NCBI GenBank assembly: GCA_001587575.1
Contig: LNJC01000010.1
Span: 1-40,806 of the forward strand
Direction of reading: 5' to 3'
Length of the DNA: 40,806 nucleotides
Origin: Candidatus Methanofastidiosum methylothiophilum
Lineage (GTDB): Archaea; Methanobacteriota_B; Thermococci; Methanofastidiosales; Methanofastidiosaceae
In this document: piece by piece, positions 1 through 40,806 of the stretch
How positions within the stretch are numbered: the stretch's first letter is position 1
How the letters are laid out: each line of letters starts with the position of its first letter
The notes under the pieces: model-generated
Seen by the model: only the letters and a program-made list of their open reading frames with translations
The model's database searches: none
Told to the model about the DNA's origin: nothing
Made by a program: the position numbers and the translations under genes

Positions 1-8
1 ATTTCCAA

Positions 9-86
9 TGGTGGGACCGTCGGGATTTGAACCCGAGTTTCCACCACCCCAAGGTGAGAGGCTAGTCCAAGCTACCCCACGGTCCC
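9..86 (-). tRNA. tRNA-Pro (anticodon GGG), CCA encoded
   Basis: The minus strand folds as a full cloverleaf. The acceptor stem GGGACCG pairs with CGGTCCC, followed by discriminator A and an encoded CCA at 9-11. The T arm is TCGGG/CCCGA around TTCAAAT. The anticodon stem TCACC/GGTGG encloses the loop TTGGGGT, which places GGG at positions 34-36, so the tRNA decodes proline CCC/CCU. The D stem is weak (G-U at both ends) and the variable loop is 4 nt. It lies downstream of rpoN on the same strand, so it may be processed from the ribosomal-protein transcript. No intron is evident. Confidence 0.95.
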
Positions 87-121
87 ATGTGAAATCGACT
101 ATAAACTATTAAAATATAAAA

Positions 122-316
122 TTATATTTTATAGTCGAGCAGTTCATCTATTAGATCGACATGAGTTAGAAGCATTCTTCTACAGCAATATCTTGTTAGC
201 CCCATGTCATCTAATATTTTTTCTGTTTTTTCCCCTTTGCTTAATCTTTCTAGATAAGGCTCATAAAGATGTCCAATAACTTTTCCACAGGTAAAGCATC
301 TTACAGGGATTATCAA
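122..316 (-). CDS. rpoN: DNA-directed RNA polymerase subunit N (Rpo10/RpoN)
   Basis: This is a 64-residue zinc-binding subunit of archaeal RNA polymerase, orthologous to eukaryotic RPB10, and it helps assemble the D/L/N platform. The family signature is visible: an N-terminal [14 protein letters not shown] with the CxxC pair, then YCCRRM with the adjacent cysteine pair that completes the zinc site. The start is a TTG at 316-314; it gives the exact family N-terminus and has a GGTGAT SD that contains the stop codon of rps9. It is the last protein gene of the rpl18e-rpl13-rps9-rpoN operon. Length is normal. Confidence 0.97.
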
Positions 317-320
317 AAGA

Positions 321-725
321 TCACCTGTATGATTTCTGTCTTTTTGCTCTTGGTCCTTTAGAAGACTTACTTGGCTTGTGCTCTTCAGTTCTTCTTGAAT
401 CTCCTCTCAAGAGAATTCTGTCATATCCTAGATAAGCTTCTTTCAAAGAGTTATCTTGGGTGAATTCAACAAGTCCTCTTGCTATTGCTATTCTGCACGC
501 ATCAGCTTGCCCCATAATTCCCCCGCCTCGGACATCAATGTCAATATCAACTGTATTTGCTGTTTCACCAGCAAGAAGAATTGGCTCAAACATTTTTATT
601 CTCACCAATTCCGGTTCAACTATTGGAAGTGGTTTGCTATTAATTCTAACTCTCCCCTTACCTTCCTTAACAGTCGCTCTAGCAACTGCTTTTTTTCTTT
701 TACCAACTGATTGAATAATTTTCAT
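321..725 (-). CDS. rpsI: 30S ribosomal protein S9 (uS9)
   Basis: A 134-residue small-subunit protein. The N-terminal [13 protein letters not shown] and the very basic tail ending RAKRQKSYR are diagnostic of uS9; the tail reaches the P-site tRNA in the ribosome. The ATG overlaps the stop codon of rpl13 (ATGA at 722-725), so the two are translationally coupled. The rpoN start follows with a 4-nt gap. Length and sequence are ordinary for an archaeal S9. Confidence 0.97.
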
Positions 726-1147
726 ATACGACCCCCAAGAAAGCTTGATATCTCTTTTACCTTAAAATACTTTTTAGTTCTGAGTTTTGAAACGTCTGCT
801 TCATTGAATCGAACAAATTCTTTTCCTGTTAAATCGTCAGGGACTCCGACATAGACTTTTAGTTTCTTATATGCCTGTCTTCCTTTGTCTTTCTTCCAAG
901 GTAACATTCCTCTTATGGCTCTTCGGACTATTCTGTCTGATCTTTTTGGGAAAAAAGAACCTCTCAAAGGATTTGCAATGTCTTTGAATTGCGCTCTTTT
1001 CTTATAAAGGTCAAAGAAATATTCTCTGTTCCCCGTAATAATAACTTCTTCAGCGTTAACTATTGAAACTTCTTCCCCTTCTAAAAGTTTTTTAGCAGCA
1101 ACTGATGCCATCCTACCTAGAATCTGATCTTTTCCATCGATTATCAT
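722..1147 (-). CDS. rplM: 50S ribosomal protein L13 (uL13)
   Basis: A 141-residue large-subunit protein of the archaeal uL13 type. It begins [15 protein letters not shown], as the family does, and contains the [15 protein letters not shown] stretch that typifies L13. The SD GGAGTGATC lies directly before the ATG. It sits 4 nt after rpl18e and overlaps rps9 by 4 nt, the conserved archaeal gene order. Nothing unusual is seen. Confidence 0.97.
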
Positions 1148-1151
1148 GCGA

Positions 1152-1511
1152 TCACTCCATTATTTTTACACCGCTACCTCTTGGGTTTTCTTTGTAAAGG
1201 TCATAAAGAGTTATTGCTCTTCCGTTCTTGTTTATCTTCTCCATAGCGGATTTAGAAAACTTAAATGCAGAAACGGTAACTTTATGATCTAGCTCTCCGC
1301 TGCCTAATACTTTTCCAGGGACAATTACTGTATCCCCCTCTTGTGAATATCTATTGATTTTTGATAAATTCACTTGAGGTAAGTGCCTTGTAGGTCTTTT
1401 AAATCTCTTTGAAAGATCAATCCACAAGGGTGTTTTTTCTGAATATCCTTTGTCTATAAAAAAATCTATAAGACTTAATATATTTGGATTTGTTTTATTT
1501 AGCTTTTTCAT
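1152..1511 (-). CDS. rpl18e: 50S ribosomal protein L18e (eL18)
   Basis: A 119-residue archaeal/eukaryotic-type large-subunit protein, with the conserved region [20 protein letters not shown] and a C-terminal SGVKI. I start at the ATG at 1511 rather than the in-frame GTG three codons upstream, because that GTG is part of the SD GAGAGGTGA that serves the ATG. It is the first gene of the operon here; rpoD, which precedes L18e in many archaea, is absent, and a promoter lies directly upstream. Confidence 0.96.
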
Positions 1512-1576
1512 TAATTTCACCTCTCAAACTCTTACGCTTACGCTCGCCTGAGATTAACATTGATATTTTAATACCC

Positions 1577-1585
1577 TATTTAAAC
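1577..1585 (-). promoter_or_regulatory. TATA box for the rpl18e operon
   Basis: On the minus strand the segment reads GTTTAAATA inside GTTTAAATAGGG, a good archaeal TATA element. It predicts transcription start near 1553 and a leader of about 40 nt before the rpl18e ATG. The leader contains the imperfect direct repeat GCGTAAGCGTAAG, whose role I cannot tell. Confidence 0.6.
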
Positions 1586-1651
1586 GTTTCTATGAATTTA
1601 CTTTATAAAATGTTATTTATAAAAAGAAGATAATAAAAATAAAATATTTTC

Positions 1652-2782
1652 TTATAGTTTCCAGATTGGAGTTAAAATGGAAGGAAGTTCAGTGTTATAG
1701 CCAAGATCTTTTAGGGCCATTTGCAAACATGCTATTGTAACAATTATTTCTTTTTCAGTGACGCCACCCATGTGCCCAATCCTTATTATTTTTCCTTTAA
1801 GATGGTCCTGCCCCCCAGCGATAATTATCCCATGTTTTTCTCTCATTAATTTAACTAATTCTTGGCCATCGATTCCATCTGGAACTTTTATAGAGGTAAC
1901 TGTATTCGAGCATGTCTTTTCGTCATTAGGAAAAAGTTTTAATCCTATTGACTTTACAGCTTCTCTTGTTGCTTTTGCCATCTTTTCATGCTTCTTAATC
2001 CAGTTTTCAAAGCCATATTCATCAATAATATCCAAAGCTTCTTTTAAACCATAGGTCATTGAAACGGGTTGAGTATATGGGGCCTTATATTTGTTATTTT
2101 TATACTTCTTTAGATTAAGGTAGTAACATGTACTATCTGTTTTTTCAATAACTTCCCAAGCCTTTTGACTAACGGAAATAAAAGACATCCCAGGAGGGAG
2201 CCCAATACATTTCTGGCTGCCAGATGCACAAAGATCAACTCCCCACTTGTCAACCTCAATGTTGTCCCCACCAAGAGATGAAATAGTATCTACAACTAAA
2301 AGGGCTCTAGTATTTTTTACAATTTTACCTATCTCAGCTACAGGATTTCTAATTCCTGTAGAGGTCTCATTGTGCACCATTGTTACTGCCTTGATTGAAG
2401 GGTCTTTTTCCAATGCTTTTTTTACATCTTCTGTATTTATTGGCATTCCCCAATCATATTTTAACTCAATTACCAATCCTTTGTAAGCCTTAACTATATC
2501 CCTAAATCTTTCTCCGAACTTACCTGATGTTATACATAAGACCTTGTCTCCTGGTTGAACAATGTTTGCTATTGCTGCGTCCATTGCAGCTGTTCCAGAA
2601 CCGGCCAATATAAAGACATCATTTTTAGTTTTAAAGATTTTTTTCATTCGCTCTGATTGCTCCATATAGAGCTTATTAAATTCTTCGCCTCTGTGTGGCA
2701 AGATTTTCATTGACATTGCCCTAAATACCCTAGGTTTTACTGGTATTGGGCCAGGTATCATAAGTAAAAAATCTTCATCCAT
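1652..2782 (-). CDS. Class V PLP-dependent aminotransferase (alanine/serine-glyoxylate type)
   Basis: This 376-residue cytoplasmic enzyme belongs to the serine-pyruvate/alanine-glyoxylate branch of fold-type I aminotransferases. The N-terminal MIPGPIPVKPRV, the cofactor-contact loop AGSGTAAMDAA, the VVDTISSLGGD aspartate motif and the Schiff-base lysine in SGSQKCIGLPPG are all visible. In methanogens such enzymes serve broad-specificity transamination of alanine, serine, aspartate or glyoxylate, so the substrate cannot be fixed from sequence. It has its own promoter, giving a leader of about 8 nt. The downstream stretch 1620-1651 is T-rich on the sense strand and may terminate transcription. 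Confidence 0.9.
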   Translation of the reverse strand: MDEDFLLMIPGPIPVKPRVFRAMSMKILPHRGEEFNKLYMEQSERMKKIFKTKNDVFILAGSGTAAMDAAIANIVQPGDKVLCITSGKFGERFRDIVKAYKGLVIELKYDWGMPINTEDVKKALEKDPSIKAVTMVHNETSTGIRNPVAEIGKIVKNTRALLVVDTISSLGGDNIEVDKWGVDLCASGSQKCIGLPPGMSFISVSQKAWEVIEKTDSTCYYLNLKKYKNNKYKAPYTQPVSMTYGLKEALDIIDEYGFENWIKKHEKMAKATREAVKSIGLKLFPNDEKTCSNTVTSIKVPDGIDGQELVKLMREKHGIIIAGGQDHLKGKIIRIGHMGGVTEKEIIVTIACLQMALKDLGYNTELPSILTPIWKL

Positions 2783-2812
2783 ATAATCACGACACTATTT
2801 TAACCAAAATAA

Positions 2813-2823
2813 ACATATATAAG
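2813..2823 (-). promoter_or_regulatory. TATA box for the class V aminotransferase
   Basis: The minus strand carries TCTTATATATG here. A start about 26 nt downstream falls near 2790, leaving only a few leader nucleotides before the ATG at 2782, which fits near-leaderless translation. Confidence 0.55.
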
Positions 2824-2891
2824 ATTATCTTATCTAACCTTAATATAAAAAGTGTTAGAATAGAATAAATCTCAAGAAGATTAAAACAAAA

Positions 2892-3089
2892 TTACATTAT
2901 TTCTTTATGTGTCATTAGTCTTGTTGTGTATCCTGCTATCCTATTCAAAAGTTTGTGTGTAGGTACATCGATTAGGTCTTTAATGATTAATTTATTCTCT
3001 TCAAAATCTTTTGTAAGTTCGCCTCTGTGTTTTTCAACTAATTGTCTTGAAATTCTTTTAATGAATGATGGTCTGATTCTTCCCAACAT
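2892..3089 (-). CDS. rps17e: 30S ribosomal protein S17e (eS17)
   Basis: A 65-residue protein matching archaeal eS17 in length. The N-terminal LGRIRPSFIKRISRQLVEKH and the following acidic and basic stretches are the family signature. The SD GGAGGTG sits immediately upstream of the ATG. A TATA-like TTTTAAAAAGC on the minus strand near 3126-3136 would place the start about 15 nt before the gene. It is transcribed toward the aminotransferase but separated from it by that gene's own promoter. Confidence 0.95.
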   Translation of the reverse strand: MLGRIRPSFIKRISRQLVEKHRGELTKDFEENKLIIKDLIDVPTHKLLNRIAGYTTRLMTHKEIM

Positions 3090-3194
3090 TACACCTCCAT
3101 TTTAAATCAAATGGCATAGTATGCTTTTTAAAATTATCGTCAGATTATTTGTTTTTTTCAACAATTATAAGAATTGTATTCATATATGGCAGAA

Positions 3195-3204
3195 AATATT
3201 TAAG
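3195..3204 (+). promoter_or_regulatory. TATA box for mtxX
   Basis: AATATTTAAG is centred 26-27 nt before the mtxX ATG at 3226, which predicts a leaderless transcript. No SD is present before that ATG, which agrees. Confidence 0.55.
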
Positions 3205-3225
3205 TAATAAGCATATGGAATATCT

Positions 3226-3963
3226 ATGCTTAGCATTATAAAAAATCGAATTAATCCAGATCTTATAGTAGGTTTAGGGGCTTCTGAAAATATTGACAAG
3301 ATAGAAGATGCTGCAAATAGTGTCGATTTTTGTAATGTTAAAGTTTTTGGTAGTTCTTCTAAAATTTTATCTTCTTTAAGAAAAGGAGAAATAGATGCAG
3401 TAGTTAGGGGAACTCTCTCAAGCTCAGATTTCTTGAAAGAAGTAAAAAATAATTTCAAAATCGATAAGATTTATAGAATTGGTCTTCTAGGAACTTATGA
3501 TAAAAAATATTTCTTTTTTGCGCCTCTTGGTATTGATGAGGGTGAAGACCTAAAAGAAAAAGAAATGTTTATTGAATACGCCAAGGATTTATTAAAAAGA
3601 TTCAAAGTTGAACCAAAGATATCAGTCCTATCAGGGGGTAGAGCGAAGGATTTAGGAAGATCCAAAAGAGTGGATAAGAGCATACTTGATGCTGAAGCTT
3701 TGGCAGAGAAGTATGGAATTGAACATTCACAGATATTAATTGAAAATGCCATAAAATATTCTAACTTTATACTTGCTCCTGATGGAATATCTGGGAATTT
3801 AGTCTATAGGACCTTAATTCATCTTGGTGGTGGAAGTTCTCATGGAGCGTTATATTATCCTTTAGCTATGGATGGAACAATAATTGTAGATACATCAAGG
3901 GCCGCCCCAAAAGAAGAATATATTTCTTCAATAGCACTTGCCAATGCAATTAAAAACTACTGA
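3226..3963 (+). CDS. mtxX: Methanogenesis marker protein 4 (MtxX family)
   Basis: This 245-residue protein resembles the MtxX family, which is almost confined to methanogens and was named for its link to methyltransferase genes. The fold is related to phosphate acetyl/butyryltransferases. Visible family features are the EIDAVVRGTLSSSDFL segment, the SVLSGGRAKDLGRS loop and a C-terminal LAPDGISGNLVYRTL followed by GGGSSHGA. Its biochemical reaction is not established. It is the clearest methanogen-lineage marker in the window. Its stop codon directly abuts the convergent surE stop. Confidence 0.88.
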   Translation: MLSIIKNRINPDLIVGLGASENIDKIEDAANSVDFCNVKVFGSSSKILSSLRKGEIDAVVRGTLSSSDFLKEVKNNFKIDKIYRIGLLGTYDKKYFFFAPLGIDEGEDLKEKEMFIEYAKDLLKRFKVEPKISVLSGGRAKDLGRSKRVDKSILDAEALAEKYGIEHSQILIENAIKYSNFILAPDGISGNLVYRTLIHLGGGSSHGALYYPLAMDGTIIVDTSRAAPKEEYISSIALANAIKNY

Positions 3964-4743
3964 TCAAAAATATTGTAGTATCTTGTCTAAGTTCACTACA
4001 TTATTCCACGTTTTCATTTCACTATGATTAGTTGCATCAAGATGTATTGGGGTTAAGGATACTTTGTTTTGTTTTATTGCTGAATAGTCCGTGCCCTCTT
4101 CAACAAAGCCACCAGGTGGTTTGCCAAATACTTTAAAGTACATCTTGCCTTCTTCGTTGTCTGTTTCAAATGGCTCGTCATAGTATACCCTTCTCCCAAG
4201 TCTTGTAACTTCAACACCTTTTAGTTCATCAAAAGGAACAGAAGGCACGTTAATATTTAGTAGTGTATTAGTGGGCAGTTTACTATAATCCCAGGAGTCA
4301 AAAAGTATTTCTAAGAATTTTGTTGCAGTTTCAAACATAGGATTAAAATAATCTGATGAAGATATTGCTATTGAAGGTATTCCATTTATTATACCTTCCC
4401 TAGCAGCTGAAACAGTTCCAGAATAATAAATATCATAAGATATATTCTCACCATGATTTATTCCAGAAAGTATGAGGTCAATTTTTTCTCTCATGAAATG
4501 TCTTATGGCAAGCGCCACACAATCAACAGGGGTTCCTGAAACAATATAATCCGTTCTTTTTTTATCCTCTAGATATAATCCTTCAACTTCAATCTTTTTA
4601 AAGATAGAATAACTGTGACCAATACCACTACAATTTTCTTTTGGTGCTATGACAATTACTTCCCCTAAGGATTCGGCAACCTCTGTGAGATTCTTTATGC
4701 CTTCTCTTCCGTAGCCATCGTCGTTAGTTACTAGTATTTTCAT
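3964..4743 (-). CDS. surE: 5'-nucleotidase SurE
   Basis: A 259-residue metal-dependent nucleoside monophosphate phosphatase of the SurE family. The metal-binding NDD in MKILVTNDDGYGREG, the conserved serine loop ENCSGIGHSYS, the SGTPVDCV substrate segment and LSGINHGEN are all present. SurE hydrolyses nucleoside 5'/3'-monophosphates and exopolyphosphate and is thought to act in stress and salvage. Its stop and the mtxX stop form a single TGATCA with no spacer, so the two convergent transcripts must overlap in their 3' ends. Length is normal. Confidence 0.95.
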   Translation of the reverse strand: MKILVTNDDGYGREGIKNLTEVAESLGEVIVIAPKENCSGIGHSYSIFKKIEVEGLYLEDKKRTDYIVSGTPVDCVALAIRHFMREKIDLILSGINHGENISYDIYYSGTVSAAREGIINGIPSIAISSSDYFNPMFETATKFLEILFDSWDYSKLPTNTLLNINVPSVPFDELKGVEVTRLGRRVYYDEPFETDNEEGKMYFKVFGKPPGGFVEEGTDYSAIKQNKVSLTPIHLDATNHSEMKTWNNVVNLDKILQYF

Positions 4744-4777
4744 TTGAACTAAAGAGGCTATAAGTTACTTTTAAAGG

Positions 4778-5905
4778 TTATTCCTTAATAATCTCAAGAA
4801 TCGCCTCTTTTGGAACCCTTAAATGAATTAGATTTTGTTTACCTCTGCCCCTTGATTGTGCTCTTTGTATATCAACGATTTTAAGATTTTCTAGTTTTGT
4901 TGTCGCTTTTCTAAATAATTCATATGACATTTCATCTGCCAAAATATTAAAAAAATCGTTTGCTTTTGTGAATTTACCAGAGTTTTCTGCTATAACTTTT
5001 AGAACTTTTTTATCTGTTTTAGATAGCCCATCAAACACATTTTCAACATGCAGAGAAGAACTAATACGCTCAATTGCTTTTTCAACATCTTCAGTAGTTA
5101 TTTTTTTTCTAGATCCGAGTTCTGCCAACATGCCAGCTTCTTTTATTGCCCTTATGCCAAGTCTCAAATCCCCCCTATCAAAAGTTATTTCTGAAATTTT
5201 ATCCAGAACGTCATTATCCATAACACCAGGGTATAAACCAATATCACAACGGTACCTAAGGATCTCAGAGATTGTAGATTGAGAATAAGGTTTAAAATGA
5301 ACTTCATTTGGCATGAATACTGTCCTAATTTTTTCTGAGACTTTAAATGAAAAAGCATTGTCTGTAACTATTCCTATAATTCCTGTTTTAACACCAGGGA
5401 AGATTTCATGTGCTCTTAAAATCTTATAAAGGATACTCTCTGCAATATTTACGTGAAATAAAAAATCAACATCGTCTAATGCAACAAGTAACCTTTTGCC
5501 TTTTTTTTGTAATTCTCCCATGGTGTATTCGTAGAGTGTTGTTAATGGTTTGCCTGTTTCTACTGGAGGGTAACCAAAAATACCTCTAAAAATCTGAGAC
5601 ATTATTGAAAATTCCCGATAATGAAACTGGCAGTTAATATAAACAGGTATGACCTCATTTGAAACTTCATTAATCTCTCTAAAAAGCAATTTAACTGAAG
5701 TTGTCTTCCCAGTGCCAGTTGGCCCAAGAATAATGGTATTTGTGGGAAGATCTCCTTTAATCAAAGGTTTTACATTATGAGATATTGCTTCAATTTCATT
5801 ATCCCTAAACTTAAAGACCTCCGGTATATAACTAAGATCAAAAACTTCGGGATTTCTAAATAATGATTCGTCCCACATCAGGATATCTTTTATTTTGCTT
5901 GACAT
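4778..5905 (-). CDS. cdc6: Orc1/Cdc6 replication initiator
   Basis: A 375-residue AAA+ initiator and helicase loader. The Walker A motif is ILGPTGTGKTTS, Walker B is LVALDDVDFLF, and the RGDLRLGIRAIKEA segment matches the sensor-2 region. The C-terminal ~90 residues look like the winged-helix DNA-binding domain. Archaeal orc1/cdc6 genes commonly lie beside the origin they recognise, which makes the upstream gap (5906-6634) the natural origin candidate, although I found no clear ORB repeats there. It lies 34 nt upstream of surE on the same strand. Confidence 0.95.
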   Translation of the reverse strand: MSSKIKDILMWDESLFRNPEVFDLSYIPEVFKFRDNEIEAISHNVKPLIKGDLPTNTIILGPTGTGKTTSVKLLFREINEVSNEVIPVYINCQFHYREFSIMSQIFRGIFGYPPVETGKPLTTLYEYTMGELQKKGKRLLVALDDVDFLFHVNIAESILYKILRAHEIFPGVKTGIIGIVTDNAFSFKVSEKIRTVFMPNEVHFKPYSQSTISEILRYRCDIGLYPGVMDNDVLDKISEITFDRGDLRLGIRAIKEAGMLAELGSRKKITTEDVEKAIERISSSLHVENVFDGLSKTDKKVLKVIAENSGKFTKANDFFNILADEMSYELFRKATTKLENLKIVDIQRAQSRGRGKQNLIHLRVPKEAILEIIKE

Positions 5906-5933
5906 AACTAAATAAAAAAATTAATTTAGGTTT

Positions 5934-6068
5934 TTATACTTTAGCTACTTCCATAAATATGTTTGATAAGACAAAATTCTTATCAGTTCTATCTGCATTT
6001 GCATGTTCTATTGCCTTCTCAATTAATAATGGAAAAGGAACTTTTTTTGAGTTTTTGTATTCCTGCAT
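5934..6068 (-). CDS. Small protein of 44 residues, function unknown
   Basis: An ORF of 44 codons starts at ATG 6068 and ends at TAA 5934, beginning MQEYKNSKKVPFPLLIEKAI. It has a good SD, GGTGAT, 3 nt before the ATG, and a TATA-like CTTTATAATA at 6099-6108 that would give a leader of about 8 nt. The composition (K/E-rich with hydrophobic spacing, predicted helical) is protein-like rather than random. It has no membrane segment or cysteines. I do not recognise the family. It lies 28 nt upstream of orc1/cdc6 on the same strand, so it could be the first gene of that transcript. Confidence 0.55.
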   Translation of the reverse strand: MQEYKNSKKVPFPLLIEKAIEHANADRTDKNFVLSNIFMEVAKV

Positions 6069-6271
6069 ATAATCACCAAATAATTAAATCTATCGTTGTA
6101 TTATAAAGTCAGCCTTAGCGAAATATTTTATTTTTTATTTAATTATCGGCCAATAATCAAATATAATAAGATAAAAAGCCTTAATAGACCTTATTTTTAA
6201 CTTCTAAGAAATAATTCATTTTAGAATTAGTGGTAGAAAGATATTTAATCTTAAAGCAAATAAAAAAATAT

Positions 6272-6376
6272 ATGAAATCTGAGAATAGAAAGAAACTAAT
6301 TATGATAAGTATGACGATTATAGTATGCGGAATGCTTTTGTTATCATCTCTTCAGATATTTTTCTTTTTTAGATAG
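6272..6376 (+). CDS. Candidate 34-residue single-pass membrane microprotein
   Basis: An ATG at 6272 opens 34 codons ending at TAG 6376. The product starts with a basic head (MKSENRKK), followed by a 20-plus residue hydrophobic helix and ends FFFFR. A TATA-like AGATATTTAATC at 6239-6250 lies about 27 nt upstream, predicting a leaderless message. The head/helix layout is that of a small inner-side-anchored membrane protein. Alternatives are a chance ORF in AT-rich DNA, which easily encodes Ile/Leu/Phe runs. Confidence 0.35.
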   Translation: MKSENRKKLIMISMTIIVCGMLLLSSLQIFFFFR

Positions 6377-6412
6377 AATTTTAATATAAAAATAAATATT
6401 ATTAGAATTTAT

Positions 6413-6514
6413 TTAACCAAAATTCTCAATATAGTAGCAGAAAAATACTGCTGCAATACTAAGAACAAATATCGTATATCCAAATAATAAATCTGCAATT
6501 TCCTCTCCTTTCAA
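6413..6514 (-). CDS. Candidate 33-residue single-pass membrane microprotein (TTG start)
   Basis: A TTG at 6514-6512 opens a 33-residue ORF ending TAA at 6413. The strong SD AAGGGGA is 4 nt upstream, better than chance for this AT-rich region. The product is a short acidic head (MKGEEIAD) followed by one hydrophobic helix and a tail IENFG. It is transcribed downstream of the pan-sRNA region on the same strand. Function unknown; small subunits of membrane complexes look like this, but no partner is encoded nearby. Confidence 0.45.
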   Translation of the reverse strand: MKGEEIADLLFGYTIFVLSIAAVFFCYYIENFG

Positions 6515-6585
6515 ATAATCCCCTTAATAAAATAGAATTTTGGGTAAATAAAGTTTACTATAATAAATGAATAAAAAATAAAAAA

Positions 6586-6643
6586 TATGTCAGACCGCCC
6601 ATCTCTCATCATCAGTCAGACGCTGTCGGTTTCCTCATCCATA
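6586..6643 (-). ncRNA. C/D box guide sRNA overlapping the pan stop codon
   Basis: Reading the minus strand, the order is: C box TGGATGA (6641-6635), a 15-nt guide, D' box CTGA (6619-6616), a 3-nt spacer, perfect C' box ATGATGA (6612-6606), a 12-nt guide GAGATGGGCGGT (6605-6594), and D box CTGA (6593-6590). TATG and CATA flank the ends and can pair as a terminal stem, giving a 58-nt RNA. The D guide pairs over 10 nt (one G-U) with the universal 16S segment ACCGCCCGUC. The fifth nucleotide from the D box then falls on C1402 (E. coli numbering) for 2'-O-methylation. The C box is one base off in its core. A T-rich run follows at 6587-6571. The D' guide has no target I can name. Confidence 0.8.
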
Positions 6644-7843
6644 CATTCCAATTAGTGAATTATTTTGACACTCCGATGATGTAATTCGTGATACTGAGCA
6701 TTTAAAGTCTTCGGAAGTAACGTAATCTCTATCCTCCCTTATTGCAGCCATTCCCGCTTCAGTACATAGAGATCTAATTTCTGCACCAGATAGTCCATCT
6801 ATCAAGTCAATGATTACAGAATAATCAAGATCTTTAATATTCATGTTTCTAGAATGTATCTTAAAGATATCAAGACATTCTTCACGTGTTGGAGGGGTTA
6901 TTTCAATCAATCTATCAAATCTACCCGGTCTCAAAAGAGCAGGATCAAGCATATCTACTCTGTTTGTAGCCCCTATAATCTTAACTTGCCCTCTTGGATC
7001 AAATCCATCTAGTTCTGCTAAAAGTTGCATCATTGTCCTAGCAACTTCTCTATCCCCACTTATACCTGTATCAACCCGCCTTGCCCCTATTGCATCAATT
7101 TCATCAATGAATAGTATTGAAGGAGATTTTTCTCTGGCAAGATTAAAAACTTCCCTCACCATTCTAGCACCTTCCCCTATGTACTTTCTAACAAACTCTG
7201 ACCCAACTACCCTAATAAACGTAGAATCGGTTTCGTTAGCAACTGCTTTGACAATTAATGTTTTACCATTTCCAGGTGGCCCGTGTAACAAGACTCCATG
7301 TGGAGGCTCTATTCCGACCTTATCAAATAGCTCAGGCTTTTTTAGGGGGAGCTCTACGGTCTCTTTAATTTTGGTTATTTGTTCCCTTAGACCTCCAATC
7401 TCAAAGTAAGTAACGCCAGTTTTAGACAATACTTCCATACCACATACTTCAGGATCTTTTGTAGAGGGTAAAACTTCCATTATAGAAAGATTTCGTTGAT
7501 TACATGCTACTAATGCCCCGGGAATAAGATCTTTAAGATCAATTTTACTGCTAACACCTACAACAAATTTTGGCCCACTAGAACTTTTTATAATGACTTT
7601 AGTGGGATCTATTGCTTCAACTACCACGCCTGTAATTAATGGGGGTGCATTTAACCTCTCTAATTCACTTTTGAGGCTTTCAACTTCTTTTTCCAATTTT
7701 AATTTTTCCGTTATGAAACTTCTATTTTGTATTTCAAGAAGTTTTAATCTTTCTATTATCTTATCATTATATTGTGCATCATTTTCATAAACATCTTCTT
7801 CGTCAAGTCTCTTTGTCCTATACTTAATACTACTGTCCACCAT
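6635..7843 (-). CDS. pan: Proteasome-activating nucleotidase (PAN), AAA+ ATPase
   Basis: This archaeal regulatory ATPase unfolds substrates and feeds them to the 20S proteasome. Visible in order: an N-terminal coiled coil, an OB-like region, Walker A GPPGNGKT (N for the usual T), pore loop YIGEGARMV, Walker B ILFIDEIDAIG, and the arginine fingers of LLRPGRFDR. It ends MYG, an HbYX motif that docks into the proteasome alpha ring. I choose the ATG at 7843 (402 residues). It has GGGGTG just upstream, and the TATA box predicts transcription starting almost on the alternative ATG at 7858, leaving that start little or no leader. The stop codon lies inside the C box of the sRNA at 6586-6643. Confidence 0.95.
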   Translation of the reverse strand: MVDSSIKYRTKRLDEEDVYENDAQYNDKIIERLKLLEIQNRSFITEKLKLEKEVESLKSELERLNAPPLITGVVVEAIDPTKVIIKSSSGPKFVVGVSSKIDLKDLIPGALVACNQRNLSIMEVLPSTKDPEVCGMEVLSKTGVTYFEIGGLREQITKIKETVELPLKKPELFDKVGIEPPHGVLLHGPPGNGKTLIVKAVANETDSTFIRVVGSEFVRKYIGEGARMVREVFNLAREKSPSILFIDEIDAIGARRVDTGISGDREVARTMMQLLAELDGFDPRGQVKIIGATNRVDMLDPALLRPGRFDRLIEITPPTREECLDIFKIHSRNMNIKDLDYSVIIDLIDGLSGAEIRSLCTEAGMAAIREDRDYVTSEDFKCSVSRITSSECQNNSLIGMYG

Positions 7844-7877
7844 TAGCACCCCAAACATGATGTATTAGATTTCACAT

Positions 7878-7886
7878 CTTTATAAA
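7878..7886 (-). promoter_or_regulatory. TATA box for pan
   Basis: On the minus strand TTTATAAAG lies about 26 nt before 7856. This places the RNA start next to the first possible ATG (7858) and supports use of the second ATG at 7843. Confidence 0.6.
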
Positions 7887-7980
7887 TGTTTCTACATTGA
7901 GTGTCATTAATTTAAGAAATAGTTTAAAAAAAAATTACAATAGTGATTACCATTTTTAAGAATAAGATTGATTTCAAAAC

Positions 7981-7990
7981 CCTTATAAAT
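7981..7990 (+). promoter_or_regulatory. TATA box for mbf1
   Basis: CCTTATAAAT is centred about 31 nt before the mbf1 ATG at 8017, so the leader would be only about 4 nt. It shares the 170-bp divergent intergenic region with the pan promoter. Confidence 0.6.
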
Positions 7991-8016
7991 ATTGAATTTG
8001 AACAACTGTTGATAAG

Positions 8017-8508
8017 ATGATATGCGAAATATGTGGCAAGACTATACAGGGAAAAGTCTTCAATGTAAGAGTTGAAGGTGCCAGTGTAAAAGTTTGCGAT
8101 AAATGTTCAAGATTTGGAACAGATCGACAAAGTTGGTCAAAGTTTGGTAAAGGTCCTATTAGTTCAGAAGGGATAGCTCTTCCTTCTAAACCAAGATTTA
8201 GTGCGCCTGTTAAGACAACTCAAGAATATACCTTAGTAGAAGATTATCACCTTGTAATAAAAGATGCTCGAGAATCAAAAGGATGGTCACAGAAGGATCT
8301 TGCAAGAAAAATGAATGAAAAAGAATCTATAATTCACCATATTGAAACAGAAGGTTTTGCACTATCTAACGAACTTATCCAAAAACTTGAAAAAGTTCTT
8401 GATATAAAGCTAAAAGAAAAATCCGATGAGGGTATAGATATATCCAAAACAAAACAAAGTCTAAAAGAAACAACCATAGGTGACATAATCAAGATAAAGA
8501 AGAAGTGA
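8017..8508 (+). CDS. mbf1: MBF1-type transcription factor (zinc ribbon plus HTH)
   Basis: A 163-residue archaeal homologue of multiprotein bridging factor 1. The N-terminus has a zinc ribbon with cysteines 3, 6, 27 and 30 (MICEIC and VCDKC). The Cro/C1-type helix-turn-helix spans about 80-140, with the typical RESKGWSQKDLARKMNEKES start. Archaeal MBF1 is linked to translation and general transcription rather than to one operon. Its 3' end overlaps the convergent truD gene by 20 nt. Confidence 0.93.
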   Translation: MICEICGKTIQGKVFNVRVEGASVKVCDKCSRFGTDRQSWSKFGKGPISSEGIALPSKPRFSAPVKTTQEYTLVEDYHLVIKDARESKGWSQKDLARKMNEKESIIHHIETEGFALSNELIQKLEKVLDIKLKEKSDEGIDISKTKQSLKETTIGDIIKIKKK

Positions 8509-9634
8509 GATATTTCAAGAATACTGTTGCATATTCTCCTTTGTAAAGAAAGAATTTGAATCTTACTCCTTCTTCTTCAATTTTATAAGAAAGATCTTTA
8601 TATCGTCCTAAGATGTTCCGATATGCACCATTTGATCCAAGAAATGGAGCTTCTCTAACACGAAAACTTTCTTTTGTTATTCCGTCTTTTTCTAACAATT
8701 CAACAGATATTTTTCCTAAGAGAGATTTTGGAACTAAAGAACTGTAACCAATTAATGGCGCTATGACATTAATACTTCCAGTATTTATTCCTTCTTTAAC
8801 TCGTATAATATTGGCCTTATTAACCTGAGTTCTGTAATAATTACCCCCTTTTTCCATAGAAACAAGGTCTCCAATTTCAACTTCATTTAGTGGAACTTCC
8901 TTTATTCTTTCAACAACTGCCTCATTGAATATTTTTGCTTGATAAGCATGAACAAAAAGAGAAGAAGTTGAAGGAGGTAAAACAACGAAAGATTTTGAAT
9001 ATTCAGAAGATTTTGACAAGTATTCTAAAATTTGCCTTTCATTCCTTAACTTAGGATATGTTTCAAGTGCTTGTCCGTATTTTCCATCCTTAATTAAGTC
9101 AGCTAATTCTTTGTCTAGATTATCTTTTAATAATAATTTTTCAACTGCCGCTTTGAAATCGCCTTTTAGGAGATTTAGCCCCACTTCTTCATTGCCACCA
9201 AATCTCTGTTCGCCAAAAAGATTAGGAAATCCAGAGTATTTTTCTATTTCGTGAATGTTTGATCTAATCGTTTGTTCAGAATTTTGGTGCAAATCTCTTA
9301 CAAGAATGTTGAAGTTATTTCCAATTAAGTCACCAATATCAAGTTTCTGACCTTCTGAGAAATCATATAATTCAACATCTTTTAGTTCTAATGACTTTAT
9401 ATTATCTTGAAAAATTCTATCAACGGAAAAGCTTTGAATGGTTACTGCATGCCGATCTTTAAGTCCGGCGTATCCAAATTTTCCAAAAGGTATTCCTGTT
9501 TTTCTTGCAAGTTCATGGATGACATCTATTGTATCCCTATTTATTTTTTTTACTTTGAAAACAGTATATTTCCCCTTTTTTATATCTAGGACTTCCTCTA
9601 CTTGAAAATCTTCTGGATACTTCTTTATTTCCAT
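8489..9634 (-). CDS. truD: tRNA pseudouridine(13) synthase TruD
   Basis: A 381-residue TruD/Pus7 family enzyme that isomerises U13 (in archaea also other sites) of tRNA. The catalytic aspartate is D60 in FGYAGLKDRHAVTIQ, the family motif; the insertion domain typical of TruD follows, with the NLFGEQRFGG motif. The start ATG begins MEIKKYPEDFQVEE, the normal N-terminus. It lies 10 nt downstream of the coiled-coil surface-protein gene on the same strand. Converges on mbf1 with a 20-nt overlap. Confidence 0.95.
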   Translation of the reverse strand: MEIKKYPEDFQVEEVLDIKKGKYTVFKVKKINRDTIDVIHELARKTGIPFGKFGYAGLKDRHAVTIQSFSVDRIFQDNIKSLELKDVELYDFSEGQKLDIGDLIGNNFNILVRDLHQNSEQTIRSNIHEIEKYSGFPNLFGEQRFGGNEEVGLNLLKGDFKAAVEKLLLKDNLDKELADLIKDGKYGQALETYPKLRNERQILEYLSKSSEYSKSFVVLPPSTSSLFVHAYQAKIFNEAVVERIKEVPLNEVEIGDLVSMEKGGNYYRTQVNKANIIRVKEGINTGSINVIAPLIGYSSLVPKSLLGKISVELLEKDGITKESFRVREAPFLGSNGAYRNILGRYKDLSYKIEEEGVRFKFFLYKGEYATVFLKYLTSSLS

Positions 9635-9644
9635 GAAAACAGCT

Positions 9645-10298
9645 CTAATTAACGCGAGTGCTTAATTCAGCCAAATTAAAGAAATCTCCTACTCCGGTCC
9701 ATCTAATTCTCAAAGGTCCGCTATATAGTCCAGGCGATTGTGTTCTAAGTATAACATCAAAATTTATTGTTTCTCTTGGAAGAAGAGAATCAATTGTAAT
9801 TTCATTGCTAATTAGTCTTGCCCTTGGATCTGAGACTCTAACTACTTGGAATCCCCTCATATATGATTCAGGCAATGAAATCCTAATGTTCTGCGCATTT
9901 TCATTTGTTGTATTAGTAAGACTAAAAGAGATTCTTACATTGTCGCTTGGATGAAAAGTTGAAGATGTCCACTGGACTTCAGATGCAACCCATATTACGG
10001 GTATGTCCCAAGACTTAAGTTGAAGCTGCAAAACTTCATTTTTCTTTAATAAATCCTGAATCTGAAAAGTGTAGCTCCTAACAACAGCATCATACTGAGA
10101 CTTTTCAGTTTCAAGTACAAGTAGTCTATTCTCAAGAATTGTCTGCTGCCCCTGAAGCTTTGTTACCTCTTGATTTAAAGAAACTATTCTCTCGCTTAAT
10201 ACAGAATTTTGATTTCTTAAAATACTTATGTTATAAACGGAAACTACAAGAGCTACCGCCAATACGAATGTTGCCACTACAAATACTTCTTTCTGCAT
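9645..10298 (-). CDS. Membrane-anchored coiled-coil protein with C-terminal beta-sandwich
   Basis: No family is recognised with certainty. The 217 residues divide into an N-terminal hydrophobic anchor (about 5-25), a heptad-rich coiled coil (about 28-90), and a beta-rich domain (about 105-215). That last domain contains SFSLTNTTNENAQNIRISLP, reminiscent of CARDB/Ig-like surface modules. The anchor probably places the rest outside the membrane. The SD TAGGAGGATTT lies right after the stop of the upstream gene, 8 nt away, so both are co-translated; truD follows by 10 nt. The coiled coil suggests oligomerisation. Role in the envelope is inference. Confidence 0.8.
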   Translation of the reverse strand: MQKEVFVVATFVLAVALVVSVYNISILRNQNSVLSERIVSLNQEVTKLQGQQTILENRLLVLETEKSQYDAVVRSYTFQIQDLLKKNEVLQLQLKSWDIPVIWVASEVQWTSSTFHPSDNVRISFSLTNTTNENAQNIRISLPESYMRGFQVVRVSDPRARLISNEITIDSLLPRETINFDVILRTQSPGLYSGPLRIRWTGVGDFFNLAELSTRVN

Positions 10299-10306
10299 AA
10301 ATCCTC

Positions 10307-11140
10307 CTAACTAATTATTTCAACTGCAAAATCCATGATTATCCTGCCAAATCCTTCTGGAAGAATATCAATTAAGATTAGTGTCATGTTTTTATTATGG
10401 ACTTTTATTTTATCTTCTCTGTACAGTTTTAATATCTTATAGGATAAATCTCTTCTTGTTTGTTTATCATATTCAGCCAAATCTAGCATGTTAAGAGATA
10501 TCTCCCCTATGATCTTACTTTTTACTCTCCAAAGACTTGTTTCAGGTACATTTCTAATATCTGTGGGATCAACTATTGGAAAAGCTTTACCCTGGACAAT
10601 CTGTTTAGCCATACTGCCAGTGACATTTCCTTTTGCAACTATATTTCTTTCTTGGCCTAATATGATGATCTGTTGAGTAAAATCAACGGGCACGTAACCT
10701 ACAACATTGACTAATTCTTTCAATGTTTCAGAATCTATGACAACGACCCTAGTTATATCAATTTTTGATTGCTCCTTTGAAATCTCTTTAGCATATTCAG
10801 TCCCCTGTTTAATATCGCTTGTTTTCATGAGAGAATTGTTTATATTTATCCCTAAGGAATTCAAGGTATTATTTGTTGATAAGGGATCTATATCTACGCT
10901 GCTCCCCTTGGGCCTTAAATTAGAGAAAATAATAACTGAAGATACTTCAACAGTTCCTGGATTTCCTTTCTCTTCATCTACGAAGAGGAATAGTACATTA
11001 TCATTACCTAGCTTATAAACATCATAAAATACTCCGGCAAATACCAGGACAATTGCAAGAACTATAATTACAGGTACTTTCCACCTTCCAGTCTTTTTCT
11101 TAGTGTCCTTTTTTGGAGTTTGACCATTATTTTTTGCCAT
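10307..11140 (-). CDS. Single-pass membrane protein with LCP-like (LytR-CpsA-Psr) region
   Basis: A protein of 277 residues with a basic cytoplasmic head, one TM helix (about 22-42) and a large external domain. The stretch DITRVVVIDSETLKELVNVV followed by GYVPVD, and later GNVTGSMAKQIVQGK, resembles the LCP core (the VD...F..LVD.LGGV.V strand and the L.G..A.. helix). LCP proteins transfer glycopolymers to cell envelopes. The conserved LCP arginines are not clearly kept, so this is a distant or inactive relative at best. The start is the ATG at 11140; an in-frame GTG at 11149 is part of its SD GGTGAGAA. It heads a transcript with the coiled-coil protein and truD. Confidence 0.7.
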   Translation of the reverse strand: MAKNNGQTPKKDTKKKTGRWKVPVIIVLAIVLVFAGVFYDVYKLGNDNVLFLFVDEEKGNPGTVEVSSVIIFSNLRPKGSSVDIDPLSTNNTLNSLGININNSLMKTSDIKQGTEYAKEISKEQSKIDITRVVVIDSETLKELVNVVGYVPVDFTQQIIILGQERNIVAKGNVTGSMAKQIVQGKAFPIVDPTDIRNVPETSLWRVKSKIIGEISLNMLDLAEYDKQTRRDLSYKILKLYREDKIKVHNKNMTLILIDILPEGFGRIIMDFAVEIIS

Positions 11141-11181
11141 ATTTCTCACCGATACTCTCTTAACTACTATTAAATCCTAAA

Positions 11182-11191
11182 AATATTTAAG
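11182..11191 (+). promoter_or_regulatory. TATA box for the zinc-ribbon/J-domain gene, in a divergent promoter pair
   Basis: AATATTTAAG is centred 27 nt before the ATG at 11214, predicting a leaderless message. On the minus strand, ATTTAATAGT at about 11166-11175 would serve the divergent LCP-like gene. The two TATA boxes are only about 7 nt apart, so the divergent promoters probably compete for factor binding. Confidence 0.5.
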
Positions 11192-11213
11192 ATTACCTAT
11201 TAAAATTAATGTT

Positions 11214-12152
11214 ATGAAGATACTTTGTCCCAATTGTAGGGCTTCTATAATCTTCAAAGGCGATGAAAAATACTTAATTTGTTCAAGCTGTAGAATAAAA
11301 ATAAAGATGCCTAAGAAAAAATACTCAGATTATATAACTCCAAATCTTATTGAAAAATGTTCAATATGTGAAAAGATAATAAAATCATCTAAAAATAAAA
11401 GAAGATGCCCAGTTTGTGGACAAAAAGTCTGCTCTTCATGTTGGAATTACTCAAGACTTGTATGCAAGAAATGCCTTGAAGAAGGCATTACTTCAAAGCC
11501 ACTTTATACCCTAAAAGAAAGAAATTCAAAACCTAAGCTATTCTTAAGAGAAGAGTTTATTGAAGAGATTAAAGAAGGAGAAATAGCCTCAATCCCTATA
11601 AAAGTCAAAAATTTAGGGGACGAAGATGCTTTAAACGTAAAGGTAGAGATAAGGTCCTCTCCAAATATCAAAACTATTGAATCTGCAGATATAGGTAAAA
11701 TAGAAATGGAAAAGGAAAAACGATGTATATTGAGATTTACTCCAAAGTATAGTGGTAAAGGCAGTATTGAGATTCTTTTAACATATGAGGATTATGGTAA
11801 AAACAAGTTTTTTGAAAGCATTAAATCAGAGTTTGATATAAAAGAGAAGAAAAAAAAGGAAGAGAAAAAATGGGATTATCAAAAATGGAACTATGAAACT
11901 AAAAAAGAAAAACGAAGAGAAGAACCAATCAAGAAAGATAGTGATTCTCTTGAAATACTTTTAAAACAATTTGGATGTCCTCCTGATGCTTCTATTGAAG
12001 AGATAAAAAAGAGAAAGAAATTATTAAACATGATGTACCATCCAGATTTCAACGTAAATAAACCAGACCAAGTTAAAAGAGAAATGGAAGATATGTTAAA
12101 AGAAATAAATGAAATCTATCAGAAAATCTTGATTAAAAAAGGAGAAAAATAA
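11214..12152 (+). CDS. Zinc-ribbon / beta-sandwich / J-domain protein
   Basis: This 312-residue protein has an unusual architecture. The first ~90 residues hold three CxxC-pair zinc modules: C5/C8 with C23/C26, C49/C52 with C65/C68, and C73/C76 with C84/C87. Residues ~108-210 form a predicted CARDB/Ig-like beta-sandwich (VKNLGDEDALNVKVEI). A highly charged linker follows. The last ~65 residues match a J-domain with an intact HPD at 276-278 in MMYHPDFN, preceded by GCPPDASIEEIKK. J-domains stimulate Hsp70 (DnaK) ATPase, so it could target Hsp70 to a specific client; no hsp70 is in the window. No TM helix is seen, so it should be cytoplasmic. Confidence 0.85.
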   Translation: MKILCPNCRASIIFKGDEKYLICSSCRIKIKMPKKKYSDYITPNLIEKCSICEKIIKSSKNKRRCPVCGQKVCSSCWNYSRLVCKKCLEEGITSKPLYTLKERNSKPKLFLREEFIEEIKEGEIASIPIKVKNLGDEDALNVKVEIRSSPNIKTIESADIGKIEMEKEKRCILRFTPKYSGKGSIEILLTYEDYGKNKFFESIKSEFDIKEKKKKEEKKWDYQKWNYETKKEKRREEPIKKDSDSLEILLKQFGCPPDASIEEIKKRKKLLNMMYHPDFNVNKPDQVKREMEDMLKEINEIYQKILIKKGEK

Positions 12153-12268
12153 ATCAACTTAATAATTTTACTAATGTTATATAGTTATACTTTTACAAGA
12201 ATTTTTTTATTGCTCTTCTATAATTAATAATAAAAATCTTTTTAATTTGATATATAAATCAACTAAAT

Positions 12269-12850
12269 ATGGCCCATAAATTCAATGTAAAAGATATGCA
12301 TAGATTAGATTCACCAGAAAGAAGAAAGATGTTGCCGCCTGAAGAAACTCTTATTAAAGCGGGACTAAAAAAGAATGATATTTTTATAGATATTGGTTGT
12401 GGAATCGGTTATTTCTCTATCCCTGCATCATTAATTGTAGGTTCAAAAGGTAAAGTATTTGCTCTTGACACCTCTAGTGAAATGCTAGAAGAACTTGAAA
12501 GAAGGATATATGAAAACAAGATAAAAAATATAAATCCCATTCTTTCAGAATCTTACAAATTTCCATTAGGACCTAATAGCGGAACATTTGCTTTAATATC
12601 AAATGTTCTTCATGAAGTTGAGGATAAACTTAGCTTTCTCATGGAAACAAATAGAGTTTTATTAGTTGAAGGCACTCTCTTTATTATCGAATGGCAGAAA
12701 AAAGAAACTGAGAGAGGGCCACCATTAGAGGACAGACTTAGTGAATCAGAAATAGAAAATCAATTAGAAAAAACAAATTTTAAACTAATTAATAGCTTTC
12801 CAATCGGTGACTTTTTTTCTGCGTATATATCAAAGAAGATATCTAGATAA
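12269..12850 (+). CDS. Class I SAM-dependent methyltransferase
   Basis: A 193-residue Rossmann-fold methyltransferase of the UbiE/Methyltransf_11 type. Motif I is FIDIGCGIGYFSIPA; the acidic residue for the ribose is in FALDTSSEML; motif post-I and the ALISNVLHEVED segment follow. The substrate cannot be told. The related archaeal proteins near metal or stress genes are often annotated only as methyltransferases. TATA-like elements at 12238-12258 lie close before the ATG. It stands alone between the J-domain gene and the convergent UPF0316 gene. Confidence 0.88.
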   Translation: MAHKFNVKDMHRLDSPERRKMLPPEETLIKAGLKKNDIFIDIGCGIGYFSIPASLIVGSKGKVFALDTSSEMLEELERRIYENKIKNINPILSESYKFPLGPNSGTFALISNVLHEVEDKLSFLMETNRVLLVEGTLFIIEWQKKETERGPPLEDRLSESEIENQLEKTNFKLINSFPIGDFFSAYISKKISR

Positions 12851-12878
12851 ATTCAACAGATTAGAAGAATAAAAAACT

Positions 12879-13451
12879 TCACTTGCCTTTTCTCAAAGCC
12901 CTAAATGTGCCAAGAAACCTCTTTTTCTTGAGTGGGATCCCTACGAAACCTTCATCGCTAACAGATTTAACATCTTCTACGGAAACAAAAGAATCAGGGG
13001 TATACTTATCAATCGCCTCAAATATTGAATCTAGTTTCTTTCTTTTTATCACAGTAAATAAGATTTTCACGTCGCCTTTTTTCCCATGTGCATCAACAAC
13101 TGTAACGCCACATTTTTCTCTTCTTAAAAATTTAATAAGGTCGTCAGTTTTTTCTTTTGTTATAATTCTAGCAATCACGTGCCCTACTGCAAGCCTTTCT
13201 TCTATTACAATCCCCACATAATTTCCGGCGGCAAATCCAGCGGCGTAGGCTATATAATGGATAATACTGTTAACATTCTGCATAACTTGGCCTATGACAT
13301 TAATCCAGATAAAAACTTCAAAAAATCCAACTATAGGTGCAAGTTTTTTAAGATTCTTTGATACGAATATAATCCTCATGGTCCCAAGGCTAACATCCAC
13401 TACCCTTGCAAGAAATATAAGGATAGGTAATAACCAAAACATCGTATCCAT
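12879..13451 (-). CDS. UPF0316 family membrane protein (DUF2179 C-terminal domain)
   Basis: A 190-residue member of the UPF0316 (COG4843) family. Three hydrophobic helices occupy about 3-25, 36-57 and 63-85, with ARVVDVSLGTMRIIFVSKN typical of the family N-terminus. The soluble C-terminus (about 90-175) is the DUF2179 domain with GVTVVDAHGKKG. Its function is unknown; DUF2179 is a ligand-sensing-like module. The SD AAGGTG precedes the ATG. It is divergent from the TetR gene, and palindromes lie in the shared upstream region, so it may be the TetR target. Confidence 0.9.
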   Translation of the reverse strand: MDTMFWLLPILIFLARVVDVSLGTMRIIFVSKNLKKLAPIVGFFEVFIWINVIGQVMQNVNSIIHYIAYAAGFAAGNYVGIVIEERLAVGHVIARIITKEKTDDLIKFLRREKCGVTVVDAHGKKGDVKILFTVIKRKKLDSIFEAIDKYTPDSFVSVEDVKSVSDEGFVGIPLKKKRFLGTFRALRKGK

Positions 13452-13502
13452 TTAAGCACCTTAAAAATAAGATTTTAAATCAGTTTAAAAATATATATGT
13501 AT

Positions 13503-13538
13503 TACTTCAAGTATCATACAAAAAACTTACTTATAAGT
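13503..13538. promoter_or_regulatory. Two palindromes in the tetR/UPF0316 divergent region; candidate operator
   Basis: TACTTCAAGTA (13503-13513) and ACTTATAAGT (13529-13538) are short perfect palindromes sharing the half-site ACTT/AAGT. They lie between the two divergent promoters. TetR-family proteins bind such inverted repeats, often autoregulating, so these are candidate operators. The tetR TATA-like ATATTTTTAAAC is at 13563-13574. Short palindromes are common in AT-rich DNA, so the assignment is tentative. Confidence 0.35.
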
Positions 13539-13599
13539 CATTAATGTTTCTTCTTAGTCGAAATATTTTTAAACGGAGGCGAATAAATCTACTGAGATC

Positions 13600-14238
13600 A
13601 TGCCTAAAGTTTTCCCCGATTATAGAGAAGAAGCTAAAAATAGGGTAATAAAGGAATCGGTAAAATTCTTTTCTGAAAAAGGTTATCATAAAACTAAAAT
13701 GGCAGAAATTGCAGATAGTCTTGGCGTGAGTAAAGGAGCGATATATCAGTATTTTACAAGTAAAGAAGAACTATTTTTAGAAGTGCTCAAATATTATATT
13801 GAATACACCCAAAAAGAATTAATATCATTTCTAAATCAAAGTACTCCGGAGGATTTATCGACAGAGGAGTTTTTTGATATTATGTTTAACATTGAGCAAT
13901 CTCAATCTGTTGAGACTCTTACTATTTTGGATAGATTATTCCCTCCCCTAGATTTTAATCTTGCCATATCCGAACTAGTGAAAAGCAATCCCTCTATGAA
14001 AGAAGAAATGACAAAATATTACATGGATTCAATAAATATAATGACAAAATACTTTGAAGACTATAAAAAAAAAGGTGCTATCAAAAAAAACATAGATACC
14101 TATTCACTTTCTATGGGGATAACATCTCTTCAGGATGGTCTTATGGCTGCAATGCAAATGGGCATAGAAATATCAGAAATAAGAAAAACTTGGAAAGAAA
14201 TAACTAAAATGATTTTAAAAAGTGCTTTGTCGGAATAG
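13600..14238 (+). CDS. TetR/AcrR family transcriptional regulator
   Basis: A 212-residue one-component regulator. The N-terminal HTH spans about 12-58: RVIKESVKFFSEKGYHKTKM, then AEIADSLGVSKGAIYQYF with the usual SKEELF. The remaining residues form the helical ligand-binding and dimerisation domain, which is not conserved enough to suggest a ligand. It is divergent from the UPF0316 gene and 140 nt upstream of the 4Fe-4S protein gene, either of which could be its target. Near-leaderless: the GGAGG at 13576 is too far from the ATG to act as SD. Confidence 0.93.
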   Translation: MPKVFPDYREEAKNRVIKESVKFFSEKGYHKTKMAEIADSLGVSKGAIYQYFTSKEELFLEVLKYYIEYTQKELISFLNQSTPEDLSTEEFFDIMFNIEQSQSVETLTILDRLFPPLDFNLAISELVKSNPSMKEEMTKYYMDSINIMTKYFEDYKKKGAIKKNIDTYSLSMGITSLQDGLMAAMQMGIEISEIRKTWKEITKMILKSALSE

Positions 14239-14353
14239 CATTTGATTTATTATTTCTAATCTCAAGAAATAGAAAATAAAATAACTCTGGCTAAAATCTT
14301 TACCAAATGACACATTATTCAAATTATTCCAATAAACTTAAATTTAGTATGGC

Positions 14354-14363
14354 GCTATAAATA
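14354..14363 (+). promoter_or_regulatory. TATA box for the 4Fe-4S protein gene
   Basis: GCTATAAATA lies 16-25 nt before the ATG at 14379 and 25-34 nt before the in-frame ATG at 14388. The spacing favours 14388 as a leaderless start, though 14379 is not excluded. Confidence 0.5.
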
Positions 14364-14378
14364 ATAATAAACTAAAAA

Positions 14379-15197
14379 ATGATAGACATGGAAAATATTC
14401 CCTTATCTATTAAAATGCTTTCAAGATTATTTCCCCTTAGATTCTTCTTTGCAAAGTTTACTAAGCTGCCTCTTATAGGTAATTTAATGGATAAGATGTT
14501 TTTTGAGAATGACAAAATATTCTATGTACCAAGAGATAGAGTAATTCAAATAAATCAAAATATTAATCAAGATGACTCAGTCTTGCTACCCTCCGAGATA
14601 TTGAATTATTTTATAGATAAATCAAAACACCATGTCATAATGAACTTCTGCATATGTAGAAAATCGAAAAACTGTGAAAATTATCCTCAGGATTTTGGCT
14701 GTTTATTTCTTGGTGAAGCTGCATTAAATATCGATCCCAAACTTGGAAGAAAGGTAACTAAAGAAGAGGCAAAAGACTATGTGCTGAAATGTCGTGAAGC
14801 TGGTCTTGTTCATTTAATTGGTCGGAATAAACTCGATTCTGTATGGTTAAATGCTAAGCCTCCTGAAAAATTACTGACTATATGCAACTGCTGCGAGTGT
14901 TGTTGTCTCTGGATGATGCTACCCAATCTTTCAACGGATATTGGATCTAAGGTAACAAAATTGACAGATCTTGAAATTAAAGTAACTGATAGATGCACGG
15001 GATGTGGAGAATGCATTGAGTTGTGTTTTGTCAAAGCTATAAAAATCTTCAATAAAGTGGCCCAGATTAACTCAAATTGCAGGGGTTGTGGGAGATGTGT
15101 TGAAAGATGCAGGTTTAATGCAATAGAGATAATTTTAGAGAAAGGCTCTTTAGAAGATTCTATTATAAAAATATCAAAATCTATAGATTTAACTTGA
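14379..15197 (+). CDS. Cysteine-rich 4Fe-4S protein
   Basis: This 272-residue protein carries two complete ferredoxin motifs at its C-terminus, CTGCGECIELCFVKAI and CRGCGRCVERCRFNAI, each able to hold a [4Fe-4S] cluster. The upstream domain has further conserved cysteines, FCICRKSKNC plus CLFLGEA, and a striking ICNCCECCCLW run. That run suggests one more metal or cluster site. Similar proteins are found in anaerobic archaea and bacteria and are presumed electron carriers or redox enzymes; the partner is unknown. The N-terminus is amphipathic and hydrophobic in patches (MLSRLFPLRFFF), possibly membrane-associated. It may be controlled by the TetR gene just upstream. Confidence 0.85.
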   Translation: MIDMENIPLSIKMLSRLFPLRFFFAKFTKLPLIGNLMDKMFFENDKIFYVPRDRVIQINQNINQDDSVLLPSEILNYFIDKSKHHVIMNFCICRKSKNCENYPQDFGCLFLGEAALNIDPKLGRKVTKEEAKDYVLKCREAGLVHLIGRNKLDSVWLNAKPPEKLLTICNCCECCCLWMMLPNLSTDIGSKVTKLTDLEIKVTDRCTGCGECIELCFVKAIKIFNKVAQINSNCRGCGRCVERCRFNAIEIILEKGSLEDSIIKISKSIDLT

Positions 15198-15221
15198 AAC
15201 CGAATGGAGCTATCCTAAATC

Positions 15222-15229
15222 TTTATATA
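15222..15229 (+). promoter_or_regulatory. TATA box for trkA
   Basis: TTTATATA is centred about 28 nt before the ATG at 15254. It lies 3' of the longer in-frame TTG at 15194, which shows that TTG cannot be in this transcript. Confidence 0.65.
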
Positions 15230-15253
15230 GAAAATAGACACATATCGTTACTT

Positions 15254-16582
15254 ATGTATGTAATAGTCGTAGGAGGCGGCCTTACTGGATTCAACATCGC
15301 AAAGCTTCTTGTAGAAGAAGGAATCGGTGTAGTTGTAATCGAAAAAGACCTTGTAAGATGTCAAGAAATCTCTAAAAAAATAGATGCGATGGTAATTCAA
15401 GGTAATGGTGCGAATCCTAAAATTCTTGTTGAAGCCGGTGCAAAGGACGCAGATCTTGTAGTGGCAGTTACGAACTCTTCTGAAGTTAATTTAATATCTT
15501 GTATAACGGCAAAGAATCTTGGGGCAAGAAAAACAGTTGCAAAGATTGCAATTGAATATTCTTTCACAGAGGACATTGATTTGACAAAAGTAGGTGTAGA
15601 TTATTCATTTTCTCCCGGGACGATTATTGCATATGATGTTGAAAGAATACTAGAACTACCAAGTGCATTGGCCATTCAAGCTTTAGCTGATGGAAAAGTT
15701 ACCATGGCAGAATTCTTAGTAAAACCTGAGTCTAAATATATTGGAAAAGCTCTCAAAGAAAAAATATTCCCTGAGGGTACAATAATAGGTGCAGTTCTTA
15801 AGGGAGAAGAAACGATTATCCCAACTGGGGAGTATGTATTCGAAGAAGGAGACAAAGCATTCATACTTGGAAAACCTAAGCTAGTTGAAAATGTTGTGGA
15901 AAAATGTAGTGACTGCGAGAGAATAAGAAAGGTGATGATAGTAGGGGCAAGCAATACGGCCGTACAGCTTGCAAAAATGCTTGAACGAAGTATGTCGGTC
16001 AAACTTATTGATAGTGATGCAAAGAGATGTGAAGAAATATCTAAAATCCTACAAAAAACTCTTGTAATAAAAGGAGATATAATGGATCTTTCTTTATTGA
16101 AAGATGAAGGTATTGGAGATGTTGATGCTTTTATCTCTCTAACAAAATATGATCAATTAAATCTATTTTCTTGCTTAGTAGGAAAATATTTAGGGGCTTC
16201 AAAATCTATTGCTAGAGTTGAAAATATTGAACTCATTAAATTCTTTGAAGATATGGGCATCGATATTGCATTAAGTCCAAAGATGTCTACAGCTGAACAC
16301 GTTTTGAGATTTATTAGAATGGGTGGACTAAAATCACTTATAATACTTCCAACTGGCCAAGCTGAAATAATTGAACTTTCGCCCACACCCAATGCTAAGA
16401 TTCTTGGGAAAACTTTAAGGGACATTACTTTGCCAGAGGAAATACTATTTTTAATTATTGTAAGAGACAATAAACTGATTATACCAAGAGGGGACGACAT
16501 GGTTCAGATTGATGACAAAGTCATAATATCTTCAAAAGTAGAAAAGATAAAAAAGATAAAAGAGCTATTTGGTCAATACTAA
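15254..16582 (+). CDS. trkA: Trk potassium uptake protein TrkA (two RCK domains)
   Basis: A peripheral cytoplasmic gating subunit of the Trk K+ channel. It has two tandem RCK_N/RCK_C units. The first Rossmann half begins MYVIVVGGGLTGFNIAKLL with the GxGxxG nucleotide loop. The second begins at about 229 with VMIVGASNTAVQLAK, where the loop is degenerate, as is common for the second unit. NAD(H)/ATP/ADP binding controls channel opening. The start at 15254 gives 442 residues, the normal length, and fits the TATA box. The two trkH genes follow 1.25 kb downstream, with ridA and an amidotransferase between. Confidence 0.95.
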   Translation: MYVIVVGGGLTGFNIAKLLVEEGIGVVVIEKDLVRCQEISKKIDAMVIQGNGANPKILVEAGAKDADLVVAVTNSSEVNLISCITAKNLGARKTVAKIAIEYSFTEDIDLTKVGVDYSFSPGTIIAYDVERILELPSALAIQALADGKVTMAEFLVKPESKYIGKALKEKIFPEGTIIGAVLKGEETIIPTGEYVFEEGDKAFILGKPKLVENVVEKCSDCERIRKVMIVGASNTAVQLAKMLERSMSVKLIDSDAKRCEEISKILQKTLVIKGDIMDLSLLKDEGIGDVDAFISLTKYDQLNLFSCLVGKYLGASKSIARVENIELIKFFEDMGIDIALSPKMSTAEHVLRFIRMGGLKSLIILPTGQAEIIELSPTPNAKILGKTLRDITLPEEILFLIIVRDNKLIIPRGDDMVQIDDKVIISSKVEKIKKIKELFGQY

Positions 16583-16586
16583 TATA

Positions 16587-16973
16587 TTATTTCTTATTTT
16601 TATATGCAACACATGCAATTTCAATATCCGAATTTTTTGGTAATTTTGATACTTCTACAGTTACCCTAGATGGTTTTATTCCTGTTGAAAATCTTTTCTC
16701 ATAGACTTTGTTAAATTTCTCAAAATTTTCTAAATTTTTCAAGTATACTTCTGATTTAACAATATCTTGAAGTAAAAGATTCTCTTCTTTTAGAATAGCT
16801 TCGATATTGTCAAGTACAACTTCTGTTGCTTTTTCAATATCGTTTAGAACTATTTCTCCTGATTTTTGGAGGGGAATTTGACCAGAAACAAATACTAAAT
16901 CCCCTGCCACTACAGCTTGAGAGTAAGGGCCTACAGGAGCAGGGGCATTACTAGTTTCTAATTTCTTTTTCAT
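16587..16973 (-). CDS. ridA: RidA family enamine/imine deaminase
   Basis: A 128-residue RidA (YjgF/YER057c/UK114) protein that hydrolyses reactive 2-aminoacrylate and related imines made by PLP enzymes. The signature elements are GPYSQAVVAGDLVFVSGQ and KPSRVTVEVSKLPKNSDIEI, which include the catalytic arginine of the RidA subfamily and the glutamate after it. It forms trimers in known cases. Convergent with trkA, 4 nt between stops. A useful partner to the PLP aminotransferase at 1652, though not near it. Confidence 0.95.
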   Translation of the reverse strand: MKKKLETSNAPAPVGPYSQAVVAGDLVFVSGQIPLQKSGEIVLNDIEKATEVVLDNIEAILKEENLLLQDIVKSEVYLKNLENFEKFNKVYEKRFSTGIKPSRVTVEVSKLPKNSDIEIACVAYKNKK

Positions 16974-17045
16974 ATTAAATCACCTGGCCTAAATTATTCA
17001 ATTATCCACGAATATATTTATTAAATTAATCCAGAAAAATATAAT

Positions 17046-17750
17046 ATGAAAGTTCTAATAGTAAATAATATCTCGCGAGAGGGTCCGGGTCTTTTAAAAG
17101 AGATTCTTGAAGAAAATAGAATTGATTATTACATTTATGATTTCGAGAGAGAGAAACTATTTCCTTCACCTGATGACTATGATGCAATTTTCGTTTTTGG
17201 TGGGCCCGATAGTGCTAATGACGAAACAGAAAAAATGAAAGAAGAGATTAAAGGTGTGAAAGAATTTCTAAATAAAGAAGTTCCTTATTTTGGTATATGT
17301 CTTGGACTTCAGGTTATGGTAAAGGCTCTTGGGGGAAAAGTTATGAAAAATCCCATAAAAGAAGTAGGATGGAGAGACCCGCAAGATAATATTTTCAAAG
17401 TACATTTAACTGAAGATGGAAAAAAAGATCCAATTTTTGAAGGAGTTGAATCAGAATTTGATATTTTTCAACTACACGGCGAAACTGTTGAACTTACTTC
17501 AGAAATGAAACTTCTGGGCACGGGAGAATATTGTAAGAATCAAATTGTCAGATATGGAAAAAATGCCTATGGATTTCAAGGGCATATTGAGTTATCTTCA
17601 GATATGTTTTATACATGGATTAGAGAAGATGAGGACTTAAATAAATTGGACAAGTATAAATTAGAAAAAGATTATAATAAAGTAAGAAAAACATATGAAT
17701 CAAGTGGGAGAAAAATACTTAAAAATTTTTTAGATGTTTCTAGTTTCTAA
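17046..17750 (+). CDS. Class I glutamine amidotransferase-like protein
   Basis: A 234-residue protein with a complete class I GATase triad: nucleophile C85 in YFGICLGLQVM, and H180/E182 in GFQGHIELS. The oxyanion-loop segment FVFGGPDSANDE precedes it. It resembles the GMP-synthase-like GATase group (COG0518) without a synthetase domain, so it either feeds ammonia to an unknown partner or acts as a gamma-glutamyl hydrolase. The C-terminal ~45 residues are charged and helical. It is probably leaderless, with a TATA-like element near 17010-17020. Confidence 0.88.
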   Translation: MKVLIVNNISREGPGLLKEILEENRIDYYIYDFEREKLFPSPDDYDAIFVFGGPDSANDETEKMKEEIKGVKEFLNKEVPYFGICLGLQVMVKALGGKVMKNPIKEVGWRDPQDNIFKVHLTEDGKKDPIFEGVESEFDIFQLHGETVELTSEMKLLGTGEYCKNQIVRYGKNAYGFQGHIELSSDMFYTWIREDEDLNKLDKYKLEKDYNKVRKTYESSGRKILKNFLDVSSF

Positions 17751-17795
17751 TAAAAATAAGTATATTTATTCAGATAAAATGAATTTTTTAAATAA

Positions 17796-17806
17796 TTTTA
17801 TAAATA
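17796..17806 (+). promoter_or_regulatory. TATA box for the trkH pair
   Basis: TTTTATAAATA is centred 34 nt before the first trkH ATG (17835), predicting a leader of about 7 nt. The second trkH has no comparable box in its 62-nt gap, so both are likely one transcript. Confidence 0.55.
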
Positions 17807-17834
17807 GTGGCAATATTATTACATAATAGATTAA

Positions 17835-19268
17835 ATGAGATTAAAACCAGTTTTACATATTCTAGGCCAACTGCTCCAAATGGTTGGAATATCAATGATA
17901 ATCCCTTTACTCTGGGGCATATACTACCGTGAAGCGGAAACATATATATTTTTAATTTGTTTTTTAATCACCGTAGTAACCGGAACTATTTTGAAATTAA
18001 TATTCAAACAAGAAGATATTAGACTTATTGAAGGATTTGGTGTAGTTTCTTTTTGCTGGATAATAATCCCTATTTTTGGCGCCCTTCCATTTTATCTTTC
18101 AGGCGAATTAGGTTTTATTGATTCTTACTTTGAATCCATATCTGGATTTACAACAACAGGAGCCTCTGTAATTAACAATGTCGAAATTCTGCCAAAATGC
18201 ATTCTATTCTGGAGATCTTTTACCCACTGGTTAGGAGGTATTGGAATAGTTGTTCTTGCTTTAATAATATTGCCCGCTCTTTCAGTAGGAGGTAGACAGA
18301 TTTTTTTATCTGAGCCGTCTGGACCAAAATTAGACAAATTAAAACCACAAGTTAGAGAAGTTGGAAAAATTATTTATGGGATATATGTTCTGTTCACGGG
18401 CATTCAAATAATTCTATTAATTCTTGCCGGCATGACTCTTTTTGATGCATCATGCCACTCTTTTGCTGCACTTGCAACGGGAGGCTTCTCAACTAAGAAT
18501 GCAAGTATTGGATTTTATAATAGCTCCTTAGTTGAAGGAATAATAATACTTTTTATGTTTCTTGGAGCAACAAGTTTCTCTCTGCACTATGCAGCATTGA
18601 AAGGAAAGATAAATTACTTAAAAGATAATGAATTTATGTTATATTTTTCTCTTTTAGCCTTTTCTATCCTCATAGTGACATTAGACATTACTCACCACTT
18701 GCATGAAAATATTTTAGTGGCTTTTAGACATGCAATATTTACTGTAATAAGTATATCCAGTACTACAGGATATGCAACAACGGACTTTAATTTATGGCCC
18801 GATCTCTCAAAATTAATACTGCTTATACTTATGTTAATAGGTGGGTGTGCCGGTGGAACAGCAGGTGCAATAAAAGTCATAAGAGTGCTTTTATTAATTA
18901 AAATAGGATTAAGGGAGCTCTATAAAATTATACACCCCAATGCAATCTTCCAGATTAAATTTAATGGTAAAATAATATCCGAGGATATACTTCATGGTAT
19001 AGGTGGCTTTTATTTTTTCTATATGATTACTTTTGGTTTGTGTAGTTTAATCATGCTAGGATTTGGCAATGATTTTCTAACTTCTATTTCTTCAGTTGCT
19101 GCTACTTTAGGGGGGGTCGGACCAGGGTTTAGCCTTGTTGGGCCTATGGCAACATATAGTTTTTTACATCCAATTGCAAAACTTGTTCTGTGCTTCTGTA
19201 TGTTAGCAGGAAGACTTGAATTATTCACTTTATTCGTGTTGTTCGTTCCAAGTTACTGGAAAGAGTAA
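17835..19268 (+). CDS. trkH: Potassium uptake channel TrkH, copy 1
   Basis: A 477-residue K+ channel subunit of the SKT family with four pseudo-repeats of helix-pore-helix. The four filter segments are SGFTTTGAS, ATGGFSTKNAS, SSTTGYATTDF and ATLGGVGPGFS, each with the filter glycine. The intramembrane loop that gates the pore normally reads GGCAGSTGGGIK; here it is GGCAGGTAGAIK, a visible departure. The product should dimerise and bind a TrkA ring on the cytoplasmic face. It stands 62 nt upstream of a close paralogue, suggesting tandem duplication. Confidence 0.95.
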   Translation: MRLKPVLHILGQLLQMVGISMIIPLLWGIYYREAETYIFLICFLITVVTGTILKLIFKQEDIRLIEGFGVVSFCWIIIPIFGALPFYLSGELGFIDSYFESISGFTTTGASVINNVEILPKCILFWRSFTHWLGGIGIVVLALIILPALSVGGRQIFLSEPSGPKLDKLKPQVREVGKIIYGIYVLFTGIQIILLILAGMTLFDASCHSFAALATGGFSTKNASIGFYNSSLVEGIIILFMFLGATSFSLHYAALKGKINYLKDNEFMLYFSLLAFSILIVTLDITHHLHENILVAFRHAIFTVISISSTTGYATTDFNLWPDLSKLILLILMLIGGCAGGTAGAIKVIRVLLLIKIGLRELYKIIHPNAIFQIKFNGKIISEDILHGIGGFYFFYMITFGLCSLIMLGFGNDFLTSISSVAATLGGVGPGFSLVGPMATYSFLHPIAKLVLCFCMLAGRLELFTLFVLFVPSYWKE

Positions 19269-19330
19269 ATTTAATAAGTCAATGAAAGAAAAATGAATAA
19301 TGCAATTTTTGATTTCGTTGGGGTCTACCG

Positions 19331-20767
19331 ATGCGAACTAGAACTGTTCTAAAGATAATAGGAAGATTGCTAATGATGATAGGCGTTTCAATGATATTCC
19401 CCCTAATCTGGGCATTTTATTACGGCGAGAAAGAGTTTATTATATTTATTGCTTCTGTAGTAATAACTTTCTTTTTTGGATATTTTTTGAGCGAAATTAG
19501 AACTAAAGATGAAGGGCTAAGACTTATTGAAGGTCTTGGAGTTGTATCTTTAGGATGGGCTGCCATATCGGCCTTTGGTGCACTTCCATTTTTCCTCTCT
19601 GGGACTCTTGGATATTTAGATGCTTATTTTGAAACTATGTCTGGTTTCACTACAACTGGAGCTACAGTTATTATAAATATTGATATTCTACCAAAATCAA
19701 TTATATTTTGGAGAGCTATGACACAATGGATTGGAGGTATGGGCATCATCGTACTTGCTGTTGCTATTCTTCCTGCTCTTTCAATAGGAGGTATGCAATT
19801 ATTCAATGCTGAATCTCCTGGCCCCAAACTTGATAAGTTGAAACCACAAATAAGAGAAACTGCAAAAATCCTTTATGGCGTATATCTTATTTTTACTGGT
19901 GCAGAGATACTCCTGTTAGTTCTAGGGGGAATGGGATTCTTCGACGCCTCCTGTCACACTTTTTGTACTCTTGCAACGGGAGGATTTTCAACAAAGAATG
20001 CCAGTATCACCCATTATAATAGCCCATTTATTGAAGGGGTCATTACTTTCTTTATGTTTTTAGCTGGTGCAAACTTCATGTTGCATTATGCTGCATTGAG
20101 AGGAAAGATAGAGTATTTTAAAAACAGAGAATTCTTATTTTATGTTGGAATTCTAATAATTTCGATTATAATAATGAGTGCAGATCTAAGATATAGTGTT
20201 TTTAATAGTTTAAGTGATGCTTTTAGATATTCTTCATTCCAAGTTGTTAGTATAATGACAACTACAGGATTTACTACAAGTAATTTTGATGCCTATCCTG
20301 CACTTTCAAGAATGTTGTTGCTTATCCTTATGTTCATTGGGGGTTGTGCTTGCTCAACTGGGGGGGGTATCAAAAATATTAGAATCCTGATTATATTAAA
20401 ATACTTTTATAGAGAGATTTATCAATTCGTTCATCCTAATGCAATTTTATCAATAAAAATTGGAGAGGATACTATCCCCGAGGATGTCATAAAAGGTGTT
20501 ATGGGGTTCTTTATGGGATATATATCTATTTTTGTTATTTCAACCCTAATAGTAACTGCATATGGTGTCGATTTAATTACTGCCTTCTCAAGTGTTGCTG
20601 CGACTTTGGGTAATGTTGGACCAGGACTTGGATTAGTTGGGCCAATGTACACTTATGCACCATTACCTAATTTTATTAAAATAGTATTAACATTTTGCAT
20701 GTGGGTTGGGAGGCTTGAAATATTCACAGTAATGGTTCTTTTTGTTCCAGATTTTTGGAAAGAATAA
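19331..20767 (+). CDS. trkH: Potassium uptake channel TrkH, copy 2
   Basis: A 478-residue paralogue of the upstream gene, collinear throughout. The filters are SGFTTTGAT, ATGGFSTKNAS, TTTGFTTSNF and ATLGNVGPGLG. The gating loop is GGCACSTGGGIK, which keeps the classical TGGG, while copy 1 does not. The ATG is preceded by GGGGT at 9 nt. The two channels could form homodimers with different K+ affinity or a heterodimer. It converges on sufB, with 5 nt between stops. Confidence 0.95.
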   Translation: MRTRTVLKIIGRLLMMIGVSMIFPLIWAFYYGEKEFIIFIASVVITFFFGYFLSEIRTKDEGLRLIEGLGVVSLGWAAISAFGALPFFLSGTLGYLDAYFETMSGFTTTGATVIINIDILPKSIIFWRAMTQWIGGMGIIVLAVAILPALSIGGMQLFNAESPGPKLDKLKPQIRETAKILYGVYLIFTGAEILLLVLGGMGFFDASCHTFCTLATGGFSTKNASITHYNSPFIEGVITFFMFLAGANFMLHYAALRGKIEYFKNREFLFYVGILIISIIIMSADLRYSVFNSLSDAFRYSSFQVVSIMTTTGFTTSNFDAYPALSRMLLLILMFIGGCACSTGGGIKNIRILIILKYFYREIYQFVHPNAILSIKIGEDTIPEDVIKGVMGFFMGYISIFVISTLIVTAYGVDLITAFSSVAATLGNVGPGLGLVGPMYTYAPLPNFIKIVLTFCMWVGRLEIFTVMVLFVPDFWKE

Positions 20768-20772
20768 AAAAA

Positions 20773-21879
20773 TTAAATTAGTTCTTTCTCAACAAGATTT
20801 ATTGCTTCGTCAATCTTTTTCTTTAATGTAGGAGGTAATCCTTTGATTTCAATATCTAAAAAACCTCTTACAATTGCTGCAGTTGCCTCATCACGAGTAA
20901 ATCCTCGTGACATTAGGTAAAATATTTCTTCTTCAGCTATTTTCCCAATTGCAGCTTCATGACTTAAATCAACATTTGGGTGTTTTGCTTCTAATTCTGG
21001 TATTGCAATTATGCTTCCCTGCTCAGATAGCATCATCCCCATACATTCTAAATGCCCTCTTGCATCTGGGGACTCTCCAACAATATCTCCTCTAGAATAG
21101 ATAGTTCCACCTTTACTAATAGCTCTTGAAAGAATTTCTGCACTTGAGCCTTTTCCTTTGATTATAACTCGACTTCCTGTATCAACTATAGAGTTTTCCA
21201 TTGCTACAATAACGCTGCTCATAATTGCAGTGGAGTTGTCTCCATTTAGATGAACTGTTGGATACATTTGAACTATCTTAACAGGATTCATAATTATATA
21301 GTTACTTATGTAAGTTCCACCCTCTTCAACTATGGCGGCGCTTCTTGGCCTAACTTCAATATTGTTCTCCCAGTTATGGATCATGGTAAAAGATAGTTTA
21401 GCATTCTTTTTGATATAAAATTCAGATATCCCAAGGTGCATGCCAGTTGTAAGGCCAGGATGGGATGCACATCCAGATATTATATTTAGTTCAGAACTTT
21501 CTTCAGCAATTATTATATTGTGAACTTTTTGTTTCTTAGGAGACTTAAGGTAAAGGCACGCCTCAACTGGAAAGTTTACTTTTATGCCTGGAAGCGCTCT
21601 TATGAAGTACCCATTTACTTCTGCAACGTCAACTTGTTTTGTATATTCATCATTATTCTTCGATACTACTTTCCAAAAATAATCATGAAGCCAATCATAT
21701 TTCTCAAGGGCTTGTTTGATGCCAATCATTTCTATACCTGATGCGAAACTTGAAGATGTTTCCACATTCTGATCTACCTGAAGGAATATTGCTGAACGCT
21801 TTTCTTTGTCCATTTCAATTCCGACTTTTTCAAGCTTTTCTTTTACATCCTTCTCGAGTTTTGGAATCCTTTCAGGCAT
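20773..21879 (-). CDS. sufB: SufB/SufD family Fe-S cluster scaffold
   Basis: A 368-residue member of the SufBD family. With SufC it forms the scaffold that assembles Fe-S clusters. The SufB-type cluster ligands appear conserved: C279 in ARGHLECMG and the HE pair at 307-308 in SHEAAIGKI. The final region IFYLMSRGFTRDEA is the family C-terminus. Only one SufB/D protein is present, so a SufB2-C2 complex is likely, the minimal SUF set of many anaerobic archaea. It lacks the long N-terminal part of bacterial SufB. It overlaps sufC by 37 nt; the SD GAGGGGTG lies inside sufC. Confidence 0.95.
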   Translation of the reverse strand: MPERIPKLEKDVKEKLEKVGIEMDKEKRSAIFLQVDQNVETSSSFASGIEMIGIKQALEKYDWLHDYFWKVVSKNNDEYTKQVDVAEVNGYFIRALPGIKVNFPVEACLYLKSPKKQKVHNIIIAEESSELNIISGCASHPGLTTGMHLGISEFYIKKNAKLSFTMIHNWENNIEVRPRSAAIVEEGGTYISNYIIMNPVKIVQMYPTVHLNGDNSTAIMSSVIVAMENSIVDTGSRVIIKGKGSSAEILSRAISKGGTIYSRGDIVGESPDARGHLECMGMMLSEQGSIIAIPELEAKHPNVDLSHEAAIGKIAEEEIFYLMSRGFTRDEATAAIVRGFLDIEIKGLPPTLKKKIDEAINLVEKELI

Positions 21880-22607
21880 TTCTCAACACACCCCTCGTAA
21901 CCTTTCTTACTGATTTCATCAAGCATATCATATGGGTCTCCCATACAGGCAATCATGCCCTTGTAAAGGATTAGACCATAATCTGCATCTACATAATCTA
22001 GAATATGTCCCTGATGGGTAATAATAAGGCCAGATTTTTTTCTTTCTTCTTTATTCTTTTTTCTATCAAGTAACTCCCCCATTGCACTTCCAATTACAGA
22101 AATATTGTCTAGATCTACTCCGCTATCTGGCTCATCGAATAAAACTAAATCTGGATTTAGTGTCAAAAGCTGGAGTACTTCTGAACGCTTTACTTCTCCA
22201 CCAGAAAATCCAACGTTTATACTTCTGTTAAGAAATTTTTCCATATTGAGCATCTGTGCATATTCATAAATTTTATTAGGATCTGTACCACTTTGCTTGG
22301 CGCAATTTAGGAGCATGTCTATTAACTTTAAACCGCTTACTTTTGGAGGATTCTGGAAACTTATCCCCATCCCCATTTTAACTCTTTGATCAGTTGACAT
22401 GTCATTTATATCCTGCCCTTTGAACATTATTCTGCCATATGTTACTTTAAAAGCAGGATTTCCAATTAGAGTCATTAAAAGAGATGTTTTTCCATTACCA
22501 TTAGGCCCAAAAAGGACATATGTCTGGCCCTCTTTTATGTAAAGATTCACATGATCAAGTATAGGTGTGCCTTCCACTTCGGCACCAAGATTTACTACTC
22601 TCAACAT
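21843..22607 (-). CDS. sufC: SufC Fe-S assembly ATPase
   Basis: A 254-residue ABC-type ATPase that powers SufB scaffold changes. Walker A is FGPNGNGKTSLL, the Q-loop is GISFQNPP, the signature is GFSGGEVKRSE, Walker B is LVLFDEPDSGVDLD, and the H-loop is LIITHQGH. I start at ATG 22607, where the SD AGGGATT is correctly placed; the longer ORF from 22634 has none. A TATA-like element at about 22639-22648 on the minus strand would give an 11-nt leader. First gene of a sufC-sufB operon, divergent from dinB. Confidence 0.95.
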   Translation of the reverse strand: MLRVVNLGAEVEGTPILDHVNLYIKEGQTYVLFGPNGNGKTSLLMTLIGNPAFKVTYGRIMFKGQDINDMSTDQRVKMGMGISFQNPPKVSGLKLIDMLLNCAKQSGTDPNKIYEYAQMLNMEKFLNRSINVGFSGGEVKRSEVLQLLTLNPDLVLFDEPDSGVDLDNISVIGSAMGELLDRKKNKEERKKSGLIITHQGHILDYVDADYGLILYKGMIACMGDPYDMLDEISKKGYEGCVEKCLKGFQNSRRM

Positions 22608-22675
22608 AATAATCCCTGATAGTAGAATATACAAAGCCTATTTATTTGTTGCTATTAAATATTATAAGGGAAATT

Positions 22676-22685
22676 GTTATATCTC
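22676..22685 (+). promoter_or_regulatory. TATA box for dinB
   Basis: GTTATATCTC is centred 26 nt before the ATG at 22706, consistent with a leaderless message and with choosing that start over the upstream in-frame codon at 22646. Confidence 0.55.
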
Positions 22686-22705
22686 ATAAAATTAATTATC
22701 CCCCA

Positions 22706-23788
22706 ATGGCTAGGATAATATTGCATGTTGATCTAGATTCATTTTATGCCTCTGTTGAGGAAAATAGGGACAATAAAATAAGAGGTAAACCTATTGTTAT
22801 ATGTGTTTATTCAGGTAGAAATGATAACAGTGGCGCAGTTAGTACCTCAAATTATAAGGCAAGAGAATTAGGAATAAAGGCTGGAATGCCCATTATTCTT
22901 GCAAAGAGAATTGCAAAGGGAAAAGATGTAGTATTCCTGCCTGTTGACATGGAGTATTATAGAGAAGTCTCAGAAAGGATAATGGATTTACTGGAAGAGG
23001 AATCAAATATAATCGAACAGGTGAGCATTGATGAGGCTTATTTAGATGTTACAAAAAGTTCTGAGGGTAATTGGGATAAAGCTATTCAAATTGCAAATAA
23101 AATAAAAGATAAGATAAAATCTCAAGAAAATCTAACTGTGTCCATTGGTATTGCATCTAACAAGTTTGTTGCTAAGATGGCTTCGGACTTTCAAAAACCA
23201 AATGGATTAACTCTTGTAAAAGAAGAAGAAAAAATCCGGTTTTTACAAAATTTAAAGGTATCTAAGTTACATGGGATTGGAGAGAAAACTACAAAGTTAT
23301 TAAGTGAAATTGGAATTGAAACTGCAAGGGATCTAAGTTTATATGAATTAAAAGAACTTGAAGAGGTATTTGGCAAAAATAAAGCCAAATTATTGCACGA
23401 TAAATCCTTAGGTATTGACGATTCTCCTGTTGAACCTAGAGAAAAAAAACAATTATCGAGAATAGGTACTCTTAAAGATGATACTAACGATAAGGACATA
23501 ATTTATCAAAAATTATTAGAACTATCAAAAGATATGGATCAGCGAATAATCAAAAATAATGTTTCTTTTAGAACGGTATCCTTAATTACTATTGACACTG
23601 AATTAAAAACACAGACAAAAAGTGAAACAATACCTCAAACTAAGGATATCCAAAAAGTTATTTCAATTTCTAAACGACTACTTGAAGATTATCTAGAAGA
23701 AAATCCTGATAAAAAATTAAGAAGAGTTGGGATAAGAATCTCAAACTTAGAATTTTCAAGAAGCCAGAAGACCCTAGATGAATTTTAA
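22706..23788 (+). CDS. dinB: Y-family DNA polymerase IV (DinB/Dpo4)
   Basis: A 360-residue translesion DNA polymerase. It starts MARIILHVDLDSFYASVEEN; D9 is the first metal ligand and the second pair is in QVSIDEAYLD. The thumb (about 165-230, with the HhH segment KLHGIGEKTTKLLSEIG) and little finger follow. It ends RSQKTLDEF, a short PCNA-interacting (PIP) motif with Q, L and F in place, so it should be recruited by PCNA. The stop overlaps the convergent ogt by 4 nt. Another repair gene, ogt, and the rad50/mre11 operon lie next to it. Confidence 0.95.
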   Translation: MARIILHVDLDSFYASVEENRDNKIRGKPIVICVYSGRNDNSGAVSTSNYKARELGIKAGMPIILAKRIAKGKDVVFLPVDMEYYREVSERIMDLLEEESNIIEQVSIDEAYLDVTKSSEGNWDKAIQIANKIKDKIKSQENLTVSIGIASNKFVAKMASDFQKPNGLTLVKEEEKIRFLQNLKVSKLHGIGEKTTKLLSEIGIETARDLSLYELKELEEVFGKNKAKLLHDKSLGIDDSPVEPREKKQLSRIGTLKDDTNDKDIIYQKLLELSKDMDQRIIKNNVSFRTVSLITIDTELKTQTKSETIPQTKDIQKVISISKRLLEDYLEENPDKKLRRVGIRISNLEFSRSQKTLDEF

Positions 23789-24330
23789 TTGTAAATTTTA
23801 TCAAGTGTAACTTTACCTTTAGATAAAATTATGCCTTCAGCTTCTAATAATCTCTTTTTCATTTCAAATCCACCTCCAAATCCACCAAGACTTCCATCTG
23901 CCCTTACTACCCTGTGGCAGGGGATTACTAACGGAAAAGGATTAGTAACGAGTGCATTACCTACTGCTCTTGCGCCATTTGGAACACCTGTTGATTTTGC
24001 TATTCTCGAATATGTACTTACATATCCTCTTGGTATATTAAAATCAGCAAATAATACTTTTTTTTGAAAGTCTGTACATATGCTAAAATCAAGAAGTTCA
24101 AGATTAAATTTAATAATTTCTCCTGAAAGAAATCTCATTATTTCATAAATAAATTCATTCAAAGAATTAGATTTTTTTGCAGAGGGGTATTCTTCCTTAA
24201 TTTTAAGAAGCAAATTATTTTTATTTTTAGGAAGAAATATCTTAACTACTTTTTTTTGATTATTATCTTCTTTCCAAACAACTCCGAAAGTCCCCAATTT
24301 AGAGCTTTCTAATCTATAAAAATTCTGCAT
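23785..24330 (-). CDS. ogt: Methylated-DNA--protein-cysteine methyltransferase (MGMT/Ogt)
   Basis: A 181-residue suicide repair enzyme that takes the methyl group from O6-methylguanine. The acceptor is C138 in NPFPLVIPCHRVVRADG; the recognition-helix region RGYVSTYSRIAKSTG and the asparagine hinge VGNALVTNP precede it. The N-terminal ~85 residues form the variable RNase-H-like domain. Archaeal forms are typically 150-185 residues, so length is normal. It lies downstream of the ferritin-like gene with a short gap on the same strand. Confidence 0.95.
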   Translation of the reverse strand: MQNFYRLESSKLGTFGVVWKEDNNQKKVVKIFLPKNKNNLLLKIKEEYPSAKKSNSLNEFIYEIMRFLSGEIIKFNLELLDFSICTDFQKKVLFADFNIPRGYVSTYSRIAKSTGVPNGARAVGNALVTNPFPLVIPCHRVVRADGSLGGFGGGFEMKKRLLEAEGIILSKGKVTLDKIYN

Positions 24331-24344
24331 GGCAATCCTTAGAA

Positions 24345-24626
24345 TTATTCGATTAATTCTTTAACTTCTTCTTTTCCTTTTTCCAATTCTTGTGCTTGCT
24401 GTTTGTCTAACATAAGTAGCAAGGTTTGGAATTCTCCAACATGAGTTTTTTCTTCTTTTGCAATGTCTAGGAAAATCATTTTGATGTTCTTATTGGTGGT
24501 CATAGAAGCAAGTTGCTCGTATAGGCTTATTGCATCTAATTCAGCTATTATTCCTGCTCTTAATATTTCCTTTTCTATATCTTCTTTTTTTACTTTCTCA
24601 AGATTTATAGGTATATTCGAAAGCAT
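24345..24626 (-). CDS. Half-size ferritin-like protein (rubrerythrin / encapsulated-ferritin type)
   Basis: A 93-residue all-helical protein with two helices only, where normal ferritin-like domains have four. The iron ligands can be placed: E29 in IIAELDAISLYEQ, and E59 with H62 in IAKEEKTHVGE, the ExxH motif of the family. Two subunits would complete a diiron site, as in the encapsulated ferritins (EncFtn), which sequester iron inside encapsulin shells. No encapsulin gene is in the window, so the cargo role is untested. It is 14 nt upstream of ogt on the same strand and 49 nt after rad50. Confidence 0.85.
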   Translation of the reverse strand: MLSNIPINLEKVKKEDIEKEILRAGIIAELDAISLYEQLASMTTNKNIKMIFLDIAKEEKTHVGEFQTLLLMLDKQQAQELEKGKEEVKELIE

Positions 24627-24675
24627 TCTTACACCAAATTATAATAAAATCTAATGTTTAAATTTCTTTTGAATA

Positions 24676-27231
24676 TCATAATCCAACAGTAGTTCTAGAG
24701 AATGATGCTTGGCTTTCAACTCTTGATACCCCATCCCTCTTAGTTATTCTCAAAACGTGATCAACATAGCTTTCAATTTCCGGTTCATGAGAAACTATTA
24801 TGACTTGGTTCATACCTAGCATATCAAGGACATCTCTTACTCTATCAAGCTGCTTTCTAGAAAATCCATCAGTTGGTTCATCAAGGATAATTATGTCTTG
24901 CGTTTTTATTTCATCAACAAGATTGTTTATTACCCTGTTTAAGGCTAATCTATAGGCCAATGCGACAGAAGTTCTCTCGCCTCCTGAAAGAGATTCATAA
25001 TCTGCGTCGAAACCTTCTTGTCTTAGAATTGGAGTGAAGTCTTCATCTATCGAAGCTTCTATTTCGTTTCCCTCTAGCAGATTTTCTAACCATTTGGAGA
25101 AGTAAGATTCGAATTGTAATCTCAGAGATTCCATAAATTCTTTTTCCATGGTCTCCATCAAGCTTATAAAATAATTGTCAAGCCAGTTTGATATATTATC
25201 AAGTTTTTGTTTAACTTGTATATATTTTTTTTTCTCTTCGATTTCGGCTTTTATTCTACATACATCTCTTTCAAGTAGTTCAAGTTCTTTAGATTTTTCA
25301 GCTTCTTCCCTTTCTTTTTTGATTTTTTCCTCAGTAATAATTCTTAATTGTTGATTAATTTGATTTTTTTCAGAATCTATGCCTAAATAAATCTTTATAT
25401 TTACATTTAGATTATTTATATCCCGTTCTAAAGAAATTTTTTTATTAATTTTTTCTTCTATTTCTTTCTTAATGCCCAGAGCTTCCCTATATTTTCTATT
25501 AAGTTCAAGATTAGATTCTTTTCTTGTCTCGAGTTCACTTATTTCAATTTCTACAGGAGCAAGTTTTTCAATTTCAACAAAATTTTGTTTTTGTTCTTTT
25601 AACTTAATCTTAATTTCTTGTTCTATAAGAAGCCTTTCAGAACTTAGAGAATCTAACTCCTTTGATAGAAGATTAAAAGATTCTGTTTCTTTGATTAATT
25701 CATCTAGTTCTTTAATTTTATTTTTTTCAGAAGTAATCAATTCATTTGATTTTTTCTCTATTTCTTTATCAATATTAGCTATCTTAGATACTACTTTATT
25801 AATTAATTCTTTTGTTTGATTTAGGCTTATAGTTAGACTATTTCTTTCATTTTCAATTCTATTTATCTCACTTTTCTTATGTTCTTCTGAAATATTCTGT
25901 TTACATAAGGGGCACAAGGCACCCCCTTCGAGATTACTCAAGGACAATAGGTCAGACTCAATAGATCTTAGTCTTCCCATGGCGATGGAATTTTGTTCTT
26001 TATATTCAGAAATTTTTGTATTGTATCTTTCCTTTGAGTTTAAGAGACCATCTATTTGTTTGTTAATTCCTTCTTTTCTTTGATATATGTACTCAATATT
26101 TTTTTGTATTAGTGATATCTCATTTCTAATTTCATCTGGAGTTTTATTGTATGTTTTCTTTAAATTAGAAAGAGCATCTTTTTTTAGTTTAATTTCTTTA
26201 TTTATTTTTTCAATAGATTCTTTTTTATTTGATATATCCGTTTCAAGCTTCCCTGAAAGAATTTTGTGTTCATTTAATTTATCTTTCTTTTCTTTAGATT
26301 TTGAAAGATGTTCTAGGATTTTCTTAGTATCATTTTCAATGGAAATGATTTCTTTTTCTAGATCAATTTTATCTTTTTCACCTAAAAGTTGTTTAAGTTT
26401 TTGTTGGAGTTTAGATAGACTTTCTTCATATGTTTTAAGTTCTGCATCTTTGCCACTAATTTCTCGGGATATAATCTGAAATTGTTTAAACTTTTCTTCT
26501 ATTTCTTCAGATTTTTTTATAATCGAAGTCTCATTTGCCCTTACTGAATCTAATGATTTATTTATTTCAGTTACTTCTTTAGACAATATTTCTTTTCTTT
26601 CAGAAATAGTTTTGAGTTCCTGATTTTTTTCATTTATTCCTTTTGACAAAATTTCGTAACTTCCTGCCTTTCTCTTAAGATCGAGTCTTAGATTATTAGA
26701 GTTATCTCTTATTGTCTTATATCTGTCAACTCCGAATATCCGCCTCAATATCTCCATCCTATCTTCTCTTTTAGACAACAGTATTTGTTTCATCTCCTCT
26801 TGGGGAGTATATACTGTGTACCTGTATATAGGGTTCTTTTGCTTTGAGAATAGTTCTTTGGGATATCCTAATAAAGACAATATTTCTGCTTTTATTTCTG
26901 TAGGTGTCATTTCTCTTCTATTCCCATCTACTGAAATATAACCAATCGTCTGGGAGATTGTTTCCCCTTTTTTCTGTAAACTCCTGCCAACAATTATTTC
27001 TCTTCCATCTAAATCAAATTCTAAGCGAACCATACCCTCTCGCTCGCCCCGTCTAAGTAGTGATGATGCGACAATGTCCCCCAAACCAAAAAGTGCGAAT
27101 TCTATTGCCAATAGTATTGTGGATTTTCCAAATCCTATATCCCCTGACAACAAAAATGATCCTTCTGGGAATTCTACTCTTTGATGTTGGTAGCTCCTTA
27201 TATTTAACATTTCAAGTGCTAGTAGTTTCAT
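24676..27231 (-). CDS. rad50: DNA double-strand break repair ATPase Rad50
   Basis: This 851-residue SMC-like ATPase forms the Mre11-Rad50 break-processing complex. Walker A is at about 29-38 (SGDIGFGKST). Long coiled coils surround the zinc hook at 440-443 (CPLC), which pairs two Rad50 heads. The ABC signature YESLSGGERTSVALAY and Walker B IIILDEPTDGFS are near the C-terminus. The SD GGAGG precedes the ATG, which overlaps the mre11 3' end by 20 nt. It is the last gene of the nurA-herA-mre11-rad50 operon. Confidence 0.97.
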   Translation of the reverse strand: MKLLALEMLNIRSYQHQRVEFPEGSFLLSGDIGFGKSTILLAIEFALFGLGDIVASSLLRRGEREGMVRLEFDLDGREIIVGRSLQKKGETISQTIGYISVDGNRREMTPTEIKAEILSLLGYPKELFSKQKNPIYRYTVYTPQEEMKQILLSKREDRMEILRRIFGVDRYKTIRDNSNNLRLDLKRKAGSYEILSKGINEKNQELKTISERKEILSKEVTEINKSLDSVRANETSIIKKSEEIEEKFKQFQIISREISGKDAELKTYEESLSKLQQKLKQLLGEKDKIDLEKEIISIENDTKKILEHLSKSKEKKDKLNEHKILSGKLETDISNKKESIEKINKEIKLKKDALSNLKKTYNKTPDEIRNEISLIQKNIEYIYQRKEGINKQIDGLLNSKERYNTKISEYKEQNSIAMGRLRSIESDLLSLSNLEGGALCPLCKQNISEEHKKSEINRIENERNSLTISLNQTKELINKVVSKIANIDKEIEKKSNELITSEKNKIKELDELIKETESFNLLSKELDSLSSERLLIEQEIKIKLKEQKQNFVEIEKLAPVEIEISELETRKESNLELNRKYREALGIKKEIEEKINKKISLERDINNLNVNIKIYLGIDSEKNQINQQLRIITEEKIKKEREEAEKSKELELLERDVCRIKAEIEEKKKYIQVKQKLDNISNWLDNYFISLMETMEKEFMESLRLQFESYFSKWLENLLEGNEIEASIDEDFTPILRQEGFDADYESLSGGERTSVALAYRLALNRVINNLVDEIKTQDIIILDEPTDGFSRKQLDRVRDVLDMLGMNQVIIVSHEPEIESYVDHVLRITKRDGVSRVESQASFSRTTVGL

Positions 27232-28468
27232 TTAAATCCTCCAGAAGATTGTTTTTAGAAAGATAATCAATGGATTCCCTAAGAATATCTTTGATATAGT
27301 CGTCCTTTTTTTCGCCTTCTTTTTTCTCCCTGGATAAAAGATTCATAAATGTCTTTACAAAAGAAACAGTTTCTATTTGGCATTCTTTGATTTTTATTTG
27401 ATCTTTATGGCGGATTATTACTTCCTCTTCAAGTTTTTCTTTTGTAAAAGAGGAATTCTTTATTTCCTTGTACTGTTTAGTTTTAATTTCTCTTGTATCT
27501 CTTTTTACAAGAACTGCTCCCTTATTTTCCAAATAAAGATTGATTTTTTTGAAATTAATATCTGAAAGATTTCCCTCAATATTTCCTTTAAATTTTACTA
27601 TTACTATGCTATTTTTTAAATCTTTTTTATCTGTAGCTAGCCTTATTTTCTCTTCTACATTAATTGTATGAGTTCCTTCTAAATCAATTTCTAGAATTAT
27701 TACTGGGGCAATTTTAATTGGAATATACGACTTTTTTAGGCCAGATCCGTCATCCTCAACTAAGTAAAACCCCCCTCCTTTGAAAGATAAAAGTTCATCA
27801 ATATTATTTGGAAATAGTGCCCCTGGAAAGACTACATTTTTATAGTCTCCTAATTCAAATTCGCCTCGTTCATGAATATGCCCACCTGCATAATACATAA
27901 ATCCTTTTGGAAGCAATGATATTGGCATTGACTGCATTTGGTAAAGATTATTTGGTCTTAATTCTTCTATAGCTGAGTGGAATAGAAATATTTTTTGGCC
28001 TTCTTTTTGTTCTAAATCTTCTCTATCAAGCACAGAATAAGTTGCCTTTTCTAGACTGCCCCGGATACCAGATATTCCATAAAGCCTAATTTTTGTTTTT
28101 TCATCTGTGGTCCCCTTTAAGAGTAGCCTACCCTCTGATTCCTCCGCGGAAGTCACTCTTTTTAATAGGCCTGCCTCTTCAAAAACTTTTAAGATTGTTC
28201 TTCCTGTTGGGGAGAAATCATGCGACCCTTCAATGACATAAACGGATATTCCCTTTACCTTAAGTTCATATAATTTTTTTGCAGCTTTTGCCATTACATC
28301 AATTGTAGGATTGGAAGAATCAAAAAGATCTCCTGAAATTAAAATAAAATCAACATTTTCTTGGATGGAAATATCAATCGCTTTTTCAAATGTTTTTATT
28401 CCAATTTCACGTAAAGTGTCTTCTCTCCAACCTCCTAAATGAAGGTCAGCCATGTGTGAAAATCTCAC
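27212..28468 (-). CDS. mre11: Mre11 DNA-repair nuclease (GSHD variant)
   Basis: A 418-residue metallophosphoesterase nuclease and the partner of Rad50. Metal ligands D8 and H10 (SHMADLHLGG), D47 (ISGDLFD), H164 (LFHSAIEE), and H197/H199 (AGGHIHERGE) are all present. The usual GNHD motif reads GSHD at 81-84, replacing the asparagine that contacts metal in Pyrococcus Mre11. I recall similar GSHD forms among euryarchaeal relatives, so it may be a subfamily. The start codon is GTG, overlapping the herA stop as GTGA. Confidence 0.95.
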   Translation of the reverse strand: MRFSHMADLHLGGWREDTLREIGIKTFEKAIDISIQENVDFILISGDLFDSSNPTIDVMAKAAKKLYELKVKGISVYVIEGSHDFSPTGRTILKVFEEAGLLKRVTSAEESEGRLLLKGTTDEKTKIRLYGISGIRGSLEKATYSVLDREDLEQKEGQKIFLFHSAIEELRPNNLYQMQSMPISLLPKGFMYYAGGHIHERGEFELGDYKNVVFPGALFPNNIDELLSFKGGGFYLVEDDGSGLKKSYIPIKIAPVIILEIDLEGTHTINVEEKIRLATDKKDLKNSIVIVKFKGNIEGNLSDINFKKINLYLENKGAVLVKRDTREIKTKQYKEIKNSSFTKEKLEEEVIIRHKDQIKIKECQIETVSFVKTFMNLLSREKKEGEKKDDYIKDILRESIDYLSKNNLLEDLNETTST

Positions 28469-29994
28469 TCTAAGTCGACCCCCCTAATAGTGGTTTTATC
28501 CTTCACAAATGATTTATTTTTAGTAAATATATCTTCAAAAAGAGGTATTTTCAAAGGCACTGCTAATTTAGAAAAAGTAGAAGTTAAAAGGGCCTCTCCG
28601 ATGTCGAGGCTTGCAATGTTTCTTGACTCCTCTGAGATATCTTGTGGCGAACTTTCTATTAAAGCACTTCTTTCATTTGACATTTCGGTTCCCATTATTA
28701 TTTTTGTATTCATGTTTGCAAGTATTTCTTTTGGTATCAAACTAGGAAGTTGAGTTATAGCCACAAGCCCTACTTTAAATTTTCTTCCTTCTCTTGCTAT
28801 TGTACCAAAAATATTAGTTCCCTTGTCAAGTACATCTTTTCCTAATACTCTTGGCGCTTCCTCAATAATAATACTGATACAAGGCTTATTCTGGAGGTGG
28901 CCTTTGAAACTTAGGTCACGATATCTTGAAAAAATACCTTCGGCAAAGATTCCCCCTATCAAAAGTTCAACTTCTCCTCCAAGTTTTGATGTGTCTAATA
29001 TGACTGTTTTTCCATTCTCAAGACAATCAACTACATTTTTAATTGTAGAAATACCACTACTATTTGAAAATAAGTTGTTTCTAAAGGATATTACTCCATT
29101 CTCTGATGATATTCCAAATATATTATTGAATTTTCTTTTGAGAACATCTAGTGTTACAACAGAGACTTTATCATCTTTTTCTGCAAGGATAATATTCTCT
29201 ATCCAATTATCTTTGTCTCTATTATAAAATAAATATATACACTCTATTTGGGCCTCTGTTAAAGATACAATACCAGTCAAATGCCAAGGTTTAATTGTTT
29301 TTAAATCTAGAACAAGTGTACTAGCACCAGGAGGAGGATTAGTAGAATAATATACAACTTTATTTATGGCGTTTGGATGATCCTTCAATCCTTTTTTCGT
29401 TCTTCCATAATATTCGTCGTGAGGATCAATAACAAGCAAGCCTGCATAGTTCTCATTCAACAAATTGTAAGTAAGAACTTTAACTAGATTTGATTTTCCC
29501 TTACCTGTAGATGCAGATATTAATACGTGATGAGTTAAAACCTCTTCTCCTTTAAGAAATACCTCTATCTCAAGAACTCTTGATCCACTTCTTATTTTAC
29601 CAAAGTAAAGTGGCTTTTTTGGTCTATCGAGAAATCTTAAATCTTCTTCTTTTATTCTCTCAACTTCAGAAAAGAATTTAGGAAGTTTTTTTGGAAGATG
29701 GTACCTGTTTGGATTAACAAAAAGAATTGGCTTCAGGATAATGAGAATAAAGTTTGAAAGCTCATTGTCCAAAAAAGATAGATTGGACTCTTCTTCCAAT
29801 TTAAGGCCTGCAGCTAAACTTCTTATTCTTTCAGGTATCTGGGAACCATAAGAGATATCAAATACTTGTAATATGAAATAACCATTTTTCTCCTTTGTAA
29901 CAAGTAGTTCTCCTAATTCAACATCTATTCCAGTTTTTTGCCTTATTATTATTCCGCTAAAATCACCAGATACAATTTTTCCTACAATATCCAA
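28465..29994 (-). CDS. herA: HerA hexameric DNA helicase/translocase
   Basis: A 509-residue FtsK/HerA ATPase that pumps DNA to the NurA nuclease during end resection. An N-terminal HAS-barrel (about 1-85) is followed by Walker A at about 160-170 (ISASTGKGKSNLVK) and the Walker-B-like LLVIDPHDEY at 187-195. A second conserved element, SIIIEEAPRVL, lies near 390. The start is TTG at 29994 with a GGAG SD; no ATG gives the HAS-barrel N-terminus. It follows nurA by 11 nt. Confidence 0.95.
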   Translation of the reverse strand: MDIVGKIVSGDFSGIIIRQKTGIDVELGELLVTKEKNGYFILQVFDISYGSQIPERIRSLAAGLKLEEESNLSFLDNELSNFILIILKPILFVNPNRYHLPKKLPKFFSEVERIKEEDLRFLDRPKKPLYFGKIRSGSRVLEIEVFLKGEEVLTHHVLISASTGKGKSNLVKVLTYNLLNENYAGLLVIDPHDEYYGRTKKGLKDHPNAINKVVYYSTNPPPGASTLVLDLKTIKPWHLTGIVSLTEAQIECIYLFYNRDKDNWIENIILAEKDDKVSVVTLDVLKRKFNNIFGISSENGVISFRNNLFSNSSGISTIKNVVDCLENGKTVILDTSKLGGEVELLIGGIFAEGIFSRYRDLSFKGHLQNKPCISIIIEEAPRVLGKDVLDKGTNIFGTIAREGRKFKVGLVAITQLPSLIPKEILANMNTKIIMGTEMSNERSALIESSPQDISEESRNIASLDIGEALLTSTFSKLAVPLKIPLFEDIFTKNKSFVKDKTTIRGVDLE

Positions 29995-30005
29995 ATTAAC
30001 AACTC

Positions 30006-31130
30006 CTACATATGCTGTAAACTATCAAGAACATCATGAGCATCCTCAACACTAATATTTTCATCAATAAATTTTATTATTTCCTCATCATCACAAAGAG
30101 ACAAGAAAAGTGCCTTGTGTGTTTCTTTTTCATCGCCCCTAATCCTTGCAATATAATCAGCATCAACTAAGCCATAAGGGTAACCTGGGAATCGAATATC
30201 GACCGAGTTAGAAGCTATTGTACCTAAGAGTAATTCTATATCGTCTTTCTGAAGAGTTTTTGCTCGATTTTTTTCAATTTCAAATCTGAAAGTATACCTA
30301 GATGATGGATGAAATTTAACATAATACATTTCGGCACTATGGTCGGGGTGATTTATTTCTGCTATGGGGTAATAATACCATAATTTCCTTGGGCATACTT
30401 TATTTCCCAATAATTTTATTGCATAAGATAATGATCGTCCTTTTGAAGTATATAGTCTTGATCTTTTAGCAATTCCACAAAATGTAACTCCTTTTTTCTC
30501 AGCCGCCAGATAAGCCTTTTTTGAATAATTAGATTCGCCAGTTATAGCGGTTTGAAGTGAGCCATCTCTTACCAAGATATCTCCATTTTCAAGTTCTTTT
30601 TCTATTACCAGCTCAGAAACTTTCCATTCAAGAAATCTTCTTGCAATCCCACAAACTAAACCTAATTCTGCCCTAAAATTTCCGTTAGATATTGAAGGGT
30701 CGCGAGAATTTATTGTCTTATCAGTCTCTTCGATATCAATTTTATATTCTTTTGAGAAAGGAAAAAGCTTGAAATAAAAATCAATATCTTTTTCTTTTCC
30801 AACAGATTTACCAAAAATATAGAATTCAAATGTCTGAGGCAAAGATTTTGGTATGACTGCCTTGTTCTTTTTAAATATGTTGAAGTATATCCTAACAAGC
30901 CCTAAGAAAAAAGAGGGTGAAGAAAGTAGTTCTATATTCCCTCCATCAATATATGTTACCTTTTTATCGTTGTCACGAACTTCAAATTCTCTAACATAAT
31001 TTTTGTTTAAAGGAAATGGAGAATATCTTTTATCGCTGAACTGAGGTTCCTCATCAGACAATAAGTCATGACTATATTTTTCTTCACTTTTAATTAAATT
31101 AATAATATCTTTTATTATTTCTATATTCAT
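30006..31130 (-). CDS. nurA: NurA 5'-3' nuclease
   Basis: A 374-residue nuclease of the NurA family and the partner of HerA. The catalytic aspartates sit in VTYIDGGNIEL (D62) and DILVRDGSLQT (D189). The C-terminal DDEEIIKFIDENIS is acidic. It resects 5' strands so that Mre11-Rad50-processed ends can enter recombination. First gene of the four-gene operon with herA, mre11 and rad50, spaced 11 nt from herA. Length is within the family range. Confidence 0.92.
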   Translation of the reverse strand: MNIEIIKDIINLIKSEEKYSHDLLSDEEPQFSDKRYSPFPLNKNYVREFEVRDNDKKVTYIDGGNIELLSSPSFFLGLVRIYFNIFKKNKAVIPKSLPQTFEFYIFGKSVGKEKDIDFYFKLFPFSKEYKIDIEETDKTINSRDPSISNGNFRAELGLVCGIARRFLEWKVSELVIEKELENGDILVRDGSLQTAITGESNYSKKAYLAAEKKGVTFCGIAKRSRLYTSKGRSLSYAIKLLGNKVCPRKLWYYYPIAEINHPDHSAEMYYVKFHPSSRYTFRFEIEKNRAKTLQKDDIELLLGTIASNSVDIRFPGYPYGLVDADYIARIRGDEKETHKALFLSLCDDEEIIKFIDENISVEDAHDVLDSLQHM

Positions 31131-31176
31131 CTTGTTTTAAAAATGAAAACTGAATATAAAAAACTATCTTCTAAAA

Positions 31177-31494
31177 TTATCCTATAAATTCTGCCTTAAT
31201 GCCACCGACCGCTCGAGCTATAATATTGTAAAATCCGGCAGATATTACTCCCGAAATCGCTCCTAAAATAGCATATATTATTGGAAAAGCCACTATTCCC
31301 ATTAAAGCAACTAATGCACCGGTATTAGGCGGGATACTATTATAAATATCCGGATAGAATCGAGGTCCAATTGATCCAGCTATCACAAAAGCAATTGCAA
31401 AAATGATGCCCATAATTAATCCTACAATTAATCCAATGAAGAAAAGCATCTTAGCAACTGAGCTTATATCAAAACTTTTTATTTCTTTTTTCAT
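31177..31494 (-). CDS. Small membrane protein, DUF3566-like
   Basis: A 105-residue protein with two hydrophobic segments (about 16-42 and 60-86) and a short tail. It begins EIKSFDISSVAKMLFFIGLI, which recalls DUF3566-type membrane proteins (the SVAK element), and ends with a conserved-looking ARAVGGIKAEF. Function unknown. The SD is GTGAT just before the ATG. It lies 47 nt upstream of nurA on the same strand but its relation to that operon is unclear. Confidence 0.75.
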   Translation of the reverse strand: MKKEIKSFDISSVAKMLFFIGLIVGLIMGIIFAIAFVIAGSIGPRFYPDIYNSIPPNTGALVALMGIVAFPIIYAILGAISGVISAGFYNIIARAVGGIKAEFIG

Positions 31495-31556
31495 TTAATC
31501 ACGGAGTATCTAAAATTAATGGAAATAAATAATTTTCGTATAGATTAAAAAGAAAA

Positions 31557-32006
31557 TTACAAATAGTACTTCATCTCAAGAGAGTTTTCAGCGAAACCGC
31601 ATGCTTTGTAGAATTTCTTTGTCATGGGGTCGCCACCTTCAATTGAAACGGTTATATATTTGCACTTGATTCTCTTCCCGTAATTTATTGCCGCCTCCAA
31701 AAGTTCCGCTCCAACGCCTTTTCCCTTGTATTCATCTTTTATTACAATATCCTCTATGTGGCAAACATTGTAACTGTAAAACAAGATAGGTTTTACAAAA
31801 AGGGATAAGAATCCACAAATTTCAACACTATCGAGCAAATTTTCTTCTGCAACGAATATTTTTATATTTGGATTCTTAATGTATTCAGTGAGTATTTTAT
31901 TAAAATTGGCAATTTCATCAGGAGATTTAAGGGGTACATTATGCAAACTATCAATAAGATCATATATATTATATCTGTCTCTAAACGAAGCTTCTCTAAC
32001 TCTCAC
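31557..32006 (-). CDS. GNAT family N-acetyltransferase
   Basis: A 149-residue acetyltransferase. Motif A, the acetyl-CoA pyrophosphate loop, is VIKDEYKGKGVGAELLE; the C-terminal FYKACGFAEN is motif B. The upstream core GFLSLFVKP is normal. Substrate unknown. I place the start at the GTG at 32006, because AAGGTGA upstream of it is a good SD; the GTG at 32015 is the core of that SD and is not a likely start. Confidence 0.88.
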   Translation of the reverse strand: MRVREASFRDRYNIYDLIDSLHNVPLKSPDEIANFNKILTEYIKNPNIKIFVAEENLLDSVEICGFLSLFVKPILFYSYNVCHIEDIVIKDEYKGKGVGAELLEAAINYGKRIKCKYITVSIEGGDPMTKKFYKACGFAENSLEMKYYL

Positions 32007-32071
32007 TATATTCACCTTATTATATTTATTATATAAAGTATATAAAATTAATTTATAATTATCGGTTCTAT

Positions 32072-33136
32072 TTAAATATTAATCTGTTCTTTTTCAATAT
32101 TAAAAGTTGTCATCCTATCTCTCGCTTCAGATTTCATGTTTTTAAATTTTGGGAGATTGTAAGAGGATATAATGCCCGCCAAAAATAAGACAAACCAGAA
32201 GGATATTATTCTGTCGAGAATTGTAGCGGTTAAAGCAATATTCTTTCCGACTTTTAATGAAGCGTATAAAACAGACATAGTAACCTCAACTATTCCTAGG
32301 CCTCCCGGTAAGAAAGGAATAAGCCCCATAAGAAGGCTTATTGTAGTTACAAGGGCAACTAGTATAGGATTCAATGGTTTTCCTAATGCTAAAAATACAA
32401 AATAAGTTCTTAGTATCCAACAAATCCACATCATAACTGAAGCCAAAATAGATTTGTAAAGATTATTTCTGCTTTTTAATATTAACTGAAACTGAGAGTG
32501 AAAATTTTCAACCATTGACAAAGCAAGATCTTCATATTTCTTGATTCTTTTTGAAACTTTCCCAATTAGCGTTAAGAACTTAAAAACAACTTTTTCTCCT
32601 GCGTTTTTATTAAAGCAAATATAAGATGCAACTAATAGAACTGATATATAAATTATTAGTATGAATAAAAGTAAGAAAATTACACTCAACTTGACCGTAT
32701 GAAAAAGATTGACATAAATCACGGCAAAAATAGCAAGGATAAAAAATGGTAGGGATTCTACGATTCTATCAACGGTCACAGTGGCAAAAACATTTTCGAT
32801 TGGACTAATATCCTCTTCTTTTGAAATAATAAATGTCTTCATTGGTTCGCCACCTGTTCTCGCCCCAGGAGTAACATTATTGAAAAAAATTCCAATCATA
32901 GTAGCTATAAAAACATTCTTAATCGAAATATTTGGTTTTAAGGATTCAAGTATAGGTTTCCACTTATAGGATTCAAAAAATAAATTCAATATTTGAAAAA
33001 TAAGTGCTAGACCGAGATACAAGGGATTAGCTCTTTTTATTAATGTAATAAATTCATTATACCCAACAAATTGAATAAAAACAAATATTAAAACAATGCC
33101 AGCAATAAAAGGTAGAATGGCTTTATAACTTACCAT
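32072..33136 (-). CDS. UPF0104 / flippase-like integral membrane protein
   Basis: A 354-residue protein with about eight hydrophobic helices, of the LPG_synthase_TM/UPF0104 family (related to the membrane half of MprF and to archaeal AglR-like flippases). The family segment FFNNVTPGARTGGEPMK and the FLPGGLGIVEV motif are present. Likely roles are lipid or glycolipid transfer for the envelope. The SD GGGAGGT precedes the ATG. The start overlaps the AI-2E family gene by 14 nt, so both are translationally coupled. Confidence 0.88.
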   Translation of the reverse strand: MVSYKAILPFIAGIVLIFVFIQFVGYNEFITLIKRANPLYLGLALIFQILNLFFESYKWKPILESLKPNISIKNVFIATMIGIFFNNVTPGARTGGEPMKTFIISKEEDISPIENVFATVTVDRIVESLPFFILAIFAVIYVNLFHTVKLSVIFLLLFILIIYISVLLVASYICFNKNAGEKVVFKFLTLIGKVSKRIKKYEDLALSMVENFHSQFQLILKSRNNLYKSILASVMMWICWILRTYFVFLALGKPLNPILVALVTTISLLMGLIPFLPGGLGIVEVTMSVLYASLKVGKNIALTATILDRIISFWFVLFLAGIISSYNLPKFKNMKSEARDRMTTFNIEKEQINI

Positions 33137-34247
33137 TTTTACCTCCCTCTATTTTTATCATCTTGTCCACTTGATTTAATAATTTATCAATTAATGAACT
33201 TTTGCTTTCGATTTCTTTGCCCAAAAGGTAGTATTTAATGAAAACAATCACTATACCTATTGCTAGGGGGCCTACAAAGATTCCTATTGGTCCAAAAGCT
33301 AAAAGACCTCCAAAGAATCCAAACAAAAAGATCATTGGATGAATCTTTGCATATTTTCCTGCAAGCTTCGGCTTTATGTAAAGTTCAGGGATTACAGTAA
33401 CTAATAACTGCCCTAGGATAAAAATATAGATTCCGGCCATTGCCTGCCCATTAATGATATACACCGCTGCAATCCCTGAAAATAGCATCCAAGGGCCTAA
33501 GATTGGTGCAAAATCCATAAAACCTGAAAGTATACCCAATAATAATGGATAAGGAACTCCAAATGCTAAAAAAATAAAGTAACTTATTATTGAGGTTAAA
33601 ATTGCTTTTAATATATTAACAAGAATTATACTTTCAAAAACAATGTCGATTCCTTGAAGAAGTGAGGAAATAGTTTTCTTTTTTGTATCTGGCAATAACG
33701 AAACAAATGTATCCTTAATTGTTACCCCTTCTTTTATTAAATAAAGTGCAAGTATTGAAGCAAGTAAAAGTTTAATTGCGTACTCAGGTATGTGAATTGT
33801 TAGGTCAATAATTTCTTCAGAGATATAGGATATCAATTCGTGTAACTTTGAAGTTAAAATGTTTGAAATTTTATCAAGATCTTCTGAGTATTCTATATTA
33901 AAATAGTTAAGGAATGAGAGGAATAGATTTTTAGAATAGGTATCAAGGTCGCTAAAGACCATCATAAGTCTTTCAAAAATTTTCTCTCTCATTACATAAT
34001 TTATTATTGCAGCTGCAAGATAGAAGAATAACAAAAAAGCAGGTATAGCTACTGCTAGTGCTGAAAGTATTGCGGCGTAAGTTTTGTTCATAAATCTAAG
34101 CAATAAAGTATTTATTGGCCTCATCAGATATACTAAAACAAATGTTACGATTAGTGCATCTACGAGGGGAAAAAGAGTAAGCGCTGCAATTATTAGAAAA
34201 AATATGAAAATTGAAGCAATTGCAATCCTATATTCGCTTTCTTCCAT
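33123..34247 (-). CDS. AI-2E family (UPF0118) transporter
   Basis: A 374-residue integral membrane protein with the UPF0118/AI-2E layout: N-terminal helix pair, a long soluble insertion (about 90-165), then four to five helices with the GFMDFAPILGPW and GPIGIFVGPLAIG motifs. Members export autoinducer-2 or exchange Na+/H+; substrate here is not known. I start at ATG 34247, with the SD GAGATGAT, not the upstream in-frame codon at 34280. Overlaps UPF0104 by 14 nt; wecB is 45 nt upstream. Confidence 0.9.
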   Translation of the reverse strand: MEESEYRIAIASIFIFFLIIAALTLFPLVDALIVTFVLVYLMRPINTLLLRFMNKTYAAILSALAVAIPAFLLFFYLAAAIINYVMREKIFERLMMVFSDLDTYSKNLFLSFLNYFNIEYSEDLDKISNILTSKLHELISYISEEIIDLTIHIPEYAIKLLLASILALYLIKEGVTIKDTFVSLLPDTKKKTISSLLQGIDIVFESIILVNILKAILTSIISYFIFLAFGVPYPLLLGILSGFMDFAPILGPWMLFSGIAAVYIINGQAMAGIYIFILGQLLVTVIPELYIKPKLAGKYAKIHPMIFLFGFFGGLLAFGPIGIFVGPLAIGIVIVFIKYYLLGKEIESKSSLIDKLLNQVDKMIKIEGGKNGKL

Positions 34248-34292
34248 AACATCATCTCTTTTTAAAATTAAATAAGTCAAGAGTATATAAAT

Positions 34293-35381
34293 TTAAAGGA
34301 AATATAGTTCAGGATGCCCAATTATAGCATCAGCAATTCTTTTTGATACTTTATCGTCCCATAATGGTGGCTTTGGATATTTTTTCTTTCTTTTAGAAAT
34401 TTCGGATATGGCAGAAGATAATTTTAGTGGATCCATACCAATAAGGATATTCGCACCATTTTTTAGTGTTACTACCCTTTCTGTGTTCTCTCTTAAAGTT
34501 ATACAAGGTACATCAAGCATTAATGCTTCTTCCTGAATTCCTCCTGAATCTGTCATTATAAATTTTGAATTTGACATAAGCCATAGAAAGTCAAGATATC
34601 CTAAAGGTTCAATTATTTCAATATTTTTTCCAATATTTTTTAGATACCCCGCCTCTTCCAATACTTTTTTAGTTCTTGGATGAAGTGGAACAATAATTTT
34701 GATATCTATTTTGGCTAAAGAATTAAATAAGTCTATAAGTATTTTCTTATCGGCTGTATTCTCTGCCCTGTGAATTGTCATAAGCCCATAACTATTAGGA
34801 ACTAAAGAAAGAATCTTCAAAATATTAGATTTTTTTGATTTTTGGAAGTGAGATAACAATGTTTCAACCATAACATTTCCTACAAAAAAAATTCTTTTCT
34901 TGTCAGCCCCTTCTGAAATTAGATTAGTAACAGCGTCTTCTGTAGGTGCAAATAAAAATTGAGATATTCTATCAACGAGTATTCTATTTATTTCTTCTGG
35001 CATTCTCATGTCAAATGATCGATAACCTGCCTCTACATGTGCTACTGGAATCTGCATTTTAATAGAGGATATTGCGCCTGCAAGGGTAGAATTTACATCC
35101 CCAACAACAACTGTCAGGTCAGGTTTTTCTTCAGATAATACTTCTTCAATTCTAGACATCATTGCACCAGTTTGAACCCCGTGTGTTCCAGATCCAATTC
35201 CAAGAAAAACATCAGGCTTTGGAAGCTCTAAATCCTCAAAAAATACTCTGTTCATATTTTCGTCATAATGCTGACCAGTATGGACAAGAACCTGTTCAAT
35301 TTTTCTTTGTTTAAACTCTTCATATATGGGCTTTATCTTCATGAAATTGGGTCTTGCGCCCACTATTGAGAGTATTTTCAT
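34293..35381 (-). CDS. wecB: UDP-N-acetylglucosamine 2-epimerase (non-hydrolysing)
   Basis: A 362-residue GT-B-fold enzyme that interconverts UDP-GlcNAc and UDP-ManNAc, a precursor for surface glycans and protein glycosylation. The signature segments are SIVGARPNFMKI, LVHTGQHYDENM, the GDVNSTLAGA loop, VAHVEAGYRSFDMRMPEE and FIMTDSGGIQEEA. It heads a small envelope cluster with the AI-2E and UPF0104 genes. It probably starts near-leaderless, with a TATA-like TTAAAAGC near 35405 on the minus strand, divergent from the cysteine-rich gene. Confidence 0.96.
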   Translation of the reverse strand: MKILSIVGARPNFMKIKPIYEEFKQRKIEQVLVHTGQHYDENMNRVFFEDLELPKPDVFLGIGSGTHGVQTGAMMSRIEEVLSEEKPDLTVVVGDVNSTLAGAISSIKMQIPVAHVEAGYRSFDMRMPEEINRILVDRISQFLFAPTEDAVTNLISEGADKKRIFFVGNVMVETLLSHFQKSKKSNILKILSLVPNSYGLMTIHRAENTADKKILIDLFNSLAKIDIKIIVPLHPRTKKVLEEAGYLKNIGKNIEIIEPLGYLDFLWLMSNSKFIMTDSGGIQEEALMLDVPCITLRENTERVVTLKNGANILIGMDPLKLSSAISEISKRKKKYPKPPLWDDKVSKRIADAIIGHPELYFL

Positions 35382-35435
35382 GAAAAATCATTAATAAGTA
35401 TGCTTTTAAGAGTTTTGATTTGACTTTTTCAAAAA

Positions 35436-35485
35436 ATGAAACGGTTATAGTATTATTTCATCTAAACTTTTATATATTGTTTCAT
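35436..35485 (+). promoter_or_regulatory. Promoter and candidate metal operator of the Cys/Tyr-rich gene
   Basis: ATGAAAC (35436-35442) and ATTTCAT (35455-35461) form an inverted pair just upstream of the TATA box TTATATATT (35470-35478). GTTTCAT at 35479-35485 lies directly downstream of the box. The predicted RNA start near 35499 leaves a 32-nt leader with a strong SD (AAGGAGGT). The same GTTTC/GAAAC words recur at the HMA gene and copA promoters, suggesting a shared regulator. Confidence 0.5.
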
Positions 35486-35530
35486 CTTTAGGTATAATGT
35501 AATAATTAAATTATTATAAGGAGGTATGCT

Positions 35531-36022
35531 ATGAGTAATGGCGATGGATTGAAAGTTTTATCTGCAGTTCTTGCAGTGCTTTTATTAGTATCTATAATAG
35601 GAAACTTCTTTTTCTTGTATCGCTCTCTTTCAGACACAGGGCAGGGAACTCAGTACAATGTTTTGTTGACTGAAAAGATGGGGCTTGATAATAAAATAAA
35701 TTTGTTAGACTCACAAATAGCAGATAAGAATAAGAAAATATCAGAACTTGAATCTGAAGTAAGATCTCTTAAATCTCAGTATGATACTGCACAAAGAAAT
35801 GTCGATTTGAAACAAAGGGTGATTGATAATTACGAAACTAGGGTGAAATCCTTAGAGGACCAGCTTTACAATTGCCAGTATAAAACTCCAAAGACATATA
35901 TATCATCTTGCTCATGTGGCTACTATAAATACTATTGCACTTGTAACGGATACTGCTACTATGACTGGTATTGCCCGAGTTCATGCTCATGCTGTTATAC
36001 TAGTACTTGCATAAATTGTTAA
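35531..36022 (+). CDS. Membrane-anchored coiled-coil protein with Cys/Tyr-rich metallothionein-like tail
   Basis: A 163-residue protein with no family I recognise. A hydrophobic anchor spans about 9-30, a heptad coiled coil about 42-112, and then a tail of about 50 residues. In the last 37 positions there are 11 cysteines (127, 129, 136, 138, 142, 148, 152, 154, 155, 160, 163), and the tail also carries ten tyrosines. Motifs include CSCG, CTC, CSCC and a terminal CINC. The thiol density resembles metallothionein. As the first gene of a copper/soft-metal island with shared operators, it likely binds metal, possibly on the outer face; topology is ambiguous. The hairpin at 36028-36086 follows. 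A disulphide-rich structural protein is an alternative. Confidence 0.85.
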   Translation: MSNGDGLKVLSAVLAVLLLVSIIGNFFFLYRSLSDTGQGTQYNVLLTEKMGLDNKINLLDSQIADKNKKISELESEVRSLKSQYDTAQRNVDLKQRVIDNYETRVKSLEDQLYNCQYKTPKTYISSCSCGYYKYYCTCNGYCYYDWYCPSSCSCCYTSTCINC

Positions 36023-36027
36023 TAGAA

Positions 36028-36086
36028 TTTGAGGAAGAAGCTTATGAGTCGAAAAATCCAATGGAGACTCTAAGTTCTTCCTCAAA
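36028..36086 (+). terminator. Long hairpin with T-rich tail after the Cys/Tyr-rich gene
   Basis: TTTGAGGAAGAA (36028-36039) pairs perfectly with TTCTTCCTCAAA (36075-36086). The stem continues through CTTA/TAAG and GAG/CTC with single-base bulges. The loop is 19 nt, and a T-rich run (ACTTTTCTTTT) follows. Archaeal termination relies mainly on T-runs, so the large hairpin may instead protect the transcript or be a separate RNA. It isolates the gene from the regulator downstream. Confidence 0.55.
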
Positions 36087-36147
36087 ACTTTTCTTTTATT
36101 ATTCTATATATGCCTTTCGCTGTTTTTGAGATTTAGTAATGGCAAGA

Positions 36148-36157
36148 AAACTTATAA
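36148..36157 (+). promoter_or_regulatory. TATA box for the membrane regulator
   Basis: ACTTATAATC lies about 27 nt before the ATG at 36180, predicting a leaderless start there and excluding the in-frame TTG at 36126. Confidence 0.55.
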
Positions 36158-36179
36158 TCTAATTAAATTTTTTAATTTT

Positions 36180-36671
36180 ATGAGAAATAGAATAGTAGGT
36201 ATACTAATAATTTTTGTTTCCCTATTGATGGGATTTATAATTTTTTCATTTAACAGAGCGATGACAGAAATAGTAAATACATCTTGTGAACATGGGTCGT
36301 CGTGCCCTATGTGGGGAACAATTGATTTCCAGACAAATGTCAGTATTGCTATAATGAGTTTTGTTATTTTAATAGGAATTTACCTAATCTTTTTTGGAAA
36401 AGAAGAGCGAACAGATGCCAAAGAAGAAATGAAAGACGCTTCAATTTCAAAAGAAGCTTACGAAGAAATAATGAGAACAATGAATAATGAAGAAAAGATT
36501 GTGCTTGAAAGCATAATTAATTCAAACGGGACGATATTCCAATCAGAACTAACTGACAAAACAAACTTTAACAAGGTAAAAGTAACTAGAATTTTGGATA
36601 AACTTGAAGGTCGAGGAATAATAGAGAGAAGAAGACGCGGTATGACTAATGTTATAATATTGAAACACTGA
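36180..36671 (+). CDS. Membrane-bound winged-helix (MarR-like) regulator with Cys/His/Met sensor loop
   Basis: A 163-residue one-component sensor. Two membrane helices (about 5-24 and 52-72) bracket an extracytoplasmic loop with TSCEHGSSCPMWG, where C36, H38, C42 and M44 form an evident soft-metal site. The positive N-terminus (RNR) argues for N-inside topology. The C-terminal half (about 95-163) is a winged HTH like the MarR/COG2512 group: helix EKIVLESIINSNG, recognition helix KVKVTRILDKLEG and a basic wing ERRRRG. It would sense metal outside and act on DNA inside, plausibly at the GAAAC/GTTTC sites of this island. Its stop lies just before the operator at 36680. Confidence 0.85.
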   Translation: MRNRIVGILIIFVSLLMGFIIFSFNRAMTEIVNTSCEHGSSCPMWGTIDFQTNVSIAIMSFVILIGIYLIFFGKEERTDAKEEMKDASISKEAYEEIMRTMNNEEKIVLESIINSNGTIFQSELTDKTNFNKVKVTRILDKLEGRGIIERRRRGMTNVIILKH

Positions 36672-36679
36672 AACTACTA

Positions 36680-36717
36680 GAAACTAGTTTCAAACAATGA
36701 CTAATAAAGAGTTTCAT
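36680..36717 (+). promoter_or_regulatory. Palindromic operator and promoter of the HMA gene
   Basis: GAAACTAGTTTC at 36680-36691 is a perfect 12-bp palindrome. A further GTTTCAT sits at 36711-36717, immediately after the TATA-like CTAATAAAG (36701-36709), the same box-then-GTTTCAT arrangement as in the Cys/Tyr-rich gene promoter. The predicted RNA start is near 36731, with the SD AAGGAGGT before the ATG. It is the best-formed copy of the island motif. Confidence 0.5.
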
Positions 36718-36758
36718 TATTAATTTTTCTATAGCTAAAATCTATAAGGAGGTAAGCT

Positions 36759-37634
36759 ATGGAAAAAACAATAAAAATCAAAGGGATGCATTGTAAAAGC
36801 TGTGTATGTGCAATTAAAGATAAACTAGAATCTCTAAATGGAATAAAAAGTGCCAAAGTTACTCTATTGAAAAATGAAGCTATAGTAGATTTTGACCCTG
36901 CTAAAATAGATTTGGAGCAAATTCAAATTGAAATAGAAAAATTAGGATATTCAACGGGATTGAACTTTGAAAAGAAATCAAACAATATTCTAAAAGGCCT
37001 AGTTTATGGGATTGTACCCCATATTGGTTGTATAGGATTTATTTTAGGATCCGTTCTAGGTGTATCTATCCTAATGCAATTTTTTAGACCTCTTCTAATG
37101 AGTAGGTACTTTTTCTACGGGCTTGTTGCACTTTCTCTTGGATTTGCATCTGTCTCTGTATTATTGTATTTAAGAAACAACGAACTACTATCTGTGAAGG
37201 GATTACAAAGAAAATGGAAGTACGTTACAATAACATATGGGTCGACAGTTGGAGTAAATCTGGCCTTATTTCTAATAGTGTTCCCTATGCTTGCAAATGT
37301 TTCTGCCTCAGTGGGGGGAGATCAAGTGACAATAGGCTCAACTGAATTTATTACTTTAAGAGTGAATATCCCGTGCTCAGGCCATGCCCCTTTGATATCT
37401 AATGAGCTTAAGACGATAAATGGAGTTCAAGAAGTCAGATATAGTACACCTAATACATTTGCCGTAAAATACGATTCAGGAAGAACTAGTAAAACAGATA
37501 TACTAAAACTTGCAGTATTTAGAGAATATCCTGCAACTGTTTTGAATGAGACTTCTTCAACTAGAAATCTTTCAGCTCCACCTGCGGCCACTAATAATTC
37601 CTCATCCGGATGTGCTTGCTGCAGGGGAAAGTAG
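36759..37634 (+). CDS. HMA-domain membrane protein with external HMA-like domain and CACC tail
   Basis: A 291-residue protein. Residues 1-66 are a heavy-metal-associated domain with the site GMHCKSC (C12, C15). Three helices follow (about 78-106, 116-138, 155-183), with H88 and C91 in the first. Residues ~197-261 look like a second HMA fold whose CxxC is replaced by C206-x-x-H209 (IPCSGHA). The tail ends SGCACCRGK with C285, C287 and C288. If the N-terminus is inside, the second domain and tail are outside. The layout recalls MerT (three helices) fused to MerP-like domains. It likely moves soft metal across the membrane between thiol sites; direction is not known. Confidence 0.85.
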   Translation: MEKTIKIKGMHCKSCVCAIKDKLESLNGIKSAKVTLLKNEAIVDFDPAKIDLEQIQIEIEKLGYSTGLNFEKKSNNILKGLVYGIVPHIGCIGFILGSVLGVSILMQFFRPLLMSRYFFYGLVALSLGFASVSVLLYLRNNELLSVKGLQRKWKYVTITYGSTVGVNLALFLIVFPMLANVSASVGGDQVTIGSTEFITLRVNIPCSGHAPLISNELKTINGVQEVRYSTPNTFAVKYDSGRTSKTDILKLAVFREYPATVLNETSSTRNLSAPPAATNNSSSGCACCRGK

Positions 37635-37659
37635 GACATATGTTTTAGGGGTAGATTAA

Positions 37660-38139
37660 GTGAAAAGAATAACTTTATTTAAATCTTTGATTATTACATC
37701 CTTTTTTATCACACTTTTTTTAGCTTCAGGATGTAATTCTGTAAAAGAGATTGATACAAAATCACAAAAGGCATCTAATTCAGATGCACAAATAAATCAG
37801 ATTAGTATTGAAATATCTGATGTTTCAGAAAATGCTAAATGGTACAAATATGAAAAAGATGGCAAAGTATTATCATTCTTTGTATTAAAAGGTTCGGATG
37901 GAAAAATAAGAGTGGCATTTGATGCCTGCTATATATGCTATCCTGAAAAAAAAGGATATAGACAAGAAGGAAGCTACATGGTTTGTAATAATTGTGACCT
38001 TGTATTTGCCATAAATGGGATTGGGACTGAGAATAAAGTAAGCGGGGGATGTTGGCCCGGATATTTGACTTCAAAAATAGAAGGAAATTATGTAAAGATT
38101 GAAAAAATTGATTTAGAGAACGGCAAATGGAGATTTTAA
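37660..38139 (+). CDS. DUF2318 family cysteine-rich lipoprotein
   Basis: A 159-residue secreted lipoprotein. A signal helix ends in the lipobox LASGC (C25), so it should be anchored outside the membrane. The C-terminal half matches DUF2318 with ACYIC (C90, C93), MVCNNC (C109, C112) and GGC (C131), five cysteines spaced for a metal site. Family members are linked to metal uptake or respiration but the function is not settled. The start is GTG with the SD GGGGT. It lies 25 nt after the HMA gene and shares its promoter, suggesting both work together outside the cell. Confidence 0.88.
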   Translation: MKRITLFKSLIITSFFITLFLASGCNSVKEIDTKSQKASNSDAQINQISIEISDVSENAKWYKYEKDGKVLSFFVLKGSDGKIRVAFDACYICYPEKKGYRQEGSYMVCNNCDLVFAINGIGTENKVSGGCWPGYLTSKIEGNYVKIEKIDLENGKWRF

Positions 38140-38172
38140 TAAAAATATTTAATTTTTTATTGGTGGGCAACT

Positions 38173-38203
38173 GTTTCATTTAAATAATTAGAAATAGTTT
38201 TAG
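38173..38203 (+). promoter_or_regulatory. Promoter and candidate operator of copA
   Basis: CTGTTTC (38171-38177) and GAAATAG (38191-38197) form a near-perfect inverted repeat. The 13-nt spacer contains the TATA box TTTAAATAA (38179-38187). A bound repressor would cover the TATA box. The half-sites match the GAAAC/GTTTC word found at the HMA and Cys/Tyr-rich genes. The predicted RNA start is near 38209, with the SD AGGAG before the ATG. Confidence 0.5.
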
Positions 38204-38229
38204 TCTAATAGGGCATAAGAGGAGATAAG

Positions 38230-40647
38230 ATGGCAGATAAAGAGAATAAAAAAATAGAAATTAAGGTCACTGGGATGACTTGCGCTACATGTGCTGCAAC
38301 TATAGAAAAATCCCTTTTAAATCTAGAAGGGGTTAAGAAAGCAGAAGTTAATCTTGCAAGAGAAATTGCATCTGTAGAATATAATCCTCAAAAACTAAGA
38401 ATTAATGACATCAATAATGCTGTGAAGGATGCAGGCTATGATGTGGTGCATGAAAGAGCTATTCTAAAAGTTGGCGGAATGACATGTGTAATGTGCGCTA
38501 ACTCGATTCAAAATGCTTTGGAAAAGTTAGATGGCGTTATAAAAGTTACAGTAAATGTAACTTCTGAAAAAGTATATGTCACCTTTAATTCTAAAGTTGT
38601 TTCAATATCAGAAATGAAAAAAACTATTGAAGAGTCTGGATATCAATATCTTGGGATTGAAGGAGAAGCTTTAGAGGATCTTAAAAGAGAAAACATCCAA
38701 AGAGATAGGAAATATAGGATACTTGTAGGTGCAATAGACTCTGCCATACTAATGGGCTTAATGTATATGCCAATGATGATGCTCCCACACGAGTTATCCA
38801 TGTCTCTTTTAATGTTTCTAGTTGCCCTTCCTGCTTTTGCATATTTAAGCTACCCCATATTCAAGGCGGCTTATAGATCCCTTAAGAACAAAAATCTAAA
38901 TATGGATGTAATGTATTCAATGGGTATCGGAGTTGCGTTTTTTTCAAGCGTTCTCGGTACTTTCAAGGTATTACATCATGATTTCATGTTCTATGAAGCT
39001 GCTGTAATGCTCGCTACATTCCTAACTTTAGGAAGATATCTAGAAGAAAGAGCAAAGGGAAAAACTTCTGAATCTATAAAAAGATTGATGGGTTTGCAGG
39101 CAAAAAGTGCTAGGGTGATACGTGATGGAAAAGAAATTGAAATATCAATTGAAGATGTTGTGGTTGGGGATACAGTTATAGTAAAACCCGGGGAGAAAAT
39201 TCCTGTTGATGGAGAAGTAATTTTGGGAGAAAGCTTTGTTGATGAATCAATGATATCAGGAGAACCTATCCCTGTGTTCAAAGAAAAAGGAAGTAAATTA
39301 ATAGGTGCAACAATAAACAAAAATAGTGTATTAAATTTTAAGGCGACAAATGTCGGAAAAGATACAGTTCTCTCTCAGATTATAAGACTTGTAGAAGAAG
39401 CCCAAGGATCTAAACCTGAAATACAGAAAATTGCAGATAAGATAGTTACTTATTTTATACCTACTGTCTTAGCAATCGCCACAATATCCTTTATAAGTTG
39501 GTACTTTATTTTTGGTAGCACGTTCTTATTTGCAATAACAAGCTTAATTTCTATCCTTGTAATTGCATGTCCATGCGCACTTGGTTTGGCAACTCCTACG
39601 GCAGTTACAGTTGGTATCGGAAAAGGTGCAGATCTAGGAATTCTCATTAAAAATGGAGAAGCTTTAGAGCTTTCTGAAAAGTTAACTGCAGTATTGTTTG
39701 ATAAAACAGGAACATTGACTAAAGGTAAACCCGATGTTACAGATGTATTGCCCTTCGATATAACTGAAGACTCACTTATCAAGATGGCTGCAAGTGTTGA
39801 AAAAAATTCAGATCACCCCTTGGCAAACGCAATAATAAAAAAAGCAGAGCATAAGGGTATTGACTTATCTGAAAGTAAGAATTTTGATACATTTGGAGGA
39901 AAAGGTGTCAAGGCAAGCGTATCAGACAAAGAAGTAATTATAGGCAACAGAACTCTATTTAATGAGAAGAAAATATCAATTAGAAGTGAAGTTGAGGAAA
40001 AAATAGCCAAAATAGAAAACGAAGGCAAGACTGCTGTTTTGATATCAATAGATAACAAGCTTTCAGGAATAATAGGTATTGCAGATACTCTAAAAGATAC
40101 TTCCAAAGAATCGATTGAGAAATTGATGAATTCTGGACTTAAGGTATACATGATTACAGGAGATAACAAGCGTACCGCTTCAGCAATAGCCAAAGTCTTA
40201 TCTATAAAAAATATACTTGCAGAAGTACTTCCCGAAGATAAAGCAAAGGAAGTGAAAAGACTTCAGAATAATGGAGAAGTTGTGGCTTTCGTAGGAGATG
40301 GAATAAACGATGCACCTGCACTAGCACAAGCAGACGTTGGAATAGCAATCGGCAGTGGAACTGATGTTGCTATAGAAAGTGGGGGAATAGTTCTAGTTAA
40401 AAATGATATAAGGGATGTAGTGTTAGCAATTAAGTTAAGTAAGAAAGTCATGCAGAGAATTAAGCAAAATTTATTTTGGGCGTTTGCTTACAATACAGCT
40501 CTTATTCCTGTTGCCGCGGGTGTATTGTATCCAACCTTTGGTATTACCTTGAGACCAGAATTTGCAGGATTTGCGATGGCAATGAGTTCAGTTACTGTGG
40601 TAACGCTATCGCTAATGTTAAAAAGGTTCAATCCTAAAAATAATTAA
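38230..40647 (+). CDS. copA: Copper-exporting P1B-type ATPase CopA
   Basis: An 805-residue heavy-metal pump. Two N-terminal HMA domains carry GMTCATC (C18, C21) and GMTCVMC (C86, C89). The transport site is CPC at 447-449. The actuator loop is SGEP (343-346), the phosphorylation site DKTGT (491-495), the SDHP motif is near 527-530 and the GDGINDAP hinge near the C-terminus. The last helices hold YN (FAYNTAL) and MxxSS (MAMSSVT), the P1B-1 signature for Cu+/Ag+. It exports Cu+ using ATP. It has its own promoter with island operators and is followed by the YHS gene. Confidence 0.97.
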   Translation: MADKENKKIEIKVTGMTCATCAATIEKSLLNLEGVKKAEVNLAREIASVEYNPQKLRINDINNAVKDAGYDVVHERAILKVGGMTCVMCANSIQNALEKLDGVIKVTVNVTSEKVYVTFNSKVVSISEMKKTIEESGYQYLGIEGEALEDLKRENIQRDRKYRILVGAIDSAILMGLMYMPMMMLPHELSMSLLMFLVALPAFAYLSYPIFKAAYRSLKNKNLNMDVMYSMGIGVAFFSSVLGTFKVLHHDFMFYEAAVMLATFLTLGRYLEERAKGKTSESIKRLMGLQAKSARVIRDGKEIEISIEDVVVGDTVIVKPGEKIPVDGEVILGESFVDESMISGEPIPVFKEKGSKLIGATINKNSVLNFKATNVGKDTVLSQIIRLVEEAQGSKPEIQKIADKIVTYFIPTVLAIATISFISWYFIFGSTFLFAITSLISILVIACPCALGLATPTAVTVGIGKGADLGILIKNGEALELSEKLTAVLFDKTGTLTKGKPDVTDVLPFDITEDSLIKMAASVEKNSDHPLANAIIKKAEHKGIDLSESKNFDTFGGKGVKASVSDKEVIIGNRTLFNEKKISIRSEVEEKIAKIENEGKTAVLISIDNKLSGIIGIADTLKDTSKESIEKLMNSGLKVYMITGDNKRTASAIAKVLSIKNILAEVLPEDKAKEVKRLQNNGEVVAFVGDGINDAPALAQADVGIAIGSGTDVAIESGGIVLVKNDIRDVVLAIKLSKKVMQRIKQNLFWAFAYNTALIPVAAGVLYPTFGITLRPEFAGFAMAMSSVTVVTLSLMLKRFNPKNN

Positions 40648-40659
40648 GAGGCGATACTA

Positions 40660-40803
40660 TTGGCCATTGATCCCGTTTGTAAAATGACTGTGGATGAAAA
40701 AACTGCAAAATTCAAGAGTAACTACAAAGGCAAGGTATATTACTTCTGTGCGCCAGGCTGTAAGAAAAGTTTCGACCAGAACCCTGAAAAATATTTGAAT
40801 TGA
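40660..40803 (+). CDS. YHS domain protein (47 residues)
   Basis: A complete small gene too short for ordinary calling. A TTG at 40660 preceded by GAGGCGAT opens 47 codons ending TGA at 40803. The product starts AIDPVCKMTVDEKTAKF and continues VYYFCAPGCKKSF, the YHS/TRASH-like pattern with cysteines for zinc or copper. The same domain is fused to some copper ATPases; here it is a separate peptide directly downstream of copA with a 12-nt gap. It likely binds Cu+ and hands it to or from CopA. The window ends 3 nt later. Confidence 0.9.
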   Translation: MAIDPVCKMTVDEKTAKFKSNYKGKVYYFCAPGCKKSFDQNPEKYLN

Positions 40804-40806
40804 GTG

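Follow-up and report, generated by a model that had tools for sequence, protein, structure and literature searches.

Metallothioneins are small, soluble, cytosolic proteins that have few or no aromatic residues and whose cysteines are packed very densely, as CxC and CC motifs, into a short segment. Copper clusters of archaea and bacteria bring together CopA, HMA proteins and YHS proteins. We describe here a gene that resembles both systems in part. It comes from the Methanofastidiosales, little-known methane-making archaea that are known almost only from assembled metagenomes. The window, i.e., the whole 40,806-nt stretch of DNA analysed, contains the gene named CYT here; all coordinates without a contig label refer to the window. 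A first-pass annotation, made from the letters alone, had read CYT as a membrane anchor, a coiled coil and a 37-residue tail with 11 Cys and many Tyr, and this anatomy was confirmed by the open reading frame, hydropathy, AlphaFold2 and composition. The parts of the gene are as follows.

35520–35525, + strand: ribosome binding site GGAGGT of CYT (sequence; kept in 8 genomes).
35531–36022, + strand: CYT, 163 aa (open reading frame; orthologs 73–90% identical).
35555–35623, + strand: membrane anchor, residues 9–31 (hydropathy; model helix 5–35).
35645–35884, + strand: coiled coil, residues 39–118, closing with the conserved LExxLxxC that contains C115 (AlphaFold2 helix; coiled-coil-only Pfam matches; C115 invariant).
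35909–36019, + strand: Cys/Tyr-rich head, residues 127–163, with 11 Cys, 9 Tyr and 1 Trp (composition, conservation, model).

The open reading frame has exactly these limits, with an ATG start behind a GGAGG ribosome site, and its 73–90% identical orthologs indicate that CYT is a genuine protein-coding gene. Residues 9–31 make a strongly hydrophobic segment, with a best 19-residue mean of 2.55. The 11 Cys in 37 residues have a binomial chance of ~1e-13 when the Cys frequency is taken from ten neighbouring proteins (1.05%); outside the CYT gene, no frame of the window has a stretch of that length with more than 7 Cys. To these we add a twelfth Cys, the invariant C115 at the end of the coiled coil. 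Structure prediction (AlphaFold2, input including four orthologs) gave helices 5–35 and 39–118, with pLDDT above 90 over 51–110, and three short strands (121–127, 130–136, 142–147) at moderate confidence, ~55–70; the last six residues are unreliable, and the pTM is 0.32 in a model dominated by the long helix. The absence of a known family also held: searches of Pfam, NCBIfam and PDB sequences with CYT returned coiled-coil noise only. Matches to Thermococci-class proteins of ~400–1200 aa were dismissed as coiled-coil artefacts. No relatives were found in viral contigs or phage records, nor was anything on the protein found in titles and abstracts of the literature. CYT is thus, as judged from these searches, a member of an undescribed family.

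Mean pairwise identity within the genus reaches 0.89 in the anchor and 0.87 in the tail, against 0.78 in the coiled coil and 0.72 in the linker. Of the 12 Cys only C138 varies, being Pro in one ortholog (G003), so that 10 of the 11 tail Cys are invariant. In a loose thiol polymer one would expect the Cys to stay and the other residues to drift; the non-Cys residues of the tail are by themselves 0.83 identical between species, compared with 0.78 for the coiled coil. Because these residues are as well conserved as the coiled coil, and with the tail predicted as strands, the pattern suggests a folded head rather than a disordered metal-binding polymer.

CYT orthologs were found in 8 of the 10 Methanofastidiosum genomes. 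The two others (G006, G009) are draft assemblies in which CYT may still be present: the copper contig of G006 opens within the regulator gene or just ahead of it, and in G009 neither HMA nor wecB matches were found. The neighbouring genes in the window are listed below.

34293–35381, − strand: wecB (UDP-GlcNAc 2-epimerase), divergent, constant left neighbour (adjoins CYT in 8/8 genus genomes carrying CYT).
36180–36671, + strand: putative membrane-bound regulator of MarR/DUF7343 type with an extracytoplasmic CEHGSSCPM loop (orthologs align from near its ATG).
36759–37634, + strand: HMA-domain membrane protein, 291 aa, C-terminus GCACCRGK (Pfam HMA, 2e-18).
37660–38139, + strand: FtrD-like protein (Pfam FtrD-like, 1e-26).
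38230–40647, + strand: copper-type P1B ATPase, CopA-like (TIGR01511, 609 bits, cut-off 397).
40660–40803, + strand: small YHS-domain protein (Pfam YHS, 7e-19).

The metal genes noticed in the first-pass annotation are therefore real, and the position of CYT at the head of a copper cluster recurs in every genus genome with a contig that reaches that far. Downstream of CYT, copA is present in 5/5 loci on long enough contigs (the window, G001, G002, G005, G007); the contig of G008 breaks off within copA, and those of G003 and G004 stop at or just past CYT, the copper genes of G003 being on a separate contig. Both G002 and G008 are missing the regulator, HMA and FtrD genes at this locus, and CYT directly precedes copA. 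Gene order inside a single genus is weak evidence for function. As side observations, the outer loop of the regulator is conserved as CEHGxxCPMW, which makes this protein a candidate one-component metal sensor, and the HMA-domain protein contains a second HMA-like segment, NIPCSGHAP.

Outside the genus the expected co-occurrence with metal genes broke down. A profile of the CYT tail run against 115 genomes of the phylum matched only in the genus and in two genomes of another family of the order, labelled f3 here. The f3 relatives (L010, L011) are 209 aa long and 24–28% identical to CYT; they have the anchor motif, the coiled coil, the invariant C115 and the CSC..C..C core, fewer Cys, and an added C-terminal segment, strand-rich in appearance. 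Their genes are flanked by ABCE1 (named by sequence reading) on one side and by the gene of a small membrane protein on the other, and the proteins of the window's copper genes had no match in 14–17 kb around them. Proteins of parallel build, read by eye, occur in families f2 and f4: a membrane helix, a coiled coil running to LxxxLxxC, and a Cys-rich loop in a strand-rich head. Such loops were seen in the f2 proteins L017, L018, L023 and L026 and the f4 proteins L013 and L019, e.g., CTTCGTCGSYCSTSCCGPCSC. In the window's own genome, a 271-aa coiled-coil protein of this kind (G000:C15) has a match at 3e-11 to one f4 protein. Since the f3 relatives have no copper neighbours and the f2 genomes lack HMA proteins altogether, despite their Cys-rich-headed coiled-coil proteins, coiled-coil stalks with Cys-rich heads are a habit of this order, independent of copper genes.

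The GTTTC words seen earlier in the promoters proved to be real, conserved and common to CYT and the HMA gene. They form part of a three-box operator, which is previously unreported.

35437–35484, + strand: CYT operator around the TATA box; TGAAAC 35437–35442, ATTTCA 35455–35460, TATA ~35468–35476, GTTTCA 35479–35484 (conservation).
36669–36716, + strand: HMA-gene operator; TGAAAC 36669, GTTTCA 36687, GTTTCA 36711 (alignment with the CYT operator).

The layout is TGAAA, ~18 bp, RTTTCA, 24 bp, GTTTCA, with the TATA box within the last interval. Upstream of CYT, ATTTCA-TATA-GTTTCA is identical in the 8 genomes save one base in G007, and RTTTCA-N18-GTTTCA, TATA inside, is exact in 8/8 CYT-bearing genomes. 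At loci that include the HMA gene, its operator has the same spacing as that of CYT (exact in G000, G001, G003 and G005). In G002 and G008 the operator upstream of CYT is intact; the local membrane regulator, absent there, would therefore not be required for operator upkeep. A third operator (G000:C15:24330–24378) precedes a two-gene operon, whose products are a protein with a signal peptide and the 271-aa coiled-coil protein, and a fourth (G000:C6:31394–31423) the gene of a secreted surface protein of 1606 aa, possibly the main surface protein of the genus. No metal genes were found beside either. The 1606-aa protein (L151:4576–9396) has repeated CarboxypepD_reg domains, a PEGA domain and, at its C-terminus, a membrane segment, and a short conserved ORF lies upstream of it (46 aa in G006).

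The TATA-constrained pattern RTTTCA-N10-TWTATA-N2-GTTTCA has exactly three exact matches in the 1.56-Mb genome, at CYT, the C15 operon and the C6 surface-protein gene; the HMA-gene operator departs from it at two positions of the TATA part. The pattern is present in 10/10 genus genomes, with zero control matches there, and among the order's 11 remaining genomes it has a single match, with one mismatch. On its own, the perfect palindrome GAAACNNGTTTC was not enriched (2 sites vs 4 in the control). Pairs of TGAAAC-N-GTTTCA elsewhere are mostly intragenic and were set aside; the pattern became selective only once the spacing was fixed and TATA required. The operator was not found in the conserved copA promoters; a near-match at 38173 upstream of the window copA was rejected as not conserved. 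Because the operator precedes surface and coiled-coil genes and not copA, GTTTC words alone do not indicate copper, and the set resembles an envelope-type regulon with a single metal gene among its members.

As the best explanation we tentatively favour, at somewhat short of even likelihood, an envelope stalk whose thiol head captures soft metals. A single membrane helix behind a short cytoplasmic N-terminus would anchor CYT; this N-in, head-out topology is predicted from the charged N-termini of longer relatives and from general rules. An extracytoplasmic coiled coil of ~80 residues, probably an oligomer stapled through C115, would raise the head off the membrane, and the clustered thiols of the small, presumably folded, Cys/Tyr-rich beta head would capture Cu, Zn or similar soft metal ions on the outer side of the membrane, close to the HMA protein and CopA. 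Transcription would start from the TGAAA / RTTTCA / GTTTCA operator bracketing the TATA box; because this operator is common to the HMA gene, the second coiled-coil protein and the giant surface protein, expression is predicted to follow an envelope programme and not copA. This reading draws on the strong conservation of the 12 Cys across the genus, on the modelled order of helix, helix and strands, and on a place between wecB and the copper genes that was kept in G002 and G008 despite gene loss. Sharing of the operator with the HMA gene also speaks for it, as does the operator's presence at two other envelope loci and near-absence from the order's other 11 genomes. Against it stand the f3 relatives without copper neighbours, the Cys-rich heads of f2 genomes that have no HMA protein, the conserved copA promoters without the operator, the weakness of a gene order limited to one genus, and the tail Cys lost in G003. 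By its shared operator, CYT reads as an envelope protein first and a possible metal catcher second. What stands of the "copper sponge" reading is a tethered, thiol-rich, undescribed protein beside metal genes, with a promoter signature in common with one of them; the wider promoter signal, the relatives without copper neighbours and the folded-looking tail do not fit it.

Several of the same observations serve a structural or adhesive spike of the envelope, its head a module knotted by disulfides or crosslinked through disulfides and tyrosines, working with the giant surface protein, and proximity to copper genes is incidental. We consider this a real possibility, albeit on the less probable side. 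The operator common to the 1606-aa surface protein and the second coiled-coil membrane protein fits it well, as do head aromatics as conserved as in a folded domain, an even 12 Cys per chain in most orthologs, and the relatives without copper neighbours. It accounts poorly for an adjacency to copper genes that outlasts local gene loss and for the use of the same operator by the HMA gene; the Cys count is odd (11) in G003, and the habitat is anaerobic and sulfide-rich, so that disulfides are not favoured.

That CYT is a sensor or ligand-presenting accessory, its head passing metal or reporting it to the MarR/DUF7343-type regulator or the HMA protein, we regard as improbable. CYT does adjoin an HMA protein and a membrane regulator whose outer loop reads CEHGSSCPM, but in G002 and G008, without the regulator and HMA genes between CYT and copA, CYT and its operator are intact.

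The last alternative concerns two features at the 3' end of the gene.

36028–36085, + strand: hairpin of 58 nt, 5 nt past the CYT stop codon, followed by a T-rich run (fold z-score, conservation).
36044–36073, + strand: possible 9-codon ORF MSRKIQWRL in the hairpin, with GAGG ahead (sequence reading).

The 91-nt stretch with the hairpin has a minimum free energy of −28 kcal/mol (z −5.4). Over seven genomes the mean pairwise identity of the hairpin is 94%, loop included, whereas third codon positions of CYT are 57–80% identical by region. Most of the loop is kept, including the palindromic core TCCANTGGA. A pattern search allowing ≤3 mismatches found exactly one copy in each of the seven genomes, always behind CYT, and Rfam gave no credible match. 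The hairpin could be a terminator or processing signal, yet the kept loop asks for more. Coding by the 9-codon ORF is doubtful because its variants are mostly non-synonymous. A cis-regulatory device, in which ribosome progress over the Cys/Tyr codons of the Cys-codon-rich 3' end, or the hairpin ORF, controls read-through into the copper genes, would explain the position, conservation, kept loop core and single copy of the hairpin, the T runs after it and the small ORF with its GAGG, but is very improbable given a tail conserved as protein and recurring in f3 without copper genes, an HMA gene with its own operator, and the mostly non-synonymous substitutions in the small ORF.

The stalk with a metal-capturing head may be extended to a genus-wide, TATA-clamping three-box envelope regulon, making stalks with a new folded Cys/Tyr metal-binding head from an mRNA with a new conserved 3' RNA element; in this full form we think it unlikely. 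CYT defines in the Methanofastidiosales an undescribed, order-restricted family of putative surface stalks with Cys/Tyr heads, and the three-box operator and the conserved 3' hairpin offer two testable regulatory elements linking metal handling with cell-surface genes.

Compared with copper clusters of archaea and bacteria, the locus is alike in the genes that neighbour CYT (CopA, HMA protein, YHS), in an adjacency seen wherever the genus contigs reach far enough, and in the promoter elements shared with the HMA gene. Unlike a component of such clusters, CYT does not have its operator on copA, its f3 relatives do not adjoin copper genes, and to our knowledge it is not a known component of them. 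With metallothioneins CYT shares the high Cys density (11 Cys in the 37 residues of the tail), the CxC and CC motifs and the shortness of the segment. It is unlike these soluble cytosolic proteins in its strong N-terminal membrane segment, its fusion to a coiled coil, its conserved non-Cys residues and the 9 Tyr and 1 Trp of its tail; the metallothionein models of Pfam and NCBIfam were not matched, only coiled-coil families. The f3 relatives have the same order of parts, next to ABCE1 in place of copper genes. The coiled-coil membrane proteins of the Methanofastidiosales (G000:C15 and those of f2 and f4) differ from CYT in a longer charged N-terminus, a larger beta domain and weak sequence similarity, and the C15 protein in its few Cys. 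They are like CYT in the membrane helix, the coiled coil running to LxxxLxxC and the Cys- or strand-rich head, and the C15 protein is like it also in the operator used.
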